Shown piece after piece: positions 1-64,000 of a stretch of 64,000 bases of DNA; position 1 is the first letter of the stretch, and each line of letters begins with the position of its first letter. The notes under the pieces were generated by a model, which saw only the letters and a program-made list of their open reading frames with translations, had not been told where the DNA came from and searched no databases. The translations under genes were made by a program, and so were the position numbers. Origin of the DNA: Collinsella aerofaciens (lineage in GTDB: Bacteria > Actinomycetota > Coriobacteriia > Coriobacteriales > Coriobacteriaceae); contig NZ_JADMWW010000008.1 in assembly GCF_015548375.1 (NCBI RefSeq), forward strand, positions 1 through 64,000, written 5' to 3'.

Positions 1-169
1 CTTGCGCATTCCGTGAAATGCAGGGTACGGACGGCCGGCCCGGGTCCGGCCCCGTAATCCGGCATAGTTTTGAAATGGCTCTTGTCAACCAGCATTAACT
101 ATTACGAAGATTGGACCCACAAACGTTTATCAAGGCAATTGGGTAGGCACGTGGAGTGGGAACTTTGGC

Positions 170-199
170 AAAAAGGGGCCGGGCTATTTGCCCGGCCCC
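170..199 (-). terminator. Rho-independent terminator of the split tRNA gene
   Basis: A perfect 10-bp GC stem (175-184 with 190-199, loop TATTT) is followed on the minus strand by five T residues (174-170). It lies just downstream of the minus-strand tRNA 3' fragment at 209-254, so it is probably the original terminator of that tRNA. This marks positions below about 209 as chromosomal flank. Positions 1-169 hold GC-rich inverted repeats near 33-55 but no gene I can support. Confidence 0.75.
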
Positions 200-208
200 T
201 TGATTCTC

Positions 209-254
209 TGGTGGGCCCTCCGGGATTCGAACCCAGAACCCAGGGATTATGAGT
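209..254 (-). other. tRNA(CAT) 3' fragment, probable attachment site
   Basis: Read on the minus strand, this is the 3' half of a tRNA: anticodon loop CTCATAA, variable region, a TTCGAAT T-loop with its 5-bp stem, and acceptor strand AGGGCCCA ending in CCA. The D-arm and 5' acceptor strand (expected GGGCCCT) are absent from the adjoining sequence at 255-330, so it is not a functional gene. A tRNA 3' fragment that keeps its native terminator is typical of one end of an element integrated into a tRNA gene. The rebuilt tRNA would lie at the other end, outside this window. The anticodon CAT fits tRNA-Met or tRNA-Ile2. Confidence 0.75.
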
Positions 255-717
255 CCATATTCAAAACCGGATTCAAGTGGAGAAACGTAAATCTAAGTGT
301 GGATAGCAGCGGATTACAAATTCTGCTGTACCTTAGTTTTACTCGAAATGGCTACTTGATACTTATTGACAGACTGCTTCTTTGGTATCCGATAAAAGCA
401 GTCGATATTCAAAGTCATTAGGTTTTCCTATGATTGCGCTGTGGTTACGTGGAAGATCGAGGCGCTAAGGGTTGAGCATGTGGCCGCCCCAATCACTCAC
501 TATCGCGGCTGGGCCATATGTGACGAGGTTGGACGCAACCGGAATCTCTTCGGTCAAGCCAAACCCTATGCGATGGCTCATGAGTTGGAGTGTCCCGGTA
601 TCAGCGTTGAATTCCGAAATCCCGGCGAGGATGCCGTGCACACACCTGGCAGCTGGTGCCAATTGACCTGTGAGCTGACATCGATGTCTAAATGCTCCTC
701 GATGGGACTTTGATCAT
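255..717. other. Stretch without a convincing gene
   Basis: This 463-bp stretch lies between the two inverted tRNA fragments. No reading frame here has a good ribosome binding site. A minus-strand frame at 465-662 reads faintly like the end of a GyrI/AraC effector-binding domain (a GFGLTEE segment), but it is too short to call. It may be a gene remnant. Confidence 0.3.
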
Positions 718-763
718 ACTCATAATCCCTGGGTTCTGGGTTCGAATCCCGGAGGGCCCACCA
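718..763 (+). other. Second tRNA(CAT) 3' fragment, inverted copy
   Basis: This copy is identical over 46 bp to the minus-strand fragment at 209-254 but lies in the opposite orientation. It again runs from the anticodon loop to the terminal CCA, with no 5' tRNA half upstream. A single integration event does not create two inverted partial copies 0.5 kb apart, so this one is likely an element-borne att site or the scar of a second, nested insertion. From 764 to 966 there is nothing else I can name apart from a poor match to the GAACA motif at 788-799. Confidence 0.7.
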
Positions 764-966
764 CTATCTACCAGCGGTTTCCATGAAATACAGTTGTTCA
801 GGGGAACCGCTTTACTATTGGCTATTCCTTCTAGAATCCACTGGTTTCTTCTGGCTATCCACCGCTATCCACCACAGCTCAATGCATAAACAATTATCCC
901 AGTATATACATTGTGAATATGCTATGGACCGTCTCTTTCAATCGGCGGCGAGCCAGTGAGGTCCCG

Positions 967-1013
967 GAACAGTTGTTCAGCTAGACGCAATGGTTAATGC
1001 CTGCCGTCAAACT
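967..1013 (+). promoter_or_regulatory. Class B promoter: GAACAGTTGTTC box and -10
   Basis: The 12-bp box GAACAGTTGTTC (967-978) is followed after 29 bp by the hexamer CAAACT (1008-1013), a plausible -10. No -35 consensus is visible, which suggests activator dependence. The same box and spacing occur at 2971, 16427, 48482 and 60401. It drives the ComM-like gene at 1046. Confidence 0.65.
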
Positions 1014-1045
1014 TGTTTCATTATCATTGAGGATTGGAGCGAGTT

Positions 1046-2959
1046 ATGACCAATCGTACAGTTGTCCATGGCGCCATTGTGGAAGGCGCCTCGGCAGTAC
1101 CCATTGACATCGCGATTGAATTCAAACCGGGAATTCCCGGCATTCACATTCTAGGCATTCAGGATAACGCCGCCGTGGAGTTGCGGGGCATTGTCAGGTG
1201 TGCACTCAAGGCGCAGGGATACACCTTGCCTCGAGACAGTGGTTCTATCGACGTCATGCCCTCGCCCGGCTATAGCAAGGCCTTCTCAGGTCGAATTCGA
1301 GACGCAGGCTCCCTCGCGCTGGCCATAGCGCTTGGTATCCTGAGCTCCTCGGGGCAGGTCGATCCTACGTATATCAAGGATAAGCTGTATTTTGGATCGC
1401 TGGACTTCGGCGGTAACGTGACGTCGTGTCGGGGCGCCATTGCAGTTGAGGATCTCTGCCATGAGCTGAATCTCCAGGGAGTCGTTTCCGCGGCAACTCC
1501 GCGCGGATTGAGGCCTTCTAACCCGAGCCTTCAAACCCTGGACTCGATCTCATCTTATTCCTTGGGTAATCCTGAGAATCTTATCGGCAGGCCTATGCCG
1601 GCTGAACCAAATCAATTGAGTCCGGTTTACCCGCCTGCTGCAGTCTCCGCTGTGGCCGAGGCCCTTGCGACGCGGATTCCCATTCTAATTGAGACGGATA
1701 GTCCGGAGCGTGCGGGAGAGGCGCTTCGCGCGTTCTTCCGCGTCGGCGAAAGCGATGAGGCGACGCTCATGAGGGACCTTGCCGGCGTCGGTGCGAAGGG
1801 TAACGTTGCCGTTGTTTCCGATATCGGGACGGCGAGCCTCGCAAGCATTATCGGCGGCGGGCGCCCAATCAGGCCGGGTGTCATCTCTGCCGCAAGCGGT
1901 GGCGCCATCGTTCTCGGAAATATCGATCAGGCATCGTCCAATGTCCTTCAGTCTGTGGCATCGGCTACAAGGCGAGATGCCGTCAGAATCGTTAGGGTTG
2001 ACGGTACTACGCTGTTTCCAAGCGACGCCGCCCTCGTCATGACGGCCCGAGAGGATCGAAGTGACTATGCGATGAAGGCGTTTCAGCTGGGCCCGTTCCC
2101 TAAAATCGAGCAGCCGGTCGTTGTCGATATTGACCAATTGGAAAAAGGCCTTTCTCAGATTCATGCGCTCCCCGGATCGCTGGTCTCCTATAGAGAGAAC
2201 CTCAAAAAGCGCATCGAGGACAGCAGCCTCTATGTGGACGCAACCACCAAGGGCGGCATCAAAGTCAACTATTCGGTTGATGGTGAGCCGAAGACCGTGG
2301 AGCTAGTAAAGCAATTCTACGAGGAGAACGATACGCTCTGCATCCAAGCCTTCGATGTGACCGACGGCTCTGACTCATTCGGCTCGCTTTGGTCGGATGT
2401 AACCGTGAATCTCGACGGACCTGCCCAAGGAGACCGTACTGTCTACATGCAGAGGTCAAGTGTAGACCCCCTGCCCGGCATCCTCATGGACTCGGAGATA
2501 TTCGGCTCCGTTATCGATGGCGCCGGACGGGGTGGATATGATGCCGTTGAAGTTAACCTGAACGCTTTTCTTTCGATGAGGGATCTGTCCGAATTCCGCG
2601 AGATGGTCATTCCCCCTGAATATAAGGATATCGCCATCGCCGCAGGCGTAAATTTCGCCATCGTGCCGGCGATTGAAGCGAAGGACATTGCTCTTATGCC
2701 CGACGGCCTTGTCAGCATCGGCGGGCACGACTATACGCTCTACCGCGGCCAGACCTTCGACGAGTCGCGGAAGGTGGATGTGATCCTCGATCAGTATGAA
2801 GAGCTGAGCGTGGCTCCCCACAGAGTCGATTGCAGCCCCAGCACGAAAAAGATCATTGACTCGCTTCGACTTGTGACCAAAAGCACGGCATCGCCTGATG
2901 GAGTTGTGTCGATGGAGCGCGACGTGACCCTCCCCCACGCTCAGTCGCTTAAACATTAA
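1046..2959 (+). CDS. ComM/YifB-like protein with degenerate ATPase
   Basis: A 637-residue protein. Residues about 5-170 match the N-terminal domain of ComM/YifB (Mg-chelatase-like family): 'PGIPG', 'ALGILSSSGQ' and 'LDFGGNV' segments in the family order. Residues about 200-330 align with the Mg-chelatase AAA+ domain ('RPGVISAASGGAIVLGNID' resembles the Walker B region), but there is no P-loop GxxGxGKT and the Walker B DE is lost, so ATP hydrolysis is unlikely. Residues about 360-637 match nothing I recognise. ComM proper is a branch-migration helicase used in natural transformation; a role in handling incoming element DNA is inference. ATG 1046 has GGAG about 7 nt upstream; an in-frame TTG at 1034 is less likely. 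It sits alone behind a class B promoter. Confidence 0.7.
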   Translation: MTNRTVVHGAIVEGASAVPIDIAIEFKPGIPGIHILGIQDNAAVELRGIVRCALKAQGYTLPRDSGSIDVMPSPGYSKAFSGRIRDAGSLALAIALGILSSSGQVDPTYIKDKLYFGSLDFGGNVTSCRGAIAVEDLCHELNLQGVVSAATPRGLRPSNPSLQTLDSISSYSLGNPENLIGRPMPAEPNQLSPVYPPAAVSAVAEALATRIPILIETDSPERAGEALRAFFRVGESDEATLMRDLAGVGAKGNVAVVSDIGTASLASIIGGGRPIRPGVISAASGGAIVLGNIDQASSNVLQSVASATRRDAVRIVRVDGTTLFPSDAALVMTAREDRSDYAMKAFQLGPFPKIEQPVVVDIDQLEKGLSQIHALPGSLVSYRENLKKRIEDSSLYVDATTKGGIKVNYSVDGEPKTVELVKQFYEENDTLCIQAFDVTDGSDSFGSLWSDVTVNLDGPAQGDRTVYMQRSSVDPLPGILMDSEIFGSVIDGAGRGGYDAVEVNLNAFLSMRDLSEFREMVIPPEYKDIAIAAGVNFAIVPAIEAKDIALMPDGLVSIGGHDYTLYRGQTFDESRKVDVILDQYEELSVAPHRVDCSPSTKKIIDSLRLVTKSTASPDGVVSMERDVTLPHAQSLKH

Positions 2960-2970
2960 CCAAAATCTAG

Positions 2971-3017
2971 GAACAGTTGTTCAACGGCTCTCATCGACAA
3001 GCCCAAGGGCGGACGAT
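2971..3017 (+). promoter_or_regulatory. Class B promoter upstream of 3053
   Basis: GAACAGTTGTTC at 2971-2982, then 29 bp, then GACGAT (3012-3017) as the -10. The box ends 70 bp before the ATG at 3053, matching the 67-70 bp seen at the 1046, 16507 and 48562 genes. It starts 11 bp after the ComM-like stop codon. Confidence 0.65.
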
Positions 3018-3052
3018 AGCACCAACGGAACTATGACCGAAGGGAGAGCCGT

Positions 3053-3934
3053 ATGGACAAACTGGATAGGGCGGGTGCGGCCGGGCTGGGCCCGCTTGAC
3101 CTCGACCGCGTTTTCGATGCCGTGCGCGAAATGATCATGGACCCGCAGCAATGCGAGGGATACCTTAAGTGGCCGGCTGTTGCCACGCTTGGTGCGATTA
3201 TGGCGGAGCCGAACCTTCTCTCGGCCGTGGCCGAGGTCGCTCTTGACGGCATCGTCCCCGACACGTATGCGGGTCAGAAGTCTTGGCTGCTCGCACGGGC
3301 CCTTTTCACGGCCTCCACCGCCCAAGCGGAATATGAGATCGAGCGCGGCCTTGAACTCTCGCCGTCGGATCGAACCCACATCAACCCGAAGGCGTCTATT
3401 GCCGTCCAGGACTATATCTCGCGAGACGAGAAGCTCGCCGTCATGAAATTCTATGTCATGGCGGACACGGAGCTCTCGCGCATCGCTATTCCCTGGCCGG
3501 CAGGGCCCTATGGCCAGTTCAGGATCGGCGACGAGGGCTATGTCACGGACGAGCAGTTCGGGCGCGTGATTCCCGACCCGGCCGACCAGAGCCTCTATGA
3601 GTACATCGCGAACGGCGGCGCACTTACCGACGACGTTGTCCACGCTGCCGTGAGGGGGAATACCGGCCACATCGATACGCTTGCCTCCCAGGCCATCGAA
3701 AACGACCCCGAGGCACCGGTCTTCTACACCGAGGCGACCCAGGACGAGTGGGACGAGTCTGTCGACGAGGGCTATGTCCAAACGAGCGACATCAAGACCG
3801 AGCGAGCCCATGAGATGCCCGGCACGAAAAACCTCATCGCGCAGATCAGCAGGAAGCTGGGAGGCGGTACCGAGGGCACCCTTCATACCACGGCCCCTAA
3901 TCGTACTGCCTATTTCCATTACGGACAGGCATAG
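3053..3934 (+). CDS. Hypothetical protein, class B regulon
   Basis: A 293-residue soluble, acidic protein with no signal peptide or membrane segment and no family I recognise. The start is well supported by GGGAGAG about 5 nt before ATG 3053. It ends 11 bp before the DnaQ-like exonuclease at 3946, so the two probably share an mRNA driven from the class B promoter at 2971. Its conserved context (behind the same regulatory box as the methylase-helicase operon) points to a role in element DNA metabolism or establishment, but this is inference only. Confidence 0.75.
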   Translation: MDKLDRAGAAGLGPLDLDRVFDAVREMIMDPQQCEGYLKWPAVATLGAIMAEPNLLSAVAEVALDGIVPDTYAGQKSWLLARALFTASTAQAEYEIERGLELSPSDRTHINPKASIAVQDYISRDEKLAVMKFYVMADTELSRIAIPWPAGPYGQFRIGDEGYVTDEQFGRVIPDPADQSLYEYIANGGALTDDVVHAAVRGNTGHIDTLASQAIENDPEAPVFYTEATQDEWDESVDEGYVQTSDIKTERAHEMPGTKNLIAQISRKLGGGTEGTLHTTAPNRTAYFHYGQA

Positions 3935-3945
3935 GGGGCGGCAAG

Positions 3946-4554
3946 ATGAGCATCGCGCTGGTACCTTTCGACTCTCCCATCGAGTGCATGACGATTGACA
4001 CCGAGACGACGGGGCTCGACCCTTATGACGGCGATGAAATCTTGGCCCTGGCAATGGTTCTCGATATCGAGGGTCAGGATTCGCCCTCGTCGGTCCATCT
4101 GCGTGTCAGGCCGCAGCATAAGACCGAGTGGCCTGCCGCAGAGCGCGTGAACCACATCTCACCCGACTCGGTGGCGAACCATAAGCCTTTTAAGAATTAT
4201 CTCGAGGCCGTCCAGTCGCTATTCGACCGCACGGAGAAGATCGTCGGATGGATTGTCGGCTTCGACCTTGGATTCCTCGAGCATGAGGGCGTCATCATTC
4301 CGCAGACAGCGGAAATTGTCGATGCGATGGAGGAATTCGGGCGCGTATACGGCCCATTCTCAGAGTCCCATTCAAGATGGAGGCTCACCTCTGCGGCAGA
4401 TGCCATGGGATACAGCTTCGAGGGCGCTCCGCATACCGCCCTCGCCGACGCCTTGGCTACAAGGCACCTATATCAACACACGACTGCAGTTACCGAGGGC
4501 CTGAAGCGGCCGGGCGTGCATGTCAAACGGCCCGGGGCACGCAGGCATAGCTAA
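3946..4554 (+). CDS. DnaQ-like 3'-5' exonuclease (DEDDh family)
   Basis: A 202-residue protein with the DEDDh exonuclease layout of DNA polymerase III epsilon. Exo I is 'DTETTGLDP' at about residue 18, Exo II lies around 'GFDLGFL' and Exo III is 'HTALADALATRHL', giving the D, E, D, H and D metal and catalytic residues. The family removes 3' nucleotides from DNA or RNA. Short stand-alone copies on mobile elements may process or proofread transferred DNA. It is the distal gene of the 3053 operon and stops just before the class A promoter of the conjugation operon. A second, catalytically broken relative lies at 46986. Confidence 0.85.
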   Translation: MSIALVPFDSPIECMTIDTETTGLDPYDGDEILALAMVLDIEGQDSPSSVHLRVRPQHKTEWPAAERVNHISPDSVANHKPFKNYLEAVQSLFDRTEKIVGWIVGFDLGFLEHEGVIIPQTAEIVDAMEEFGRVYGPFSESHSRWRLTSAADAMGYSFEGAPHTALADALATRHLYQHTTAVTEGLKRPGVHVKRPGARRHS

Positions 4555-4564
4555 TTAGAGAAAT

Positions 4565-4618
4565 TGTCACCCCGTGGCACCAAACCGGTCGGCACGGGTG
4601 GCCTATATGGCGAAAACT
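4565..4618 (+). promoter_or_regulatory. Class A promoter of the conjugation operon
   Basis: The tandem motif TGTCACCCCGTGGCACCAAA (4565-4584) holds two TGnCACC half-sites 10 bp apart. After exactly 28 bp comes AAAACT (4613-4618), the weakest -10 of the class A set; TATATG at 4604 is an alternative. There is no recognisable -35. The motif reads towards pcfB and the type IV secretion genes. Confidence 0.65.
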
Positions 4619-4621
4619 GTA

Positions 4622-4650
4622 GTTGGGGCCGCTTTATGTGCGGCCCCAAC
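4622..4650 (+). promoter_or_regulatory. Leader stem-loop before pcfB
   Basis: A perfect 11-bp stem (GTTGGGGCCGC with its complement, 7-nt loop) lies in the presumed 5' leader of the conjugation operon. No U-tract follows, so it is not a standard terminator. It could stabilise the mRNA or bind a regulator. The strong AAGGAGG ribosome binding site of the first gene begins about 14 nt downstream. Confidence 0.5.
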
Positions 4651-4678
4651 TACACGTCGCCGGAAGGAGGTAGCAGCA

Positions 4679-5743
4679 ATGCCCGGAGAGAATGAAGAGG
4701 CCATGCGTGTTCTGCTGATGCTCGGCCAGGCTGTCCTGCCCCCGGCGCGCGAAGTCCTCATCATCACGATGAGAGCGCTCGCACGTGGTACGGGCAAAGT
4801 CGCTGGAGGTGCCGGCAGGGTTGCCGGTCGCGGCGCGAACCGCGCGATCAGCCATGTGAATGGGCTCGGACGTTACGGTCTCGTTACAGAGCACACGCTA
4901 AGGCGCGACCGCAACGACGTCATCAAGCTCGTCAACCTCGGCAAGGAGGGCGCGCTCGATCGAAGCGACCTGTCGCTCCTTTCCGACATCTGCCGAAAGC
5001 ATCGCATCGGGTTCGCTGTCTTCGAGGACCCGGCGACTGGCTATTTCGCAATCGAATACAAGATGAAGGACCAGGAGGCGCTCGCCGCCTGCATTGAGAC
5101 GGCAATCGAGAGGAAGCTGATCTCGAACGCCGATGTGGACAACGCGATGAGGGGTCCGGTCGAGAGCGGCGTCCAGATGCCCGCCAATCCAAACGATATC
5201 CAGTCGTCTTCCCAGCCAAAAGAGTACCCCGCCCTTCCGGCAATCGGGCTACCTGCTGTGGGTCTTCCTCCGGTAGGGCTCCCGCCTGCACCGGAGAATA
5301 TCGAATATCTGGGTGAGTCTTGGAAGCTCGACCAGAACGATGGCATGTACAAGCGTAAATTCACCGGGTGGGACGGTGTTGTATACACCGCCGCCGTTTC
5401 CACGGCCGGAGCCTTCAGGATTACCGATCCCGAAGGGCATACGGCAAAAATCGGGAACCAAATCTGCGAAGGCGATGACAAGGGCGTGCTTCGTGAGGAC
5501 CGTGCCGATGCCATCGTCCGATGCCATACACAAATCGAGACGCTGAAGGACCGCGAGGCCTTTGAGGGGTCAGTCAGACTCCAGCAGCGCCAGGGACGAA
5601 CCAAGCAGATGGGTTCGCATGAGGTCATACGCGCCGTCAACATGCGCGACGCAGCCGACCGCAAGGCCAACCGTCACCAAATCGGCAACCAAAACCGTCC
5701 GTCCACGCACTCCCGAACCCTCAACAAGCGGGTCAAGAGGTAG
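4679..5743 (+). CDS. PcfB-like (DUF3801) conjugation protein
   Basis: A 354-residue protein. The N-terminal half (about residues 60-150, around 'GFAVFEDPATGYFAIEYK') resembles the PcfB/DUF3801 family, which in Gram-positive conjugation works with the VirD4-type coupling protein at the relaxosome. The middle (about 170-205) is a Pro/Leu/Gly linker with repeated 'GLP' units, and the basic C-terminus could bind DNA. ATG 4679 is chosen because AAGGAGG lies 8 nt upstream; an in-frame upstream start lacks one. It is the first gene of the class A operon, directly followed by the coupling protein 3 bp away, which is the usual pcfB-pcfC order. Confidence 0.75.
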   Translation: MPGENEEAMRVLLMLGQAVLPPAREVLIITMRALARGTGKVAGGAGRVAGRGANRAISHVNGLGRYGLVTEHTLRRDRNDVIKLVNLGKEGALDRSDLSLLSDICRKHRIGFAVFEDPATGYFAIEYKMKDQEALAACIETAIERKLISNADVDNAMRGPVESGVQMPANPNDIQSSSQPKEYPALPAIGLPAVGLPPVGLPPAPENIEYLGESWKLDQNDGMYKRKFTGWDGVVYTAAVSTAGAFRITDPEGHTAKIGNQICEGDDKGVLREDRADAIVRCHTQIETLKDREAFEGSVRLQQRQGRTKQMGSHEVIRAVNMRDAADRKANRHQIGNQNRPSTHSRTLNKRVKR

Positions 5744-5746
5744 CTG

Positions 5747-7717
5747 ATGAAGCTGCCAAAGATAGACATAACGAAGGCTATCGGAGCCGTCGTGCTGGGA
5801 TCTGCCGCCTTCTGGATCGTGAACCTCACGGTCCAGAAGGTTATGCTCGGCACAAGCGGTATCGAAACGTCCGATGACGTCGTGGCGTTCGTTGCATGGG
5901 CGGCATCCCGTCGGCCCCTCGGCATCTATTTCGGTGGGGTTCCGCTGCTGGCCTCAGTCGTCGCGGCCCTTGCAATCGCTCTGGCGATTTTCTTTAAGCA
6001 TGAGGCGCCCGGAGAAGACATCTCGCCTGCGAAGCAATATGGATCCCAGCGTTTCTCGACCGCACAGGAGCGTCTGCTGTACTCACACAACAAGGCGACG
6101 GCTGATTGGCCGGTTCCCGAATGGTGTGAGACGGTCGAGGACGACAATATCATCCTCTCGCTCAATAGCAAGGTTGCCGGCACATCAATCGTCAACGATA
6201 AGAAGGACCCGATCAGGCGCGAGAGCCAGGTGCCAAACCGAAACATGTTCATCATGGCTGGATCGGGCGCCGGCAAGTCCTACCGCTTCGTGACCAACCA
6301 GATCATGCAGATGAACGGCAATATGGTCTTCACCGATCCCTCGGGCGAGCTTTTCCGTGCATCGGCTGCCTTTTTGGAGAAGAACGGCTATGACGTGCAG
6401 GTCATCGACCTGCGCGACGAGGAGCACATCCTGGCCTCAACCCACTACAACCCGCTTATCAACTGCCGCGACGTCACGTCCATCAACTCCCTGGTCAATA
6501 TGTTTGTCGCGAACACCAAGGGCGAGGACACGCACGGGGACCAGCAGTTCTTCATCGATATGGAGAAGAACTTCTACACCTGCGTTTGCGGCATGTTCGT
6601 TTTCTGGTTCAAGGCCAACGGCAATACCGCCGACTGCACTCTTCCCGGCATCATCGATTATCTAGCGATGGCCAAGGCCGACGGCGCCGAGGGCATCAAC
6701 AAGCTCGATCTCGTTTTCGAGGGCACCCGGGGGCGCGACGGCTTTGACGGATTTGCGCAGTACATCATCGATACCTACGGCGAGGACGCGCTGGATGACG
6801 AGTCGCTTCCTGAGAACTCGGTCCTCACCAACTACCGCACCTTCAGGTCCAACGCCGGCGCTCCCGAGCAGATGGCGGCGGTCGTGTCTTCGTGTGCCGC
6901 CCGTCTGCAAAGGCTCAATAACCCAGCGATCAGAAAGATGCTGGGCCGCGACGAGCTCGACCTCCAGTCTATCGACAAGCGCAAGCGCGCCATCTTCTTC
7001 TGCATCAAGTCCGGCGGCGGCCCCTATGACTTCGTCGCCGCAATGGCCTTAAACCAGTTGTTCGATATCTCGAAGGATATCGGGTCAACGAATGGAATCG
7101 GCCATCTAGAGATTCCCCTCTATTGCTATCTCGACGAGCTCGCCCAGATTGGTAAGATCCCCGACCTTGAGAAGCTCTTCGCCGAGAGTCGTAAGTTCTG
7201 GATCAACCTCTGCGCAATCGTGCAGGACGGCAAGCAGCTCGAGGCGCGATATGGCAAGCAGTCGGAATCCATCCGAGCAAACTCGGCCATTTTTATGTAC
7301 ATGGGTTCCTCACTCTTTTCCGACTGTGAGCAGATATCCCGTGAGATGGGCAACACCACGAAGAAGTTCACGGACTACTCAGTCTCGAACTCCGCGAGCG
7401 GTAAATCCATCCAGGAGAGCACGAGATACGTCAAGGTCCCGCTCATGAGCCCCGAGGAGCTCTACAGCTTCAACGAGGAGGACGGCCTGTCCCCTGATGA
7501 GTGTGTGACGCACTACAAGCAAGGTATGTGGTTTCGTGATCTCAAGGCAGATCCCGAGATTCATCCCAGGCGCAAGGAGTATCTCAGCGCCGGCAAGACC
7601 GACATGCTCGAGTGGGCGCGCGCCAGGCGACACGCGGATATCCCTGACGTGTCAACACCGGAGGGTGTCGTGCTCATAGACCGCACCAGCCCCAAAACCA
7701 TCGTCATCGACGCCTAA
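5747..7717 (+). CDS. VirD4/TraG-type coupling protein
   Basis: A 656-residue type IV coupling protein, the ATPase that delivers the relaxase-DNA complex to the secretion channel. Two N-terminal membrane segments (about 10-32 and 62-83) are followed by Walker A 'AGSGAGKS' (about 171-178) and Walker B 'YLDELAQIG' with D463/E464, then the typical 'RKFWINLCAIVQD' segment. Length and layout fit PcfC/TraG of Gram-positive elements. It begins 3 bp after the PcfB-like gene and is followed by the channel genes, so substrate recruitment and secretion are co-transcribed. Confidence 0.95.
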   Translation: MKLPKIDITKAIGAVVLGSAAFWIVNLTVQKVMLGTSGIETSDDVVAFVAWAASRRPLGIYFGGVPLLASVVAALAIALAIFFKHEAPGEDISPAKQYGSQRFSTAQERLLYSHNKATADWPVPEWCETVEDDNIILSLNSKVAGTSIVNDKKDPIRRESQVPNRNMFIMAGSGAGKSYRFVTNQIMQMNGNMVFTDPSGELFRASAAFLEKNGYDVQVIDLRDEEHILASTHYNPLINCRDVTSINSLVNMFVANTKGEDTHGDQQFFIDMEKNFYTCVCGMFVFWFKANGNTADCTLPGIIDYLAMAKADGAEGINKLDLVFEGTRGRDGFDGFAQYIIDTYGEDALDDESLPENSVLTNYRTFRSNAGAPEQMAAVVSSCAARLQRLNNPAIRKMLGRDELDLQSIDKRKRAIFFCIKSGGGPYDFVAAMALNQLFDISKDIGSTNGIGHLEIPLYCYLDELAQIGKIPDLEKLFAESRKFWINLCAIVQDGKQLEARYGKQSESIRANSAIFMYMGSSLFSDCEQISREMGNTTKKFTDYSVSNSASGKSIQESTRYVKVPLMSPEELYSFNEEDGLSPDECVTHYKQGMWFRDLKADPEIHPRRKEYLSAGKTDMLEWARARRHADIPDVSTPEGVVLIDRTSPKTIVIDA

Positions 7718-7764
7718 GGGCGCGTGAATAGGTATCAACTATCCTTAAGGGAAGGAAATCTTCA

Positions 7765-7983
7765 ATGGAACAGCTTGCTGATCTCGTTACCAAATTCGAG
7801 AACGTCATGATCGCTGGCGGCTCTCTGTTTGCCTTGTGGGGTGTCTACAATCTGCTCGAGGAGAAGACTAAGGGGCGCCCCGGCCACGGTACCGAGTGGT
7901 GGCAGGTTCTCGCTGGCGTCTTTATCGCCGGCTGCGGCTTCTCCCATATCATCTCCCAGCTGTTCAACGGCATCCTCGGATAA
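7765..7983 (+). CDS. Small Maff2/VirB2-like membrane protein
   Basis: A 72-residue protein with two hydrophobic segments (about 14-30 and 47-65) separated by a charged loop. Such proteins occur between the coupling protein and the VirB6-like protein in Gram-positive ICEs and are annotated as Maff2 or VirB2/TrbC-like. The assignment rests on size, topology and position. GGGAAGGAAA precedes ATG 7765. Its TAA overlaps the next gene's ATG (TAATG), implying translational coupling. Confidence 0.75.
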   Translation: MEQLADLVTKFENVMIAGGSLFALWGVYNLLEEKTKGRPGHGTEWWQVLAGVFIAGCGFSHIISQLFNGILG

Positions 7984-9572
7984 TGGAGATCAGAGAGAGA
8001 CTGCTTGCCTTCGCTGCCGGTTCCCCTATCGGTGGTGCTTCGTCGCCTAGGCCAACAGACCCGTATGATGAACTTGAATATGATGAAAGGCCGACTTCGT
8101 TTGGCGATCGCGTCTTACGTTTTGCAGCCGTCAGCGTCTTGATGCTCGTTGTGGCTTGTGCCATTGCATCGATTGCCTATGCCGCTCAAAAGGGCCAGTG
8201 GAATGTCAACCTCGGCGTTGACAACATGAACCCCGAGCGCACGCAAATTACAATCAGGTGGAGTGACATCGATAAGGACAAGTATGTTTCCTTCGAGCAT
8301 GGCGGCATTAAGGCCTACAAGATTGGCTACACCATAACGACCACCAAAGACGGAAGTACCGTCGAGGGTCCTGTCTACTACGATAAAAACGGCAAAGTTG
8401 TCGATAAATCCCACAGCAAAATGAAGAAGTATAACGGTAGCCTGCAGGGCGAGGACCTTAAGAAAAACTTCGAACCGTCCTGGGCTCCTGATGGTTGGGA
8501 AAAGGGCGCGTCTGCTTCGACGAGCACAAGTCCCAACGACAACCATAAGCCGCATGAATCGCAGGGTTCTGAGTCAAAAGATCCAGAGGATCTGGACAAC
8601 CAACTTATCAGCAAGAAGACCCCGGATTTTGCCCTAGATTTTAAGTTCTTTAAATATGCTGCCGAAAACCTGGCATGGACTTTCTGCCGTGGGCTTGCGG
8701 AAAGCGCCACGAGCCTTGCCGAATGGTGCATTTCGCTAGTGTCCTCTACGGCGAGCACTGCATTCACATCCGACTTTACCAATGGTCCTTTCGGCCAGTT
8801 CTACACCATGGCATCAAAGCTATCGAAAGGCGCTTTCCAGCCTTATGCCATGGCGTTTCTCGGCCTGACGTTCGGTGTCGCCCTCATGCACCAGCTGGAT
8901 GTCCGTCGCAAGATGGCAGGCGTCGACATCATGGCAAGCCTCGCATTCGTCGTCATGATGTTCGCGGTGAGCTACACCCTCATCGTCCATGCGATGGACA
9001 TCTGTGCGGCCGTATACGTTCTCGCCCAACACCTTGTCGGGGTCGTAAACAACACGCTTGCATCCATGGGAATCGACACGACCAACTCCATTGGAATAAA
9101 GGAACAGGTAACCAGCTCATTCGACGCCCTGACTTACGCACAGGCCGGCACCTCGTTTATTCTTCTCATCCTTGCCATCGTTTCCCTTGTCGCCTGCGTC
9201 GCCTGCCTATTCACCGTGCTGACAACAATCTTCGTGCGTGTCGGCGAAATATATTTAAGGGCCGCCGCAAGCCCCCTTTGCCTAGCGTTCTTTGCTGACG
9301 ACAAATCAAGACCCATGGGCGTCGGCTATCTCAAGCGTTTCGCCGCGGTTTGTTTCCAGGCGGTGATGATTGTCATCGCGATTGGCATGATCCCACTTAT
9401 CAATACGGTCGCAACCGAACTCATAGCCCCTATCACGTCTGATACAAGCACCCTGAATGGTTTCGGGGGCGCCGCGGCCGCGCTCATCCCGTCGATGTGC
9501 TCCGTCCTTTGCATTACTGAAATCGTGAACAAGTCAAAGGTCGTTGCCAACAGTCTGTTCGGCCTCGCCTAG
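7983..9572 (+). CDS. VirB6/TrbL-like polytopic channel protein
   Basis: A 529-residue membrane protein. One membrane segment at about 45-65 is followed by an extracellular-type Ser/Thr/Asp-rich region (about 70-215). A C-terminal block of about five or six hydrophobic segments (about 270-529) resembles the VirB6/TrbL inner-membrane channel. The ATG at 7983 shares its first A with the previous stop codon, which fixes the start. The large periplasm-equivalent domain before the channel block is typical of Gram-positive versions. It lies directly before the PrgI and VirB4 genes, as in pCF10-like systems. Confidence 0.8.
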   Translation: MEIRERLLAFAAGSPIGGASSPRPTDPYDELEYDERPTSFGDRVLRFAAVSVLMLVVACAIASIAYAAQKGQWNVNLGVDNMNPERTQITIRWSDIDKDKYVSFEHGGIKAYKIGYTITTTKDGSTVEGPVYYDKNGKVVDKSHSKMKKYNGSLQGEDLKKNFEPSWAPDGWEKGASASTSTSPNDNHKPHESQGSESKDPEDLDNQLISKKTPDFALDFKFFKYAAENLAWTFCRGLAESATSLAEWCISLVSSTASTAFTSDFTNGPFGQFYTMASKLSKGAFQPYAMAFLGLTFGVALMHQLDVRRKMAGVDIMASLAFVVMMFAVSYTLIVHAMDICAAVYVLAQHLVGVVNNTLASMGIDTTNSIGIKEQVTSSFDALTYAQAGTSFILLILAIVSLVACVACLFTVLTTIFVRVGEIYLRAAASPLCLAFFADDKSRPMGVGYLKRFAAVCFQAVMIVIAIGMIPLINTVATELIAPITSDTSTLNGFGGAAAALIPSMCSVLCITEIVNKSKVVANSLFGLA

Positions 9573-9585
9573 GAAAGGTAGTGAA

Positions 9586-10056
9586 ATGGCAGAGACATTC
9601 GTGCGCGACGATATCAACAACTATGTCGCGAGAAACATCTTTGGTCGTTTTTCCAAGCGCTCGGCCATAGCGGCACTTGCCGCCGTTGCCGTCGTGACCG
9701 TCGGAATATACGGCGTCTACGCATGGGGCTGGAGCCTCGATATTGTCACCTACATGGCGATCCCGGTGTGCGTTGCCATCGGCGTCATCGGCCTCCATTC
9801 GCACCACGGCCTGAAATCGGAGAAATGGCTGCCGCTCATGCTGAAGGACAGGACGGAGCCCGATCAGCTCACGCTCGCTGTCCCGACTTTCGAGGTGGCC
9901 GTTCCGAAGAAGACGAAGGCAGAGGTGCGCGAGCAGAAACGCCGCGAAAAGGCAGCAAGGAAGGCGAGGAAGTTTGAGCAGGAGGCCGTGCCGGCGGGAA
10001 TCGCCCAGGCGATGGCTGAGGCCTCCGTGAGAAACGATGGGAGAAACCCTAGATGA
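9586..10056 (+). CDS. PrgI family (VirB3-like) protein
   Basis: A 156-residue protein with two membrane segments (about 25-45 and 49-67) and a basic, Lys/Arg/Glu-rich cytoplasmic tail that is probably helical. This is the PrgI layout; PrgI acts with VirB4 at the base of the secretion channel. Start 9586 is supported by GGAAAGGTAG upstream. Its stop overlaps the VirB4 start (ATGA), as usual for this gene pair. Confidence 0.8.
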   Translation: MAETFVRDDINNYVARNIFGRFSKRSAIAALAAVAVVTVGIYGVYAWGWSLDIVTYMAIPVCVAIGVIGLHSHHGLKSEKWLPLMLKDRTEPDQLTLAVPTFEVAVPKKTKAEVREQKRREKAARKARKFEQEAVPAGIAQAMAEASVRNDGRNPR

Positions 10057-13000
10057 GCAAACTGACTATTGACGATCTCGACCGAGAGATTGCCGAGGCC
10101 GAGGAGCGCCGCGCGAGCGCCCTCGAGGCCGGTTGGCAGAAGGGCGTGCGCCAGATGGACAAACGCCTGAAAAAACTGAAGAAGAAACGTGACAAGTATG
10201 TCGCGAATTACGGCACCGACGTGCCATCCATCCCCCTCGGCTCTTCCTGGGCGATAGACGAGGAACAGGCCGAGCTCGGTGTAAACACTGCGCTCTCGAC
10301 CGATGTGAAGCTCGTCCAGCCTAAGTGGTCGACCACGAAACTCGTCCCCTACGAGCTGCTCACGGTTGACGGCGTCATGCGCATCGACAGCGAGACCTAC
10401 TCCATCGCCCTTCGCGTCGATGACGTCAACTACCAGGGAGCGCGACCCGAGGACCAGTATCTCGTGCGCGAGGCGTGGGCGGGATACCTCGATTCGCTCG
10501 ACCACACGGTACGTCTCGGCATTTTCATCATGAACAAGCGCGTGAGCCCGGAGGAGTTCGCTTCTGACCTGCTGTTCCGTGAGGTTCCCGGCGATGAGCG
10601 CGGTAACGTCCTGCGCCGCGAGTACAATGCATGGACCCGCTCCATGCTTGCCAAGTCCTCCCGCTCGGTGCGCCGCGACCGCATTATCACGATTGCCGTG
10701 TCCGCTGACACGCTGGAGCGTGCGGTGCCCCGGCTGTCCCAGGAGGCGGATTCCTTCCTGCGCTTCATGCGCGACCTCGGGTCCGATGCGCATGTCCTCG
10801 ACGGCCAGCAGCGCCTCGACATCATTCAGACCATGACGCGCCAGGACGACACTCCGGGCACGGCGAACTTCGAGCGCCTGTCCGGGACCGTCGGCCTCAC
10901 GACCCGCGAGCTCGTGGCGCCCTCCTCCGTCCTCACCGCTGACGGCTACCGCGGCGACCCCCGCATGATCGTCGGCCGTCGCTGGGTTAAGACCTACGAC
11001 GTCACCCTTGACGGTTACGGCAAGACCATGAAGGACTCCTTTATTTCAGACCTGACGGGACTGCCCTACGACCTTACCGTCGCGTGGCACATCCGTCCCT
11101 GGGAGTTCTCTGCCGCGATCTCGGCCGCCGAGAACCACCTGCACGAGATCACCGAGGAGAACAATACCTATCAGTTCAACACGAGCCGTCCCGAGGTCGG
11201 CTACTTTGTCGACCAGAACAACATGCCGCCCGCGATGCGCGAAGCCCAGGAGGACGCCGAGGCGTTCCGAGACGACCTCGAGAGCGCGGAGATGCACGCC
11301 TTCGGAGTCACGACCGTCGTGACCGTCCAGGGGCGCACGGAGACTGAGCTCGAGGAGGCCTGCCGCGAGGTGGAGAAGGTGTTCTCCACGCACAGGAAGC
11401 CCTATCCCGATTCATGGCGCGCCCTTCGCGAGGAGTCCTTCTCGACCGCTCTGCCGATCGGCGCCCCCTACATCCCGTATGAGCGAACGCTGACCACGGA
11501 CCCCCTGTCCCATATGCTGATGTTCGTCGCCGCCGAAATGAACGATCCGGGCGGTAACATCATGGGCCTCAACGCCGAGACCCGCTCGTTTATCGTCTAC
11601 GACCCCGTGTCCCATGAGCACACGAACAGCTTCACGCTGGCACAGCCCCGATCCGGCAAGTCGTTCAATTCCAAGATCACGCGCATCATCCCCGTGCATC
11701 TGAAGCATCCGGACGACGACGTGATCACGATCGACCCCGAGGGCGAGTACGTCACACCCACCGAGTATCTGGGCGGCCAGGTCATCCGTATCGCCGAGAA
11801 TTCCGGCGACTTCATTAATCCCCTCGACATCTCCCTTGCCTACGGCTCGGACGATCCGGAGACGAAGTCCTCCCCCGTGCCCGCGAAGGTGTCCTTCATC
11901 CAGTCGCTCGTTCGCATGATGGCCAGCAGCGTCAACGATGCCCAAGCCAATGTCCTCGACGCCGCGACCGCATACGCCTACAACCGGTATCTGGACGATC
12001 CGCGCCCCGAGAACCTGCCGACGCTTCAGGATATCTATGACTTCCTGATGTCCGAGCAGGGCTCCGATATGCGCGACGCCCGCGACCTGGCAAAGCTCAT
12101 TCGCCGTTACGTCACGGGCACGCTGTCGCTGTTCAACCATCCGACGAACGTGAACCTCCAGTCGAATCTCGTGTGCTTCGACCTGCACGAGCTATCCAGC
12201 GAGCTCAAGCCGCTGGCGCTGCTCATCATCCTCGATCACATTTGGGTCCGCGTATCGGCGAACCGTCGTGCCGGTAGGAGAACCTGGCTCATCATCGACG
12301 AGTTCCAGCTCCTGCTCGACAGTCCCTACGCCCGCAGCCAGATCGACCGCTTCTTCACCCGCGGCGGTAAGTGGGACTTCTACATCAACGCCATCACGCA
12401 GAACCTCTCCCGCGTCCTCAACAGCGAGGAGACGCGCTATATGTTCCAGAACTCGCCCTTCGTGACGATTCTGCAGCAGACGAGCGACCTTCTCCCTGAC
12501 TTCCAAGAGCTGTTCAATCTCTCTGAGAGCCAGACGAAGGTTTTGGCCACCGCACATCCCGGCGAGGGTCTCTACGTGTTCAAGAACCGCGTTGTCCATT
12601 TCGACTTTCAGATCGACCAGAAGACCTGTCCGACTCTCTACGACATCTGCACGACCCGTCCCGCCGATATCAAGCGCCGGGCGGTGAAGCCGGCAGCGAA
12701 ACCCGATGTCGGCTCACTCGACGAGCCTGAAGATGCCCCGTCTTCGACCCCGCGCTCCACTCGTGAGGAGATCGGCCGCAACGTTCCGTCACCTGCACAC
12801 ATGGCTCCCCCGGCGCGCCCTCGACCCAACGTGCGGCCGGCGAGCGAGCAATTCGGTTTTAACGGAGGCGGCAACCGAGACACGGTTACCGCCAAAAAGG
12901 AAAGGATGGAAGATATGGATATTCGTGACTTCCAGGAGGGCGCGGACTTCTCGCGCTTCAACACCCGTCGACTCCCGAGTGAGGAGGAGCTGCGCGCGCA

Positions 13001-13694
13001 GGCCGAGGCCGAGCTCAAGGACCTTGTCCTGAATGCAATCGATAAGGTCTTCACCCGCGAGAGCGACACCCATTTCGACGATTTCGCGCTGGCTCTTTCG
13101 TCTGTCGGGGTCACGCTCGGAAGCGAGCCCTCCGGCGATATCGCTTTCTCGAACGGCACGGTCGCCCTCTCCGGCTCCGAGGTAGGCTACACGCTGTCTG
13201 CGCTCGTTGCCATGTCGGAGCGCGCTAACGGTCTCGATGCTGAGGTGAAGCCCCAGCCCGCTCCCGCTCCCGAGCAGGCTCAGCCTACCGAAGATCTCAA
13301 CGCGCAGCCGGGCTCCTGGTCAAACGTCACCCGTCAGCAGCAGATGGATTCAGCGCCTCGTCCGCGCACCCAGACGCAGGCCCCTCAGCAGCCGGCGCCT
13401 TCCTCCTCTGTCCAGCAGGCCCCCGCAACCAGCTTTACACAGCCGAATGGCATGTTTTTGAATCAGCGCGCCGCGCAGCGTCATCGCGCCCAGGCTTCCT
13501 CCCAGGCGGCTGTCGCCCCCCAGCAGTCGGCAGACCAGCGTTTTGGCAGCGCATCGGTCTCCGATGCGATGTCCACCCTGCTGAAGTATCAAAACGACAG
13601 CGGTGAGGATGTCGGCGGCATGTTCGCCAGCCCCGACGAGATCAGCCCCGAGGGTCTCAACGAATATGCCGACGGTTCCGGTTTCGTGGGCTAG
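10053..13694 (+). CDS. VirB4/TraE-type conjugation ATPase
   Basis: A 1213-residue ATPase that powers channel assembly and DNA secretion. The N-terminal CagE/TrbE/VirB domain is followed by Walker A 'AQPRSGKS' (530-537), then 'DPEGEY' and a Walker B segment 'TWLIIDEFQLLLD' (about 745-757). The C-terminal 340 residues (from about 870) are an unusual extension rich in Pro, Gln, Ala and Ser, likely disordered, containing a conserved-looking acidic helix region at about 950-1060. That makes it clearly longer than the typical 650-850 residues. The start overlaps the PrgI stop by 4 nt. Confidence 0.95.
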   Translation: MSKLTIDDLDREIAEAEERRASALEAGWQKGVRQMDKRLKKLKKKRDKYVANYGTDVPSIPLGSSWAIDEEQAELGVNTALSTDVKLVQPKWSTTKLVPYELLTVDGVMRIDSETYSIALRVDDVNYQGARPEDQYLVREAWAGYLDSLDHTVRLGIFIMNKRVSPEEFASDLLFREVPGDERGNVLRREYNAWTRSMLAKSSRSVRRDRIITIAVSADTLERAVPRLSQEADSFLRFMRDLGSDAHVLDGQQRLDIIQTMTRQDDTPGTANFERLSGTVGLTTRELVAPSSVLTADGYRGDPRMIVGRRWVKTYDVTLDGYGKTMKDSFISDLTGLPYDLTVAWHIRPWEFSAAISAAENHLHEITEENNTYQFNTSRPEVGYFVDQNNMPPAMREAQEDAEAFRDDLESAEMHAFGVTTVVTVQGRTETELEEACREVEKVFSTHRKPYPDSWRALREESFSTALPIGAPYIPYERTLTTDPLSHMLMFVAAEMNDPGGNIMGLNAETRSFIVYDPVSHEHTNSFTLAQPRSGKSFNSKITRIIPVHLKHPDDDVITIDPEGEYVTPTEYLGGQVIRIAENSGDFINPLDISLAYGSDDPETKSSPVPAKVSFIQSLVRMMASSVNDAQANVLDAATAYAYNRYLDDPRPENLPTLQDIYDFLMSEQGSDMRDARDLAKLIRRYVTGTLSLFNHPTNVNLQSNLVCFDLHELSSELKPLALLIILDHIWVRVSANRRAGRRTWLIIDEFQLLLDSPYARSQIDRFFTRGGKWDFYINAITQNLSRVLNSEETRYMFQNSPFVTILQQTSDLLPDFQELFNLSESQTKVLATAHPGEGLYVFKNRVVHFDFQIDQKTCPTLYDICTTRPADIKRRAVKPAAKPDVGSLDEPEDAPSSTPRSTREEIGRNVPSPAHMAPPARPRPNVRPASEQFGFNGGGNRDTVTAKKERMEDMDIRDFQEGADFSRFNTRRLPSEEELRAQAEAELKDLVLNAIDKVFTRESDTHFDDFALALSSVGVTLGSEPSGDIAFSNGTVALSGSEVGYTLSALVAMSERANGLDAEVKPQPAPAPEQAQPTEDLNAQPGSWSNVTRQQQMDSAPRPRTQTQAPQQPAPSSSVQQAPATSFTQPNGMFLNQRAAQRHRAQASSQAAVAPQQSADQRFGSASVSDAMSTLLKYQNDSGEDVGGMFASPDEISPEGLNEYADGSGFVG

Positions 13695-13697
13695 TAG

Positions 13698-15524
13698 ATG
13701 AAACCGCGCTCGATGAGATATAGCTCAAACCTTGCCCACGCGGATGCCCGTACCGCCGCAAGCCGGCGTACGGGCACCGTGCCCGCCGTGCTCGAAGCCG
13801 AGTCACGGCGCACATCTGCATGGCAAAGATCCTTACCGCGCCCGAACAGGTCGCGTTCCGGCTCCTCGGATTTCTCTCGTCTCAGCGCCCAGAAAACGAC
13901 GCGCTCGCGTGCGGCATCTGCCGCCGCGGGCGCCGCCTCATACGGCGGCACCTTCGCGTCCATCGCGAAATCATCCATGGCAGGCGCATCCGAAGCCGAT
14001 GCGCCCGACACAGACACATCGGAGGGATCGGGTTTCTCCCCCTCCGTCATGGCCTCGTCTTCCCGACGCGGGGCCGCTGTGTCGGGCGCAACGCCCTCGG
14101 CCCAGCTCCTGGCATCCTCATCGCTCGCGAAAAAGGTGGCGACGGTCCCCGTCGCCCCGATTTCCGGTAGCGCCTCCAAGACGCTCAAGCGCGCCAATGC
14201 GGTCGAGCTCGACATCCTTATGAAGCGCCGTCCGGGTTCATTCAAGAAGGACCCGGCCGCCGTCAAAAAGCTCAAGGACCATCGCAAGATGGTTTTGCGT
14301 AGGAAGAGGAAGGTCGCCCTCAAGCAGGCCTCCCTTAGCATGAAGGCGGGGCGCGCCGTCGGCGGCAAGCTCTCCCGAAAGCTATTCAAGGGCCGTAAGG
14401 GAAGAAAGCAGCTTCTCTCCCTCAGGGAATGGAAGAACAGGATCGCCATATTCGCCTCGCTGCTCTCCCTCGGCGGCCTTCTGCTCATGGGGGCGATCCT
14501 CGCTTCGTCGCTCGGGCTCGTGCAGTTCGGCCAGCAGGCGGGAGGGGCGAGCAACGGCGGCAGCCTGGACGGCGACGAGCTCACCATCTACCTGTACCTC
14601 AAAGACCACGGTTGCGACGACATCCACGCCGCCGCCATCATGGGCAACTACTGCCATGAGTCCGCTGGATCCTCAAATCATAAGATATATCCGATGGCTG
14701 ACCAGGCAATGGGTTCGCATGCCTATTGGCTGGACGGAAAGAACCCGAAAACAAACGACGAGATCGTTTCGAGAGGCTCTGTATATAACAAGGCGACCGG
14801 TATAGGCCAGTGGGACGGAGGGCGCCGCCTTCGCCTGGCTCAATTCGCAAAGGAGAAAGGCAAGAACTGGTACGACCTCGATGTCCAGCTCGAGTTCTGG
14901 TCTGATCACGACGAATGGGGCTCGTTTTCCAGTGCCGACGGCAAGTACAACTACCAAACATTCATGGATGCAACCGACCTCGAGGCCGCGACGAAGATCT
15001 ACGCCATGGGCTGGGAGCGGTGCGCCATGGTGGGAGGCAAACCCTCCGGCTGGGAACCGCGATACACCAACGCGCAGTACTTCTACAACGCGATCACGTC
15101 CGGCACCCTCGGCGGCTCGGGCCAGGGTCTGGCGGGCGCCACGGGAAGCCAGCTCACCGTCGTCAACGCCTGCAAGTCAACGCCCTCACCCGGCCTGAAC
15201 TGGTGTGCCGCGTGGGTGACAAACGTATTCAAGGCGGCTGGTGTCGGCTCCTTCGGTGGAAACGCCTGCGACATGGTCAAGGCATGGTGCCATAGCAACA
15301 ACCCCGCCGACCTCAAAGTCGGCATGATCGTCGGCGACGCGAGCCACCCGGGCACCGGCACCCCAGGACTTCTCTATGGCCACGTCGGCATCTACATCGG
15401 TGACGGCAAGGTCATGAGCAACGAAGGTGCAATCACCACCAAGACGCTCGATGAGTTCATTGCCTTCTACGGTAAGGGCTCAGGAGTCTACTGGGGATGG
15501 ATAGGCGGAGTCGAACTCAAATAG
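13698..15524 (+). CDS. Lysozyme-CHAP bifunctional cell-wall hydrolase
   Basis: A 608-residue VirB1-like peptidoglycan hydrolase that would open the wall for the secretion channel. Residues 1-245 are a basic, low-complexity cytoplasmic region and a membrane anchor lies at about 248-275. A phage-tail-lysozyme-type domain follows (about 290-450) with 'GNYCHESAG', putative catalytic E321. The last domain is CHAP (about 485-608) with 'WCAAWV' (C503) and 'GHVGIYIG' (H562). The lysozyme-plus-peptidase arrangement matches PrgK/TcpG-like proteins. It starts 3 bp after the VirB4 stop. Confidence 0.93.
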   Translation: MKPRSMRYSSNLAHADARTAASRRTGTVPAVLEAESRRTSAWQRSLPRPNRSRSGSSDFSRLSAQKTTRSRAASAAAGAASYGGTFASIAKSSMAGASEADAPDTDTSEGSGFSPSVMASSSRRGAAVSGATPSAQLLASSSLAKKVATVPVAPISGSASKTLKRANAVELDILMKRRPGSFKKDPAAVKKLKDHRKMVLRRKRKVALKQASLSMKAGRAVGGKLSRKLFKGRKGRKQLLSLREWKNRIAIFASLLSLGGLLLMGAILASSLGLVQFGQQAGGASNGGSLDGDELTIYLYLKDHGCDDIHAAAIMGNYCHESAGSSNHKIYPMADQAMGSHAYWLDGKNPKTNDEIVSRGSVYNKATGIGQWDGGRRLRLAQFAKEKGKNWYDLDVQLEFWSDHDEWGSFSSADGKYNYQTFMDATDLEAATKIYAMGWERCAMVGGKPSGWEPRYTNAQYFYNAITSGTLGGSGQGLAGATGSQLTVVNACKSTPSPGLNWCAAWVTNVFKAAGVGSFGGNACDMVKAWCHSNNPADLKVGMIVGDASHPGTGTPGLLYGHVGIYIGDGKVMSNEGAITTKTLDEFIAFYGKGSGVYWGWIGGVELK

Positions 15525-15549
15525 CCAACAAGGGAAAGGAACGTTCGCC

Positions 15550-16068
15550 ATGTACAAAAAGGGAAAGAAGCTGGATTCGAAAGGGATTATCCTCGCCTGC
15601 GTAGGCATCATCATAGTCTGCATCGCAATCAACGTCGCGTTCGCGCTCTTTCCGCCCACAGGCAGGACGGATGACAGCCCGGCGGTGGAATCCTCGGCTG
15701 CCTCCGACGGTGAAGTCGGTGCCGATGGCTACGGCACGGGTGATGAATCGGAAGGCGGCGCCATGGATGACAAGGGTGAAACGACGCAAGTCGACCCCTC
15801 GGTTGTTGCCGTCCCCGATAACCTGCCCGAGGGAATGACCCAGACTGGTTTCCAAGACGCGGTCGCAAGGTACCTCACGTCCCTGACACCCGAATACGGC
15901 GCTCCCGAGAAGACCCTTATCGAGTCGAGTGACGTGAACGTTGGAATGGGTCCCGACGGCTCCGATATCCCCTACTGGGTCATCCGCGTCTACTTCCCCA
16001 ACGAGACGGAGATTCCCGTGACCGTCGACTACACCAAGGGCGAGGGCTTCAACGTCGGGACGTACTGA
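15550..16068 (+). CDS. Membrane-anchored extracellular protein of the T4SS operon
   Basis: A 172-residue protein with one N-terminal membrane segment (about 12-34), a Ser/Asp/Gly-rich linker (about 38-85) and a small C-terminal domain (about 90-172) likely outside the cell. The topology is that of a VirB8-like or accessory channel subunit, but I see no sequence signature for VirB8, so the function is open. AAGGGAAAGGAA precedes the ATG. It is the penultimate gene of the conjugation operon. Confidence 0.75.
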   Translation: MYKKGKKLDSKGIILACVGIIIVCIAINVAFALFPPTGRTDDSPAVESSAASDGEVGADGYGTGDESEGGAMDDKGETTQVDPSVVAVPDNLPEGMTQTGFQDAVARYLTSLTPEYGAPEKTLIESSDVNVGMGPDGSDIPYWVIRVYFPNETEIPVTVDYTKGEGFNVGTY

Positions 16069-16073
16069 TCGAG

Positions 16074-16403
16074 ATGAAGAACGCGCCCGGACCGTATACA
16101 ACCGAACCTTCCCTGCTGCTCTTTCGCCGACGCCTGGCCGCCCTCATGAGGGCAACGGGAATCGACCAGGATGAGCTTGCGGGGATGATCGGGCAATCGT
16201 CGCGCTCGATCGGCCTGTGGCTCACTGGCGTCAGGTTGCCCTCGGCCGTCTCACTAAAGGCCCTCTCAAGGACGTTCGGCGTGCCTACCGACTGGCTGCT
16301 GGGCGCAGACGCGGTCGAGATAGCCTCGGGGCTAACGAGACTCGCGGAGATAGCATCGGCTCCGAAGGCGACAGATACCGGCGCCGATAGGGCGTCAGGC
16401 TAA
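16074..16403 (+). CDS. XRE-family HTH regulator
   Basis: A 109-residue protein with a Cro/C1-type helix-turn-helix at about residues 15-72 ('QDELAGMIGQSSRSIGLWLTG' region, then 'LKALSRTFGVPTDWLLG'). It is the last gene of the conjugation operon, 5 bp after the preceding gene. A distal regulator in the operon it may control is a natural candidate for feedback on the class A or class B motifs, but nothing in the sequence ties it to either one. Confidence 0.85.
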   Translation: MKNAPGPYTTEPSLLLFRRRLAALMRATGIDQDELAGMIGQSSRSIGLWLTGVRLPSAVSLKALSRTFGVPTDWLLGADAVEIASGLTRLAEIASAPKATDTGADRASG

Positions 16404-16426
16404 AGGCTTACCTGCCCTGCCGCGGT

Positions 16427-16473
16427 GAACACTTGTTCCCGCGCCGGGCGACATGGGCACACTCCCCCATCAT
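16427..16473 (+). promoter_or_regulatory. Class B promoter of the methylase-helicase operon
   Basis: GAACACTTGTTC (16427-16438), then 29 bp, then CATCAT (16468-16473) as the -10. The box ends 68 bp before ATG 16507. The central base is C instead of G, as at 48482. Confidence 0.65.
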
Positions 16474-16506
16474 CGATGGGTAGTTGACTGAGACGGGGAG
16501 GAATTA

Positions 16507-17268
16507 ATGCAACAGAGCCACATTGAAGCGCCTATCGAGATGCTCGCGGCGGTTTTGGGCCATCCGCACGGCTGGGACACGATTCTCGACGCCATGGCCG
16601 AGCACTCCGAACTGGGCCCGAGGGGAATTCTCGCTCTTGCGGCATTCAAGCTCGACCATCCCGAGGCCGATACATCGGCTGTCCTCAGCAGGCAGCGCGC
16701 CGATATGCTGGGCGGAAAGATCAAGGAGCATCCGGCCGGGTTCGAGATTCTCGTTCCCTTCGCCAGACGAGTGGACGATGAGCTGACTCTCGATTGCGAA
16801 CTCGTTCCCGAGACGGTCTACCCCGCCTCCGCTTATATAGGGCTCACCTCGTGCCCCGGCGCCGCACCGATCAGCGTCGTCGAGGGGGATGCGGTCGCGC
16901 TCGATGCGGTCTCGATGGCCTCCGAAGACGTCGACCTTGAGGGCATGGACCCGATGGCTTCCCACGTTACGCTTCGCCGCTACGGGATCGATGACGGCCT
17001 GGAGGTTCGCGTCCCGATGGAGGATACCGAGCTGCTTCTCGCGCGTATCGAGCGCGTTTGTGCCCAGGTGAGAGGCGCCACGGGCAGAATCGACCGCGCC
17101 CTCAAGAAGGCGGGATTCGAGTGCAAACCGAGAGTGCGGCCCCCGCAGGGCGAGCGGGCCGAGCGCGGCCAGTCAGCAACTATGACGACCAAGCGACTAA
17201 AGAGCATGCTCGCCTCCTTCGATTCCGGTTCGCGCGGAACCTGCAACAACTCTCGAAAGGGGGCGTAG
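16507..17268 (+). CDS. Hypothetical protein upstream of the methylase-helicase
   Basis: A 253-residue soluble protein with no recognised domain and a basic C-terminal tail (about 205-253) that could contact nucleic acid. GGGGAGGAATTA precedes ATG 16507. It is the first gene of the class B operon, and its stop is 4 bp before the start of the 2088-residue methylase-helicase, which suggests they act together. Confidence 0.75.
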   Translation: MQQSHIEAPIEMLAAVLGHPHGWDTILDAMAEHSELGPRGILALAAFKLDHPEADTSAVLSRQRADMLGGKIKEHPAGFEILVPFARRVDDELTLDCELVPETVYPASAYIGLTSCPGAAPISVVEGDAVALDAVSMASEDVDLEGMDPMASHVTLRRYGIDDGLEVRVPMEDTELLLARIERVCAQVRGATGRIDRALKKAGFECKPRVRPPQGERAERGQSATMTTKRLKSMLASFDSGSRGTCNNSRKGA

Positions 17269-17272
17269 CGCC

Positions 17273-20200
17273 ATGGCCAGGAGAGCGTCGAGGCGCTTCG
17301 TTGCGGCAGAGGGGCAAATCTCCCTTTTCGCGATGGATGATTCATCGATCTATGAGGCGCCCGCCGAAGAACAAATCGATAACGTAAAAGCGCAGCAAAG
17401 CCTGGCCCTTGACTTCGGGGCGCAAGAGGAATCTTATGTAAGCCAAGCGGGAGGCGACAAGTTCGCCCACAAGGATGATTTCGAGGAGGAAGCGCATGTC
17501 GGTGCTGAAGAACCCGTACAAGGGCGTGAGGGGTCTCCGGTATTCCTTCATGGAGCAGAACGCTCCGGAGGATCTGGCCAGGATGGAGGTGGCCGGCGAG
17601 ACGGAGGAGTATCTCAAGGCGGTGGAGCACAACTACCTGACGAGACTCGCGGAGCTGCAGGACAGCTGCATGGAGAGCTGCGGGGCGACACCGGAGTTCG
17701 CGCAGATCACGATGGCCGAGTGCCGGTACGACGACTACATCCGCAAGGCCAACAGTGCCCAGAAGATGGCCGAGGAGATCGCCCTCAACGAGACGGTGCT
17801 CACACTCTAGCCGCTCACGACAACACCGAATACCTGAACCCTGATATCCAGGCCGGTCATTCGCCGCTGGAGCGTGCCAGGCTGAATGTCGCCGCGCTGC
17901 GCGCCCTCAAGGCGACCATGGAGGAGGGGCGAGACGCCACTCTCGAGGAGGCGCGCGCCATCTCGGCCTATTCCGGTTGGGGCGGTGCCGCGAACGCCTT
18001 TGCCGAAAACCCGACCGGTGGCTGGGCCGATGTATCACGGGATCTGAAAGAGCTTTTGAGTGAGGATGAGTTCGCCGATCAGCGCGCGACGGTCCTCACC
18101 GCCTTCTACACCCCCCGCCCCGTCGTTGAACTTATCTGGGAGACGTTGAGGGATGCCGGTATCTGTGACGAGGGCAGGGCCGAGATTCTGGAGCCGGGCT
18201 GCGGAACGGGCAACTTCATGCGCTGTGTCCCCGTTGGTATGGACGTCCATGTGACCGGCGTCGAAATCGACCCAGTGAGCGCGGGACTCGCACGCGTGCT
18301 TTGCCCCGACCATAAGATCGTCGCCGCCGATATCGCCAAATGCGAGATCCCCGAGGGGTCGTTTGATGCCGCCATAGGTAACGTCCCCTACTCGGACGCG
18401 ATAAAAATCGACGGAGTTCCGCTTCATGACTACATGATCAAGAGGGCCGTGGCCGCCGTGCGCCCCGGCGGTATCGTCGCTGTGCTGACGAGCCGCTATA
18501 CCATGGACAAGGCCCGGGAGGCCACACGTGAAAGCCTTGCCCGCGAGTGCGATCTTGTCGGCATGGCACGGCTCCCCAAGGAGACTTTCGAGAGCCAGGC
18601 GGGAACGAGCGCGCTGTGCGACCTCATCGTCCTGAGGAAGCTCGCCGAGGCGCGGGAAATCACGCACGACAACGCGCCGGCCTGGGTCCGTACGGAGACG
18701 AACGCGGACGGCTTCCGCGTGAACGCTCTGCTTGCCTCCAACCCGTCCATGGCCGTCGGCGAGCAGAGCTCGGAGATGACCGCATACGGCCCCGGATATG
18801 CATTGATAAGTGGTCTGGACGCCGCTGGAATCGCCGATAGCGCTAGGAAGTCCCTGGCAAATCAGGCCATCGGTGCGATTTCTCATACATTTGAGGGGAT
18901 GCCCGGCAGGTCTGCCGCTCCCGAGGTCGCGCAGGTCCCCACCAATCCGGCGCTCTATGAGTTCACGCTGGGCGACGGCGGGTCGATCTGGTACGGCAAC
19001 GGCGACACGGTCGAGCGTTTCCGGCTCGCGGACCGCGGGGCAGAGGACCGCGCACGCGCAATGCTTGAGCTCAGGGATGCCGCTCGAGCGCTTGTCTCGC
19101 TCGAGCACGACCCCAAATCGACCGATGCTGCAATCGAATCTGGAATTAAGGCCCTCAGCGACCGCTACGACCTCTTCACTGAGCGCTACGGTCGACTAAA
19201 TGATCCGAAGAACCGCAGAGTCCTCACCATGAAGGGCTATCACGACTGCTCGCTCGGCATCAACCTCTTCAGTCTCGAGGTGCTGGATACCAAGAAGAAC
19301 TTCGTCCGCAAGGCCGACATCCTCTCAAAGCGCACTGTGCGCCCCCAGGCACCCCTCCCCGACCGTTCGGAGACCCCGGCTGATGCCCTGGCCGTCTCAT
19401 ATGACCGTACGGGCGGCGTCGATCTGGCGCTCATCGGGCGACTACTCGGCTGCAGTGTCGCCGAGGCCGAGCAAAGGCTCGGCGACCTCATCGTCCGCGA
19501 TCCGATCACGTCGAGAATCGAGAGCGCCGAGGCATATCTTTCCGGCGATATCGGCGAGAAGCTGGATGCGATCCATTCGATGCAAAAGAAGGTAGAGAGC
19601 GATCGTGTCGACGCCGAGGAAAGCTCCTGGCTCGAGTCGGTATCGATTCCCCCTGTCCGCACTCCCGAGACGAGTGCGGAGGTGGCGAGAGCCGTTAGCG
19701 TTCTCATGAAAAGCGGCCTGTGGGATACCTGCGTCCATCCCTTGACGGCCGACCGTGCCGTTATCGCCTCGGCGCATGTCGGCAGCCTCCCCGACAGCTG
19801 GCGCGATAGGTCATTCAGTACATGGACCGGAGAGGCGTTAATCGCCGCCCTGGGAGAGCTCGATGAGGGGGTTCGCATCTCCACCGAGCGCAGGAACGGC
19901 TACGCGGCCATAACGAACCCCCTCATCGCAGCGCTTGTCGAGAGATCGCTCGGATATCTGGCAAGTAAACGAGATTTCGCGACCGATGGGATGAACACGG
20001 AGGAGGTTCTCTGGCGATTGTCCACCGATCCCCGCGTGGGGCCCGATGTCCTTGCCGTCGCGCTTGGGCGTGCCGATGCTGACAACACATATCAGACTCC
20101 CGATCCAATCAAAAACCTGGCGCGCGCGTATGGGATCTCTGTTGCCCGGAAGTCGGAGCAGGAGCCCCTATCGAGTGTTTTGGCGGCTGCGATGAAGGCA

Positions 20201-23200
20201 GACACCGTGCCGGCCGAATTCCTTATCTCGCTCGGCTATCGCCAGGCTGGTGAGAAGGCCGTGATGAGGACTACCCATGTTGACTGGATGGGCGACTTCG
20301 ATCAGCCCATTCCCCACGAGGAGCTCGTCAACTCAGATGACCTTGCCGAGTACAGGGCTAGACGCGAGAGACATATGGCAGCCTTCGGCCTAACCGAGTC
20401 GGATGTCGAGAGGCTCGCCGCGCTGCGCACCTGCGAAGAGAAACTGAAAGCCGTGCTTCCACGCGAACTGGGTCCCGGAGAGATCGCGGCGACCCTGGGT
20501 TCTCCCTGGATTCCCCCCTCCTTCGTCATGAGCTTCATCGAGGAGGAGCTCGAGTTAACTGATGGCGAGATGACTGCGGCAAAGCAGAGGAAATTTGAGG
20601 TTGCCCATGAGCCCCGTACCGGAAAATGGCGCCTGACGGGAAACGCGACCGAGCTTTCGCTTGAGGTGCTGACCAGATACGGGATCAGCAGCTATTCGCC
20701 GCTCAAGGTCATCTCGGCCGTCCTCAACGGCAGCGAGACGAAGCTGAACAAGACCGACCTGTCCACGGGCAAGAAGATTCCCGACCCCCAGGGGACTAAG
20801 GCCGCATGGGACAGGAGGCGCTTGATTTCGTCGGCTTTCGAGAAATGGGTGTGGGCAGACCCGGATCGGGCAAATGTGCTGTGCAAAATCTACAACGATA
20901 GGTACAACCGATTGGCGCCCAGGACGTATGACGGCTCATACCTCACTTTTCCCGGTATGAATCCCGACGTGGAGATGAGGCCGCATCAGCGTGCCGCCGT
21001 CGCGCGAGCTGGGCAGGCAGATGAGGGCACGCTTGTGGCACATGTCGTCGGCGCCGGAAAAACCTATACGGGTATCGCCATGTGCATGGAAGCCAGGCGT
21101 CTCGGTCGGGCCAACAAGCCGCTTGTCGTCGTGCCGAAGCACCTAACCGAACAGTGGGCATCGGATTTTGCCTACCTCTATCCAGGGTCGAGGGTGCTCT
21201 ATATGGGTAAATCTGAGTCGGATTCCGCGGATGCGGCGAGGGAGTTCTTCGGCCGCGCGGCAAACGGTGACTGGGACGCCGTGATCGTATCGAGTTCGCG
21301 CTTCGATATGCTCGACCTTTCGCAAGAGCGAAAGGAGGTCTATCTCAAACGCCGAAGGATGGAATTCCTGCGGGCCAAAGAAGATGCGCAAGAAAACGGC
21401 GGAACCTTCTCGGTTAAAAAGCTCGAGGAAGAAGTTAAGAAAATCAATGAGAAGCTCTCAAAGCTCCATTCTTCTCCGAAGACCGAAGGGCTTTCGTTCG
21501 AGGAGATCGGCTTCGACTATCTGTTTGTGGACGAGGCGCATAACTATAAGAATCTCCCTACGTATGGCCTCGCTATTGCGGGAATGACTTCCTCGAAGTC
21601 CAACCGCAGCGAGAGCTTGCTTGAAAAGTGCACCTACCTTCGTGAGATTGGCCATGGACGCAACATCGTGTTCGCCACGGGCACACCTGTCACCAATACG
21701 ATGGGCGAGCTGTACAACATGCAGCGATATCTTGCACCCGAGCTCCTCGAGCGGCAGGGCCTTTCATCGTTCCCGTCTTGGGCGTTCACGTTCGGCACGA
21801 TAGAGGACTCGATGGAGATCAAGTCTGAGGGCAACGGCTTCCAGCTGAAACAGCGCTTCACGAAGTTCCATAACCTCCCTGAGCTCATGAGCGCTTACCG
21901 AACCTTTGCGGACATCGTCACGCAAGAGACCGTGAACCTCAAGGTCCCCGAGTGCGAGGAGATCCATATCACCGTGCCCGCCACGCCTGAGCAGCTCGAG
22001 GAAGTCAAAAAACTCGGCATCCGCGGCGAGCGCGTCCGTGCCGGAAATGCAGAGGGCAACGACAATCTGCTTGCGATCACGGGCGACGGCATGAAGGTCG
22101 CACTCGACCCGAAGCTGATGCACCCCGAGTTTGAGCCGATGGAGGGCGGCAAATGTGAAGTTTGCGCACGCGAGGTATTTAAAATCTGGGAGGAGACGGC
22201 CGACATGCGCGGTGCGCAGCTCGTCTTTTGCGACCGTTCGACCCCGGCCTCGGGGAAATGGAATATCCAAGACGATATGAGGAGACGCCTCATCGAGGCG
22301 GGAATTCCCTCCGAGCAGGTTGCTTGCGTCAGCGATGCCGGCAACGATCCGGAGAAGAAAGAAACACTGTTCGAGAAGGTTCGTTCGGGCGAGGTGCGCG
22401 TCCTCATGGGTTCGACTGAGAAGCTGGGCACGGGCACAAACGTCCAGACGAGACTCGCGGCCATTCATAACCTTGATTGCCCATGGAGGCCTTCCGATTT
22501 CGAGCAGCGCCTTGGTCGAATCAGGCGCCAGGGAAACCTTTTCGAGAGCGTCAGGGACTTCAAGTACGTCGCCCAGGGAACGTTCGACTCCTTCCTCTAC
22601 TCCACCGTCGAGCACAAACAGCGCTTCATCGGTCAGGTCTTCTCGAATAAGCCGTCCGTGCGCAGCATGGATGACATCGATGAGACGAGAATCTCCTACT
22701 CAGACCTTGCCGCCGTGGCGTCGGGTAACCCCGATATCAAGAGGATCCAGGAGCTGAGAAGCGAGATTATGGCACAGTCCATGCTCAAGCAGTCTCATGA
22801 CGAGATGGTGGCAAACATGCGCCACCAAATCGAATCTCGTTATGAGCCTTCAGCCGCTTGCAACCGACGACGATTCGAGTTGCTCGAACGTGACCACGAT
22901 GTCCTCGATTCTGCGAACAGGCAAAGGGAGCTCGACAAGGGTGCAGATATCGTAAGGGTCTCGGTCGGAGGTGTGTCGGCGCTAGATCGAGCTAGCGCGA
23001 TCGGCATGATTCAAGGGGCTGCCGGAGATTGTCCCATCGGCCCAGTCAGGGCAATCGGAGAGTTTCGCGGTCTTGAGATTGTCGTGAAGAAGGAGCAGAC
23101 GCTGCTCGAGCGAGACGGCACCTTCCGTTACGACCCCTTCATCGGCCTTAGGGTCAAGGGTGCGGCCGACGCGCACTGGTCGAATCATATGCTGCCGTCG

Positions 23201-23539
23201 GCTACTTCCGGTTCACACACCGTGCTGCAGCAGATGGACGGCATTATCGAGAAAGAGGCGGGCGGTCTAGACCAGGCTAGGGCCCTTATGGAGCGCTCCG
23301 ACAAGCAGCTTGATGAGGCCAGGAGAATCGTTGTCGAGCCCTGGGACGGTGAGGAGAATCTCGATAAGCTGCAGGACGAGCTTGCCGAGCTGGAGCAGAA
23401 GGAGCTTGAAAAAGGCCATGACGAGTCAGGCGTAGATGGTGACCAGGACGAGGACGGCCCTGCCATTGCGGAGTCTCCCGTCAGTGTTGGGGGACACGAT
23501 GGGGGCGCACATCCCCACACGAGCGGTCATGGATTTTAA
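17273..23539 (+). CDS. N6-adenine methylase / SNF2-type helicase fusion
   Basis: A 2088-residue fusion common on Gram-positive conjugative elements. The methylase part carries SAM motif 'EPGCGTGNF' (307-315) and catalytic 'NVPY' (370-373, in place of NPPY). The helicase part carries 'GAGKT' (1260-1264), 'DEAH' (1420-1423) and a C-terminal motif around 'QRLGRIRRQGN' near residue 1750. Family members are thought to protect or process element DNA against host restriction; the exact role is not established. Oddly, residues about 71-180 are Gly/Arg-rich junk-like sequence because this segment is the other reading frame of a nested TnpV-like gene (17496-17810). No good internal start exists just after that gene, so translation appears to run through it. 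Flanking residues resemble ordinary relatives. Confidence 0.88.
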   Translation: MARRASRRFVAAEGQISLFAMDDSSIYEAPAEEQIDNVKAQQSLALDFGAQEESYVSQAGGDKFAHKDDFEEEAHVGAEEPVQGREGSPVFLHGAERSGGSGQDGGGRRDGGVSQGGGAQLPDETRGAAGQLHGELRGDTGVRADHDGRVPVRRLHPQGQQCPEDGRGDRPQRDGAHTLAAHDNTEYLNPDIQAGHSPLERARLNVAALRALKATMEEGRDATLEEARAISAYSGWGGAANAFAENPTGGWADVSRDLKELLSEDEFADQRATVLTAFYTPRPVVELIWETLRDAGICDEGRAEILEPGCGTGNFMRCVPVGMDVHVTGVEIDPVSAGLARVLCPDHKIVAADIAKCEIPEGSFDAAIGNVPYSDAIKIDGVPLHDYMIKRAVAAVRPGGIVAVLTSRYTMDKAREATRESLARECDLVGMARLPKETFESQAGTSALCDLIVLRKLAEAREITHDNAPAWVRTETNADGFRVNALLASNPSMAVGEQSSEMTAYGPGYALISGLDAAGIADSARKSLANQAIGAISHTFEGMPGRSAAPEVAQVPTNPALYEFTLGDGGSIWYGNGDTVERFRLADRGAEDRARAMLELRDAARALVSLEHDPKSTDAAIESGIKALSDRYDLFTERYGRLNDPKNRRVLTMKGYHDCSLGINLFSLEVLDTKKNFVRKADILSKRTVRPQAPLPDRSETPADALAVSYDRTGGVDLALIGRLLGCSVAEAEQRLGDLIVRDPITSRIESAEAYLSGDIGEKLDAIHSMQKKVESDRVDAEESSWLESVSIPPVRTPETSAEVARAVSVLMKSGLWDTCVHPLTADRAVIASAHVGSLPDSWRDRSFSTWTGEALIAALGELDEGVRISTERRNGYAAITNPLIAALVERSLGYLASKRDFATDGMNTEEVLWRLSTDPRVGPDVLAVALGRADADNTYQTPDPIKNLARAYGISVARKSEQEPLSSVLAAAMKADTVPAEFLISLGYRQAGEKAVMRTTHVDWMGDFDQPIPHEELVNSDDLAEYRARRERHMAAFGLTESDVERLAALRTCEEKLKAVLPRELGPGEIAATLGSPWIPPSFVMSFIEEELELTDGEMTAAKQRKFEVAHEPRTGKWRLTGNATELSLEVLTRYGISSYSPLKVISAVLNGSETKLNKTDLSTGKKIPDPQGTKAAWDRRRLISSAFEKWVWADPDRANVLCKIYNDRYNRLAPRTYDGSYLTFPGMNPDVEMRPHQRAAVARAGQADEGTLVAHVVGAGKTYTGIAMCMEARRLGRANKPLVVVPKHLTEQWASDFAYLYPGSRVLYMGKSESDSADAAREFFGRAANGDWDAVIVSSSRFDMLDLSQERKEVYLKRRRMEFLRAKEDAQENGGTFSVKKLEEEVKKINEKLSKLHSSPKTEGLSFEEIGFDYLFVDEAHNYKNLPTYGLAIAGMTSSKSNRSESLLEKCTYLREIGHGRNIVFATGTPVTNTMGELYNMQRYLAPELLERQGLSSFPSWAFTFGTIEDSMEIKSEGNGFQLKQRFTKFHNLPELMSAYRTFADIVTQETVNLKVPECEEIHITVPATPEQLEEVKKLGIRGERVRAGNAEGNDNLLAITGDGMKVALDPKLMHPEFEPMEGGKCEVCAREVFKIWEETADMRGAQLVFCDRSTPASGKWNIQDDMRRRLIEAGIPSEQVACVSDAGNDPEKKETLFEKVRSGEVRVLMGSTEKLGTGTNVQTRLAAIHNLDCPWRPSDFEQRLGRIRRQGNLFESVRDFKYVAQGTFDSFLYSTVEHKQRFIGQVFSNKPSVRSMDDIDETRISYSDLAAVASGNPDIKRIQELRSEIMAQSMLKQSHDEMVANMRHQIESRYEPSAACNRRRFELLERDHDVLDSANRQRELDKGADIVRVSVGGVSALDRASAIGMIQGAAGDCPIGPVRAIGEFRGLEIVVKKEQTLLERDGTFRYDPFIGLRVKGAADAHWSNHMLPSATSGSHTVLQQMDGIIEKEAGGLDQARALMERSDKQLDEARRIVVEPWDGEENLDKLQDELAELEQKELEKGHDESGVDGDQDEDGPAIAESPVSVGGHDGGAHPHTSGHGF
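17496..17810 (+). CDS. TnpV-like transposon-encoded protein, nested in the helicase gene
   Basis: A 104-residue protein resembling TnpV from Tn4451-like elements: an N-terminal 'YLKAVEHNYL' stretch, a middle 'LTRLAELQDSC' segment and a C-terminal 'KMAEEIALNETVL' like the family's 'RAEEIVLNELIY'. It has its own strong ribosome binding site (AGGAGGA, 5 nt from the ATG) although it lies wholly inside the methylase-helicase frame, shifted by one base. The helicase frame across it encodes atypical Gly/Arg/Asp-rich sequence, so the TnpV frame is the original coding frame here. TnpV's function is unknown. Confidence 0.7.
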   Translation: MSVLKNPYKGVRGLRYSFMEQNAPEDLARMEVAGETEEYLKAVEHNYLTRLAELQDSCMESCGATPEFAQITMAECRYDDYIRKANSAQKMAEEIALNETVLTL

Positions 23540-23622
23540 ACGACAGTCACAGTCGGCCTCCAAAGGCGCTAGCCGTTTGGATGCTATGGAGCCCATTGAG
23601 GTTGAATGAGAACGGAGACGGG

Positions 23623-24060
23623 ATGAACGTAGGAAAAAGTCTCGCCGAATCGATTGAGGGGGCCACGACGGCCTACTATCGAGATGGCGGTGGCACCGAG
23701 ACCGGGATTGCGGCTGACGAGAGACTGGTCGAGGCGCTCAAACAGGCCTATATCGCCGCCTATGCCAGAAATGACGGCGGATCGCTGGATACCGTGAAAA
23801 AAGAGCTTGCGGAGTTCGGTGGAAGGGAGCCGACGACCAATGAGATCTGTGAGGCCGCCATCGCGCTCGCAGGCAAGCAAGCGAAGCAGGATGCCGGGGT
23901 CATCTCCCGTATGTTTAAGCTACAGGCCGCATCGCTAGCGGAAGAGTATGCGCCTGCGCTTGTCAGGGCCTTCGATGCGGAACGCGCTCAGAAGACCGCC
24001 CGCGGCATCGAGCTAGACGAAAACGCTGCGGTCAAGCGAATGAATATTAGGAGGAGCTGA
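23623..24060 (+). CDS. Hypothetical protein of the helicase operon
   Basis: A 145-residue, mostly helical soluble protein with no recognised family. ATG 23623 is preferred over an upstream start at 23581 because GGAGACGGG lies just before it. It follows the methylase-helicase by 83 bp and is separated from the next gene by a single base. Confidence 0.7.
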   Translation: MNVGKSLAESIEGATTAYYRDGGGTETGIAADERLVEALKQAYIAAYARNDGGSLDTVKKELAEFGGREPTTNEICEAAIALAGKQAKQDAGVISRMFKLQAASLAEEYAPALVRAFDAERAQKTARGIELDENAAVKRMNIRRS

Positions 24061-24061
24061 T

Positions 24062-24826
24062 ATGTACCTTGTGGATGACAGCGGGAAACCTTACGTCGCC
24101 TTATTTAGCGTGCAGTACACGCCCCGGTACAGCGACTATCCAAGGAGGCCCCATGACGTCTGTTTCAAACTCACTAGGGACCCGAAAGGCCGCGACGGCG
24201 TTTTCGTTCAGCCCTTCTCATATGGCGGCATCTCTCCCGTGGCCCATGTCTCGCATGAGGTAGAGGCCTCGCTTGCGCTCGGATGGCCGGAGCTTACGTC
24301 CAACGGGTATACCGTCGAATTTACCGGCAGTTACGATGAGGCCAAGGGAATCGGGAGTTACAGTGCCGGGCACGAAAAGCTGATGGAGCTCCCGATTCTC
24401 ATGGGCATTCTCGAGCTGGAGGGGCTGGTCGAAAACGCCGAGCGCGACACGCTTTACGGCGCCCTCGTGATCGATGAGAAAACTAACGAGATCAGGGTCG
24501 AGGTTCCCGAGGATGTCGATACCGAGTTCAGGTATTGGCTCAGGAACAACGGGGCGCACCCCGTCTCATCCAAGGAGATGCCGACGGTTCCCGTTGACCG
24601 CGATCCGAACCGAATCTCCAAGGAGGTCGAGGCGATCATCTCGGAAAAAACTCCGGAACGCTTCATGAAATCGCTGCTCGACTCGAAGATCCTGCGTGCT
24701 GGGGCTTCGGCGGCAGATGTCGCGGCGCTGAGATCGGGACTCGATGGCCTTTTGGGCCATAGCGTCGCCGGTACGGAAAACCTTAAGAAATCGCTCGATA
24801 TGAGAGAGCGTTCAACGCGACATTAA
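24062..24826 (+). CDS. Hypothetical protein, end of the helicase operon
   Basis: A 254-residue protein with no domain I recognise: a beta-rich N-terminal half and a helical, charged C-terminal half (about 175-254). AGGAGCTGAT precedes the ATG and overlaps the stop of the preceding gene, implying coupled translation. A rho-independent terminator follows 16 bp after the stop, closing the class B operon that begins at 16507. Confidence 0.75.
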   Translation: MYLVDDSGKPYVALFSVQYTPRYSDYPRRPHDVCFKLTRDPKGRDGVFVQPFSYGGISPVAHVSHEVEASLALGWPELTSNGYTVEFTGSYDEAKGIGSYSAGHEKLMELPILMGILELEGLVENAERDTLYGALVIDEKTNEIRVEVPEDVDTEFRYWLRNNGAHPVSSKEMPTVPVDRDPNRISKEVEAIISEKTPERFMKSLLDSKILRAGASAADVAALRSGLDGLLGHSVAGTENLKKSLDMRERSTRH

Positions 24827-24842
24827 TAGCTCGCAAATCCGT

Positions 24843-24871
24843 AAGCCCCTGCCCTGATCAGGGGCTTTTCG
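24843..24871 (+). terminator. Terminator of the methylase-helicase operon
   Basis: A 9-bp stem AAGCCCCTG...CAGGGGCTT with a 7-nt loop is followed by TTTTCGTTTG on the plus strand. It lies 16 bp after the stop codon at 24826. Confidence 0.85.
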
Positions 24872-24903
24872 TTTGTTAGGAAATTCATTTAGTCAGAAAT
24901 TAC

Positions 24904-24951
24904 ATAGTTACGATATTGCACAGTTCCGTTATCACGTAGCTACGTTATGCC
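24904..24951 (+). repeat. Degenerate 16-bp tandem repeats, left array
   Basis: Three contiguous 16-mers (24904, 24920, 24936) resemble the consensus GTAGTTACGTTATTGC at 14, 11 and 13 of 16 positions. A fainter copy may precede them at 24888. The same unit recurs in seven copies at 25975-26086 in the same orientation. The function is unknown; it resembles a decayed iteron-like array. Confidence 0.6.
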
Positions 24952-25235
24952 GTTGGGGCGGCACCATCGACACCATCAGCGAGGCCAACCTGCAGGACAG
25001 CTACATCGAAAACACGGCTTATCGGTGGTGTGTCCTGGGGCTCGTCCCGATCGTCGACACGCGATGGAAGCCCGTCACCTATGGCCACGGCGATTCGAGT
25101 TGGTATTACTACAGCAAATGGGACGTGCGCTACGACCGTGCTCGCGCCAAGGAGCTGCTGAAAACGGGGCCGCGGGAGTACGACCGACATCCAGACGGCG
25201 GGCCCTACGACGGCCGCCCCTGTTGGCAAGCGTAA
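24952..25235 (+). pseudogene. Truncated hypothetical gene
   Basis: The frame ending at 25235 reads like real protein from about 24955 ('WCVLGLVPIV', 'SSWYYYSKWDVRYD'). Its upstream part is made of the 16-bp repeats, and there is no credible start codon with a ribosome binding site. I read it as the 3' remnant of a gene whose 5' end was lost at the repeat array. It could still be translated from a TTG at 24873. Confidence 0.4.
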
Positions 25236-25265
25236 AAACGGGGAGGGTCAAAAACCCTCCCCGTT
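25234..25265 (-). terminator. Terminator of the toxin-antitoxin operon
   Basis: A hairpin (25237-25248 with 25254-25265) is followed on the minus strand by TTTTT (25238-25234). It lies 22 bp beyond the toxin stop codon. Confidence 0.75.
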
Positions 25266-25286
25266 GCGTTAGCGGTGTCGACCAGC

Positions 25287-25559
25287 CTACCTGCGAGTCC
25301 TGTAAACCCTGCTTCGGTGGTCTAAATCGACAACAAGAATGACGAGAACATCGTCCTCGATATCGACAACTATCCGATAGTCTCCGACCCTGTAGCGCCA
25401 TAGACCAGACTTATTTTCAGTTAAGCCCTTTCCCATGCTCCTCGGGTCTTCGAGCTGTGAAATCTCATGGAGCTTTGCCACAATTCTTTTGGCGATCTGC
25501 TTGTCCAGCTTTCTCATTGATCGCTGGACATCCTTATCGACTTCAATCCGCCAAGCCAA
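25287..25559 (-). CDS. RelE/ParE-family toxin
   Basis: A 90-residue basic protein with the RelE fold signature: 'LDKQIAKRIVAKLHEI' helix, 'LWRYRVGDYRIVVDIEDD' strands and a C-terminal 'DHRSRVYRTRR'. RelE toxins cleave mRNA on the ribosome. The gene overlaps the antitoxin gene by 17 bp, the usual arrangement with antitoxin first. Confidence 0.92.
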   Translation of the reverse strand: MAWRIEVDKDVQRSMRKLDKQIAKRIVAKLHEISQLEDPRSMGKGLTENKSGLWRYRVGDYRIVVDIEDDVLVILVVDLDHRSRVYRTRR

Positions 25560-25779
25560 GGCTCTCCTCCAGCTCGTCGAGCGTCACAGTCTCAAGCCTG
25601 CCGGCCCTATAATCCTCGACCTTCTTCATTAAGCCGTACTCGTACTCCAGCCTGTCAATCTCGGCGGCGAGTGCTTCTGTCATGTAGAAAGTCTTCGTGC
25701 GTCCCGTTGATTTCGCCAAACGGTCGTACCTGATTGCTAAGTCCTCGGGCAGCCTCAATGCCGCGGTAGCAGTGGCCAT
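25543..25779 (-). CDS. RelB/ribbon-helix-helix antitoxin
   Basis: A 78-residue protein. The N-terminal 'ALRLPEDLAIRYDRLAKSTGRTKTF' region is a ribbon-helix-helix DNA-binding motif, and the acidic C-terminus would cap the toxin. GGGAGGT lies 7 nt before the ATG at 25779. An AT-rich imperfect palindrome just upstream (about 25798-25815) could be the autoregulatory operator. The pair likely stabilises the element. Confidence 0.9.
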   Translation of the reverse strand: MATATAALRLPEDLAIRYDRLAKSTGRTKTFYMTEALAAEIDRLEYEYGLMKKVEDYRAGRLETVTLDELEESLGLAD

Positions 25780-25941
25780 AACGCACCTCCCAATCATGCG
25801 TATAACGTGTATTACATTCTAGCACATCGATCACCGCAGAGGTGCACAATAAATGTATTGATCTTCCATCGTTCATGTAATGTGAACTGTAACGAAAGAG
25901 GCCACCCAGGATAGCTATGGAAAATCATGGTGCTGATAACT

Positions 25942-26086
25942 GCGAAATTACGTTAATGAATACTTGCATTTTAAGAAGTTACGGCATTACACAATCACTC
26001 TATTACATCGTTACACTATGCCGTAGTTGCGTTATTGCGTAGTTACATTGTCACGTAGTTGAGTCATATCACAGTTCGGCTATTGC
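25942..26086 (+). repeat. Degenerate 16-bp tandem repeats, right array
   Basis: Seven contiguous 16-mers from 25975 to 26086 follow the consensus GTAGTTACGTTATTGC, the best (26023-26038) matching 15 of 16. Weaker units extend left to about 25942. Same orientation as the array at 24904-24951. Together they flank the remnant gene and the toxin-antitoxin pair. No coding frame explains the periodicity. Positions 25780-25941 hold only the antitoxin promoter region. Confidence 0.6.
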
Positions 26087-26102
26087 CAATACGATATCTC
26101 GG

Positions 26103-26387
26103 TTACGGAGACCATCCTTCATCCGGTCTGTCATTTTCCGGATCATGGACCACATACCAGCTGTTGCCGTGGTGGCAGATGTCGCGTAGGGTACCGTCTC
26201 CCATCTTTACGCGCCAGCTCTCGCACACACGGCCCTCCCCCATCACCCATGACCGGGGTTCGTGCCAACCGACCTCTGCGAAGGGGAAGATCCTGCCGTC
26301 GTACCATTTGATTCCCCACGGTACGTACTCTCCGTCTGGCCGGCACTCGACCAGTGCTGTCACGAGCCTGATTGACTTCTTCCCCAC
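26103..26387 (-). CDS. Small hypothetical protein
   Basis: A 94-residue Trp-rich protein beginning at a GTG (26387) with AAGGAG about 6 nt upstream. It reads as a compact beta domain with no family I recognise and no signal peptide. It ends 16 bp from the 16-bp repeat array. Confidence 0.65.
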   Translation of the reverse strand: MGKKSIRLVTALVECRPDGEYVPWGIKWYDGRIFPFAEVGWHEPRSWVMGEGRVCESWRVKMGDGTLRDICHHGNSWYVVHDPENDRPDEGWSP

Positions 26388-26489
26388 GCCGACTCCTTAT
26401 GCCAATTACTAACGAACGTGTGTTCTATTGTCTCATATCTCATAGCGTACATGCCGGATGTTTTGAAGCCTTCGCGATACAGACTGAAG

Positions 26490-26543
26490 TGTCACCAGAT
26501 GGCACCAAACGACCACACGCAAGAGCCTCGGTAGTGGGATTCT
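26490..26543 (+). promoter_or_regulatory. Class A promoter upstream of 26583
   Basis: TGTCACCAGATGGCACCAAA (26490-26509), 28 bp, then GATTCT (26538-26543) as the -10. The TAATCT right after it is an overlapping alternative. It reads towards the gene at 26583. Confidence 0.65.
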
Positions 26544-26582
26544 AATCTCATGGAAATCCCTGGAAGAAAGGGCTAAACGGTT

Positions 26583-27569
26583 ATGGTTAAGAAAACTACT
26601 AGCATTTTTGTCCCGTTGGTTCCGAAAATGCCAAAAGACGATATGCCCAACGAATCCAGACCGAATTTCGATGACTTTGCTGTTGGTATGGTAACGGTCA
26701 AAAAAGATGAGAAATGCCCAGAGACATTGAGATTCGCAAACGATGTTTCCATTAAGACTGAAGCCATGGTGGAGAAAGATGTTCTTGAAACACTAACGGC
26801 CTTTTGCGGAATGAATGACAGTACAGGTTATCTGGTGACCGTCGATTTCACCAGGGCGAACCTATCGTTCCGCAAGAATAAAAAGGAATCTAAAACTGAT
26901 CACCCGCTACCGCGTGGCTTCGATTGTTTGCTTTTGGAGTTTCCCATTCTTGCATGCGCCCTAAAAACACAGGGAATCGAGATTTGTTTGCCAGATAACG
27001 CCCTATGCTTCGGTAGTTTATCTCGGAAGAGTCTCGACTATATTAAACACTACGCAGGTAATTATCCTGGTGATTGCAGGTTGCCCCATCGCCTTTTTGA
27101 TGAAAGAGCCACTATTGTAGGCAAGGGGTCAGAATTGCGAGCCCTCTGCCATCTTTCCAAAACACATGGCCTTACGACCTTTAGCCCGGATTATGCTGAG
27201 GACATGCTAGACACCACCTATAGGAAGGATGTCTCTGCCAAAGAGAAAATTAGACTAGTTCTAGATTCGGGGTCTTCCCCTGATTTCATTCGCAAAATGA
27301 ATGAGGCGGGCTTCATCTCGGAAGGGGTTCCCGCCCAGTACCGTGACTCGATTCTCAAAAAGGCGCGTGAGGTATTCGATACCGATCTCGAGATATGGGA
27401 TCAGCGTGTCGCGCCGATGCTCGAGGAGCATCTGGGCGTTAACGAGCCGTGGGTTGTCGGCGACTTCTATGGCAATCCGAGGAAGGCTGAGCTTAAGAGC
27501 GAGCCGGAGCCAGCGGAAAGGGTTGTCCCGGCACCCGCCCGCGCAATGCCCGTATTTAGACCGGAATAG
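26583..27569 (+). CDS. Hypothetical protein, class A regulon
   Basis: A 328-residue soluble protein with no recognised domain. The first two thirds are clearly richer in A+T than neighbouring genes, while the last third (from about residue 240) has the usual GC-rich codon use. That break suggests a composite or transferred origin for the 5' part. The ribosome binding site before ATG 26583 is weak. Confidence 0.7.
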   Translation: MVKKTTSIFVPLVPKMPKDDMPNESRPNFDDFAVGMVTVKKDEKCPETLRFANDVSIKTEAMVEKDVLETLTAFCGMNDSTGYLVTVDFTRANLSFRKNKKESKTDHPLPRGFDCLLLEFPILACALKTQGIEICLPDNALCFGSLSRKSLDYIKHYAGNYPGDCRLPHRLFDERATIVGKGSELRALCHLSKTHGLTTFSPDYAEDMLDTTYRKDVSAKEKIRLVLDSGSSPDFIRKMNEAGFISEGVPAQYRDSILKKAREVFDTDLEIWDQRVAPMLEEHLGVNEPWVVGDFYGNPRKAELKSEPEPAERVVPAPARAMPVFRPE

Positions 27570-27642
27570 CCATGAGTGCGCAGATGCGCTCGCTGGGCAA
27601 CTCTCTAATCCCCCATGGCCATGAGAATCTTTTGGAGCGAAA

Positions 27643-27894
27643 ATGACTCCCGTTACGGTCAGCGTCGTGGAGAGGCCCGGTAGGGAGCCGAAGTTCAGAT
27701 GGATTGAGCTTTCCGACGGTCGTAGATTCCAGGTCCGCTCCACGGGCGCATCTGTCCCCTGCCCCGGGCGCAAGACGGGCTCTCTCGCCCGTATCTGGAG
27801 CGTGGAGATCGAGTGGAAGGGCAGACCGGTCCACCGTTTCATCGTCAAGGACGGTGATGGCTATTACATCGTGCGCGCAGGAGAGGACTCCTAG
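27643..27894 (+). CDS. Small hypothetical protein
   Basis: An 83-residue, beta-rich, basic protein with no recognised family. GGAG lies about 6 nt before ATG 27643. Its stop overlaps the convergent lipoprotein gene by 4 bp, so no terminator separates the two transcripts. Confidence 0.65.
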   Translation: MTPVTVSVVERPGREPKFRWIELSDGRRFQVRSTGASVPCPGRKTGSLARIWSVEIEWKGRPVHRFIVKDGDGYYIVRAGEDS

Positions 27895-28436
27895 AGGGCC
27901 TCATAATCCAGATGCGAGATCGGGTAGGTGTTCTCGTAGACGTAATCCGATGAATTCGATGACTTGATCTTCACCTTTACGGGTTGGCCTTCGTCTTCCA
28001 GCAGAAATGCGGTGCAGACTGAAATCGAGTAGCCGGGCTCGAGTGTCTTCGAGGCATTCGGGTCGCTGTATTTCGTGCAATGGGACAGCTTCACGCCGTT
28101 TTGGTAGCACGAGACGTAGGACACCGGTGCCCGTCCGTCATGGTCGAGGTTGTTCTCGAATGTCATGCTGACGAGCAGGAATCGATACTCCTTGCCCCTC
28201 GAGTCCGTGACGACCCTCTTGTAGACGCCATCGACCGTAAGCCCCCTGGAGGCATCGGATGAGCCCGTGTCCCCTATGCCTCCGAAGGAGAACGCCTCGT
28301 CCTCGCTCTTCTCGGATTTCTTTTTCTTCTTCGAGTCGTCCGATTTATCCGACTTCTTGGCGCAGCCGCATCCCATGAGGGCCATCGAGCCGATACCTGC
28401 CAGGACGGCCCTCCTGCCGACGTTGACGCTACCCAT
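27891..28436 (-). CDS. DUF5067-like lipoprotein
   Basis: A 181-residue lipoprotein. The signal region has a twin arginine (GRRAVLAG) and a lipobox 'LMGC', so Tat export and lipid anchoring at the Cys are likely. A Lys/Ser-rich linker follows, then a domain (about 80-175) with 'YQNGVKLSHC' and 'LEPGYSISVCTAFLL', matching the DUF5067 immunoglobulin-like family. It is the last gene of the Tad operon on the minus strand. Confidence 0.8.
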   Translation of the reverse strand: MGSVNVGRRAVLAGIGSMALMGCGCAKKSDKSDDSKKKKKSEKSEDEAFSFGGIGDTGSSDASRGLTVDGVYKRVVTDSRGKEYRFLLVSMTFENNLDHDGRAPVSYVSCYQNGVKLSHCTKYSDPNASKTLEPGYSISVCTAFLLEDEGQPVKVKIKSSNSSDYVYENTYPISHLDYEAL

Positions 28437-28464
28437 ACGTTATCACCCATCAATCCATTTCATA

Positions 28465-29958
28465 TCACAACCGATAGAGCGCGTATCCCCTGCCGCTCGC
28501 CGTCTTCTCGGCGCCGGGACAGGCTTTCTCCAGGCGTTTCCCATGGGAGTCCATCACGATTGCCCATGCCCAGCCGTCCTCCCTTAGGCGCCCAAAGCCG
28601 CCTTCCAGGCTGTCAACGTAGAGTCGGTAGTCATTGGCCGCGCCGTCCCCGGCGATTGCCTCAGACCAGATCTCAGGCCGCATATCGTATGTCACGGGCA
28701 CCTCGGCCCATTCGAGGTAATTCATCACGGCGGCGTCCTCGGACCATATGCGACCGGGGTTGTCGCCCAGGGCCTCGACGATCTGCCCCATATCCGCATC
28801 GATACCGCACCAACCGGATTCCACTCCGCTTGTCTCGGGCTCGATTGAGTGAAGTCCGCTGTTGATGACGGAGAGCGCCATGACAAGGCTCAAGGCCATC
28901 CTGCCTGCAATGAGCAAACGATATATTTGGGGCTCGAGTTCGTCCTTGCGCCCGGCAGATACCGCGACGATCAGAAACGAGACGGTCCACGTTATCCAGA
29001 GGCACCTGACGGCGAGCGCCCCGGCAATTGCGGACGCCAGCCAAAAAGCCAGAAGCCATCTGGGCGGGAACCGGCGCGCGAGGGCGCACGATATGGTTGC
29101 CGCGAGGATCGAAACGCACCAGAACAGGGCTGCCGCCGGCATCGCCCACACCGGCTTCAGCTCGAGGATGACCCCACCGTACGATGCTGCACCTAGTGAG
29201 CGGAGCACATAGAGCGAGCCGTCGATTGCATACGGGTTGACAAGGGATTCCGCTGCCATTCCGGCAATCGCCGCAAGCAGGGGCAGTCTGGACTGTGACC
29301 ACGCGCGGAGTGCCTCGCATGCATTGCTCGGCTCGAACTCGCCCTCTTCCGGAAGCAGGAAGCACGCTGCGGCGGCGGCCGGCAAGGGCCAAAGCGCAGC
29401 CTGCAGATTCACCGACAGCAGCGATACTACGGGAAGCCCAAGTAGCAAACGCTTATCGGCGCCTCGCCGCCACTCCAAGCACAGGGAGATTGCGACAAAC
29501 AGCAGCGCTGCCGTCCAAAGGGACGGACGGATGGACAGATACGAGGCCATGAGGGTAAAGCCGAGCGCACCGATCAGCAACGGTGCCCAGGGGTAGCGTG
29601 GGTTTTGCGCCAGCCTGGAAACGGTGCCGGTATAGGCCCACAGGGCGAGCGCGGCAGGTATCGCCACGGAGACGGCGACGCCCGCATAGCCCGCGGCCCT
29701 CCAACACAGGTAGAGCCACACATCGTGCAGCCACTGCTGGAGCACGATACCCTGGCCGGCGATTGCGGTGAATGGGTTCGTGCTCGGGACGCCTGATTCG
29801 ACGACCACGCGCCCCGAGGCCAGAAGGAACCATCCGTCCGTATCAAGCGTCCCCGCCGACCTGATGGTGGGAATCAAGGCCACAACGGCCATTGACAGGA
29901 TGACGGCGAGCGCCGCTGAGGCACAGCGTACGATCTTCGCTACCTTAATTTGGTTCAA
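28465..29958 (-). CDS. Polytopic membrane protein, GT-C-like
   Basis: A 497-residue protein with about ten hydrophobic segments. After the first segment comes 'LDTDGWFLLASGRVVVESG', resembling the 'D.WWHLATGRWI' start of GT-C-type membrane glycosyltransferases. A C-terminal soluble domain begins at about 385. It could glycosylate the pilus or a surface protein, by location only. It overlaps the DUF192 gene by 4 bp. Confidence 0.65.
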   Translation of the reverse strand: MNQIKVAKIVRCASAALAVILSMAVVALIPTIRSAGTLDTDGWFLLASGRVVVESGVPSTNPFTAIAGQGIVLQQWLHDVWLYLCWRAAGYAGVAVSVAIPAALALWAYTGTVSRLAQNPRYPWAPLLIGALGFTLMASYLSIRPSLWTAALLFVAISLCLEWRRGADKRLLLGLPVVSLLSVNLQAALWPLPAAAAACFLLPEEGEFEPSNACEALRAWSQSRLPLLAAIAGMAAESLVNPYAIDGSLYVLRSLGAASYGGVILELKPVWAMPAAALFWCVSILAATISCALARRFPPRWLLAFWLASAIAGALAVRCLWITWTVSFLIVAVSAGRKDELEPQIYRLLIAGRMALSLVMALSVINSGLHSIEPETSGVESGWCGIDADMGQIVEALGDNPGRIWSEDAAVMNYLEWAEVPVTYDMRPEIWSEAIAGDGAANDYRLYVDSLEGGFGRLREDGWAWAIVMDSHGKRLEKACPGAEKTASGRGYALYRL

Positions 29959-30332
29959 TCGAGTCTCCTGATAGAGATCGGGCGGTCCGACTCGGTGAAC
30001 GTCCCGGGTGCGACCTCGATGCCGCCCACAGCCCCCCGCGGTGCGAAAAGGATGCGCCAGGGGGCGACTGAGGCATCGAGCGAGACTACCGGCCAGGACT
30101 GATCTGAGGGGTCGAAACGGCCAATCCAGCAGACATCAATCGGGACGCGCATGAACAGGGTATGGAGCGACCTGCCCCTTGCGTAGACCATGCCGGTGGA
30201 TTTGCCGATTGACTTGGCGCCCATATACCCGATCGCCTTGTCCCTGAAGGACTTGGCGATCTTGAGGGAAATCGGGACCTCGGCGCCGGACCGGGTGGTG
30301 GCCACGCAGGGGATATCGTATTCGAAGCTCAT
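29955..30332 (-). CDS. DUF192 protein of the Tad locus
   Basis: A 125-residue protein of the DUF192 family, recognised by 'FRDKAIGYMGAKSI', 'GMVYARGRSLHTLFMRVPIDVCWI' and 'PRGAVGGIEVAPG'. DUF192 genes are often found next to tad genes; their role is not established. It starts 10 bp after tadC. Confidence 0.8.
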   Translation of the reverse strand: MSFEYDIPCVATTRSGAEVPISLKIAKSFRDKAIGYMGAKSIGKSTGMVYARGRSLHTLFMRVPIDVCWIGRFDPSDQSWPVVSLDASVAPWRILFAPRGAVGGIEVAPGTFTESDRPISIRRLD

Positions 30333-30342
30333 GGGCCGTCTC

Positions 30343-31212
30343 CTACATGAGAGAGGTGAACGTCTGCGCGATCTGGGCCAACACGGGGGCGAGGACGACG
30401 ATCAGAAACACCGGAAGGATAAACAGGATGATCGGGAAGAGCATCTTGGTACCGAGCTTCTCGATCTCCGACTCGACCTTCAGGCGCCGTTGCTCGCGAA
30501 CCGTCTCCGCCTGGTCGCGGATGATGTCGACGAGAGATCCGCCCGCGCGCTCGGATTGCGCAAACGAGGCCGCGAAGATCGTGAGGGACGGCACGCGGGC
30601 TCGCTCTGCGAAGCGAAGGAGTGCCTCGGTTCGCGATGAGAAGCTGGCCTCGTTGGCCACTCGCTCGAAGCCCTGCGCGATGGCGCCGTCCATCTTGCTG
30701 CCGACCGTGTGCAGGGCGAAATCGATAGATGAGCCCGCCGACATGCAGATTGCGAGCAGATCGAGGGCGTCGGGAAGCTGTCGGTCGAGCTCGTCGCGCC
30801 ATTTTGCGCGCTCATTCAAAAGCCACAGCTGCGGGATGGCGATTCCCGTGAGCGCCAGCGCGGCGAAAATGCCTAAACCCTTTGCCCCGCCGACGAAAAG
30901 CGACGCGACGAGTCCCGCCGCCGTGAATCCCGCAGCGCTCGCGACGCGGAAGGCCCAGAAGGTCGCCGGCTGCATGGTGGATCCGGCGCGGTCGAGGGAG
31001 TCGCGCGTCGAGTCCATTACGGTGCGCGAAATGGGAGCGAGCCTGGAGACAACGTTGGAAAGCTTGTCGGCGATTCCGGGAAGCGCCGGGGAGGCGTCCT
31101 CTTCCGCAGGCTGCTCTAGGCCGAAGACGCGTTTGAGGGCGATGTCCACTCCGAGGCCCGCGGCGATTCCGATGAGGATGATAATGAAGCCAGTTGTTAT
31201 TGATTCGAACAT
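30343..31212 (-). CDS. tadC: TadC pilus assembly protein
   Basis: A 289-residue inner-membrane platform protein with a type II secretion F domain (about 130-260, 'LDLLAICMSAGSSIDFALH' then 'SERAGGSLVDIIRDQA'), N-terminal membrane segments and two C-terminal ones. TadC pairs with TadB around the TadA ATPase to extrude the Flp pilus. It follows tadB with a 10-bp gap. Confidence 0.9.
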   Translation of the reverse strand: MFESITTGFIIILIGIAAGLGVDIALKRVFGLEQPAEEDASPALPGIADKLSNVVSRLAPISRTVMDSTRDSLDRAGSTMQPATFWAFRVASAAGFTAAGLVASLFVGGAKGLGIFAALALTGIAIPQLWLLNERAKWRDELDRQLPDALDLLAICMSAGSSIDFALHTVGSKMDGAIAQGFERVANEASFSSRTEALLRFAERARVPSLTIFAASFAQSERAGGSLVDIIRDQAETVREQRRLKVESEIEKLGTKMLFPIILFILPVFLIVVLAPVLAQIAQTFTSLM

Positions 31213-31222
31213 CTGAGCTCCC

Positions 31223-32125
31223 CTAGTCGTACCTGATGTTGCTAATTTGCTTCAGCACCATGAAACCGATGATATCGAGCGCTATGCCAACGCCCAGGCA
31301 CGCCCACCCCGCAGGCGTCATGAAGAACTGCCGGTGCATTTCCGAGGCAACCGACATGAGCAGCAGCATGACGACCGGTGCGAAGCCGACAATCTTCGCC
31401 TCGAACCGTGCCGAGGAGGTCTTGGCCTCGGCCGAGCGCTTCGCCTTGACCTTTGCCCGGATGGCCTCGCCGACACGCTCCGTGATCTCGGAAAGCGAGC
31501 CGCCGGTCTGCTGCGATACCGATACGGCCGTTGAATAGAGCCTGAGGTTGGAGCTTTTGGTCCTTATTGCCATATCGTCGAGTGCCTGGTCGATGGGGCG
31601 TCCGTTTCTAAGGTCGCGCTCGAGGATGGCGAACTCGGACTTCAGGGGCTCATCCATGTGCTCTGCGACCGGTGCCACCGATTGCGCGATCGAGGCTCCC
31701 GTTCGAAGGTTCGATGCGATAAGCGGCATCGCCTGTCCGAGCTGCTCCTCGAAAAGACCCTGCTCGGCCCCGCGCTTCGACTTCACCCAGATCGGGAAGG
31801 CAGCGATTCCGAGTGGGAGCGCGGCGACCGCTCCCGCTGTCGAGCCCATTGCAAGGATAAAGACCGAAGGCGCGAATGCGATTACCGCCCATAGCTGTGC
31901 CGCCTCGGTGGTGGAGAGCTGGGGCGCCGCGCCCTGGCACACGCGTCGCAGGGCGCCGGCAAGGCGGTTTCCCCCATCTTTGTCGGATGGATTTTCCGGA
32001 AGGGGCCCTGCTTCTGACTGCTCACGCTCGATGCGAAGCTTTCTTGCCGTCAGGAACAGGATTATTCCCATCAGCACCGCCGGCAGCGCGGGAAGGAGGG
32101 CTGCCGGGGAAATCTGCCCGCTCAT
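31223..32125 (-). CDS. tadB: TadB pilus assembly protein
   Basis: A 300-residue partner of TadC. Three or four membrane segments flank a T2SSF domain (about 130-255, 'QAMPLIASNLRTGASI' then 'SQQTGGSLSEITERVG'). It overlaps the tadA stop by 4 bp. Confidence 0.9.
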   Translation of the reverse strand: MSGQISPAALLPALPAVLMGIILFLTARKLRIEREQSEAGPLPENPSDKDGGNRLAGALRRVCQGAAPQLSTTEAAQLWAVIAFAPSVFILAMGSTAGAVAALPLGIAAFPIWVKSKRGAEQGLFEEQLGQAMPLIASNLRTGASIAQSVAPVAEHMDEPLKSEFAILERDLRNGRPIDQALDDMAIRTKSSNLRLYSTAVSVSQQTGGSLSEITERVGEAIRAKVKAKRSAEAKTSSARFEAKIVGFAPVVMLLLMSVASEMHRQFFMTPAGWACLGVGIALDIIGFMVLKQISNIRYD

Positions 32126-33423
32126 CGACGGAACCAGAAATCGTCATCGATGTACACGCCGCGCGCGAAGAGCTTCTCGCGATGTGCCGGGGTGATGCGC
32201 TCTCCGGTGGGCATGAACTCTCCAAGCACCTTGCCGTCCTCGGAAAATCCCGTTTGCTCGAAACGCATGATGGTGCCCATGGTGATGACGTCGCCCTGCA
32301 TGCCCTGGACCTCGGCGATCTCGGTGATCTTGCGCGAGCCGTCGATATCGTAGCGGTTGACGAAGATGACGAAGTCGATGGCCGAGGCGATGAGCTCCAT
32401 GATCTGCTCGCTTCGCATCTCGGTTCCGGTCTGCTGGATCATCGAGCGCAGGCGGGTCATGGCCTCGCGCGCGTTGGAGGAGTGGACGGTCGTGAGCGAG
32501 CCCTCGTGTCCCGTCATCATCGCCTGGATCATGTCGAACGCCTCGCCGCCGCGGCACTCGCCGACGACGATTCGGTCGGGGCGCTCGCGCAGCGCGTGTA
32601 TTACGAGCTGCCGGATGGTGATCTCGCCCTCGCCCTCGATATTGGGTCGGCGAGCCGTCTTGCGTACGACATGGGGCTTCTGGAGGCGCAGCTCCGGCGC
32701 GTCCTCGATCGTTACGATGCGCTGGTTGTCCGGGATGAAGGACGAACAGGCGTTGAGGAGCGTCGTCTTGCCCGAGCCGGTGCCGCCTGCGATGACGACG
32801 TTCATTCGGCCGAGTACGATCGCCTCCATGAACTCGAGCATGCGCTGGTCGAAGGTGCCGAGTGCCATGAGGTCCTCTGGCTCCACCGCATCCGGTCGAA
32901 ACTTACGGATGTTGAGAATGTTGTGGTCGACGGCGATGCCCTTTGCGGTCGCCGCGACACGGGAGCCGTTGAATATCGCACCGGGGCGGTTCAGGATGCA
33001 GTCGCACAGCGGCTGCGCCTCGTCGCAACGGCGACCGTCGGCTGAAGCTATGCGATTGATGATGAACTTGACGTGGTCGTCGTCTTCGAAGGCGACGGGG
33101 ACCCTCTGAAGTAGTCCGGCACGCTCAACCCACACATCGTCCGGGGCGTTCACCATGATTTCGGAGATCGACGTATCCGGTAGCAGCTCCTCGATGGGCC
33201 CCAGGTAATACAGGTCGTTGAGCCCGGCCTGGATCACGGCATCAAAGGAGTCGTCGTCCAGACGCGACCCTTCGGGACTGGAATCTATAATCTCGGCAAG
33301 GAGGTCGCGAGCGCGCGAGTCGCGCTGCACATCGCTCTCGGAGGCATCGTTGGCGGCAGTCAGGATCCCCGTCGCCTGGCGGACGGCCTCGCGTTCGATG
33401 CCGAGCAGATCGCTATTCAGCAT
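32122..33423 (-). CDS. tadA: TadA/CpaF secretion ATPase
   Basis: A 433-residue ATPase of the Tad system. Walker A is GGTGSGKT (213-220), followed by the Asp-box 'TIEDAPELRL' and the Walker B/His-box region 'VGECRGGEAFDMIQAMMTGHEG'. It powers assembly of the Flp pilus from the cytoplasmic face. It overlaps the cpaB gene by 11 bp. Confidence 0.96.
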   Translation of the reverse strand: MLNSDLLGIEREAVRQATGILTAANDASESDVQRDSRARDLLAEIIDSSPEGSRLDDDSFDAVIQAGLNDLYYLGPIEELLPDTSISEIMVNAPDDVWVERAGLLQRVPVAFEDDDHVKFIINRIASADGRRCDEAQPLCDCILNRPGAIFNGSRVAATAKGIAVDHNILNIRKFRPDAVEPEDLMALGTFDQRMLEFMEAIVLGRMNVVIAGGTGSGKTTLLNACSSFIPDNQRIVTIEDAPELRLQKPHVVRKTARRPNIEGEGEITIRQLVIHALRERPDRIVVGECRGGEAFDMIQAMMTGHEGSLTTVHSSNAREAMTRLRSMIQQTGTEMRSEQIMELIASAIDFVIFVNRYDIDGSRKITEIAEVQGMQGDVITMGTIMRFEQTGFSEDGKVLGEFMPTGERITPAHREKLFARGVYIDDDFWFRR

Positions 33424-34354
33424 TTTGCGCCTCCCCCGTCTCGGGAAGGGCCACGAGTCGGATGCCGCTCGCGCTCGAAAGGGCGAGGGCCTGGTCCTCA
33501 GTTACCTCGATTGTGACGTTGGAGTAACCGTCTGACTTGGAGCCCGAGAGGTTGCCGTCCAGCGCCAGTACGCGAATGGAGTCGGCCACGCGCACGGTGC
33601 TCACGACCTGGCCGTCGTTCACGCTCGCGAGAACATCGACCTTGTCACCGACCGAGAGCAGCGGGGAAAGGCCCGTTGAGCTGTCGAGTGCGACGGTATA
33701 GGCAACGTGGCCCTCGGTTACGGCGGTGGTGATGGAAGCGGGTTTCTTCGAGCCTGATACGGAGGAGAGGGAAACTGCGGTCCCCAAGGTCTGCTGCGTC
33801 ACGGACTGGCGGCCCGCCACATCGGATACCTTCTTCGCCGCGTCCTTGGGCGCAAACGCCGTGGGCACGCTTGCGACCGTAAGGTCTGCCGAAGTGATGA
33901 CTTCGCCGGGGGCGACATCGCGCGTGACGGTGACTACCTTGACGGTCGACTTCTCGAGATGCGCGAGCTCGCCCTGCGCCTGAGTCCATCGCCAGCCCGA
34001 GAAACCGACCGTCACGACTGCAACGGCGATCGCCACGCCGGCGACGGCGGCGAGCCTTCGGTCCTTACGTGTTCCCCCGGCTGCCGGACCGCGCTGCCTG
34101 CGAGCGGTCGCGGCGCCTGCCGTCGACGTGGTCCTCTGGCCGCCCTGTGCGGGCGCGGGGGCCGCGGGGGCCGATACCGTCGCCCCCGCGGAGGCCTCCT
34201 GTGCCATTGCGCGCTCCAGCTCATGGCCGAGCGCCTGCTTGCGACCGCGGAGTCGTTCGACGCTGCGCATGCGCCCGGAGTCGATGGCCGTGCGCATTTC
34301 CGACTCGACTTGGGCGATTTCTGCCCTTATTTCCTCCTGGGTCCGTTTTTTCAT
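33413..34354 (-). CDS. cpaB: CpaB/RcpC-like SAF-domain protein
   Basis: A 313-residue protein with a long cytoplasmic N-terminus (about 1-100, coiled helices then Ala/Pro-rich), one membrane segment (about 103-122) and a SAF domain (about 137-200, 'VTRDVAPGEVITSADL') typical of CpaB. It is the first gene of the tadA-B-C transcript, behind the class A promoter at 34569-34622. The ribosome binding site AGGAAGGA lies upstream of ATG 34354. Confidence 0.88.
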   Translation of the reverse strand: MKKRTQEEIRAEIAQVESEMRTAIDSGRMRSVERLRGRKQALGHELERAMAQEASAGATVSAPAAPAPAQGGQRTTSTAGAATARRQRGPAAGGTRKDRRLAAVAGVAIAVAVVTVGFSGWRWTQAQGELAHLEKSTVKVVTVTRDVAPGEVITSADLTVASVPTAFAPKDAAKKVSDVAGRQSVTQQTLGTAVSLSSVSGSKKPASITTAVTEGHVAYTVALDSSTGLSPLLSVGDKVDVLASVNDGQVVSTVRVADSIRVLALDGNLSGSKSDGYSNVTIEVTEDQALALSSASGIRLVALPETGEAQNAE

Positions 34355-34568
34355 CTTTAAGATTCCTTCCTGGGACCTAGGAGTCCCTTAAACGCGAGCG
34401 GTGGAAAATGGTTCGCTCTCCAGTGCCAGGTGATACTGGCCGCACTTTCTCTGCCGCCGCACAAACCATCTCGAAAGCCTTTTTGGTTGAGCAGACCAGT
34501 CTCTGGCGCATCGGGTCGCACATCGGGCTCGAGGGCTCTTCGGCCTGCCGTGCTATTCCGACATATAA

Positions 34569-34622
34569 AGAATCGCCCCGCGCGGCCGTCTGCGCAGGGC
34601 GATTTGGTGCCATTGGGTGACA
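34569..34622 (-). promoter_or_regulatory. Class A promoter of the cpaB-tadABC operon
   Basis: On the minus strand TGTCACCCAATGGCACCAAA (34622-34603), 28 bp, then GATTCT (34574-34569). The 28-bp spacer is itself a hairpin (34570-34603, stem AATCGCCC/GGGCGATT) followed by TTCTTTAT, which may also terminate the upstream TadE/TadG transcript. The 313 bp between the two genes hold nothing else I can name. Confidence 0.65.
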
Positions 34623-34667
34623 ATATGGCGTGCTGTAGCGTGTTGGCTGACGGTTGCCGCCCGTCGA

Positions 34668-35261
34668 TCAGGGAAGCATGTCCCTCACGGCCTTGGAGAG
34701 AATTTCGGGCGCATCGTCGAGTGAGCATGCCCCCGTTTTCGTCGAAACGCTGCCTTCCTTGTCGATCGTGTACTCGCACCATCCGTTACCGGTGTCGGAC
34801 GGTCGCCATACCGTCGTAGATGAATAGGGATGTAGGGTCCAGACGGCGTCCGAGCGCACCTTGAGCTCATCTATGCCGGCAAATCGCGCGAAAGCCGACG
34901 GCCAGGTCCCCTCAAGGACCACATAGACGCCGGCGTAGCGATCGGCTGCCCCGCAAAGGCTTTCAGGGGCCTCTACGTAATAGACCATGGCCTTTCCGGT
35001 GTAACCGTTGGCCTTGAGCATCTCGAGAACCTCGGAGCGCGCCTCATCCCCCGGGTTCTCGGCGTATTTGACGGCATTGGCCTCACCAAAGCAAGACTGT
35101 CTCGTGCTCTCGAGAAGCGACCCCTGCCAGGTCCTATATGCGAGCGCTCCTCCCAGGTCTACGGCGAGCGCTATGAGGAGGGATAGGGGGATGAGCATCA
35201 CGACGAAAAAGGATGTGAGCTGCGCGCGGGCTCCCCCTCCCCTGAGTGCGTGGCACTTCAT
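34668..35261 (-). CDS. TadG-like pseudopilin or pilus protein
   Basis: A 197-residue protein with a prepilin-like N-terminal hydrophobic segment (about 15-38, following a basic start) and an extracytoplasmic domain holding several cysteines. Size and position fit TadG/TadE-like minor components. It abuts the next TadE-like gene with no gap. Confidence 0.7.
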   Translation of the reverse strand: MKCHALRGGGARAQLTSFFVVMLIPLSLLIALAVDLGGALAYRTWQGSLLESTRQSCFGEANAVKYAENPGDEARSEVLEMLKANGYTGKAMVYYVEAPESLCGAADRYAGVYVVLEGTWPSAFARFAGIDELKVRSDAVWTLHPYSSTTVWRPSDTGNGWCEYTIDKEGSVSTKTGACSLDDAPEILSKAVRDMLP

Positions 35262-35738
35262 CTAGATGACCTCCCAGTCGGAATAGCTGATGTAGGAACG
35301 CGTGATGTTTCGGACGGATCTCTTTCCGAACACGTTGTAGGGCGCCGGGTAGTCGTACGTGATTTCAGCCGACACCGTTACGGTCCTGTCCTCGGTCCTG
35401 AGGTTCTCGGTGCCCAAATCACCTGCGACGGCGTTTCCGTGGCCGAGGTTCTCATCGGAATCGATGTTGACCGAGGCGTTCTTTACCGTGAGACAGCTTG
35501 GGTCAATGTCGGCCGATGCGCTTACGAGCTTCTTCACGAGCGTGTCGGCGTCCATAGAATCCCAGCCTGCGGGAAGTCGGTCCGCGAGATGTGCGAGGGA
35601 GTAATCAATCCTGGCTCGCTGGTAGCCCGTGAACCCGAAGCCCAATATGGCGAGGACGACGGTGAGCGCTATCGGGAATACGAAGATGAATTCAGTGGAG
35701 ATGAGCGCCTCGAGCGACCTTCTGTTACGCACCATCAC
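35262..35738 (-). CDS. TadE-like pseudopilin
   Basis: A 158-residue protein with the TadE-type motif 'RSLEALISTEFIFVFPIAL' at its start, where the Glu and the following hydrophobic stretch mark a prepilin peptidase substrate. The rest is a small extracellular domain with one Cys. It overlaps the upstream gene by 4 bp. Confidence 0.8.
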   Translation of the reverse strand: MMVRNRRSLEALISTEFIFVFPIALTVVLAILGFGFTGYQRARIDYSLAHLADRLPAGWDSMDADTLVKKLVSASADIDPSCLTVKNASVNIDSDENLGHGNAVAGDLGTENLRTEDRTVTVSAEITYDYPAPYNVFGKRSVRNITRSYISYSDWEVI

Positions 35739-36184
35739 TTGACCTCCGATGAGATTGCCGTTGCCGAGGATGACTCGGGCTCAATTTCCGCAAGGCCATC
35801 GAAGACGGCCAGGGTGAATACGCGACGGCATGGAATCTGGACATTGACCGTGACGGACTTGCGCTCTATTGAAGAGTCCCTGGACTTGTCCCCAACCCTT
35901 AGCTTCACGCCTTTGGACGAAAGCGCGCCGCGCTCGATATCCACAGTGCAGCTGCTATCGAGACCGATAGTGCCCCTTACGTATGATTCGACTTCAGAAT
36001 CATTCTTATCGGGGTTCGCTGCGGCGTAGCGCGCCCCCTCGGATGCGGCCGCCGATGCGAGGGCCTTGCATCGGCTCAGGTTCGCGCAATCCACGACGAG
36101 TGCGAGCATTGCGATCATGATGGGGAGTAGAAGGAAGAGTTGGGTCACCATGACCGCCCTGAGTTCTGTTGGTCTTGACCTCAT
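35735..36184 (-). CDS. TadE/TadF-like pseudopilin
   Basis: A 149-residue protein with a hydrophobic N-terminal segment (about 12-32) after 'LRAVMVTQ', then a small domain with two cysteines. It lacks the canonical Glu of TadE, since Gln occupies that place, so processing is uncertain. It overlaps the prepilin peptidase gene by 4 bp. Confidence 0.7.
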   Translation of the reverse strand: MRSRPTELRAVMVTQLFLLLPIMIAMLALVVDCANLSRCKALASAAASEGARYAAANPDKNDSEVESYVRGTIGLDSSCTVDIERGALSSKGVKLRVGDKSRDSSIERKSVTVNVQIPCRRVFTLAVFDGLAEIEPESSSATAISSEVK

Positions 36185-37023
36185 AGCAGATTACCTTTCA
36201 AGATTGCGATTAGCGTCGCCCCGACCAGACTTACCGACAGCACGGCGTTATAGGGGACGTTGTCTTTGAGGCGAGCACAGGCCGGGATGGATCTGATAGC
36301 GAGTTCCAGGGCGCATGCGCATGCAAGGTGGATAGCGAGAAACTCGAACACGGTCCCGACGGATAGCGCCGCCATAAGGGCGACGGCAAGCGTGAGATAG
36401 TCGCCGGCGTGCCAGGAGATGCCCCCGATACGCTTCAAGGCAAAGGAGATCAGCGCGAATACTGCAGCGCAGGGAATGGTAAATACCGCCCACGCATATG
36501 GTCCCCAGGGGGACGACACGGCGCCCGAGGCCGCAAAGAGGAACAGCATGGGCACCGGCGCGAGCCTGAATCTCATATCCTCCTGGCCAAGTGCCACGGA
36601 GGCTGCCAGGAAGACGGCATAGGGAATCGAGATGAGCGATCCAGTCCAAGCTGCAAGCAGATAGGGGTAGACAAAAACGATTTCCGAGGCAAGCGGTGGG
36701 TTGTGGCGGCGTGCGTACGTTCCGGTGTCTCCAAGCTGGGACATCTCCGCATCGATATCTCCTGCGCTACCCAGAGAAATTAGTGTTGAGGGGCTGACGC
36801 CGTAGTTAACGGCCTCCCTCTTCACGGCGTCTATCCATTTATCCCTATCGGTATCCCCGGGCTGTGCTTGGAGCATGGTCTTGTCTTCATGCTCCAGTGC
36901 AGCGTAGCGCCAGCGTTGGTAAAGATGGGAGGCGCACCAAAAGCCGCAACCGACGGCTAATGTGGTCGCCAATCTGACGCCAAAAGACACGGGAGCCTCC
37001 TCGATATAGGCATAGGTACTCAT
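36181..37023 (-). CDS. A24-family prepilin peptidase (TadV-like)
   Basis: A 280-residue polytopic protein that would cleave the Flp and TadE-like prepilins. Both aspartates of the A24 aspartyl protease family are visible: 'ALGQEDMRFRLAPVP' (the D-L-R..IP motif, about residue 143) and 'HAGDYLTLA' (the GxGD motif, about residue 201). An unusual N-terminal extension of about 110 residues precedes the peptidase core. The start codon lies only 5 bp after the class A -10 hexamer, so the mRNA is probably leaderless; no ribosome binding site is visible. Confidence 0.75.
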   Translation of the reverse strand: MSTYAYIEEAPVSFGVRLATTLAVGCGFWCASHLYQRWRYAALEHEDKTMLQAQPGDTDRDKWIDAVKREAVNYGVSPSTLISLGSAGDIDAEMSQLGDTGTYARRHNPPLASEIVFVYPYLLAAWTGSLISIPYAVFLAASVALGQEDMRFRLAPVPMLFLFAASGAVSSPWGPYAWAVFTIPCAAVFALISFALKRIGGISWHAGDYLTLAVALMAALSVGTVFEFLAIHLACACALELAIRSIPACARLKDNVPYNAVLSVSLVGATLIAILKGNLL

Positions 37024-37028
37024 ATTTA

Positions 37029-37082
37029 ATTTTGTAGTCGTGTTTGCTCAAAATAAGGCTAATTTGGTGCCAAGCGGTGACA
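37029..37082 (-). promoter_or_regulatory. Class A promoter of the TadV-TadE-TadG operon
   Basis: On the minus strand TGTCACCGCTTGGCACCAAA (37082-37063), 28 bp, then CAAAAT (37034-37029). The ATG follows after only 5 bp, predicting a leaderless transcript. From 37083 to 37217 I see no gene. Confidence 0.7.
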
Positions 37083-37217
37083 CTATTTTGATTGAAACGC
37101 CTATCCATTCGACCTGGGGTTGTGGCAATGGATGACCTACGAAACCGAAGTGGTCGCGAAGAAGTTGCCACGAGAGCCGTATCGGATTGCGCGAAAGACG
37201 GCAATCAACCAGGGCGA

Positions 37218-39436
37218 AGCTGTGAATCGCAGCGATCTAAGAACCTTCGAAGCCATTAGGTGTGTCGGCTAATTCCCGCGCCTGTAAAGCAATTGCCCGA
37301 AATACGATACCTGCAAAACATGTACGCCCATGGCTTTGACTGCCTTGTGATATAAGTATCTGCTCGAAGTGCGGTGTCTGCGAAGCATAAGAGTGGGAAA
37401 GTCCATATTTATGCTTAGTGAGTAGTCTCTCGAAACGCCATACTTGCGAAGCCTGTGTGCGTGGATGCGAACAAAGTTTTGCGGTAAGTAGCTGCTCGAG
37501 GCGCGGTACCCACGAAGCAATATCCATCCTGAGAATGATGCAAAGTAGGGTAAGTAGCTGTCCGAAGCGCGGTACCTGCAAAGTTTTATGGACTCTTGGG
37601 TTTTTTGCCGGCCAGAGTAAGTAGCTGCCCGAAGTGCAGTCCCTGCGAAGTAGGCCTTATGTAGGCAGAATTAAGCGCGAAGGTAGGTAGCTGCTCGAAG
37701 CGCGATACCTGTGAAGCGTAAATCATTGCGCCATATGGCGGCTCTGTGGCAAGAAACTAGTCGAAGCGCGGTCCCTGCGAAGCCATCCTACGGTGGGAAC
37801 GTCGCAGCCGGATGGTAAGTAGCTGCTCGAAGCACGGTACCTACGAAGCAACATGTTGCAGCCGCCAATCGCTTGAAGACGGTAAGTGGCAGCTCGAAGC
37901 GCGGTACCTACGAAGCACGCACCACGTCCGCAGCCTTGACGTCACAGGTAAGTAGCAGCTCGAAGTGCGGTACCTACGAAGCAGAATACGACACGCGCCC
38001 CATAAACTCATGGGTAAGTAGCAGCTCGAAGCGCGGTACCTACGAAGCGTCTTGAAGACACCTTTGGTCGCATCCAAAGGTAAGTAGCTGCTCGAAGCGC
38101 GGTACCTACGAAGCGCTCCTTGGCGGCATACGCAGAACCAACCTGGTAAGTAGCAGCTCGAAGCGCGGTACCTACGAAGCACAAAAACCTGTACCTTTTT
38201 GTGCAACAAAGGTAAGTAGCTGCTCGAAGCGCGGTACCTACGAAGCAGCTATAGCTGATGGGGAGGGAGCGACAGAGGTAAGTAGCTGCTCGAAGCGCGG
38301 TACCTACGAAGCATCACTGGACGCGACGTCGACCTAGCCGAAGGTAAGTAGCTGCTCGAAGCGCGGTACCTACGAAGCGTGTATGTGTTACGGGGCGGGA
38401 GCTGCTCCGGTAAGTAGCTGCTCGAAGCGCGGTACCTACGAAGCCGGCAAGCGAGTGAAACGAGCGCGCAGCGGGGTAAGTAGCTGCTCGAAGCGCGGTA
38501 CCTACGAAGCAAGAGCCCGCGTTTGTCCTCAGACATGCCAGGTAAGTAGCTGCTCGAAGCGCGGTACCTACGAAGCACATACGTCCTGCAATGCCATAGG
38601 CATTCCGGTAAGTAGCTGCTCGAAGCGCGGTACCTACGAAGCCGTGAAACCGTTGGCGATTATGTAGCCGACGGTAAGTAGCTGCTCGAAGCGCGGTACC
38701 TACGAAGCCTCTTCCTTGGCCATAAAAATGGAGCCCTTGGTAAGTAGCTGCTCGAAGCGCGGTACCTACGAAGCACATACGTCCTGCAATGCCATAGGCA
38801 TTCCGGTAAGTAGCTGCTCGAAGCGCGGTACCTACGAAGCGTATCGAAGGTCATGCCAGAGGTCTGCTCGGGTAAGTAGCTGCTCGAAGCGCGGTACCTA
38901 CGAAGCGCCGCCGGCAAATGCCACCACGCAAAGGCGGGTAAGTAGCTGCTCGAAGCGCGGTACCTACGAAGCTCTATTCTTCAGACACCGCCCGCCGCGC
39001 CCGGTAAGTAGCTGCTCGAAGCGCGGTACCTACGAAGCCCATAATAGATGCGAGTCATGGCCAATTCAGGTAAGTAACTACTCGAAGCGCGGTACCTGCG
39101 AAGCAGGAACCCCCCCCCATCACAGTTTCCTCGGTGGTAAGTAACTACTCGAAGCGCGGTACCTGCGAAGCTTTTTCTTTTGAACTCACATGGACATACC
39201 TGGTAAGTAACTACTCGAAGCGCGGTACCTGCGAAGCTGGTCGGCATGGCAATCTCCGTTCGACGACGGTAAGTAACTACTCGAAGCGCGGTACCTGCGA
39301 AGCATCGGCTTCACCAGACCGTCGGCGGCGTCGGGTAAGTAACTACTCGAAGCGCGGTACCTGCGAAGCCGCTTTGCATGATTGATTTCAAATATTCGAA
39401 GGTAAGTAACTACTCGAAGCGCGGTACCTGCGAAGC
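37218..39436 (-). CRISPR. Type II-A CRISPR array, about 33 repeats with a decayed distal tail
   Basis: The 36-bp repeats begin, on the minus strand, GCTTCG(T/C)AGGTACCGCGC. They alternate with 30-31 bp spacers at a 66-bp period. Repeats from 37814 to 39069 are nearly identical. Those at 37284-37783 are progressively mutated but keep the 66-bp spacing, and a faint further copy lies at 37218-37253. The six repeats nearest the cas genes (39069-39436) share three substitutions. Decay at the low-coordinate end and csn2 on the other side place the leader at 39437 onward, with transcription on the minus strand. One spacer is duplicated (38577-38606 and 38775-38804). Confidence 0.96.
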
Positions 39437-39531
39437 CGAAGAATTGACATCGACTGGCAAGTCCGTATAAGAGCAGCTACTGAAGCTAAAAAGTTGATTA
39501 GAAGAAAGAAAAGGTTCCGACGATTTTGGGA
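39437..39531 (-). promoter_or_regulatory. Putative CRISPR leader and pre-crRNA promoter
   Basis: This A/T-rich sequence adjoins the first repeat. On the minus strand TTATAC (39470-39465) could be a -10 placing transcription about 20 nt before the first repeat; no clear -35 is seen. Spacer acquisition would occur at 39436/39437. Confidence 0.45.
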
Positions 39532-39565
39532 AACCATCCTATTTCCGCCCGGAAACAGGATGGTT
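39532..39565 (-). terminator. Hairpin ending the cas transcript
   Basis: A long stem (AACCATCCT...AGGATGGTT with an inner TTTCC/GGAAA, one mismatch) lies about 105 bp beyond the csn2 stop codon. On the minus strand it is followed by TTTCCC, a weak U-tract. It probably separates the cas mRNA from the array transcript. Positions 39566-39671 hold nothing else recognisable. Confidence 0.6.
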
Positions 39566-39671
39566 GTGTGAGTTCTGGAAAAACCTGACAGCTACCGGAT
39601 CATCGGAAAACCGTGCTATCAAGCAATAAGCCTTATTTGAGATTTCAAGGTGCACGCACCAGTTTAACGGT

Positions 39672-40346
39672 TTAGACGTTACGGGAGAAGAGGACCCGAT
39701 CTCTATCTATATGCCACACTGGGATCTCGAGATTGGCAGTGTCTACCTCCCGGTATTCGAGAAACAACATTTCCAGGCCCTCATGGCGCGCCTTTCGAGT
39801 TAATTCCAAGACCTCGGTCGGATTTAGCTTGTCGATGAGGGCGATTACAGCAATTGACGGATTCAGCCTCGTATCGCAAACGTAATCCATGAAGGAGAAG
39901 AATTTTCTTTGCAGGGTATTGGCCGGCTCGCGGCGGGGTGACAGCGAAAGCCATTTGGCGAACGATTTGATATCCCGTTCCGTGTTCCCTATCAAATCCG
40001 TTCGAAGGGAATACCCCAATTCCGCGATCAACATCTCGATACACGCCCTGATCTCATGCGCTTTGGTTGCCAAAGGCTCACAGGCCTCGATCTCAGACGC
40101 CATCCTTGACGTATAGGCGCCGGTTAACCTCCGGTCATCGAATGGGAGCTCGATCAGGCTGTCGATAAGGACGATATCCTTCGGTTTGAGCTTTCGTTCC
40201 CCTCGGTATAGGGCGATTCCGGGTTCCCCTTCTCCCAAAAGCGATTCGGCGCATCGAGATAGCTCGTCGAACTCATCGAAGGATATGACTCCAAGTCCGT
40301 CCGGAAAATCGATTGTCTCCCCTACCGTTTCGAGCTTGACGATCAT
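39672..40346 (-). CDS. csn2: Csn2, type II-A spacer acquisition protein
   Basis: A 224-residue protein at the end of the cas operon, of the length and layout of Csn2. The final 'LEMLFLEYREVDTANLEIP..HIDRDRVLF' region is close to the conserved C-terminus of the family. Csn2 forms a ring on DNA ends and works with Cas1-Cas2 and Cas9 in spacer uptake. It overlaps cas2 by 4 bp. Its presence defines subtype II-A. Confidence 0.9.
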   Translation of the reverse strand: MIVKLETVGETIDFPDGLGVISFDEFDELSRCAESLLGEGEPGIALYRGERKLKPKDIVLIDSLIELPFDDRRLTGAYTSRMASEIEACEPLATKAHEIRACIEMLIAELGYSLRTDLIGNTERDIKSFAKWLSLSPRREPANTLQRKFFSFMDYVCDTRLNPSIAVIALIDKLNPTEVLELTRKARHEGLEMLFLEYREVDTANLEIPVWHIDRDRVLFSRNV

Positions 40347-40651
40347 AAGACGATAAAGTCCTCTCCGGTAACAAAATGCCCCTCGTCAGACGGGCTTCCA
40401 CATAGCGTGAGCATTGAGCAAAAGGAGGCCTCGGATACCCTGAGCACCTGCACCAGCCCCGCTTCTGGAAGGCTGGCCTTGAGCCTAGAGATGGCAGCCT
40501 CGGCATTCTTGGTATCGACCGCCAGGCGGGTGTAGACGGAATTCTGCAGCCTCGTATAGCCATCCCCGACAAGAAACTGCCTGAACCTCGAGTACTCATG
40601 ACGGTCCTGGGCATCGGCCACGGGTAGGTCATACATTACGACTATCCTCAT
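40343..40651 (-). CDS. cas2: Cas2
   Basis: A 102-residue protein beginning 'MRIVVMYDLPV' with the Cas2 ferredoxin-like core ('FLVGDGYTRLQNSVYTRL'). Start 40651 is chosen because the family starts at this sequence. Cas2 bridges two Cas1 dimers in the integrase complex. Confidence 0.95.
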   Translation of the reverse strand: MRIVVMYDLPVADAQDRHEYSRFRQFLVGDGYTRLQNSVYTRLAVDTKNAEAAISRLKASLPEAGLVQVLRVSEASFCSMLTLCGSPSDEGHFVTGEDFIVL

Positions 40652-40676
40652 GAACCTTATCCTCCCCCGTTCCCCA

Positions 40677-41564
40677 TCAAGGCGTTCCTGGCGCCGAGAT
40701 CTCATCTGCATCGCCAGCCCCCTCCATCACACGAAGGCATCCGTCGACCCATAGGTCGATGGCGTCCGACACCCGGTAGCTCCCATGGCCATAGGGAATC
40801 CTGTCCGCGAGTGTGGACGCAAGGAGCCTTTTCACAGAAGGCGAGAGATCGCGGGGGCGCTCCAGCTCGACTTTCCGATCGACCAGGGGCCTGAACGGCT
40901 CCACGAGGTCGCAGGCGAGGTTGTAGGGGTTCGTCTTGGAGTGGTGGTGGATTCCCACCTGGTTGAGGTAGCCCTTCGCCGCGATCCTGCACGCTGTATG
41001 CGAGAGCAGGATGGAATAACCGTAGTCGAGGGCGCTATTGGTTGCATCCGCGTGCGGTACCCGCACGAAACCGTCGCCGAACAGCGCTTTGAAATAGCGG
41101 CGCGCACCCGCGGCCTCGCGCCCGGTCGAGTCGCCGGCGCGGACCTCTCCCGCATAGGATGCAAGCAGCTCTGCCTCCAGGTCGTGGCCTGATCCTTCGA
41201 GGACAGAGGCCTGGTTTTCCAGCTTGCACTCGATGATCCTCTTCCACAGCATCTTGCGCGGCCAGGCGCCCCAGGACATCTGTGAGAGGACTTTGCCGTT
41301 CGTATCGATCGTCGCTGCCGTTAGCGGCATCAGGATTGATGCCGGCATATGCCGGCTATCGGTGAAAATGACGCTGCAGCCCCTTGCCGCGAGCTCATCG
41401 AGCAGGTAGGTCGATATGAACGCGGCCTTCCCGTCGACAACGATGCAGTCGAGCTCGTCGGCGCGCAAAAGGACGGGCCGGGGGTCGCCGTCACGGTGAA
41501 CGGCGACCCATCCCGCCTCATAGCGCAGTTTCCGGGCGTTCTCCAAAAAGAGTGTCTTACCCAA
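40677..41564 (-). CDS. cas1: Cas1 integrase
   Basis: A 295-residue Cas1 of type II. The metal-binding residues are visible: Glu in 'GREAAGARRYF', His in 'GIHHHSKTNPYN' and Glu in 'DLVEPFRPLVD'. The best start is a TTG at 41564 that overlaps the cas9 stop by 8 bp, because the protein then begins at the family's usual N-terminus; an upstream TTG at 41606 would add 14 residues. Confidence 0.95.
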   Translation of the reverse strand: MGKTLFLENARKLRYEAGWVAVHRDGDPRPVLLRADELDCIVVDGKAAFISTYLLDELAARGCSVIFTDSRHMPASILMPLTAATIDTNGKVLSQMSWGAWPRKMLWKRIIECKLENQASVLEGSGHDLEAELLASYAGEVRAGDSTGREAAGARRYFKALFGDGFVRVPHADATNSALDYGYSILLSHTACRIAAKGYLNQVGIHHHSKTNPYNLACDLVEPFRPLVDRKVELERPRDLSPSVKRLLASTLADRIPYGHGSYRVSDAIDLWVDGCLRVMEGAGDADEISAPGTP

Positions 41565-44500
41565 GGGTGGATACCCTCTCGTGGAGGCCCGCCGCCGAAA
41601 TGTCAACGATAGCGAAACCGGCCTTGGGGTCGTTGATGATCTTATCGAAGGTCATCGAGAGCGTACCCGCGAACGCGCTGCCGCCGAGGGGCCTCACGTC
41701 GGCGGTGCCCCTGATTCCCGAGAGGAGCTCCACGACCTGGACCTCGGACTCCGCTACCGCGCGGACGGTCTTAGCGAGATCGTCCGCTTCCGTATCGGCG
41801 AACACCTCCTCCGGCGTCTTCAGGGCACCCAGCTTGAGCACCTTGGAGACGCGGGGGAAGTTTGCCGGAGCGAGCGCGAGAAGGCGTGCCCACAGCCGGC
41901 AGAGAACCTTGGCATCGGATTCAAGATCACGCCTGGGGCTCGGCTGCTCGCCGTCGACCATGCGCTCGACGATCCTGAGCAGTCGGGTGTCGGCTGCGTC
42001 GAGGGCGAGCTGGCGCACGGGGCCGGCGGTCTTCAGCCCCTTGACCCTGAAGCGCTCCCCATATGCCTCGTACACTGTTTCCTTAAGGATCCTGTCGCGC
42101 ACGACGCGGACGAATCTCTCACCGGATTCACGGCACAGCGAGCGCGCATAGAGCTCGGTGAGCGAATCGGTCGCCTTGGATGCGATGGAGGTGGGCACGG
42201 GGGCGAACCTGAACAGGTTTCCCTTCTTGCCCTCGGTCTCGTAGATCATGAAATAGGCGAACGTCTGGGCTGAGTAGCCGCCGAACAGGGCAGCATCACG
42301 GTCGCCCTTCACGGGGATGAGCTTCGTCTTGGAGTCGCGCGGGGAGTAGACGGTCTGCTTCCAGAAGGCGCCGCCTTCCTCGTAGGGGGCAAACGTCACG
42401 CGCAGGTTCTTCCAGGAGCAGGCGCGGATGAGCCTCTCGCGCTCGAAATCGGAATCCCACAGCACTTCGGCCGTGTCATAGTCCACGAGGTCGCGGAAGA
42501 ACCCGCCTGAGAAGAAGTCGAGCTCGGAGTCCGCCCCGCCCCGGCGCTCCTGTGCCTCGATATCGCGCATGGTGCGCTCGTAGAAGGCCCTGTTGTTCGA
42601 CCATATGGGCGCCCTCGTCTCGATGAACCTGCCGGTCGTGAGGGCGATGAGGGCATCGTGGGCGTGGTAGTAGCGATTTGCTTTTCGGCTTCTCGGGATT
42701 CCCGCGCGCCTCCTGACCGAGCTGGCGACCCCGGCCTTCACCGGCACGACCTTGACGCCCGTGTAGGTTGCCTCGAGGACCGCGGCGATGAGCTTGCACT
42801 CCTGGCTCGTCTCGGTCAGCTGGCGCCCGACGATCGACTTCAGCATTCTCTCGGAGATCTGCGTCCTCATGAGCGTATTGAGTTTGCGCTCGGTCATGAG
42901 GCCCGCGCGGCGAAGGTGCATCCAGAAAGGCGCCATCTTCCTCTGCACGTGTTGGGGCACGAGGATCGAGTCCTTCTTATCAAGGCTCTCGGCGTACAGG
43001 ACCAATGCCTTGTTGTCGAGCGATTCGTCCCTGCGCACCGACCTGGGCAGGATACGGTCGACGCAGTAGTCGACCGACGCGATGCGCGCGATATCGATGG
43101 GCTTGCCGGAGTAGAGGCTCTTTCCCGCCTGTCGGAAATAGAGGTACAGGCGCTCGTTGATCTCCTTCTCGTCGAACATCCCCAGCTCGCGCAGGAGCCT
43201 GGCGGCATCCAGGTCGCGGCGCGCGTCCTCGTCGAGCGCCTTCAGCGCGGCCTCGATCTCCTGGGCGCGGCTCCGCGACCGCTTGCCCTTCAGCTGTTTC
43301 GAGGCGGTCCTCGTGACCTCGACGTAGACCTTTGCCGGGGCGCATCCAGCCACCGAAGCCATATCCTCGATAACCTTCATGGCCTGCGAGACGCCGCGAC
43401 GAAGCGCGGGGGACCCGGGCAGGGCGTCGATGCCGAGCTCACCGGCCTTTTCCAGCGCGGTGGCGTTGACCTCGTCAATCCTCGTGCGGAAGCCGAGCTC
43501 GGTGTCGCTCAGGGCCTGCATCAGGTTCATGGACGTGCCGCGGAACCTGCCGTAGGGCGCGCCCTGCTCGAGAACGTCCATGATACACATGTCGCCGCGC
43601 GCGGTGTCTACCCACACACCGGTGAGCAGGCGCTCGGAGAGCTGGCCCCAGCCCTTGAGGCGCTTCGCGCAAAAGGCCTCGATAGCGCCCTCGTCAAGGA
43701 TATCCCCGTATTCCTTGGCGACCTTGCGCTTCAGGATGGAGCGCTCCTCGAACACGGTGTTCCACAGGATGATGTCCTCTGCCATGGACTTCTGGGCGGC
43801 CGTCAAGGACTTCACGCCGAGAAGGCCTGCAATCCAGGCCGAGACGGACAGGCGCGACGTCATCCTTTTGGCATCGGATACGCCCTTGACGTGCGGGTGC
43901 GCCATCGTGAAGTCGCGCGAGAGGATGTTCGCGATTCGGCTGAGGGTCATGACCGAGCCGTCCGATGCGGCCTCGACCACGGCCGCCCTCATCGCCGCAT
44001 CGAGCGGCAGCCAGTCCTGGCCGTCCTCGGTGTAGCGGATGCCCGCCAGCTCGTTCAGGAACCGGAAGCGCTCGTAGATGAGGGAGTTCGCCGGGAGCAC
44101 GTCCTCATCGACCAGGTAGGTGCACTTGCCCGTCATGCGCCGGATGAATGCCTCTGCGGCCGCATCGGTGTCGATATGCTCCTCGTAGTTCCAGGGTGTG
44201 ACGAAGGCGCGCTCATGGCCGGGAAGACGGCGCGACCACGAGAACCTCGCCTTGCCGTGGGCGTCCACGGGCGCGGCCGAGGAGTCCAGGGGCCCTACGT
44301 AGTAGGGGATCCTCGAGGTCAGCACCTTCAGGATATGGGGGCCTGCGTCCTTTAGCCAGGGGTAGAAGCCGCCCTGCGCGTCGATGATGCGGCCCACGAC
44401 CTCCGCATGGAGCTGGTACGGGATAGCACTGTTGTCCGTGGTGTGGATACGGCGAAGGAACCTGTGCTCTCCGAGAGCGGCGACCATATCGATGTAGGCC

Positions 44501-45750
44501 GGGTCCTTTGCGGCATCCGTTCCCTTGAAGAGCCTCTCAACCCTCTTCTTGAACTCCTCATAGGGAATCACGTTGAGGTCGTAGGCCGTATAGCCCATAT
44601 TCCTCTTGGCGCCGTCTAGCTTCTTCACGAGCACCTTGTCGTACCCCCTGCGGCCGGACCTTTTCGGGCCGCCGAAGAAGTCCCTGTAGAGGGCAAGCCC
44701 GTCCTCGTCGGGACCTTCCTCGGAATCAGCATGGGCGATGTATTTCAGTGCGAGGTCCTTCAGGGTGCGCAGCTGGCGCCCGTACACCTCGTACTGGGCC
44801 ACCTGGTTGTGCGAGAGGGTCTTTCCGGGTGCAAACGAGAGAAGGCCCTGTAGGCGCCACGCGGAGTAGAGGCCCCGTGCGGCCTCGATGGTCGGGGCGA
44901 GTCTGTCGGGGCAGTTGGCGAGGAACTCATCGAGCGCATCGGCGTCGGATACGGATATCTTTCCGATCTGCTCGCCCTCGAGTGCGAAGGCGTCCATATT
45001 CGCCTTGTAGCCGGCGACGAGGTCGCCCAGCGCCTTTGCCTGCGCGCGGGCGATCTTGGCGTCGATATCGTCGCCTGTCACCGATACGGCGCCGGACACG
45101 GCCTTTTGGAGCTCTCGGGCAGTCCAGGAGCCGCCCATACCGCCAAGCGCGCTGCCGTCGAGCTCGATAGCCTCGCCACAGGCCTCCCCCAGGGCGTCGA
45201 GCTCGCGCACGAGGGCCTCGACCTGGGCGGAGGGGTCTGAGTTGTCGGACGTCACGTCGTTGCCCTCCATGAGGAAGTGTCCGCGGCGCACGACGTGGTT
45301 GGCGATGGCCCAGAAGACGAGCCTGGGGTCTCGGGGGCCGTCTGATTCCATGAGGTCGACGTCGAGGTGCGCGAGCGTGGGATAGCCGTCAAGAAGCCCC
45401 TGCCAGGCGGCAGCCGCGGGATCTGCCGCGATATCGTCGCGCATGAGTTTGTAGGACATCCTGCGCCTGACGAAGAAATCCGGGTCTGTGGGAGCGATCG
45501 CCGGCGCGAACACGCGCTCCATCTCACGCTCCCTGCCGCGGGCGCGCTGGAGCCTGCGCCTCGCCGTGCGCGGCATACGGGCCTCGGAGGCGTGGAGCGC
45601 CTCCTTGAAGCAGCGTGCGCCCATCACGGGCTGGCCCTTATGGTAGAGGACCTCCCCGTACTCGTCTGTGGCCACGAACCCGACGCTCGTACCGTCGAGG
45701 TCGATTCCGGCATACCACGGACCGTTGATATTTTTAAGTTTCCTGGCCAT
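41557..45750 (-). CDS. cas9: Cas9, RuvC intact, HNH catalytic residues substituted
   Basis: A 1397-residue type II-A effector. RuvC-I has D17 ('GIDLDGTSVGF'), an Arg-rich bridge helix follows, RuvC-II has E811 ('VYVEVTRT') and RuvC-III has H1029/D1032 ('YYHAHDAL'), so the non-target-strand nuclease looks intact. In the HNH domain ('YLYFRQAGKSLYSGKPIDI', then 'CVDRILPRSVRRDESLDNKAL') the SpCas9 Asp839 equivalent is D898. His840 is replaced by Arg899 (codon CGT, 43056-43054) and the Asn863 position falls on Ser922. The HNH nuclease should therefore be inactive, leaving a nickase or a binding protein. AGGAG lies about 6 nt before the ATG at 45750. The tracrRNA diverges from just upstream. Confidence 0.95.
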   Translation of the reverse strand: MARKLKNINGPWYAGIDLDGTSVGFVATDEYGEVLYHKGQPVMGARCFKEALHASEARMPRTARRRLQRARGREREMERVFAPAIAPTDPDFFVRRRMSYKLMRDDIAADPAAAAWQGLLDGYPTLAHLDVDLMESDGPRDPRLVFWAIANHVVRRGHFLMEGNDVTSDNSDPSAQVEALVRELDALGEACGEAIELDGSALGGMGGSWTARELQKAVSGAVSVTGDDIDAKIARAQAKALGDLVAGYKANMDAFALEGEQIGKISVSDADALDEFLANCPDRLAPTIEAARGLYSAWRLQGLLSFAPGKTLSHNQVAQYEVYGRQLRTLKDLALKYIAHADSEEGPDEDGLALYRDFFGGPKRSGRRGYDKVLVKKLDGAKRNMGYTAYDLNVIPYEEFKKRVERLFKGTDAAKDPAYIDMVAALGEHRFLRRIHTTDNSAIPYQLHAEVVGRIIDAQGGFYPWLKDAGPHILKVLTSRIPYYVGPLDSSAAPVDAHGKARFSWSRRLPGHERAFVTPWNYEEHIDTDAAAEAFIRRMTGKCTYLVDEDVLPANSLIYERFRFLNELAGIRYTEDGQDWLPLDAAMRAAVVEAASDGSVMTLSRIANILSRDFTMAHPHVKGVSDAKRMTSRLSVSAWIAGLLGVKSLTAAQKSMAEDIILWNTVFEERSILKRKVAKEYGDILDEGAIEAFCAKRLKGWGQLSERLLTGVWVDTARGDMCIMDVLEQGAPYGRFRGTSMNLMQALSDTELGFRTRIDEVNATALEKAGELGIDALPGSPALRRGVSQAMKVIEDMASVAGCAPAKVYVEVTRTASKQLKGKRSRSRAQEIEAALKALDEDARRDLDAARLLRELGMFDEKEINERLYLYFRQAGKSLYSGKPIDIARIASVDYCVDRILPRSVRRDESLDNKALVLYAESLDKKDSILVPQHVQRKMAPFWMHLRRAGLMTERKLNTLMRTQISERMLKSIVGRQLTETSQECKLIAAVLEATYTGVKVVPVKAGVASSVRRRAGIPRSRKANRYYHAHDALIALTTGRFIETRAPIWSNNRAFYERTMRDIEAQERRGGADSELDFFSGGFFRDLVDYDTAEVLWDSDFERERLIRACSWKNLRVTFAPYEEGGAFWKQTVYSPRDSKTKLIPVKGDRDAALFGGYSAQTFAYFMIYETEGKKGNLFRFAPVPTSIASKATDSLTELYARSLCRESGERFVRVVRDRILKETVYEAYGERFRVKGLKTAGPVRQLALDAADTRLLRIVERMVDGEQPSPRRDLESDAKVLCRLWARLLALAPANFPRVSKVLKLGALKTPEEVFADTEADDLAKTVRAVAESEVQVVELLSGIRGTADVRPLGGSAFAGTLSMTFDKIINDPKAGFAIVDISAAGLHERVSTLG

Positions 45751-45778
45751 GAGTTCTCCTGTGTGATATAAAGGGATT

Positions 45779-45869
45779 GTGAGTTGCTGCTCGAAGCGCA
45801 GTACCTAAGTCGAAATACGGCTTAAAAGCCACAAACTGCCTAAACAGGCCGCCCGTATGGGGCTTTTTC
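45779..45869 (+). ncRNA. tracrRNA
   Basis: The first about 35 nt (45779-45814) match the plus strand of the CRISPR repeat (GCTGCTCGAAGCGC and nearby bases), so they pair with the minus-strand crRNA. They are followed by a nexus-like hairpin (GGCTTAAAAGCC, 45820-45831) and a terminator hairpin ending in TTTTT (45849-45868). A TATAAA -10 lies at 45767-45772, predicting a start at about 45779. It is divergent from cas9, with overlapping upstream regions. Confidence 0.88.
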
Positions 45870-45893
45870 TTTATTCCGACATTCCATAGGCAT

Positions 45894-46172
45894 CTAGAGC
45901 AGGTACTCCATGACGGTACCGGTCGAGTCGGTGCGGAAGCGGATGCTGCCCACCGTGTTCTCGTGGATCATGTCGCCGGTCGCCACATCCACGTAGACGG
46001 CATCGCTGAGACCGCGCGACACCTCCATCTCGGTGGCGCCGGTCTCGGAGTCGATGCGGAGCTTTCCGACCTGGTTGCGCACGTGCATCTGGCCCCTGGA
46101 GTCCTGGCAGCGCTCGACCGTGCCGCTGCCGGCCTCGGTCAGGTGCACGCTATTCATTTGGAAACTGTTCAC
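45894..46172 (-). CDS. Small hypothetical protein between tracrRNA and flp
   Basis: A 92-residue protein from GTG 46172, which has GGAGGGG about 6 nt upstream. It is beta-rich and polar with no membrane segment and no family I know. It may read out from the flp transcript past the hairpin at 46384, or have its own promoter. Confidence 0.6.
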   Translation of the reverse strand: MNSFQMNSVHLTEAGSGTVERCQDSRGQMHVRNQVGKLRIDSETGATEMEVSRGLSDAVYVDVATGDMIHENTVGSIRFRTDSTGTVMEYLL

Positions 46173-46383
46173 AGTTACCCCTCCCCCTCTGCAAGAAGGC
46201 ATGAGGCCGGGCCTTTCCCGGCATTGGAGGGTTTTATCCAATTATAGACTGACGTCGGGACGTTCCCGATAACGTTTCCGAGCGTCGCCGGAAGGCCATG
46301 TTCCGAGCATCTCGACTTCGAGCCGAATGGGCAAAGGGCCCAACCGTAGCGAAAGGGCTTCGAAGGGGGTAGCCGAAAAGAAA

Positions 46384-46412
46384 CCCCGTCCCAGGCTGAT
46401 TCCGGGACGGGG
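46384..46412 (-). terminator. Terminator of the Flp pilin gene
   Basis: A 9-bp GC stem (46384-46392 with 46404-46412) is followed on the minus strand by TTTCTTTTC. It lies 29 bp beyond the pilin stop codon. A weaker hairpin lies at 46204-46220. Confidence 0.8.
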
Positions 46413-46440
46413 CCAAAAGGGGAAGGCAAATCGAGCTATA

Positions 46441-46683
46441 TTACGTAAGCGAGTAGCCGTTGGTGCCGATCTTGCCGACGACATTGGTCGCCATCGTGAT
46501 GACATCGCGGAGCTTGCCGGAATAAATCGAAAGCACGGAGACAAGTGCGAGGGCAAGCAGGCCGATGAGGATGATCATCTCGGTGGAGAGCACGGCACCG
46601 AACTTCTCGTCAGCTGCACGACGGACATTGTAGGTCTTGGCCATGAGGTACATGGCCATGGCGTTCATGGTTCCAGAATCCAT
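46441..46683 (-). CDS. flp: Flp-type pilin
   Basis: An 80-residue pilin precursor: a basic leader, then 'FGAVLSTEMIILIGLLALAL', where cleavage after Gly would leave a mature pilin with a Glu near its N-terminus and one hydrophobic helix. It is the main pilus subunit for the Tad locus at 27891-37023, from which it is separated by the CRISPR-Cas module. AAAGGAG precedes ATG 46683. It has its own class A promoter. Confidence 0.88.
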   Translation of the reverse strand: MDSGTMNAMAMYLMAKTYNVRRAADEKFGAVLSTEMIILIGLLALALVSVLSIYSGKLRDVITMATNVVGKIGTNGYSLT

Positions 46684-46761
46684 GATGCACTCCTTTCGGT
46701 TGGGGGTTCGAGTCTTCAGCCCCCGTCGACACGATGGGATGGACCTCCACCCCCAAATAAG

Positions 46762-46815
46762 ATTTTGCCCCGCGAAATGCATCAACAGAAAGTAATTTGG
46801 TGCCAAGGGGTGACA
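46762..46815 (-). promoter_or_regulatory. Class A promoter of the Flp pilin gene
   Basis: On the minus strand TGTCACCCCTTGGCACCAAA (46815-46796), 28 bp, then CAAAAT (46767-46762), the same hexamer as at the TadV promoter. The transcript leader would be about 70 nt. Confidence 0.7.
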
Positions 46816-46985
46816 AATGGTGACATGGAAAACGCAGATAGACCACTACGTACGCGGCCGTACAACATATGTTCGACAAGATTTAATGACCTCCTGGTCG
46901 CAGGCGCCACAAAAGGCCTATCCGGTGCTGTGATAGAGTCGAGGCAGCTAACGGCGAGGTCACCAACTAGTGAGAGGAACGGCGT

Positions 46986-47636
46986 ATGGCATGCATGCGT
47001 GTAACCGGATCGGCCGACGAGATCGAGCTTCTTGCGCGCTCGTTCAGAAAGAATCCGGTGCTTCGCCGCCGGCTCGACGGCATGATGACGGGTTATTTCG
47101 AGGCGCAGGCCCCGAAGGTTGTCTGCCTGGACCTCGGAACGACGGGGCCCAACCCCGTTGAAGATGAGATCGTGGCCATCGCGATCGTGGACTGGGCGGG
47201 AAATGCGGTCCATGAGGGGAGATACAGGCCAAGTCGCATGGAGTTGTGGCGGGCGGCATCTGAGGTCAACGGGGTGGCCCCCGACAACCAGATAGACCTC
47301 CCCTCCTTTTTCGACGACCAGGTAAAGATCAGGGAGATCATCTGGGGCGCAGACGAGGTTATCGTCTACAACGCCCAACTCGTCATGAGGTTCCTGGAAC
47401 ACAACGACGCTGCGCCCGCCTCAGGTGCCAGGGTCACAGATACGATGTATGAATATTGTCTATGGCTCGGGGAGACGAATCGTAACTACAATCGCCTCGC
47501 ACACATTGAACTGACTGATGTGGCCGATCATATCGGCTACGACCGGCCGGACGGTATGAGCGCAAGCCTAGCCAATGCCCTCGCCTGCCTCGCCGTCCAA
47601 AAATGGATCGAGCGGCAGCGGCGTGAAGAACAGTAG
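46986..47636 (+). CDS. DnaQ-like fold protein lacking catalytic residues
   Basis: A 216-residue relative of DEDDh exonucleases. Exo I reads 'DLGTTGPNP' in place of D-x-E-T-T-G, so the Glu is lost. Exo II reads 'YNAQLVMRFL' without the Asp, and Exo III reads 'MSASLANALACLAV' without the His or Asp. The fold appears kept while activity is not. An extra N-terminal helical segment (1-45) precedes it. It may bind DNA ends or compete with the active enzyme at 3946. GAGGAACGGCGT precedes ATG 46986. Confidence 0.7.
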   Translation: MACMRVTGSADEIELLARSFRKNPVLRRRLDGMMTGYFEAQAPKVVCLDLGTTGPNPVEDEIVAIAIVDWAGNAVHEGRYRPSRMELWRAASEVNGVAPDNQIDLPSFFDDQVKIREIIWGADEVIVYNAQLVMRFLEHNDAAPASGARVTDTMYEYCLWLGETNRNYNRLAHIELTDVADHIGYDRPDGMSASLANALACLAVQKWIERQRREEQ

Positions 47637-47781
47637 GCTCTCTGGATATCGGGGCAGCACGACACGCCATCGAGTTTGGCGCATTGATGATTTCGTGGAT
47701 GATTGTTTCGATTTTGCGACACGGGATGATTCCACCGAGCGGCAAGACGCTCAGGGAACTCGGCTTGGAGAGGTGATTAAC

Positions 47782-47964
47782 ATGAACGTTAACGATTTTA
47801 TGGCGAAGCACGGTATCACCGATGCCGACCTCGAGCGCATGGCCGCCCCCTATGAAGATGGCAGCATTGAGCTCGAGCCCGACGGCAAAGTATTCATCGG
47901 CTCGCATCTCGATACAGTCGGCACTCGCCGCGCGACGGTGGTTAACGATGAGAAGGATACTTAG
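47782..47964 (+). CDS. Small hypothetical protein
   Basis: A 60-residue acidic protein with GGAGAGGTG about 6 nt before ATG 47782. It has the look of small element-encoded proteins with a helical start ('ITDADLERMAAPYEDG') and a beta end; no function is known to me. From 47637 to 47781 there is no gene. Confidence 0.6.
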   Translation: MNVNDFMAKHGITDADLERMAAPYEDGSIELEPDGKVFIGSHLDTVGTRRATVVNDEKDT

Positions 47965-47984
47965 AGGGTTTGCTATCAGATACG

Positions 47985-48386
47985 CTACTCCTCGTATTTG
48001 TTTCCCTTCCCACAGTTGCAGTCCTCGCAGAGCGTCAGCAGGTTGCTCATTACGGATTTTCCCCCTCGTGAGACGGGTTTGATATGGTCGACGTGGAGCT
48101 TCACGCCGTCCTCGCGGCCACGTCCGCACTTGACGCACCTGAAGCCGTCTCGGCGCAGCACGTCATAACGCATCGCACGCGTGACCTTCGCGTGTTCCTC
48201 ATCGTTGGCCATGCGCCGGTCCTGGTACTCAAGGCGGCGCTTTTCCCGTTCCTTTTTCTTCTTGGACTTGCGATGCTCCTTTATGAACATCGTCAGAAGC
48301 GTCTCTGCCGCCCAAAGCGCGATGGCAATCTGAATTAGCGGCATGAGCGACTGGAATATCTGGGTATAGACATCGGATGTATCCAT
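47985..48386 (-). CDS. Membrane-anchored HNH endonuclease
   Basis: A 133-residue protein with an N-terminal membrane segment (about 10-30), a basic coiled helix (about 32-60) and an HNH domain (about 62-130). The HNH domain has Cys pairs for zinc (RCVKCG, LCEDC) and the 'HVDHIKPVSRGG' catalytic segment followed by 'SNLLTLC'. A nuclease tethered to the membrane in a conjugative element could act on DNA entering or leaving the cell; this is inference. GAAGGG precedes ATG 48386. It is under a class A promoter. Confidence 0.8.
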   Translation of the reverse strand: MDTSDVYTQIFQSLMPLIQIAIALWAAETLLTMFIKEHRKSKKKKEREKRRLEYQDRRMANDEEHAKVTRAMRYDVLRRDGFRCVKCGRGREDGVKLHVDHIKPVSRGGKSVMSNLLTLCEDCNCGKGNKYEE

Positions 48387-48418
48387 AGCGTTCCCTTCCG
48401 TTGAAAACAGACTCTTCA

Positions 48419-48472
48419 AGCATAAAAACCCGCAAATGCCGCCGCTCCCCCACTTGGTGCCATGAGGTGCCA
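48419..48472 (-). promoter_or_regulatory. Class A promoter of the HNH gene
   Basis: On the minus strand TGGCACCTCATGGCACCAAG (48472-48453), a variant with two changes, then 28 bp and TATGCT (48424-48419). It is divergent from the class B box at 48482, only 9 bp away. Confidence 0.6.
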
Positions 48473-48481
48473 CTCGTCTTG

Positions 48482-48528
48482 GAACACTTGTTCATAGCCG
48501 CCCGTCCCACTGCCTCCGAAACGATGAT
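48482..48528 (+). promoter_or_regulatory. Class B promoter of the 48562 operon
   Basis: GAACACTTGTTC (48482-48493), 29 bp, then GATGAT (48523-48528). The box ends 68 bp before ATG 48562. Confidence 0.65.
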
Positions 48529-48561
48529 TTGAACATCGAAAGATCGGACGGAGGGAGAGAT

Positions 48562-49275
48562 ATGGCCGAGGAGCTTGACCCGAGCATGCTTCCGAATTGG
48601 CTGAGGGACACTGATGACGGCCCGTCGGTGAGGCCCGGTGCAGACGATGGCGCCCGCTATGGCCTCACATGGTGCGGCAGCTTCACGGTCCACGGCCTCG
48701 GATTCCAGGCGATGAACGGGACGACGACCGATTTCGCGATGGCCTGGCCCATCGGTAACGGGGCCTGGCAGGTACTGCAGGACGCCTACGACATCTATGA
48801 CCCCATCGCCGGACAGGACGGCTATATCGAGACCGACGACCTCAACGACATCATGCGCGAGAACGGATTCAGTTCCCTTAACTCATTTACCGTCGCAGAG
48901 GGCGCGGGGTGGCGCGAGAGCCTTACGCGCGCCGTCGCCGCTAGGTGTTGCAGGGAGCGCTACTCGGTCCCCCTGACCTTTATCGATGGCCCCTCGGCAC
49001 TGTCCAGGCTCGTCTCCTGTGCCACCGCGTTCGACCCGTATTCGGACAGGGCGCTCGTTGCCACAGAAATCGAGCGGGAGATGGTGCGCCAGGAAAACGC
49101 CTACAACATGGCCGCATACGCCAACGCGCGCGAGTTTAAGAGCACGCAGCTTCGCTCTATCGCGGTCGTTCCGGAGAAGTCGGTTGGCCATGGAATGGGA
49201 ATGGCGTCTGTGGGGAGCCTACGACACCACCAAGACCAGAGAGTAAGCGGCAACGGACCCAAGTTCGGACATTAG
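48562..49275 (+). CDS. Hypothetical protein, class B operon
   Basis: A 237-residue protein with no recognised domain or membrane segment. GGAGGGAGAG precedes ATG 48562. The last about 30 residues are Gly/His/Ser-rich and may be disordered. It leads a three-gene operon with the paralogues at 49297 and 50789. Confidence 0.7.
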   Translation: MAEELDPSMLPNWLRDTDDGPSVRPGADDGARYGLTWCGSFTVHGLGFQAMNGTTTDFAMAWPIGNGAWQVLQDAYDIYDPIAGQDGYIETDDLNDIMRENGFSSLNSFTVAEGAGWRESLTRAVAARCCRERYSVPLTFIDGPSALSRLVSCATAFDPYSDRALVATEIEREMVRQENAYNMAAYANAREFKSTQLRSIAVVPEKSVGHGMGMASVGSLRHHQDQRVSGNGPKFGH

Positions 49276-49296
49276 CGACCGGGGGGATAGATAACA

Positions 49297-50796
49297 ATGT
49301 ATGAAAAGGTATGGGAAGGCGCGGCACCTGGCCTAGACGGTACCGAGTGGGACCTTACCTTTGAATTCGATGAGTCCACCGGACTGTTCCAAGTGAGCGG
49401 ATCGGTGGACGGCGAACCCCTTGACAGCTATGAATGCGCCGACCCGGTAATATCCGGCCTCATGGCGCGCTCTGAGAACGACCGGCCGGATGATCCCTAC
49501 GACATGGCGCTTATCCCGCCGGCGCCCTTGGAGATGCAGGGTCGATTCGCCCCCTTCTCCTCACCCGACCAGATCGTCTCGGGCACATGGCGAACTCCCC
49601 GTGACTGGCCGGAGGTGAGAAAGGACGAGACGGTCCGGGATCTCTTCATGAGGAGAAACGACATAGTGAGATTGACCGATGACGTCAACCCTAATCAACT
49701 GGCCATAAAGGAGTGCTCAAGGCTCCTAAACGGTATGTACGGAGATCCTTCCAAATGGCCGCGGCGTGCTGTTGATTCTGTGCTCAACTACCCTCGCGGT
49801 ACCATGCCCGTGAATAAATACAATGACTCCGGGCTCTTTGGGTGTACGCTCCCTCCGCAGTTCTCTGCCGCCGTTGTTCGCGCCGGAAGCGTGTTAGAGG
49901 GCAGGGCTCTTGACTATCGTGACGCGGTATACGCCCTCTACAGGAAGGCTACGTGCGAGTATCCCTATGTAGACTGGGAGTGGGAGGGCGGTCGCTGCTT
50001 CGGCGTCATCCCCAGCGTCGATGCGACGCAGTTCATCCAAGAGCTATCCGAAGGGGACACCGTGACCCTTTCGCTTGCCGCCAGCTTCACCTCATTCGGC
50101 GGTGGCACCTTGGAACTGGGTGATGTAAGTGTCAATCTTAAGTCCGCCGACTGGTATAGGAAAATGTTTGATGAACATGAACTCCTCCATGGCGCCCTAG
50201 ACGTTAGGAACTTGGGGAAGCTTTCCCTCGATGAGTTCAACGCCTATCTTCGAAATTGCGACAGTTCGCATCTCTACGCACGCTGGGCCGGCGCCTTCCT
50301 CGATGGCGAATACGGCGTGGACCTCGAGGGTGAGACGGACCGGGTTCTCATCTCGGCAAAGACGGTCGCTGAGTTCGTTGCCGTGGGTGATTACGGCCTT
50401 CGCCATAAGGCGTTTGCATGGGAGGTCGTCTCTTGGTCTAAATCGGAAGACATCTACTATGTCGAGATGTGGCAGGCGCCAAAGTATTTGGATAAAGGCC
50501 TCACGAGCTCCGAGCAAGCCTGGAAGGAATGGGACATTACCTTCGACTCGTTCCCATCGGATTACATACCGGATATGCGCACCATGCCCATGACGATGGA
50601 CGGCGAGCCGGGGGCGTTCGTCAACGCCCGCTACGCGATCGACCCGGATCGTCTGCTCAGGGGGCACTCCCATGAGGGTACCCGAAACAAGACGGTGCCC
50701 GGCACGGCCGCGCTCAAGGAGAATCTTGCGAAACTTGACCAGAAGGCAAAAGTAAATCAGTCATCGAAAAAAGAAAGTCGCGGTTGGCATGTTTGA
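49297..50796 (+). CDS. Hypothetical protein, paralogue 1
   Basis: A 499-residue soluble protein of a family I do not recognise. It shares its layout with the next gene: 'M.EKVW.G' start, 'CADPV..GLM', 'GTW..P.DWP..RK', 'LLN.M.G.P.KWPR' and a C-terminal 'FINARYA' / 'TAAL...LAKL' region. GGGGGG precedes the ATG 21 bp after the previous stop. It overlaps paralogue 2 by 8 bp. Confidence 0.75.
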   Translation: MYEKVWEGAAPGLDGTEWDLTFEFDESTGLFQVSGSVDGEPLDSYECADPVISGLMARSENDRPDDPYDMALIPPAPLEMQGRFAPFSSPDQIVSGTWRTPRDWPEVRKDETVRDLFMRRNDIVRLTDDVNPNQLAIKECSRLLNGMYGDPSKWPRRAVDSVLNYPRGTMPVNKYNDSGLFGCTLPPQFSAAVVRAGSVLEGRALDYRDAVYALYRKATCEYPYVDWEWEGGRCFGVIPSVDATQFIQELSEGDTVTLSLAASFTSFGGGTLELGDVSVNLKSADWYRKMFDEHELLHGALDVRNLGKLSLDEFNAYLRNCDSSHLYARWAGAFLDGEYGVDLEGETDRVLISAKTVAEFVAVGDYGLRHKAFAWEVVSWSKSEDIYYVEMWQAPKYLDKGLTSSEQAWKEWDITFDSFPSDYIPDMRTMPMTMDGEPGAFVNARYAIDPDRLLRGHSHEGTRNKTVPGTAALKENLAKLDQKAKVNQSSKKESRGWHV

Positions 50797-52300
50797 GAAG
50801 GTATGGAGCGGAGAGATCGAGGGCTGCAAGATCTCCCTTGGGTTCAATGAGACACGTGGTCTGTTCAGATACACCGCGAAAAAGGATGGCGTGCTCATAA
50901 GCGACCGCCTTTGCGCCGACCCGGTCGACGCCGGCCTCATGGATGCCCCCGGTGTCATATGGAACAACAAGACGCCGCCACTCCCCGCCTCATCGTTTAT
51001 CTCCTTCGAGGGCCGCTTCTCGATATTCGGCACGCCCGAAGATATTGTGGGCGGTACCTGGCTCTCCCCCGCCGACTGGCCGCAAGATCGTAAGAGGGTG
51101 GCGGTCTACGAGCTGGCCGGGCGCATGAACCGGATCGCGAGCAGTTATTCTATCGACCGCGTACCGGACGAGGCATACTTGAACTTCGGCCTCATCGACT
51201 GCTCGAAGCGCCTGAACGCCATGTTCGGAGGTCCCGAAAAATGGCCGAGGGCCGCATTCGAGCTCCTGCTCACTGCCACCGGGTACAAGGAGCTCGCGCT
51301 CGGAAAAAGCTTCGCCTACAGCGACCCGTACCTGCTCGCCGACCCGCGCAAGATGCCTAGGCAGGTCGTCGAACAGATTCGCAAGGCGGCAACACCTAGT
51401 ATGCGGCATGAGTTGCTCTCTTATCGAGACGCCGTTGTCAGCCTTTGCAAGGAGTCCCGCATGAAATACGGGGGCAACGCGGATGCGTTCACAGTTCTGC
51501 CGTTCGTGAACGTCGCCGAGTTCATTGACGAAATCCGGCAGTCCGACAGGATACACGTCGACCTATATGCGGACTTCGATGGCGATGCCGTGCCAAAGGC
51601 CAACTTGGGACAGACTGCTATTACCCTCAATGACATAGATGCCGAGAAGATTAGGCTTAATCTGGACAGGGCTAGAGAGAAGCGAAATTACTATTGGTCG
51701 ATGAGGGGCGAGAATTCCTCATCCAAACTGAACCTCTCGACATTTACGTTCGAGTTGACTGAGTTGGTCGCGGCCATCAAGTCATGTGCCGACTGGAGCC
51801 TGTTCTTCAACCATCAGGTCCACTTCCCGAACCTCGGCTATGAACTCGACGCGAACGGCGATTCAGATCGCATCCTCCTTGCCTGCGGCATGAGTGAATG
51901 GCGCTCGGACGACGCCCAGGAGTGGATGGCCGTATCGCGCTCGAAATCAGATCGTCTCTACCATATCGAGCGCATCGACGCATGGGATTCCTACGAAGGG
52001 CCTGAATTTGAGGTCACGGAATCGTACACCACTAAAACCTACCCGAGCGACCTCATCGACCAGATCGCGGCAGACCATAACGGGTTCAGGGAGACGGATG
52101 GCGTCCCACCCTTCATCAACGCACGCTACGCCGCCCAACTGGAGCATCTGCGTGAAGTTTATCCCCTAAGGCATAAGATCCCAGAGAATACGCCTAGCAC
52201 AGCGGCATTGAGGGACGGGCTCGCCAAGCTCGAGGGGAAGAAGGCTGAGAGAAAAAAGACGCCCAGCCACGACAGGTGGCCGGGCTACTTCACCTATTGA
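50789..52300 (+). CDS. Hypothetical protein, paralogue 2
   Basis: A 503-residue protein, a clear tandem duplicate of the preceding gene over its whole length but with low identity, so the duplication is old. It has no signal peptide or membrane segment. The 8-bp overlap with paralogue 1 suggests stoichiometric production, perhaps as a heteromer. Confidence 0.75.
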   Translation: MFEKVWSGEIEGCKISLGFNETRGLFRYTAKKDGVLISDRLCADPVDAGLMDAPGVIWNNKTPPLPASSFISFEGRFSIFGTPEDIVGGTWLSPADWPQDRKRVAVYELAGRMNRIASSYSIDRVPDEAYLNFGLIDCSKRLNAMFGGPEKWPRAAFELLLTATGYKELALGKSFAYSDPYLLADPRKMPRQVVEQIRKAATPSMRHELLSYRDAVVSLCKESRMKYGGNADAFTVLPFVNVAEFIDEIRQSDRIHVDLYADFDGDAVPKANLGQTAITLNDIDAEKIRLNLDRAREKRNYYWSMRGENSSSKLNLSTFTFELTELVAAIKSCADWSLFFNHQVHFPNLGYELDANGDSDRILLACGMSEWRSDDAQEWMAVSRSKSDRLYHIERIDAWDSYEGPEFEVTESYTTKTYPSDLIDQIAADHNGFRETDGVPPFINARYAAQLEHLREVYPLRHKIPENTPSTAALRDGLAKLEGKKAERKKTPSHDRWPGYFTY

Positions 52301-52340
52301 TCGAAAAACCGGGGGAGCCGAACGCGACGCTCCCCCGGTT
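52301..52340. terminator. Bidirectional terminator between convergent operons
   Basis: A 12-bp stem (52307-52318 with 52329-52340, 10-nt loop) follows the stop at 52300. On the minus strand it is followed by TTTTT (52308-52304), so it serves the surface-protein operon best; the plus-strand side has only a weak U-tract. Confidence 0.75.
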
Positions 52341-52425
52341 CCACTTCCCCGCGGGCGACAGCCTGCAAAATCACAGTTGGAGCGGAGCTTTTTGGAACCT
52401 TTCCCGCCCGCTATCGCCGGTCCCC

Positions 52426-55267
52426 CTATTTCGAGCTGACGACGCCGTCGGCTTGAGCCAAAGACCACTTGATGTACAGGACGGTATCGCGCTTAGCCGT
52501 AATCGAGCCGGTCGATTCGCCCTGCTGGCTCGCTGAAGTCAGCCAGCACATCGGGACATACCGGCGCCAGGTGCCGTCGGATGTCTTCCGGTAGACGTCT
52601 TCGGGTTTTGCCGGGGCGACGCGCTCGCCCCAGTAGACGGCCTTGTGGGCGCGCCCGTCGTCGACGATGGCCGGCAGCGCGACCCCCCCCGAGGGAATGG
52701 GACTCACGTCCCTTGCCGTAATCGGGGAGTTCTAGGGCACCAGCAACCTCCGGGGCGCCGTCGCTCGCGGCGGTGCGGTACACGGCCCCCTCCTCGGGAT
52801 GAAGCGAGCCTTCCGCATATTCGATCCTTACCGTGCAGCGATTGCGGCCGTAAAGGTGGAGTTCCTCGCCTGCCTTGAGCTCCGATCCCCCATAGGGCCT
52901 CGTCAGCCCCGTATCGGAAAACCAGCCCGTAAAGCCCGTGCTCTGCTCCTCGCCGAAATGGTCATTCAGGTTGCATCGGGTTTTCAGCGCGGCCGCGGTG
53001 GCCTCCGCGCTGGCCGCGTGGTGGCCGGGTTTGGCCGTTTCCGTGAAGACGACCGATTCGTCATCCACTCCGTCGGCGTGATAGACGACCTTTACCCCTG
53101 CGATATGGATGGGCCCGGCGCTTACGAATCCATGGAACCGGTGAACGAGCGGTGAGTCATGGTTGGCCCCCTTGCGCAGTTCAGTCGGAAATGCCTGCAT
53201 GACGACACAGGAGAGATAGCGGTCCTGCATATCGGCGAATTCGTCTTCCGTGATGTTTAGAGTCCCACCGTCACGCGAGAAATCCCGCAATACCACGGCT
53301 CCTTCCGGTTTTGGGATCAAATCGACTTGGACGCACCTCAGGTCATTCGATGCGGTGAGGTCGCCTACCCCATCAACTGTCGGCGCATCGAGTCCCGTTC
53401 CCGAAACGTAGCCCGCCGTCCAGCCGACGTTCGAGTTGAACGCCCTTACCTCGAGGTCGAAATGCAGCGAGACGTCACCGGTGAGCCAGACCTTGATGGC
53501 GCTCCAGCGCAGGGACCTCCCTCCCTCGCCCACTTGCTCCCCGTCGGCCGCGGCATCGCTCCACCCGCCGCCCTTGGCGAGCATGCTGTAGCGGATCGAT
53601 CCTTGCCATGGCGAGCCCTCGAGGCGAAGCGAGAGCGCCTCTATGCACATCAGCTCGGACATATTCATGCCGACATGGCGGTATGCGGCGCATTCGGGCA
53701 TGTCGCCGAAGTTCGACAGGTGGCATGTTCCGATAATGGAGGCGCCTGAGCAGCCGTCGGACACCTCGTCGGTTTCCGATTGGTACCAGCGATAGGAGAA
53801 GTGGGTCGGGGCATTGCCCCCGTTGCCCTTTTTGACGTCCGACCAGTTCCTGCACGGGCTGCATGTGAGAAGCGGGTCCGAGCAGGCCACGGGCTCCACG
53901 CGAGTCAGCTCGGGCTTGCCGTCGTTCAGCGTGAGCGAGCCTGTGAACTGCACCTCCTTCACGACCCATGCCGAAGCGCGGTCGCCCGCCACCCCATCCT
54001 TGTAGCCGCTATGGAAGAGGTTTAGCTTCGAAGGCTTCGCGACGGTCGCATTCGGCCTGTTCACGCATAGGCCCGAGGCATCGCTTATGATGGCCATCGC
54101 GCCGTCGCCGTACAGGGCACCCCCCTCGGAAAACCTCTTCGTTACCCACCATGCGCTGGCCCTCGATTGGACGCCCGCGCTGTTGATTTGAAAGGGCTGG
54201 GTGCAGTTGGTATGGCTGAATTCCTTTCCGTCCCATGGCCCGCCCCATGAGGCGATCACCGCGCGGGATCCATCGGCCACATGCGCCGGTCGCATGGTCG
54301 TGAGAAAGCCCGGGACGGGTCCCCAGTCGGATTGATAGGTGTCATCGCGGACTTTGGAGAATTCGGTGAGATACAGCTGGTTGAAATTACCGCCATATGC
54401 CTGCTGATAGATATCCGTCGCATCGGTAATCGAGGCGTCACGCACGTCCCAGTTGAGCGTGTCGTCGTCCGCGGCGTGGATGCGGCACACGATGCCCTGG
54501 ATATCCTCCGTCGTGAGGTAGGTATGCTCCACGGTGGATGATATCCATCCCGTCTGGGAGTGCAGGGCGTCGACGTTCTCGTCATGTGAGACGCCCTCGA
54601 CGTAGATGTTGAAGATGTTCAGGTCCGCGGCCCACCTATGGGTCACGTCTCTCGATGTTCGCCTGTACCACTTTCCCGTGTCATGGTACTGGTAGTGCTT
54701 CCATCCGGTATCGTGTCGGCCGGTGCCGACCCCAAGCTCCTCGTTGGTAAGGTTGCCATCGAAGGTGACGATATTGTTCTCCTGCTCGTCCTCCTTGATT
54801 GCTCCGAGGTTGTCATGCTCCCACGCGAACCATAGGCGGTGGCCCCTGGGGTTGTAGTTGTCGTCCCCGCAGGCGGTCAACGGGTAGAAGGAGAGGTGGA
54901 ACCACAGCTCGTTCTCGTAGTCGCATTCAACCTGGAGGTTCAGGGCGTAACGAAGGATCTGGACGTAGGCGTAGCGGAAGGCGTACCACTCGGTCCATCC
55001 GTTTGCCCAGCCCATGCATTGGTTTATGGGGTTTGACCTGCCCCTACAGCAGTTGATCTTGCCGTTGAGCATCCCATAGGCGTCCCAGGCCCCCTGGCCG
55101 ATTCCCGCATTTTGCCCCCAATAGTCCCACCCGAGCGCCGTGTCGGCGCCGAGTAGGCCGAGTCCTGCCGCGACCGCCAGGGCCGCGAACAGTCCTCGTC
55201 TCGTAATGGGAGTATCCCCTAAGGATGAGCCTTCGCTCTTCCCCTCATCGTGCTTGTCGAGTCTCAT
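52426..55267 (-). CDS. Giant Tat-exported surface protein 1, frame-shifted at a G8 tract
   Basis: About 945 residues if full length. The N-terminus has a Tat signal ('ITRRGLFAALAVAAGLGLLG', about 22-42). The mature part is Cys- and Trp-rich without known domains until the C-terminus, which resembles Listeria-Bacteroides/InlB-type repeats ('GFTGWF', 'LYGRNRC'). The frame from 55267 is shifted at the G8 tract (52690-52683). It then runs to 52493 with aberrant Arg-rich sequence, while the correct end, matching the paralogue, continues in another frame to 52426. Seven or ten G residues would restore it. No LPXTG motif is visible. GGGAGGT precedes ATG 55267. Confidence 0.75.
52683..52690 (-). repeat. 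G8 homopolymer in surface protein 1
   Basis: Eight C on the plus strand (G on the coding strand) lie exactly where the frame of the gene is lost. This is the kind of tract that changes length by slipped-strand pairing. Confidence 0.8.
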
Positions 55268-55337
55268 CTACGCACACCTCCCGTCAGGGACATGCGCGGG
55301 CTCGGGAAGGAGGCCGCGCCTCCGTCCCGAGCCGTCG

Positions 55338-58244
55338 TTAGTTCTTTGCCGTGGCGACGCCGTCCGACTCCGCATACGCCCACAGGGCGTAGACGGTCGT
55401 GTCGCGTTCCATCTTGATTGTCGAGAGAGGCGTCCCCCCCCCCGCCCTGTCGGGCATGTAGCCCTTGAAGACGAGGCGGCGCCACGTTCCGTCCTCGCGC
55501 TTGGCGAAGACGTCCTCGTAGCCGGCGAGCGTCACGGACTCGCCGCGGTAAAAGGCGGTATGCCCCACGCCGCCATCGCCGATTGCCGGCAGGTCGATCT
55601 TATCGAGCCTGTGCCTCTCGGCAAGACCGGTGAAATCGGGCAGCCCGAGCGCACCGTCAACCGCATCCGCGCCATCGCTCGGCTTTCTGCGGTAGACGGT
55701 CCCGGCGTCGGGCTCAACCGATCCTTCCGCGTACTCGATGCGCAGCGTGCAGCGGTTGCGCCCGTATAGCTTCAGTGCGCCCTTCCTGGGAATCTCGAGG
55801 GAGCCGGCTGGATCGCGCAGGGCGGCGTCCTTGAACCAGCCCGTGAATCCGGTGGCCGCGTCCTCGCCGTAGTGTGCATAGAGGTTGCAGGGGTTTTTCC
55901 CGGCAGCCTCCAGCGCGGCCACGATGGGCGCGTATCGATCGCCGGGATGGACATTCTTATCGACATATACTCGATGACCGTCATCGATGCCGTCCGCATA
56001 GTACTCGACGCTTGCCGACTCGATGAGGCAGGGCTTGGATATGACGGTGCCGCGATAGCGGTCCGTCCATATGCGGTCGGTGTTCCTGGAAGGAAGGCGA
56101 AGGGCCAACATGGCGGCTGCGTATAGGCACCCGGAACCGAACTCCTCGGTCACCTTGACGTTCTCCTCGGCGCTGAACTCCCGCACCACCCGCGCGCCCG
56201 TCGGCTTGCGGATAAGGTGGACGTTCATGCCCGAGATCTTGGTATCGGAGCTCCCGTCCGGCTCGGGACCGCATGCCGGTGCCGTCTCGAGCGTCAAGGG
56301 CTCGTCTTTTGAGTTGTGGACGTACACCGGGTCGCTCCACGCGCAGGTGCCGCCGAGCAGCTTGGTCCTGACCACGAGGTCGTACTCGTCTGCGATGTCC
56401 CCGGTCAGCCACACCTTAACGCGGCTGATTATCTCGGTATCATAGTCCCCATTCGAGCACACCTTGGACCCGTCGGCGCCCTCATCCCATTCGCCGCCGG
56501 TGAAGCGCTGTGCCGCATAGTGAATCGATCCCTTGAATTTCGAATCCTGAAGACGCATCTCGAGGCTGAAGATGGAATGTCCCCCATGGGGCCAACCGAT
56601 ATGGTGGTGCGAGTAGGCCTCGGTCTGCTGGCCTCCCCATGTCGCGACTCGGCAGGATGCCATGATCGCGGTGTCATCGCTTGCGACCGCCTCCTCCGAG
56701 TCCGTCATGTACAGACGGAAAATCGGGTAGACGGGCAGTTCGCTCTCGTTTTTTGCCCCCAGGACATATCCCGCCGGCTTGATGCTCTTAGATTCGTCCT
56801 TGAACTTGTTGTGCCACCCCAGAATCTTCAGGCTGTCGCCGACCTGGGCCTCGTCCTTGGATAGCCCGACGTCGCCGTGGCAGACGACTTCCTCGAGAAT
56901 CCATTGGGCGTTGACCTGGGTTGCCCAGAGTCCCGGGCACGCCGGATTGGACACGGCGACGCAGGTGCTGCTGTCATCCCGAGTAACCCCCCAGGTGTCG
57001 AGCCTCTGCCCGTCCGCATCGGAGGTGATGAACCAGCATTTGTGGTCCGTCTCGTTCGTGACAGCGGGCTCATGGTGGACCCACCAGGAATTCGTGAGGT
57101 TAGTCGATTCGGGGTTACGCCAGATTTTTGCGTAACCCCGCTCCATGGTGGGAGAGGTGTGGCCATAGTTATCCAGGCCTCGATCGAGACCGGGGCCGAT
57201 CATGTTCGCGATGCAGAAAGTGAAGCATCCCAGCCCATCGGATTTATTCGGCCAGAACATCCAGTTCTGATTGACCCCGTCATAGTCATGGTAGAGGCAG
57301 GTGCCGCGACCGTTCTCGTAGCGAGCGACGGGGACATTGTTCTCGTAATAGCCCTGGACGAGGTCGACCCTCAGGTTCGGTGCGGTGACGGGGATGATCT
57401 TGAAGATGCCGCCCATGAGCGACATGTCGTTGTCGATATATATCTTGTCGGTCTGGACGGACATGTCCCTATCCTTCGGAGCATTCTGCGAGGAGACGAT
57501 GGCCGATGAGGGCCTGACGTTGTTCTTCCAGCAATTGAAGATATCGATATGCGCATAGACGTTGTGGCCGGTCTTTGCCTGCCTGCGTCTCAGGAATGTC
57601 GACCATCCGGGACCCTCATAGAACCCGTGGTAGAGCCATCCGTAGGCATTCACATGGCGGTCCTCGCCCTCGGAGCCGTCGTTGATGAGGTTGCCGACGA
57701 AGTTGCCGACCGGCACGCCGTCGATATAGCACGTGCCCTTGTTGTCGTCGCCGTCATCGCGTCCCAGCCAATATCCCCTCCAGGGATTGCTCGCGCAGTA
57801 GGAGGTGCAGTAGTAGAACGGACGGAAAACGATGTGGTCATAGAGCTCGTCGGACCAATCGCACTCGAATACCATCGCGAAGGCGTAGCCAAGTCGGTGG
57901 CTGTAGTCATTGTAGATATTCCATAAGTCCCAGTTGTTCGCATAGCCGAACCAGCGATCGTTGACGCCACGGGTCCGATCCGGATGCGTCAGGTCACCGC
58001 TGTCCTTGCTTGGTCCGATATAGCCGGCTCCGGGCCCGAAGTCGACGGCTGCATATGCGAGCGCATCGCTCGCGCCCATCAGGCCGAGGCCGGCGGCGAT
58101 GGCGAGGGCCGCGAGGAAACCGCGACGCGAGACCGGTGTGAATAAGCCTGTATCAGATTTGCCGTCATTCAGCAGTGCGGCATCCCCGGCCAGTCGGGCA
58201 TCAGTTGACTTTTCCCCGTTAGCCCCTTTTTTCCAGGAACCCAT
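55338..58244 (-). CDS. Giant Tat-exported surface protein 2, intact
   Basis: A 968-residue paralogue of the 52426-55267 protein. The Tat signal 'SRRGFLAALAIAAGLGLMG' lies at about 38-57, followed by a Tyr/Trp/Cys-rich ectodomain. A C-terminal block of InlB-like repeats follows ('GFTGWFKDAALRD', 'VYALWAYAESDGV'). The start is placed at ATG 58244, which has GAGGGAG upstream and abuts the preceding stop. A G10 tract (55443-55434) encodes Gly-Gly-Gly near the end, and here the frame is intact. How it stays on the surface is unclear, since no sortase signal or terminal membrane segment is seen. Confidence 0.8.
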   Translation of the reverse strand: MGSWKKGANGEKSTDARLAGDAALLNDGKSDTGLFTPVSRRGFLAALAIAAGLGLMGASDALAYAAVDFGPGAGYIGPSKDSGDLTHPDRTRGVNDRWFGYANNWDLWNIYNDYSHRLGYAFAMVFECDWSDELYDHIVFRPFYYCTSYCASNPWRGYWLGRDDGDDNKGTCYIDGVPVGNFVGNLINDGSEGEDRHVNAYGWLYHGFYEGPGWSTFLRRRQAKTGHNVYAHIDIFNCWKNNVRPSSAIVSSQNAPKDRDMSVQTDKIYIDNDMSLMGGIFKIIPVTAPNLRVDLVQGYYENNVPVARYENGRGTCLYHDYDGVNQNWMFWPNKSDGLGCFTFCIANMIGPGLDRGLDNYGHTSPTMERGYAKIWRNPESTNLTNSWWVHHEPAVTNETDHKCWFITSDADGQRLDTWGVTRDDSSTCVAVSNPACPGLWATQVNAQWILEEVVCHGDVGLSKDEAQVGDSLKILGWHNKFKDESKSIKPAGYVLGAKNESELPVYPIFRLYMTDSEEAVASDDTAIMASCRVATWGGQQTEAYSHHHIGWPHGGHSIFSLEMRLQDSKFKGSIHYAAQRFTGGEWDEGADGSKVCSNGDYDTEIISRVKVWLTGDIADEYDLVVRTKLLGGTCAWSDPVYVHNSKDEPLTLETAPACGPEPDGSSDTKISGMNVHLIRKPTGARVVREFSAEENVKVTEEFGSGCLYAAAMLALRLPSRNTDRIWTDRYRGTVISKPCLIESASVEYYADGIDDGHRVYVDKNVHPGDRYAPIVAALEAAGKNPCNLYAHYGEDAATGFTGWFKDAALRDPAGSLEIPRKGALKLYGRNRCTLRIEYAEGSVEPDAGTVYRRKPSDGADAVDGALGLPDFTGLAERHRLDKIDLPAIGDGGVGHTAFYRGESVTLAGYEDVFAKREDGTWRRLVFKGYMPDRAGGGTPLSTIKMERDTTVYALWAYAESDGVATAKN
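55434..55443 (-). repeat. G10 homopolymer in surface protein 2
   Basis: Ten C on the plus strand, about 100 bp before the stop codon, at a place comparable to the G8 tract of the paralogue. The current length keeps the frame open. Confidence 0.8.
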
Positions 58245-58245
58245 C

Positions 58246-58629
58246 TCAGTACTCCCTCGATTTGACGGCGGATAGGCCGCAGCAGGCCAGAACGGCCAAA
58301 TAGACACCCGCATGGCACAGGTCGAGCCTCAGCACGGCGAGTGCGCAGGCCGCAAGGCCGAACACGGCGGTGAGCGCGTAGAATCGCCAGCCATCGACCT
58401 TGCGCGCTATGAGGGCGAAGATGAATATGGCCAAGGGGATCCAGATGCTCTCGATGGAGCCCCGCGTCAGATAGAAAAGGACGGCACGCCCGCCCATCGT
58501 GGGAGCTATGTTGACGATGATGGAATAAGCGGAGAAGGCACAGGAAGGCAGAAGGGCCGCTGAAGACACCAGCGCCGAGAGGGAGAGCTCCTCCTCATCC
58601 GGCCCCATAAGAGAAAGGTTATCAAACAC
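58246..58629 (-). CDS. Small polytopic membrane protein
   Basis: A 127-residue protein with about four hydrophobic segments (about 18-40, 58-74, 80-98 and 102-120). It starts at GTG 58629 behind GGAGG. It is the first gene of the operon with the two giant surface proteins and ends 1 bp before the next start, so it may help export or anchor them. No family is recognised. Confidence 0.7.
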   Translation of the reverse strand: MFDNLSLMGPDEEELSLSALVSSAALLPSCAFSAYSIIVNIAPTMGGRAVLFYLTRGSIESIWIPLAIFIFALIARKVDGWRFYALTAVFGLAACALAVLRLDLCHAGVYLAVLACCGLSAVKSREY

Positions 58630-58734
58630 TCGATGTCCTCCAAGGAACTACGGTTGCCATCAGATGCACGGGGCCTTGTGGCGACCAGCCCGCCACAAGC
58701 CCATGGTTGCTTGCGGGCATTCGGCCCCATCAAA

Positions 58735-58788
58735 AGCGTAAATCGACAACATGTATAGTGCCGGGTGGTTTGGTGCCATTGGGTGACA
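58735..58788 (-). promoter_or_regulatory. Class A promoter of the surface-protein operon
   Basis: On the minus strand TGTCACCCAATGGCACCAAA (58788-58769), 28 bp, then TACGCT (58740-58735). The leader would be about 100 nt. The stretch 58789-58865 towards the Fic gene has no clear promoter. Confidence 0.7.
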
Positions 58789-58865
58789 GGATCGGTCGTG
58801 GGCGACTGCTATCCTGGGGTAAAATGTCGTAAGGAATCGGTGCGTCTATCGGAGTATGCAGAAAA

Positions 58866-59843
58866 ATGTTGAACAAATTATTTAATTTGCTGGCTAGGGC
58901 AAATAAAGATAGGAAGCCCGCCGATAGCCCACATGCGAATAGGTCCCTGAGCCCGGAGCTGCAGCGACATTTTGTCCAGAGCTATATCGATCAGGTCGGG
59001 TTCGAGCGCGAGAACTCCATCCCGAACGGCGTGTATGAGACGTCCATCGTCTCTTTCGTGTTCAACCATGAGAGGATCGAGGGCAGCTCGCTCACAGAAT
59101 GGCAGACGAGGACGATTTTCGAAACGAGGGACACCGTTCTCGCGGACTCTACCACCCCGGGAAATGTCCGCGAAACCGCAAACCACACGAAAATGTTCGA
59201 TTTCCTTTTCGATTCACTGGATAGGGAGCTCACTCCCGAACTCATAAAGGAGATCCACCTGCAACTCATGGACGGAGTGATGGACGTACCCGGCCGATGG
59301 AAGGTCTTGGGGAACGGAGTGGGAAGCGTCATCACGGCGCGACCGGAGGAGGTCCCCGCGCTGATCGACCGCCTTGTCTCCGAATATAACAAGTATCAGC
59401 CGTCCCTGGAGAATATCGTCAGGTTCCACGTGCGATTCGAGACAATCCACCCCTTCCCGGACGGTAACGGCAGGGTCGGAAGGGCAATTGCCTTTAGAGA
59501 GTGCCTACGCGCCGGCCTTGTTCCGTTTATCGTGACGGACGCGTCCAAGGATGCCTACTACGACTCTCTCGATGAGTTCAGGGCGGGAAAAGCCGACCCC
59601 CTTCTGACTTACGCTGAGGATATGCAGGTTGATTTCGCTTCCACGGTAGCACCAATTCTCACCGACCGGTCACTTTCGGATCAACTGCTCGGTGAGCTTG
59701 GCGTGGATAGGCCGAATTTCGATGAGGACGCCGGCTTCGTCGGCCCATCCACGAAATCGCTGAAGTCCAATCTTGCCGCCGCTAATATGAACAGAACTAC
59801 AACCAGTTCTGATAGTAAGACTGTCCGCACTCGTCGGATTTAG
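58866..59843 (+). CDS. Fic-domain AMP-transferase family protein
   Basis: A 325-residue Fic protein. The catalytic loop is 'HPFPDGNGRVGRA' (about 197-209), the complete HPFxDGNGRxxR motif, so transfer of AMP or a related group to a target hydroxyl is expected. An N-terminal 'IEGSSL' (about 76-81) matches the self-inhibitory helix region of class II Fic enzymes, though the usual Ser/Thr four residues before the Glu is His. Relatives include toxins and stress modulators. It stands alone with no antitoxin gene adjacent. Confidence 0.9.
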   Translation: MLNKLFNLLARANKDRKPADSPHANRSLSPELQRHFVQSYIDQVGFERENSIPNGVYETSIVSFVFNHERIEGSSLTEWQTRTIFETRDTVLADSTTPGNVRETANHTKMFDFLFDSLDRELTPELIKEIHLQLMDGVMDVPGRWKVLGNGVGSVITARPEEVPALIDRLVSEYNKYQPSLENIVRFHVRFETIHPFPDGNGRVGRAIAFRECLRAGLVPFIVTDASKDAYYDSLDEFRAGKADPLLTYAEDMQVDFASTVAPILTDRSLSDQLLGELGVDRPNFDEDAGFVGPSTKSLKSNLAAANMNRTTTSSDSKTVRTRRI

Positions 59844-59858
59844 CTTCAGGCATTCGTC

Positions 59859-59881
59859 GGGCCGCTCTTGTCGAGCGGCCC
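59859..59881 (+). terminator. Hairpin after the Fic gene
   Basis: An 8-bp GC stem (59859-59866 with 59874-59881) lies 16 bp beyond the stop codon. The following TCTCC is a poor U-tract, so termination strength is uncertain. Confidence 0.55.
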
Positions 59882-59996
59882 TCTCCATGCGTTAATGAAC
59901 GCTCGTCGCAGTGTTTACACTATACAAACGCCTGTATCTCCACCCTGTCATCCCATGCCTTGTTTCCAGTTGAATTCTTCAATCCTGTCGCTCGTC

Positions 59997-60272
59997 TTAG
60001 CAGTCGACAAAGCGGACGGGGACGTCCATGGGCAACGGTTCACGCGTCGTGACCTTGATCGATCCGAAACTCGAATTCAGCACCTTCCGATGGGCGATAT
60101 CGGCGGGCATACGAAAATAGTCCTCGCTGTCGATATGCACGGTGCAGGTGGGCCACCCGCCGCACGTGACAACAACCAACTCCCCTACCGCGGTGGCGCT
60201 CTCGAGGAATTCGCGGACCGTCATCTCGCGGCGCACTAAATCGGCGCCCATGTTGGGATCGGTTTCAAACAT
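59997..60272 (-). CDS. Small hypothetical protein
   Basis: A 91-residue protein from ATG 60272, preceded by GGAGGAAATTAT. It has a short hydrophobic core with 'VVVTCGGWPTCTVHI' in the middle; no family is known to me. It is divergent from the pilin gene. Confidence 0.65.
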   Translation of the reverse strand: MFETDPNMGADLVRREMTVREFLESATAVGELVVVTCGGWPTCTVHIDSEDYFRMPADIAHRKVLNSSFGSIKVTTREPLPMDVPVRFVDC

Positions 60273-60400
60273 ATAATTTCCTCCGGTAACTCGTTGACGA
60301 GGGCGCATGCGCGCCATTGTATTCGCGTCGTCAAAAGGCAGACCGGAAATCTGTAATGTCCAGTTTACTACAAGCAGCCTCACCGGATCCGAACTCCCCT

Positions 60401-60447
60401 GAACAGTTGTTCCGAGCGGGCGACTGGGATACCTCACACGGTAGCGT
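60401..60447 (+). promoter_or_regulatory. Class B promoter (distal) of the pilin gene
   Basis: GAACAGTTGTTC (60401-60412), 29 bp, then TAGCGT (60442-60447), the best -10 of the class B set. A class A promoter follows downstream, so the pilin gene may have two promoters. From 60273 to 60400 nothing else is recognised. Confidence 0.6.
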
Positions 60448-60484
60448 GAAAACGATAGGTCCAATAAGCACCGCAGGCGCGAAC

Positions 60485-60538
60485 TGTCACCCCGTGGCAC
60501 CAAATCGGCAGGCATAGCGCCGATGCCGGCGGTACGTT
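60485..60538 (+). promoter_or_regulatory. Class A promoter (proximal) of the pilin gene
   Basis: TGTCACCCCGTGGCACCAAA (60485-60504), identical to the conjugation-operon motif at 4565, then 28 bp and TACGTT (60533-60538). Confidence 0.7.
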
Positions 60539-60616
60539 AGACCATGGGGACGCATACCCATAAACGCAGCCCGAAACCCGCGTCCCCTCTCCGGTAACCG
60601 AGAGAATGGAGCATTC

Positions 60617-63600
60617 ATGCGACCTGGAGGAAAGATGAAGGAGTGCGCCGGCAGGCTCTTTCGCCGCATCGGCGCCCGTCTCAAGAAAGGCGCGGTCCTC
60701 GGCACCGGAGCGGTGCTTATCGCGAGCCAGGTGCTCTCCGTCGTACCGGCGCCGACTGCCGCTTATGCCGCATCGTCTGAGACGATTACGCGCGGCGAGC
60801 GCGTGAACTACGGCGGCTTCTACATGTACAACTCGACGACCTCGGAGGGCACGCCGGCGATCTGCCTCGACCCGGCCAAACGCCATCCGCTGGACGCCTC
60901 AACGGCCCAGGCGCAACTTCCGATCGAAAGCGACTGGTCAAAGTGCTATACGGGAGGGGGCGGTGAGCAGACCAAGATAGACCGCCTCGACGGTATGGCG
61001 AGGGTCCTCTACTACGGCCCCACGGGCCCGGGTTTCGAAGAGGCGAAGGCGAAGGGCCTTTGGAACTTCAACTGGTACGACGGCACGCCCCTGGACTACG
61101 GCAAGATGCTCGCCATCCAGCATATCGCGCTCTCGGCGCTTTCCAAGAGCTCCAGCCAGTACGGTATGCAGGGCACGACGGCCGCGTTCCGCAACTGGTG
61201 CTATAAGACCATCCTCTACTACAACGGCAATATCAACGCGGGCACATTCCTTGCAAATCTGGACAAGAATTTGCCGGGGCCCGCACCCCAGTCCTTCAAG
61301 GACACGATCTACCTCGTCAACTACGGCACCGGCACCCAGTGCCTCATCACCTTCCACAACAAGGGCAAGCTGAAGCTCAAGAAGGCGAGCTCCAACCCCG
61401 GCATCTCCGACAATAACCCGTGCTATTCGCTCGAGGGCGCGACCTACGGCGTCTACTCCGACTCCGGTTGCACCCAGCAGGTGGGAACGCTCACCTGCAA
61501 CGCATCCGGCGACTCCAACGTAATCGATATCGCCCCGGGCACCTACTACGTCAAGGAGACCAAGGCGGGCAAGTCCTATGCGCTTGATGAGGGGATCCAC
61601 CAAGTGAACGTGTCGGGCGGCCAGACTGCCACCGTGAACGTTACCGACGCGCCCCAGAACGACCCCGCCGACATGCTGGTCGCCAAGGTCGATAGCGAGA
61701 CGGGCAAGGCCTCCCCGCTCGGTGCCGGCACGCTCGCGGGCGCGGAGTTCACCGTCAAGTACTATGACGGCTTCTACACCCAGGAGAACCTGCCCGAGAA
61801 GGCCACGAGGACTTGGGTTCTGAAAACGGATGAGAATGGCCGCACTTCTCTTGCGCGCGTTACCCTTGATAAAGACAAATACTTTGTTTCCGGCGATAGC
61901 TTCTATACGAGCACAAATGGGAACATTACCCTCCCAATTGGCACCGTAACTGTCCAGGAGACAAAGGCGCCCAGCGGATATCTTCTTTCGGATAATTCTA
62001 TTCATATCCAGCAAATTACATCTAATACAACGACAGAGCGTGTAACCACCTTCGTTGAGCCCAGCGAGGACGCCCCCACCGTGCGCGAGCAGGTCAAGCG
62101 CGGGGACATCGCCTTCAATAAGGTGCATGGCGAGGATATGACCGGTCTCGCGGGCGTCCCGTTCAAGATCACGTCCAAGACCACGGGCGAGAGCCACATC
62201 GCGATCACCGACGTGAACGGCATCCTCACGACCGAGGCCTCCGCCTGCCCGCATACCCAGAACACCAACGGCAATGATGCCGCCCTGCACGCCGAGGGCA
62301 CCGTAGACGAGTCGAAGCTCTCCATCGACAACGGCCTGTGGTTCTCCGGCTCCAAGGACGCCCAGACCGCGGCAGACGACTCCAAGGGCGCGCTGCCATA
62401 TGACACCTACACCTTCGAGGAACTCCGCTGCACAACGAATACCAGCCTCAACCTCGTCAAGTTCGAGGTGACCGTGAGCCGCGACGCCTACACGATCGAC
62501 CGCGGCACGGTGGACGACAACCCCATCGAGATCGGCACTACCGCGACCGACGGGGCCGACGGGGACCATAAGCTCCTGGCCTCGAACCAGGCCGAGATCG
62601 TCGACTCCGTCTCCTACAAGGGACTCAAGAAGGGCACCGAGTACGAGCTGCAGGGCACACTCATGGATGCCGAGACCGGAGAGGCCCTGAAGGGTATGGA
62701 TGGTAAGGAGATCACCGCCACAGCCAAGTTCACCCCCAAGGCGTCCAGCGGCAAGCAGAAGGTTAAGTTCAAGTTCGACGCCACGCTTCTCGGTGGCCAC
62801 AAGGCCGTCGTCTTCGAGCGCCTCTATCTGGACGGCAAGATCCAGGCCTCGCATGAGGACCCCGAGGACGAGGACCAGACGATCGAGTTCCTGCCCGTCG
62901 AGATCGGCACCACAGCGACTGATGCGGCAGACGGCGACAAGTCCATCGGCGTCGGCAAGGCCGTAACTGTCGAGGACGAGGTTTCATACAAGAACCTCGC
63001 AACGGGCCGTGAGTACACTGTGACCGGCACGTTGATGGACTCGGCGACCGGAGAGCCCATCAAGGATGCAGAGGGTAATACCGTAACGGCGTCCACGACC
63101 TTCGAGCCCGAGGATACCGTGGGCAAGGTGAAAGTGACGTTCTCGGTCGACACCTCGACCCTTTCCAACAAGAAGCTCGTCGTGTTCGAGAAGCTCGAGG
63201 CGGACGGCAACGTCATCGCCAGCCACGAGGACCTGACCGACGAGGGGCAGACCGTCGAGGTCATCCCGCCCGAGATCAAGACGTCGGCAGCCGATGGCGC
63301 CGACGGCGATAAGGAAGTCACCGCCGACGGCAAGGCCACCATCGTCGACACCGTCAAGTACACCGGCCTCGTCCCCGGCACCGAATACGAACTCCAGGGC
63401 ACCCTCATGGATGCCGAGACCGGAGAGGCGCTGAGGGGCGTGGATGGCAAGGAAATCACCGCTTCAGCCAAGTTCACGCCGCAGGCCCAGGACGGAACCA
63501 AGGATGTGACCTTTACCTTCGATGCGAGTGCGCTGGGCGGCGCGAAGACCGTAGTTTTCGAGAAGCTGTTCGTCGACGGTACCCTCATCGGCTCGCACGA

Positions 63601-64000
63601 GGACCCGACGGACAAGGACCAGACGGTCGAGATCTCTCCGAGCCTCAAGACCACCGCGGCCACAATCCAGGGCAGCAAGGTTGTGAAGCCCGAGGACGAG
63701 GCCGCAATCGTCGATACCGTCCACCTCAAGGGCCTGCGTCCAGGCCAGAGCTACACCCTCACAGCCTCGATCAACAAGAAGGCCGACGGCACACAGCTCA
63801 CGCTCACGGACGTGAAAGACGCCTCGACCCTTGCCGGCAACGGCATCCAGAAGGGATCCGATACCGACGCCGCCGGCACAGATCTCTCTAAGGCACTCGT
63901 CGACGTCACCGGAACGGGCTCCTTCGTAAACATCCCCGAGGGCGCGAAGCTCACCAAGAACGATGACGGGACCTACACGCTCACCGTGCCGGGCGCGACT
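60617..64000 (+). CDS. Thioester/SpaA/VaFE-repeat surface pilin-like protein (partial)
   Basis: At least 1128 residues, open at the window end. After a signal peptide (about 1-52, 'GAVLIASQVLSVVPAPTAAYA') comes a thioester-type adhesin domain with Cys in 'AICLDPAK' and Gln in 'AIQHIALS', which could form a bond to host or cell-surface amines. SpaA/CnaB-type domains follow (from about residue 255, 'KLKKASSNPG', 'ATYGVYSDSGC'). From about 640 there are at least three VaFE repeats, each with 'GTLMD..TGE', 'VVFE.L..DG' and 'SHED', of the sort that form isopeptide bonds. A sortase motif would be beyond the window. ATG 60617 has GGAG upstream; ATG 60635 with GGAGG is an equally possible start. Confidence 0.88.
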   Translation, partial: MRPGGKMKECAGRLFRRIGARLKKGAVLGTGAVLIASQVLSVVPAPTAAYAASSETITRGERVNYGGFYMYNSTTSEGTPAICLDPAKRHPLDASTAQAQLPIESDWSKCYTGGGGEQTKIDRLDGMARVLYYGPTGPGFEEAKAKGLWNFNWYDGTPLDYGKMLAIQHIALSALSKSSSQYGMQGTTAAFRNWCYKTILYYNGNINAGTFLANLDKNLPGPAPQSFKDTIYLVNYGTGTQCLITFHNKGKLKLKKASSNPGISDNNPCYSLEGATYGVYSDSGCTQQVGTLTCNASGDSNVIDIAPGTYYVKETKAGKSYALDEGIHQVNVSGGQTATVNVTDAPQNDPADMLVAKVDSETGKASPLGAGTLAGAEFTVKYYDGFYTQENLPEKATRTWVLKTDENGRTSLARVTLDKDKYFVSGDSFYTSTNGNITLPIGTVTVQETKAPSGYLLSDNSIHIQQITSNTTTERVTTFVEPSEDAPTVREQVKRGDIAFNKVHGEDMTGLAGVPFKITSKTTGESHIAITDVNGILTTEASACPHTQNTNGNDAALHAEGTVDESKLSIDNGLWFSGSKDAQTAADDSKGALPYDTYTFEELRCTTNTSLNLVKFEVTVSRDAYTIDRGTVDDNPIEIGTTATDGADGDHKLLASNQAEIVDSVSYKGLKKGTEYELQGTLMDAETGEALKGMDGKEITATAKFTPKASSGKQKVKFKFDATLLGGHKAVVFERLYLDGKIQASHEDPEDEDQTIEFLPVEIGTTATDAADGDKSIGVGKAVTVEDEVSYKNLATGREYTVTGTLMDSATGEPIKDAEGNTVTASTTFEPEDTVGKVKVTFSVDTSTLSNKKLVVFEKLEADGNVIASHEDLTDEGQTVEVIPPEIKTSAADGADGDKEVTADGKATIVDTVKYTGLVPGTEYELQGTLMDAETGEALRGVDGKEITASAKFTPQAQDGTKDVTFTFDASALGGAKTVVFEKLFVDGTLIGSHEDPTDKDQTVEISPSLKTTAATIQGSKVVKPEDEAAIVDTVHLKGLRPGQSYTLTASINKKADGTQLTLTDVKDASTLAGNGIQKGSDTDAAGTDLSKALVDVTGTGSFVNIPEGAKLTKNDDGTYTLTVPGAT

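Follow-up and report, generated by a model that had tools for sequence, protein, structure and literature searches.

Why would a CRISPR array that goes on gaining spacers at one end keep, at its other end, a long run of units whose repeats have decayed? The question arises from the 64,000 nucleotides of Collinsella aerofaciens DNA analyzed here, which we call the window and whose minus strand carries a complete type II-A CRISPR-Cas locus. A preliminary description had read the far end of this array as a fossil tail, in which the oldest immune memories stay in order while their repeats erode by point mutation. We find that the tail is real and that the neutral-decay reading of the old end is mostly correct, with the observation confirmed in part and the interpretation supported in part. 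Leader-distal decay is itself known; what is unusual here is the length of the tail, the fact that a relative has such a tail as well, and the altered HNH domain of the accompanying Cas9.

Layout of the locus and its array

The order of the elements is tracrRNA, cas9, cas1, cas2, csn2, leader, array. A single operon on the minus strand holds cas9 (41557..45750, 1397 amino acids), type II cas1 (40677..41606, TIGR03639), cas2 (40343..40711, TIGR01573) and the type II-A gene csn2 (39672..40346, TIGR01866 at 44.9 bits against a cut-off of 35). The tracrRNA carries an anti-repeat at 45774..45807 on the plus strand, followed by terminator-like sequence to about 45875; an Rfam search gave no tracrRNA family match, its sole result being a chance match to a snoRNA. 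The array comprises 33 repeats at a spacing of 66-67 bp (37284 to 39436), and its 36-nt repeats, spacers of about 30 nt and protospacers with a 3' PAM are those of type II-A. The leader (39437..39671, minus strand) fills the stretch from csn2 to the first repeat. Since it borders csn2, the array is newest at its right end and oldest at its left, an orientation based on gene order and on the known type II-A layout.

A relative (G060) has this operon at the corresponding position, with a Cas9 94% identical to that of the window, a conserved anti-repeat and a closely similar leader. The closest named locus is that of C. aerofaciens strain 1001095H_141210_H8, taken as the same as G060. Between the two loci, synonymous divergence (dS) is 0.30-0.55 for the cas genes and for the gene adjacent to the array, far above the 0.01-0.20 of the neighboring genes at 28465-36184, which are presumably pilus-type genes; this contrast suggests recombination.

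Next to the leader stands a block of six identical repeats (39069..39436, minus strand) that differ from the main block by C7, T25 and T28. The main block itself (37881..39038, minus strand) consists of 18 near-identical repeats in which the ancestral C7 has become T7. Blocks of identical repeats beside the leader indicate that spacer acquisition went on. The six newest repeats resemble those of the relative at two of their three fixed differences, and leader-end recombination is a possible origin. One spacer occurs twice in the array (38577-38606 and 38775-38804).

Decay of the leader-distal repeats

The decayed tail occupies 37284..37849 on the minus strand and contains nine 36-nt repeats separated by spacers of 30-31 nt. 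Its repeats start at 37284, 37351, 37417, 37483, 37549, 37616, 37682, 37748 and 37814, all within 2 nt of where they had been placed by eye, and the period of about 66 bp is kept over the nine units, with spacings of 66 or 67 bp. The 67-bp steps do not call for insertions, since spacers of 31 nt are found in the fresh part of the array as well. In each tail unit 24-34 of the 36 positions agree with the repeat; the background maximum among 61,663 positions is 27, which is probably the anti-repeat at 45774 that stayed within the background set. Decay of the repeats is limited to the leader-far end.

Counted against an ancestral repeat inferred from the tails of the window and of G060 together, substitutions from the oldest to the newest unit number 12, 6, 9, 3, 4, 6, 3, 6 and 2. 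The trend with age is significant but noisy (rho 0.67, P 0.047, n = 9 units), and the counts are over-dispersed relative to a Poisson expectation (variance/mean about 1.6); the idea that changes accumulate step by step thus holds as a trend and fails as a strict staircase. A part of the variation is also inherited. Position 7 is mostly C in the tail, T in the main block and C again in the six newest repeats, and because the T of the main block came later, the C is ancestral and no product of decay.

Among the 324 sites of the tail, 51 carry a change, and transitions account for 41 of these (P 7e-12 against an expectation of 1/3); the changes are evenly placed along the repeat (chi-square P 0.82), and the tail repeats contain no indels. 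By its pattern, this looks like neutral decay by ordinary point mutation. The claim that point mutation has outpaced deletion stands for the window, where substitutions far exceed indels; in G060 the spacings include 62, 63 and 65, indicating that deletions occur there.

Leftwards of the ninth unit, a possible further trace (37218..37253, minus strand) matches the repeat at 17 of 36 positions (P 0.0046 for a single offset, 0.014 for the best of three), and the equivalent phase in G060 matches at 15 of 36 (P 0.03). The trace that had been reported at this place is thus suggestive and not established. An extension of the array left of 37284 was considered and set aside, since sequence still further left is at background level.

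The relative has a decayed tail of its own, of about 15 units when read by hand. With the unit at 9622 included, 142 of 576 sites are changed, 97 by transitions, and the trend with age is weak (P 0.13). Tail divergence is 0.18 in the window and 0.30 in G060, comparable in magnitude to the cas-gene dS between them, which dates both tails to roughly the time at which the two loci split. Some changes (T2 and T16-A17-T18) are common to the terminal repeats at 37284 and L041:10604, which is suggestive. No spacer is common to the window and G060: the best cross pair agrees at 17 of 30 positions, when the maximum among shuffled spacers averages 16.5, and the idea of shared ancestral spacers was dropped for this pair. 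Well-conserved counterparts of the tail units in related elements, which would have spoken for selection over decay, were looked for; in the one close relative no unit is shared, and the tail there has decayed on its own.

Of 396 genomes of the class, 85 have a Cas9; 82 Cas9 stretches were taken and five short Cas9 fragments left out. An array of four units or more was present in 60 stretches and lacking in 22, and nine of the arrays ended within 200 bases of an edge. In the remaining 51 Cas9-linked arrays the degenerate tail measures 0 units (30 arrays), 1 unit (18) or 2 units (3). The same script assigns 8 units to the window and 13 to G060, the latter counted from beyond a 50-bp gap, and both loci thus depart from the usual tail length of the class. 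The two long tails have a common ancestry and are therefore counted as a single event.

The predicted duplex with the anti-repeat is -51.2 kcal/mol for the intact repeat and -49.3 to -24.6 kcal/mol for the tail repeats, against a shuffled-repeat null of -19.1 kcal/mol (s.d. 3.8). Most tail repeats are thus predicted to out-pair shuffled ones by far, so that only the outermost unit appears clearly lost by pairing; the inner units could still be processed and the outermost probably cannot, which would confine to the latter the suggestion that old repeats are no longer processed. Selection on pairing was not seen in the window tail, whose nine units show pairing no stronger than that of repeats mutated at random (mean P 0.45). 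In the G060 tail the 16 units show somewhat stronger pairing than random mutation would give (mean P about 0.26), which may reflect inherited variants or constraint.

Spacer targets and an altered Cas9

For eleven of the array's spacers a match with four mismatches or fewer exists in genomes of the genus, and NGAG lies downstream of the match in five of them (P 4e-7). Three of the eleven are among the nine tail spacers and still match in a PAM-like context, which supports reading them as real memories; the order of the leader-distal end is also kept. The spacer at 37519..37548 (minus strand, as are all those that follow) matches two genus genomes with two mismatches, flanked by TGAG after a one-base shift. 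That at 37718..37747 matches a gene beside an integrase gene in two genus genomes, with flank CGAA and mismatches at 4 of 30 positions overall and 1 of 27 in the aligned core. The third (37784..37813) matches, with one mismatch and flank CGAG, a secreted-protein-like gene on contig C11 of its own genome, a target also found at one mismatch in 10 other genus genomes and at three mismatches in one more. Spacer 37718 and two younger ones, 37850 and 38511, target a single prophage-like region, with a DnaB-like helicase and an integrase, in two genomes. An integrase (37917), a lactate permease (38907) and a stretch poor in genes next to mobilization genes (39238) are also among the targets, as are host-type or unassigned genes. 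Searches of the whole array against 50,697 phage records and of six exact spacer patterns against viral contigs gave no match. The six younger matched spacers carry 0-1 mismatches and the five older ones 1-4, counts that do not separate spacer decay from target evolution because detection favors well-preserved spacers.

Close matches within its own genome are limited to two spacers. In addition to 37784, the spacer at 38181..38210 matches perfectly at C31:93-122, flanked by AGAG and beside a gene that we take from its neighboring sequence to be thrS. A cell whose Cas9 cuts both strands would be expected to die from this match, barring protection by an anti-CRISPR, by low expression or by a different PAM. 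In other genomes the core of 38181-38210 is followed by either of two flanks, like the integration site of an element or an inverting segment. Weaker is a third own-genome match, within 38445-38474, to contig C34 (90% over 29 bases). No own-genome spacer match was found in G060, nor in the arrays of G011 and G025, two members of the genus with intact Cas9. Two weak hits in G011 at 114178 and 128167 look like a stray repeat and the anti-repeat; the former (L070, G011:C23:114178-114212) is a repeat-like sequence 2.2 kb past the end of the array.

The Cas9 of this locus departs from the canonical enzyme at two HNH catalytic positions. In SpCas9 numbering, residue 899 is R at the H840 equivalent and residue 922 is S at the N863 equivalent, and the Arg aligns to the same HNH motif in a solved Cas9. 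The motif reads VDR in the window and G060 versus VDH, IDH or MDH elsewhere, and every other Cas9 in which these columns are present (45 of 45 and 33 of 33, 78 in total) keeps His and Asn; 6 of 39 Cas9 ORFs had no HNH column or an X there, and 2 of 37 loci had no Cas9 ORF match. The four RuvC catalytic residues are retained (D17, E811, H1029 and D1032, equivalent to D10, E762, H983 and D986), but a Y stands at the H982 equivalent and the motif after the D10 equivalent is changed. A predicted model of residues 771-1120 (mean pLDDT 80.5) has SpCas9 as its best match; the TM-scores of about 0.4 are low, which may be attributed to mobile domains.

For Cas9, comparison of the window with G060 gives a dN/dS of 0.10 over the whole gene and 0.13 within HNH. 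The two genomes encode the Arg by different codons, CGT and CGC, and this synonymous difference suggests that the change from His to Arg is older than the split of the two loci. The alteration would therefore seem to be an old change held under selection, and the protein looks, from its sequence, like a natural RuvC-only Cas9 in a locus still acquiring spacers. Among open-licence literature, at the level of titles and abstract openings and with most subscription papers outside that body, no natural nickase or dead Cas9 was found; a search of the Collinsella literature found nothing on this CRISPR locus.

Persistence of the old units

We consider it probable that the tail, as the leader-distal part of a type II-A array, has drifted neutrally and become locked in beside an HNH-altered Cas9 under selection, while acquisition continues. 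The tail units would have been acquired long ago, their repeats drifting later by point mutation, as the pattern of changes shows. Once diverged, repeats would no longer recombine with their neighbors, and the old units would probably escape pruning for that reason while young, identical units turn over. Such turnover and lock-in would explain the distribution of private substitutions, of which there are 0 in the newest 22 repeats and 36 in the older 11, when constant accretion without loss predicts 45% of them in the newest 22 (P 4e-10). Lock-in would nonetheless leave the short tails of other arrays unexplained. The same distribution might arise if the array had lain dormant, decayed and been reactivated, and the jump from 6 changes at 37748 to 2 at 37814, together with the run of 22 units without private changes, fits such a history. 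However, the intermediate units at 37814-37947 have one private change each and the cas genes are under purifying selection, which makes dormancy quite unlikely. Gene conversion could instead keep the other repeats identical while the tail merely escapes; near-identical repeats occur in arrays of up to 85 units, and the T26 variant is shared non-contiguously at 37881-38145. Yet the blocks of repeat variants (T7, then C7/T25/T28) fit copying at the leader end, and we give gene conversion little credence. That the tail is functional and kept by selection, for example through crRNAs that still act, seems more improbable again: several of its repeats are predicted to pair at -40 to -49 kcal/mol and three of its spacers have targets with PAM-like flanks, but the changes are uniform along the repeat, pairing is no better than random and no unit is common to the relative.

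The remaining explanations turn on Cas9, which, with two HNH residues lost under purifying selection, would probably nick its targets or only bind them. HNH loss and a long tail co-occur in one lineage only, and a causal link between them is a hypothesis. It would run as follows: without double-strand cuts, old or self-matching spacers are cheap and there is no selection for their removal. Both traits are present in 2 of 2 loci of this lineage and in 0 of 51 arrays and 0 of 78 Cas9s elsewhere, and the genome tolerates both of its close self-matches (AGAG and CGAG flanks). Nevertheless, a single lineage is a single evolutionary event, only two spacers have close own-genome matches and the equally altered relative has none, and pruning of tails elsewhere need not stem from autoimmunity, so that we regard this cause as rather doubtful. 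It is unlikely that Cas9 is fully dead and that the system acts as a regulator by binding alone. The loss of HNH, the two RuvC differences and the tolerated self-matches would agree with it, but all four RuvC catalytic residues are retained, and a dead Cas9 would be expected to acquire from the chromosome, where only two close matches are found; according to a review, dead Cas9 shifts acquisition to chromosomal DNA, the plasmid share falling from 68% to 4% (PMC6990116). Returning to the locked-in, neutrally drifting tail, we add only tentatively, as somewhat doubtful, that in gut Collinsella a RuvC-only, nicking Cas9 lineage, maintained by selection since before the split of the two species' loci, acquires PAM-flanked spacers and tolerates self-matches, hence the unusually deep and slowly decaying record.

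Graded long tails of this kind could act as a molecular clock for CRISPR memory, setting acquisition and loss against synonymous divergence. A naturally HNH-disabled, still-adapting Cas9 would open to direct study whether double-strand cutting is required for type II immunity, and by what means cells survive self-matching guides.

The nearest parallel to this Cas9 is engineered. The SpCas9 nickases H840A and N863A have lost the HNH His or Asn with RuvC kept, and resemble the window protein in that respect; the latter is natural, is changed at both positions (R and S) and belongs to a locus that kept acquiring spacers. For the tail, the CRISPRDetect description, in the portion cited, states that repeat mutations accumulate at the 3' end and that the tool extends arrays into decayed repeats; that portion held no comparable measured case, and the array survey here covers this bacterial class (PMC4869251). 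Trailer ends are also described as places where old spacers persist despite a deletion bias, but those ends are conserved and shared population-wide, whereas the window repeats decay and no unit is common to the relative (PMC3330103). A further likeness is the trailer end of the type II-A CRISPR1 array of S. agalactiae, where the leader-distal repeat is degenerate, and where a divergent last repeat is given as what explains the reduced loss of the last spacers in type II-A arrays (PMC4466440). That array has one terminal degenerate repeat; the window has 8-9 graded units, and its relative 13-15.

What the first reader, a model, noticed from the sequence alone, without database searches (positions are those of the whole stretch)
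52683..55443. Paired poly-G tracts suggest phase-variable surface proteins, one copy frame-shifted now
Seen directly: two paralogous giant Tat proteins each have a G tract near the 3' end (G8 at 52690-52683, G10 at 55443-55434). The G10 gene is in frame. The G8 gene loses frame at the tract, yet the lost end, homologous to its paralogue, is intact in the other frame down to 52426. Seven or ten G would restore it. Slipped-strand variation of such tracts is a known route to on-off switching. A tract near the C-terminus would swap the last 60-90 residues rather than silence the gene, possibly altering anchoring or release.
Basis: partly seen in the sequence, partly recalled or inferred. Interest (0 to 1): 0.75.

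Follow-up and report, generated by a model that had tools for sequence, protein, structure and literature searches.

The report
Slippery G-run switch between sister proteins
Two neighbouring genes for secreted sister proteins in a gut bacterium (Collinsella) each carry a run of G bases that changes length between related genomes, so that each of the two genomes seen makes only one of the two proteins complete, and it is the opposite one; this looks like a random on/off switch of a kind known from pathogens, here in a common gut commensal.

Summary
Gene B (55338-58313, minus) has G10 and is in frame. Gene A (52493-55267) has G8 and loses its conserved tail, which is intact in another frame to 52426. 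The tracts are not "paired": they sit at non-homologous positions. The decisive evidence is a relative, Collinsella aerofaciens 1001095H_141210_H8 (L057), where the states are reversed: B has G9 and is frame-shifted, A has GGGGGGA and is complete. In about 5.8 kb of the two genes the only frame-changing length differences are at these two tracts. G tracts in other genes of the genus also differ in length (acyltransferase G10/G9/G7; Flp pilin G8-G10), and paralogues in a third genome carry G9 just after the start codon. I conclude slipped-strand "C-terminal" phase variation. When B is in frame its ribosomes stop before them; in both shifted frames they would read through and stop exactly at A's start codon. 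B's tract may therefore also switch A on (reciprocal expression). This is inferred, not shown. Within-population variation could not be tested.

The parts
55338..58313 (-). Gene B: Tat-signal secreted protein, 991 aa from the first ATG (true start may lie downstream, e.g. ATG at 58244), in frame
   Evidence: Tat signal TIGR01409 just under cut-off; 48% identical Eggerthella-family homologues
55434..55443 (-). G10 tract in gene B (G9 in L057, which shifts the frame)
55341..55433 (-). Conserved last 31 codons of B, lost when the tract shifts
55299..55333 (-). Intercistronic hairpin 1 (-30.5 kcal/mol on its own; no U run, so not a classical terminator)
55271..55298 (-). Intercistronic hairpin 2 (-18 kcal/mol); its 3' arm holds gene A's Shine-Dalgarno GGGAGGTG (55282-55275)
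55264..55270 (-). Stops of B's two shifted frames: TAG 55270-55268 directly before A's ATG (G9 frame) and TGA 55266-55264 overlapping it as ATGA (G8/G11 frame)
52493..55267 (-). Gene A as it reads now: 924 aa, paralogue of B, frame lost at G8
52683..52690 (-). G8 tract in gene A (GGGGGGA in L057, in frame)
52426..52682 (-). Conserved C-terminal tail of A, intact but out of frame here; in frame in L057

Best explanation
The two tracts are slipped-strand contingency sites in a tandem pair of paralogous, Tat-exported proteins. B's G10/G9 tract is the main switch. In one length class B ends with its conserved C-terminal module; in the other two the last strand of that module is replaced by 54-55 unrelated residues. 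A's G8 tract does the same, removing 84 conserved residues. Shown: tract lengths and frames in two genomes, reversed states, purifying selection on both genes and on the tails, and tract-length differences at other G tracts in the genus. Inferred: reversible switching inside a population, loss of function when the tail is lost, and a role in surface interactions. Also inferred: when B is shifted, its ribosomes run through the two hairpins between the genes and stop on A's start codon, unmasking A's ribosome-binding site, so one tract could make B and A alternate.
For: Tracts and frames as described. In L057 B has G9 and is shifted, A has GGGGGGA and is complete (946 aa). Over both genes the only other length difference is a 9-nt in-frame one, so both frame-changing indels fall in 18 bp of ~5.8 kb. 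dN/dS is ~0.12 for A and ~0.17 for B, and A's out-of-frame tail has 1 amino-acid change in 84, so the shifts are recent. Near-identical acyltransferase genes carry G10, G9 and G7. Flp pilin homologues carry G8-G10 after the start. Two related genes in G007 carry G9 before the Tat signal. Tract-free Eggerthella-family homologues keep the same full-length end. 17 tracts of 8 or more G in the genome: six G8, eight G9, two G10, one G13, not a geometric decline.
Against: No reads or clones of one strain were available, so within-population mixtures are not shown. Only two genomes hold the A-B pair. Tract lengths in draft assemblies can be wrong by one. G8 is at the short end of slippery tracts, and L057's A tract is interrupted (GGGGGGA), so A may be a one-off frameshift rather than a switch. 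No structure or function for the C-terminal module could be obtained.
Confidence: 0.7

Rival explanations
1. Assembly or base-calling error at homopolymers: both genes are simply intact in both genomes.
For: Draft genomes of 60 and ~130 contigs; errors concentrate in homopolymers, which would also place the indels exactly at the tracts.
Against: L057's A tract differs by a base substitution as well as by length; the name of L057's contig (NODE, coverage 48.8) points to short-read assembly, which rarely miscalls G8-G10; tract-length differences recur in other Collinsella genes at 99-100% identity.
Confidence: 0.12
2. Ordinary loss of function: A here and B in L057 are young pseudogenes that broke at the most mutable spot, without reversible switching.
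For: Each genome has exactly one broken copy; G8 is short; L057's intact A tract is interrupted by an A.
Against: No second lesion in either gene, low dN/dS including the tails, breaks only at tracts, and independent G tracts at a third position in paralogues of another genome.
Confidence: 0.15
3. The tracts act during expression: transcriptional slippage or ribosomal frameshifting on the G run lets one DNA sequence make both C-termini at once.
For: Long homopolymers can be slippery for polymerases and ribosomes; B's shifted tails run open for 54-55 codons.
Against: Length differs between genomes in DNA; the alternative tails are out-of-frame arginine-rich sequence that matches no homologue seen here.
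Confidence: 0.06

Closest known systems
C-terminal phase variation in Neisseria gonorrhoeae (PMC5320596) and Helicobacter canadensis (cited there)
   Same: Simple repeat near the 3' end of a coding sequence; lengths differ between strains; three frames give three C-termini, some reaching the next gene.
   Different: Here in the class Coriobacteriia, in two tandem paralogues with opposite states in two genomes; the shifted frames end on the next gene's start codon instead of fusing with it.
Bifidobacterium breve sortase-pilus G-tract switch (PMC9187656)
   Same: Actinobacterial gut commensal; G tract of similar length in the first gene of a surface locus, slipping during replication.
   Different: There the tract decides whether the pilus gene is made at all, and slippage was measured; here the tract is near the 3' end and slippage is inferred. 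The Flp pilin and G007 genes of this genus, with the tract near the start, resemble it more.
Streptococcus gallolyticus Pil1/Pil3 attenuation switch (PMC3894217)
   Same: Repeat-length change shifts the frame of an upstream ORF so that ribosomes reach and open a hairpin before the next gene.
   Different: There the upstream ORF is a short leader peptide and the hairpin an intrinsic terminator with a T run; here the upstream ORF is itself a large paralogous protein, and the second hairpin masks a ribosome-binding site. The effect on expression is untested here.

Membership tests
C-terminal phase-variable gene | Simple repeat near the 3' end of the coding sequence | tested here: met
   G10 31 codons before B's stop; G8 ~85 codons before A's native stop
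C-terminal phase-variable gene | Repeat length differs between related strains and changes the frame | tested here: met
   B G10 vs G9, A G8 vs GGGGGGA; each shifts the frame. The two genomes are different species representatives, not two isolates of one strain.
C-terminal phase-variable gene | Reversible length mixture inside a clonal population | not testable with these tools
   No reads available
Pil1-type translation-controlled attenuation | Repeat shifts an upstream ORF so that it ends past a hairpin | tested here: met
   Both shifted frames of B run through two hairpins and stop at A's ATG
Pil1-type translation-controlled attenuation | Hairpin is an intrinsic terminator with a T run | tested here: not met
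   No T run after hairpin 1 or 2; not found in the terminator scan
Pil1-type translation-controlled attenuation | Downstream expression rises when the upstream ORF is lengthened | not testable with these tools
   Needs a reporter or RNA/protein measurement
Sortase-anchored (LPXTG) surface protein | C-terminal LPXTG motif, hydrophobic stretch and positive tail | tested here: not met
   Read directly from both translations, including A's native tail
Tat-exported protein | Twin-arginine signal | tested here: inconclusive
   SRRGFLAALAIAAGLGL and TRRGLFAALAVAAGLGL by eye; TIGR01409 16.4 bits against cut-off 16.7 for B, no hit for A

The most novel reading that the evidence does not exclude
One G tract at the 3' end of gene B is a two-way toggle. 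In the in-frame length B is complete and its ribosomes stop 70 nt short of A, leaving A's ribosome-binding site locked in a hairpin. In both other length classes B loses its C-terminal strand, but its ribosomes melt the hairpins and re-initiate on A's start codon, so paralogue A is made instead: mutually exclusive expression of two sister proteins by slippage of a single homopolymer.
Probability: 0.33. Interest if true: 0.8.

Novelty: new variant of a known kind. Interest (0 to 1): 0.55.

Why it matters
Slipped-strand switches are well described in pathogens and in Bifidobacterium pili, but I found no open-access paper that reports them in Collinsella, a very common human gut genus. If the reciprocal reading holds, it is a very economical way to alternate two sister proteins with one mutable run of bases, and it is directly testable with a reporter. 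The wider list of G tracts in the genus (Flp pilins, acyltransferases) offers a ready set of candidate phase-variable genes.

Tried and rejected
Structure prediction of B (991 aa, mean pLDDT 27) and of the C-terminal module (240 aa, pLDDT 34) failed, probably because each alignment held only two sequences; no fold search was made on such models. PDB sequence searches gave only chance-level or very weak hits: a ricin-B-lectin-type match at E 0.0065 for one profile vanished with a broader one. Pfam gave only weak ChW and Listeria-Bacteroides repeat matches; that repeat is clear only in distant relatives. No relatives in plasmids, phages or viral contigs. A simulation alone does not make the open alternative frames remarkable (both open with probability 0.22); the stop/start coincidence against 25 other gene pairs is the better argument, and it is post hoc. 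That the two tracts descend from one ancestral tract was rejected: the positions are not homologous.

Full report
What is there. The window is contig C59 of a 2.46-Mb, 60-contig genome in the same genus as Collinsella aerofaciens 1001095H_141210_H8 (G016 and L057 hold the same 96%-identical locus, and one search found L057's two-gene stretch letter for letter in G016's). On the minus strand two paralogous genes follow each other: B (55338-58313) and A (start 55267). Their best stretch is 34% identical. Both begin with a twin-arginine-type signal and share a C-terminal module of about 240 residues. Neither has an LPXTG end. The module looks like a degenerate relative of Listeria-Bacteroides (InlB-type) repeats: three family members match PF09479 weakly, and distant Eggerthella-family relatives match it clearly.

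The tracts. B is in frame. A is not, and its conserved tail lies intact in another frame down to 52426. The tracts are at different places in the module: A's lies where B has residue ~904, B's at ~957. Tract-free homologues in another family show what both ends should look like; B's tract adds one residue to a variable loop. The tracts are therefore separate inventions, not a shared pair.

Reversed states in a relative. L057 carries the same gene pair. There B has nine G, so its frame is lost; A has GGGGGGA instead of eight G, so it is complete at 946 residues. Apart from one 9-nt in-frame difference near B's start, these are the only length differences in the two genes. Two frame-changing indels both falling in 18 bp of about 5,800 would happen by chance about once in 100,000 (my arithmetic, assuming uniform placement; homopolymers are of course mutable, which is the point). 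Outside the tracts both genes are under purifying selection, and A's unread tail differs from L057's at one of 84 residues, so the break here is recent or reversible.

The genus uses such tracts. Every one of 45 Collinsella-genus genomes has at least one exact G9. This genome has 17 tracts of eight or more: six G8, eight G9, two G10, one G13, a distribution that does not fall off as random runs would. In an acyltransferase gene that is 99-100% identical in three genomes the tract is G10, G9 and G7 followed by T. In Flp pilin homologues a tract of G8 to G10 follows the start codon. In genome G007 two tandem paralogues that share the C-terminal module, and that carry a SpaA domain, have G9 some 13 codons after the likely GTG start, before the Tat signal, where a shift would silence the gene. 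The same family has thus acquired G tracts at three different positions.

Between B and A. The 70 nt from B's stop to A's start fold into two tandem hairpins (96 nt folded: -51.3 kcal/mol, z -6.2; in L057 -50.4, z -4.5). The two substitutions between the genomes that fall in the stems both keep a pair. The second hairpin contains A's Shine-Dalgarno sequence. Among 68 gene starts taken from this genome's held sequence, A's leader is the most stably folded, and the cost of opening its ribosome-binding site is fifth highest. In the in-frame state B's ribosomes stop before the hairpins. In the G9 frame they stop at a TAG directly before A's ATG; in the G8/G11 frame they stop at the TGA of an ATGA overlap. 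Among 26 same-strand gene pairs with gaps of 30-150 nt, this is the only one in which both shifted frames end within 20 nt of the downstream start; the other 25 pairs do so in 2 of 50 frames. That is the usual geometry of translational coupling. It predicts that shifting B raises A. In the window (B complete, A masked and broken) and in L057 (B shifted, A complete) the states fit this, but two genomes cannot test it, and the coincidence was noticed after the fact.

Mechanism and confidence. Slipped-strand change of the C-terminus of B, and probably of A, is the best explanation (0.7). The added reciprocal control of A is a plausible hypothesis (about one in three). Assembly error (0.12), ordinary pseudogene formation (0.15) and expression-time slippage (0.06) are the rivals.

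Comparison with known systems. C-terminal phase variation is a named third class in Neisseria gonorrhoeae, including a case where one frame joins the next gene (PMC5320596). G-tract slippage in an actinobacterial gut commensal is shown for Bifidobacterium breve pili (PMC9187656). A repeat that lengthens an upstream ORF so that ribosomes open a hairpin is shown for S. gallolyticus pili (PMC3894217). What I found in none of these is the combination: the switching gene is itself one of two paralogues, and the shifted frames end on the other one's start codon. Searches of the open-access library for Collinsella with phase variation, and for Eggerthella, found no report of such tracts in these genera among the titles and abstracts listed; subscription papers were not searched.

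Noticed in passing
L042:2415-2423 (G000:C23), with homologues L092, L095-L097, L099, L102: Flp/Tad-type pilin gene with G9 about ten codons after its ATG; homologues in other Collinsella genomes carry G8, G9 or G10 at the same place, others have none: a likely on/off switch of pili.
   Followed up: partly
L047:4859-4868 (G000:C58), L083, L084: Acyltransferase_3 gene with G10 here, G9 in G023 and G7 followed by T in G031 at 99-100% identity; a second frame break further downstream suggests the gene may also be decaying.
   Followed up: partly
window 39110-39118 in array ~37280-39500: A repeat array of ~66-nt spacing near a Cas9 gene (41557-45750, minus) has a G9 tract inside what looks like a spacer, so the target may itself be a G-tract sequence.
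   Followed up: no
L058:8867-13942 (G007:C2): Tandem 98%-identical SpaA-domain genes with identical G9 tracts before the Tat signal; the gene upstream of them has a shortened middle and a repeated C-terminal end next to masked sequence, as if recombined.
   Followed up: partly
L037:5030-5042 (G000:C4): The longest G tract found in the genome, G13, near the end of an open frame with no Pfam match.
   Followed up: no
L046:4955-4989 (G000:C55): G8 and C9 tracts face each other as an inverted repeat about 30 nt after an ORF, a possible terminator with a slippery stem.
   Followed up: no
window 58866-59843: Fic/DOC-family gene divergently placed upstream of B.
   Followed up: no
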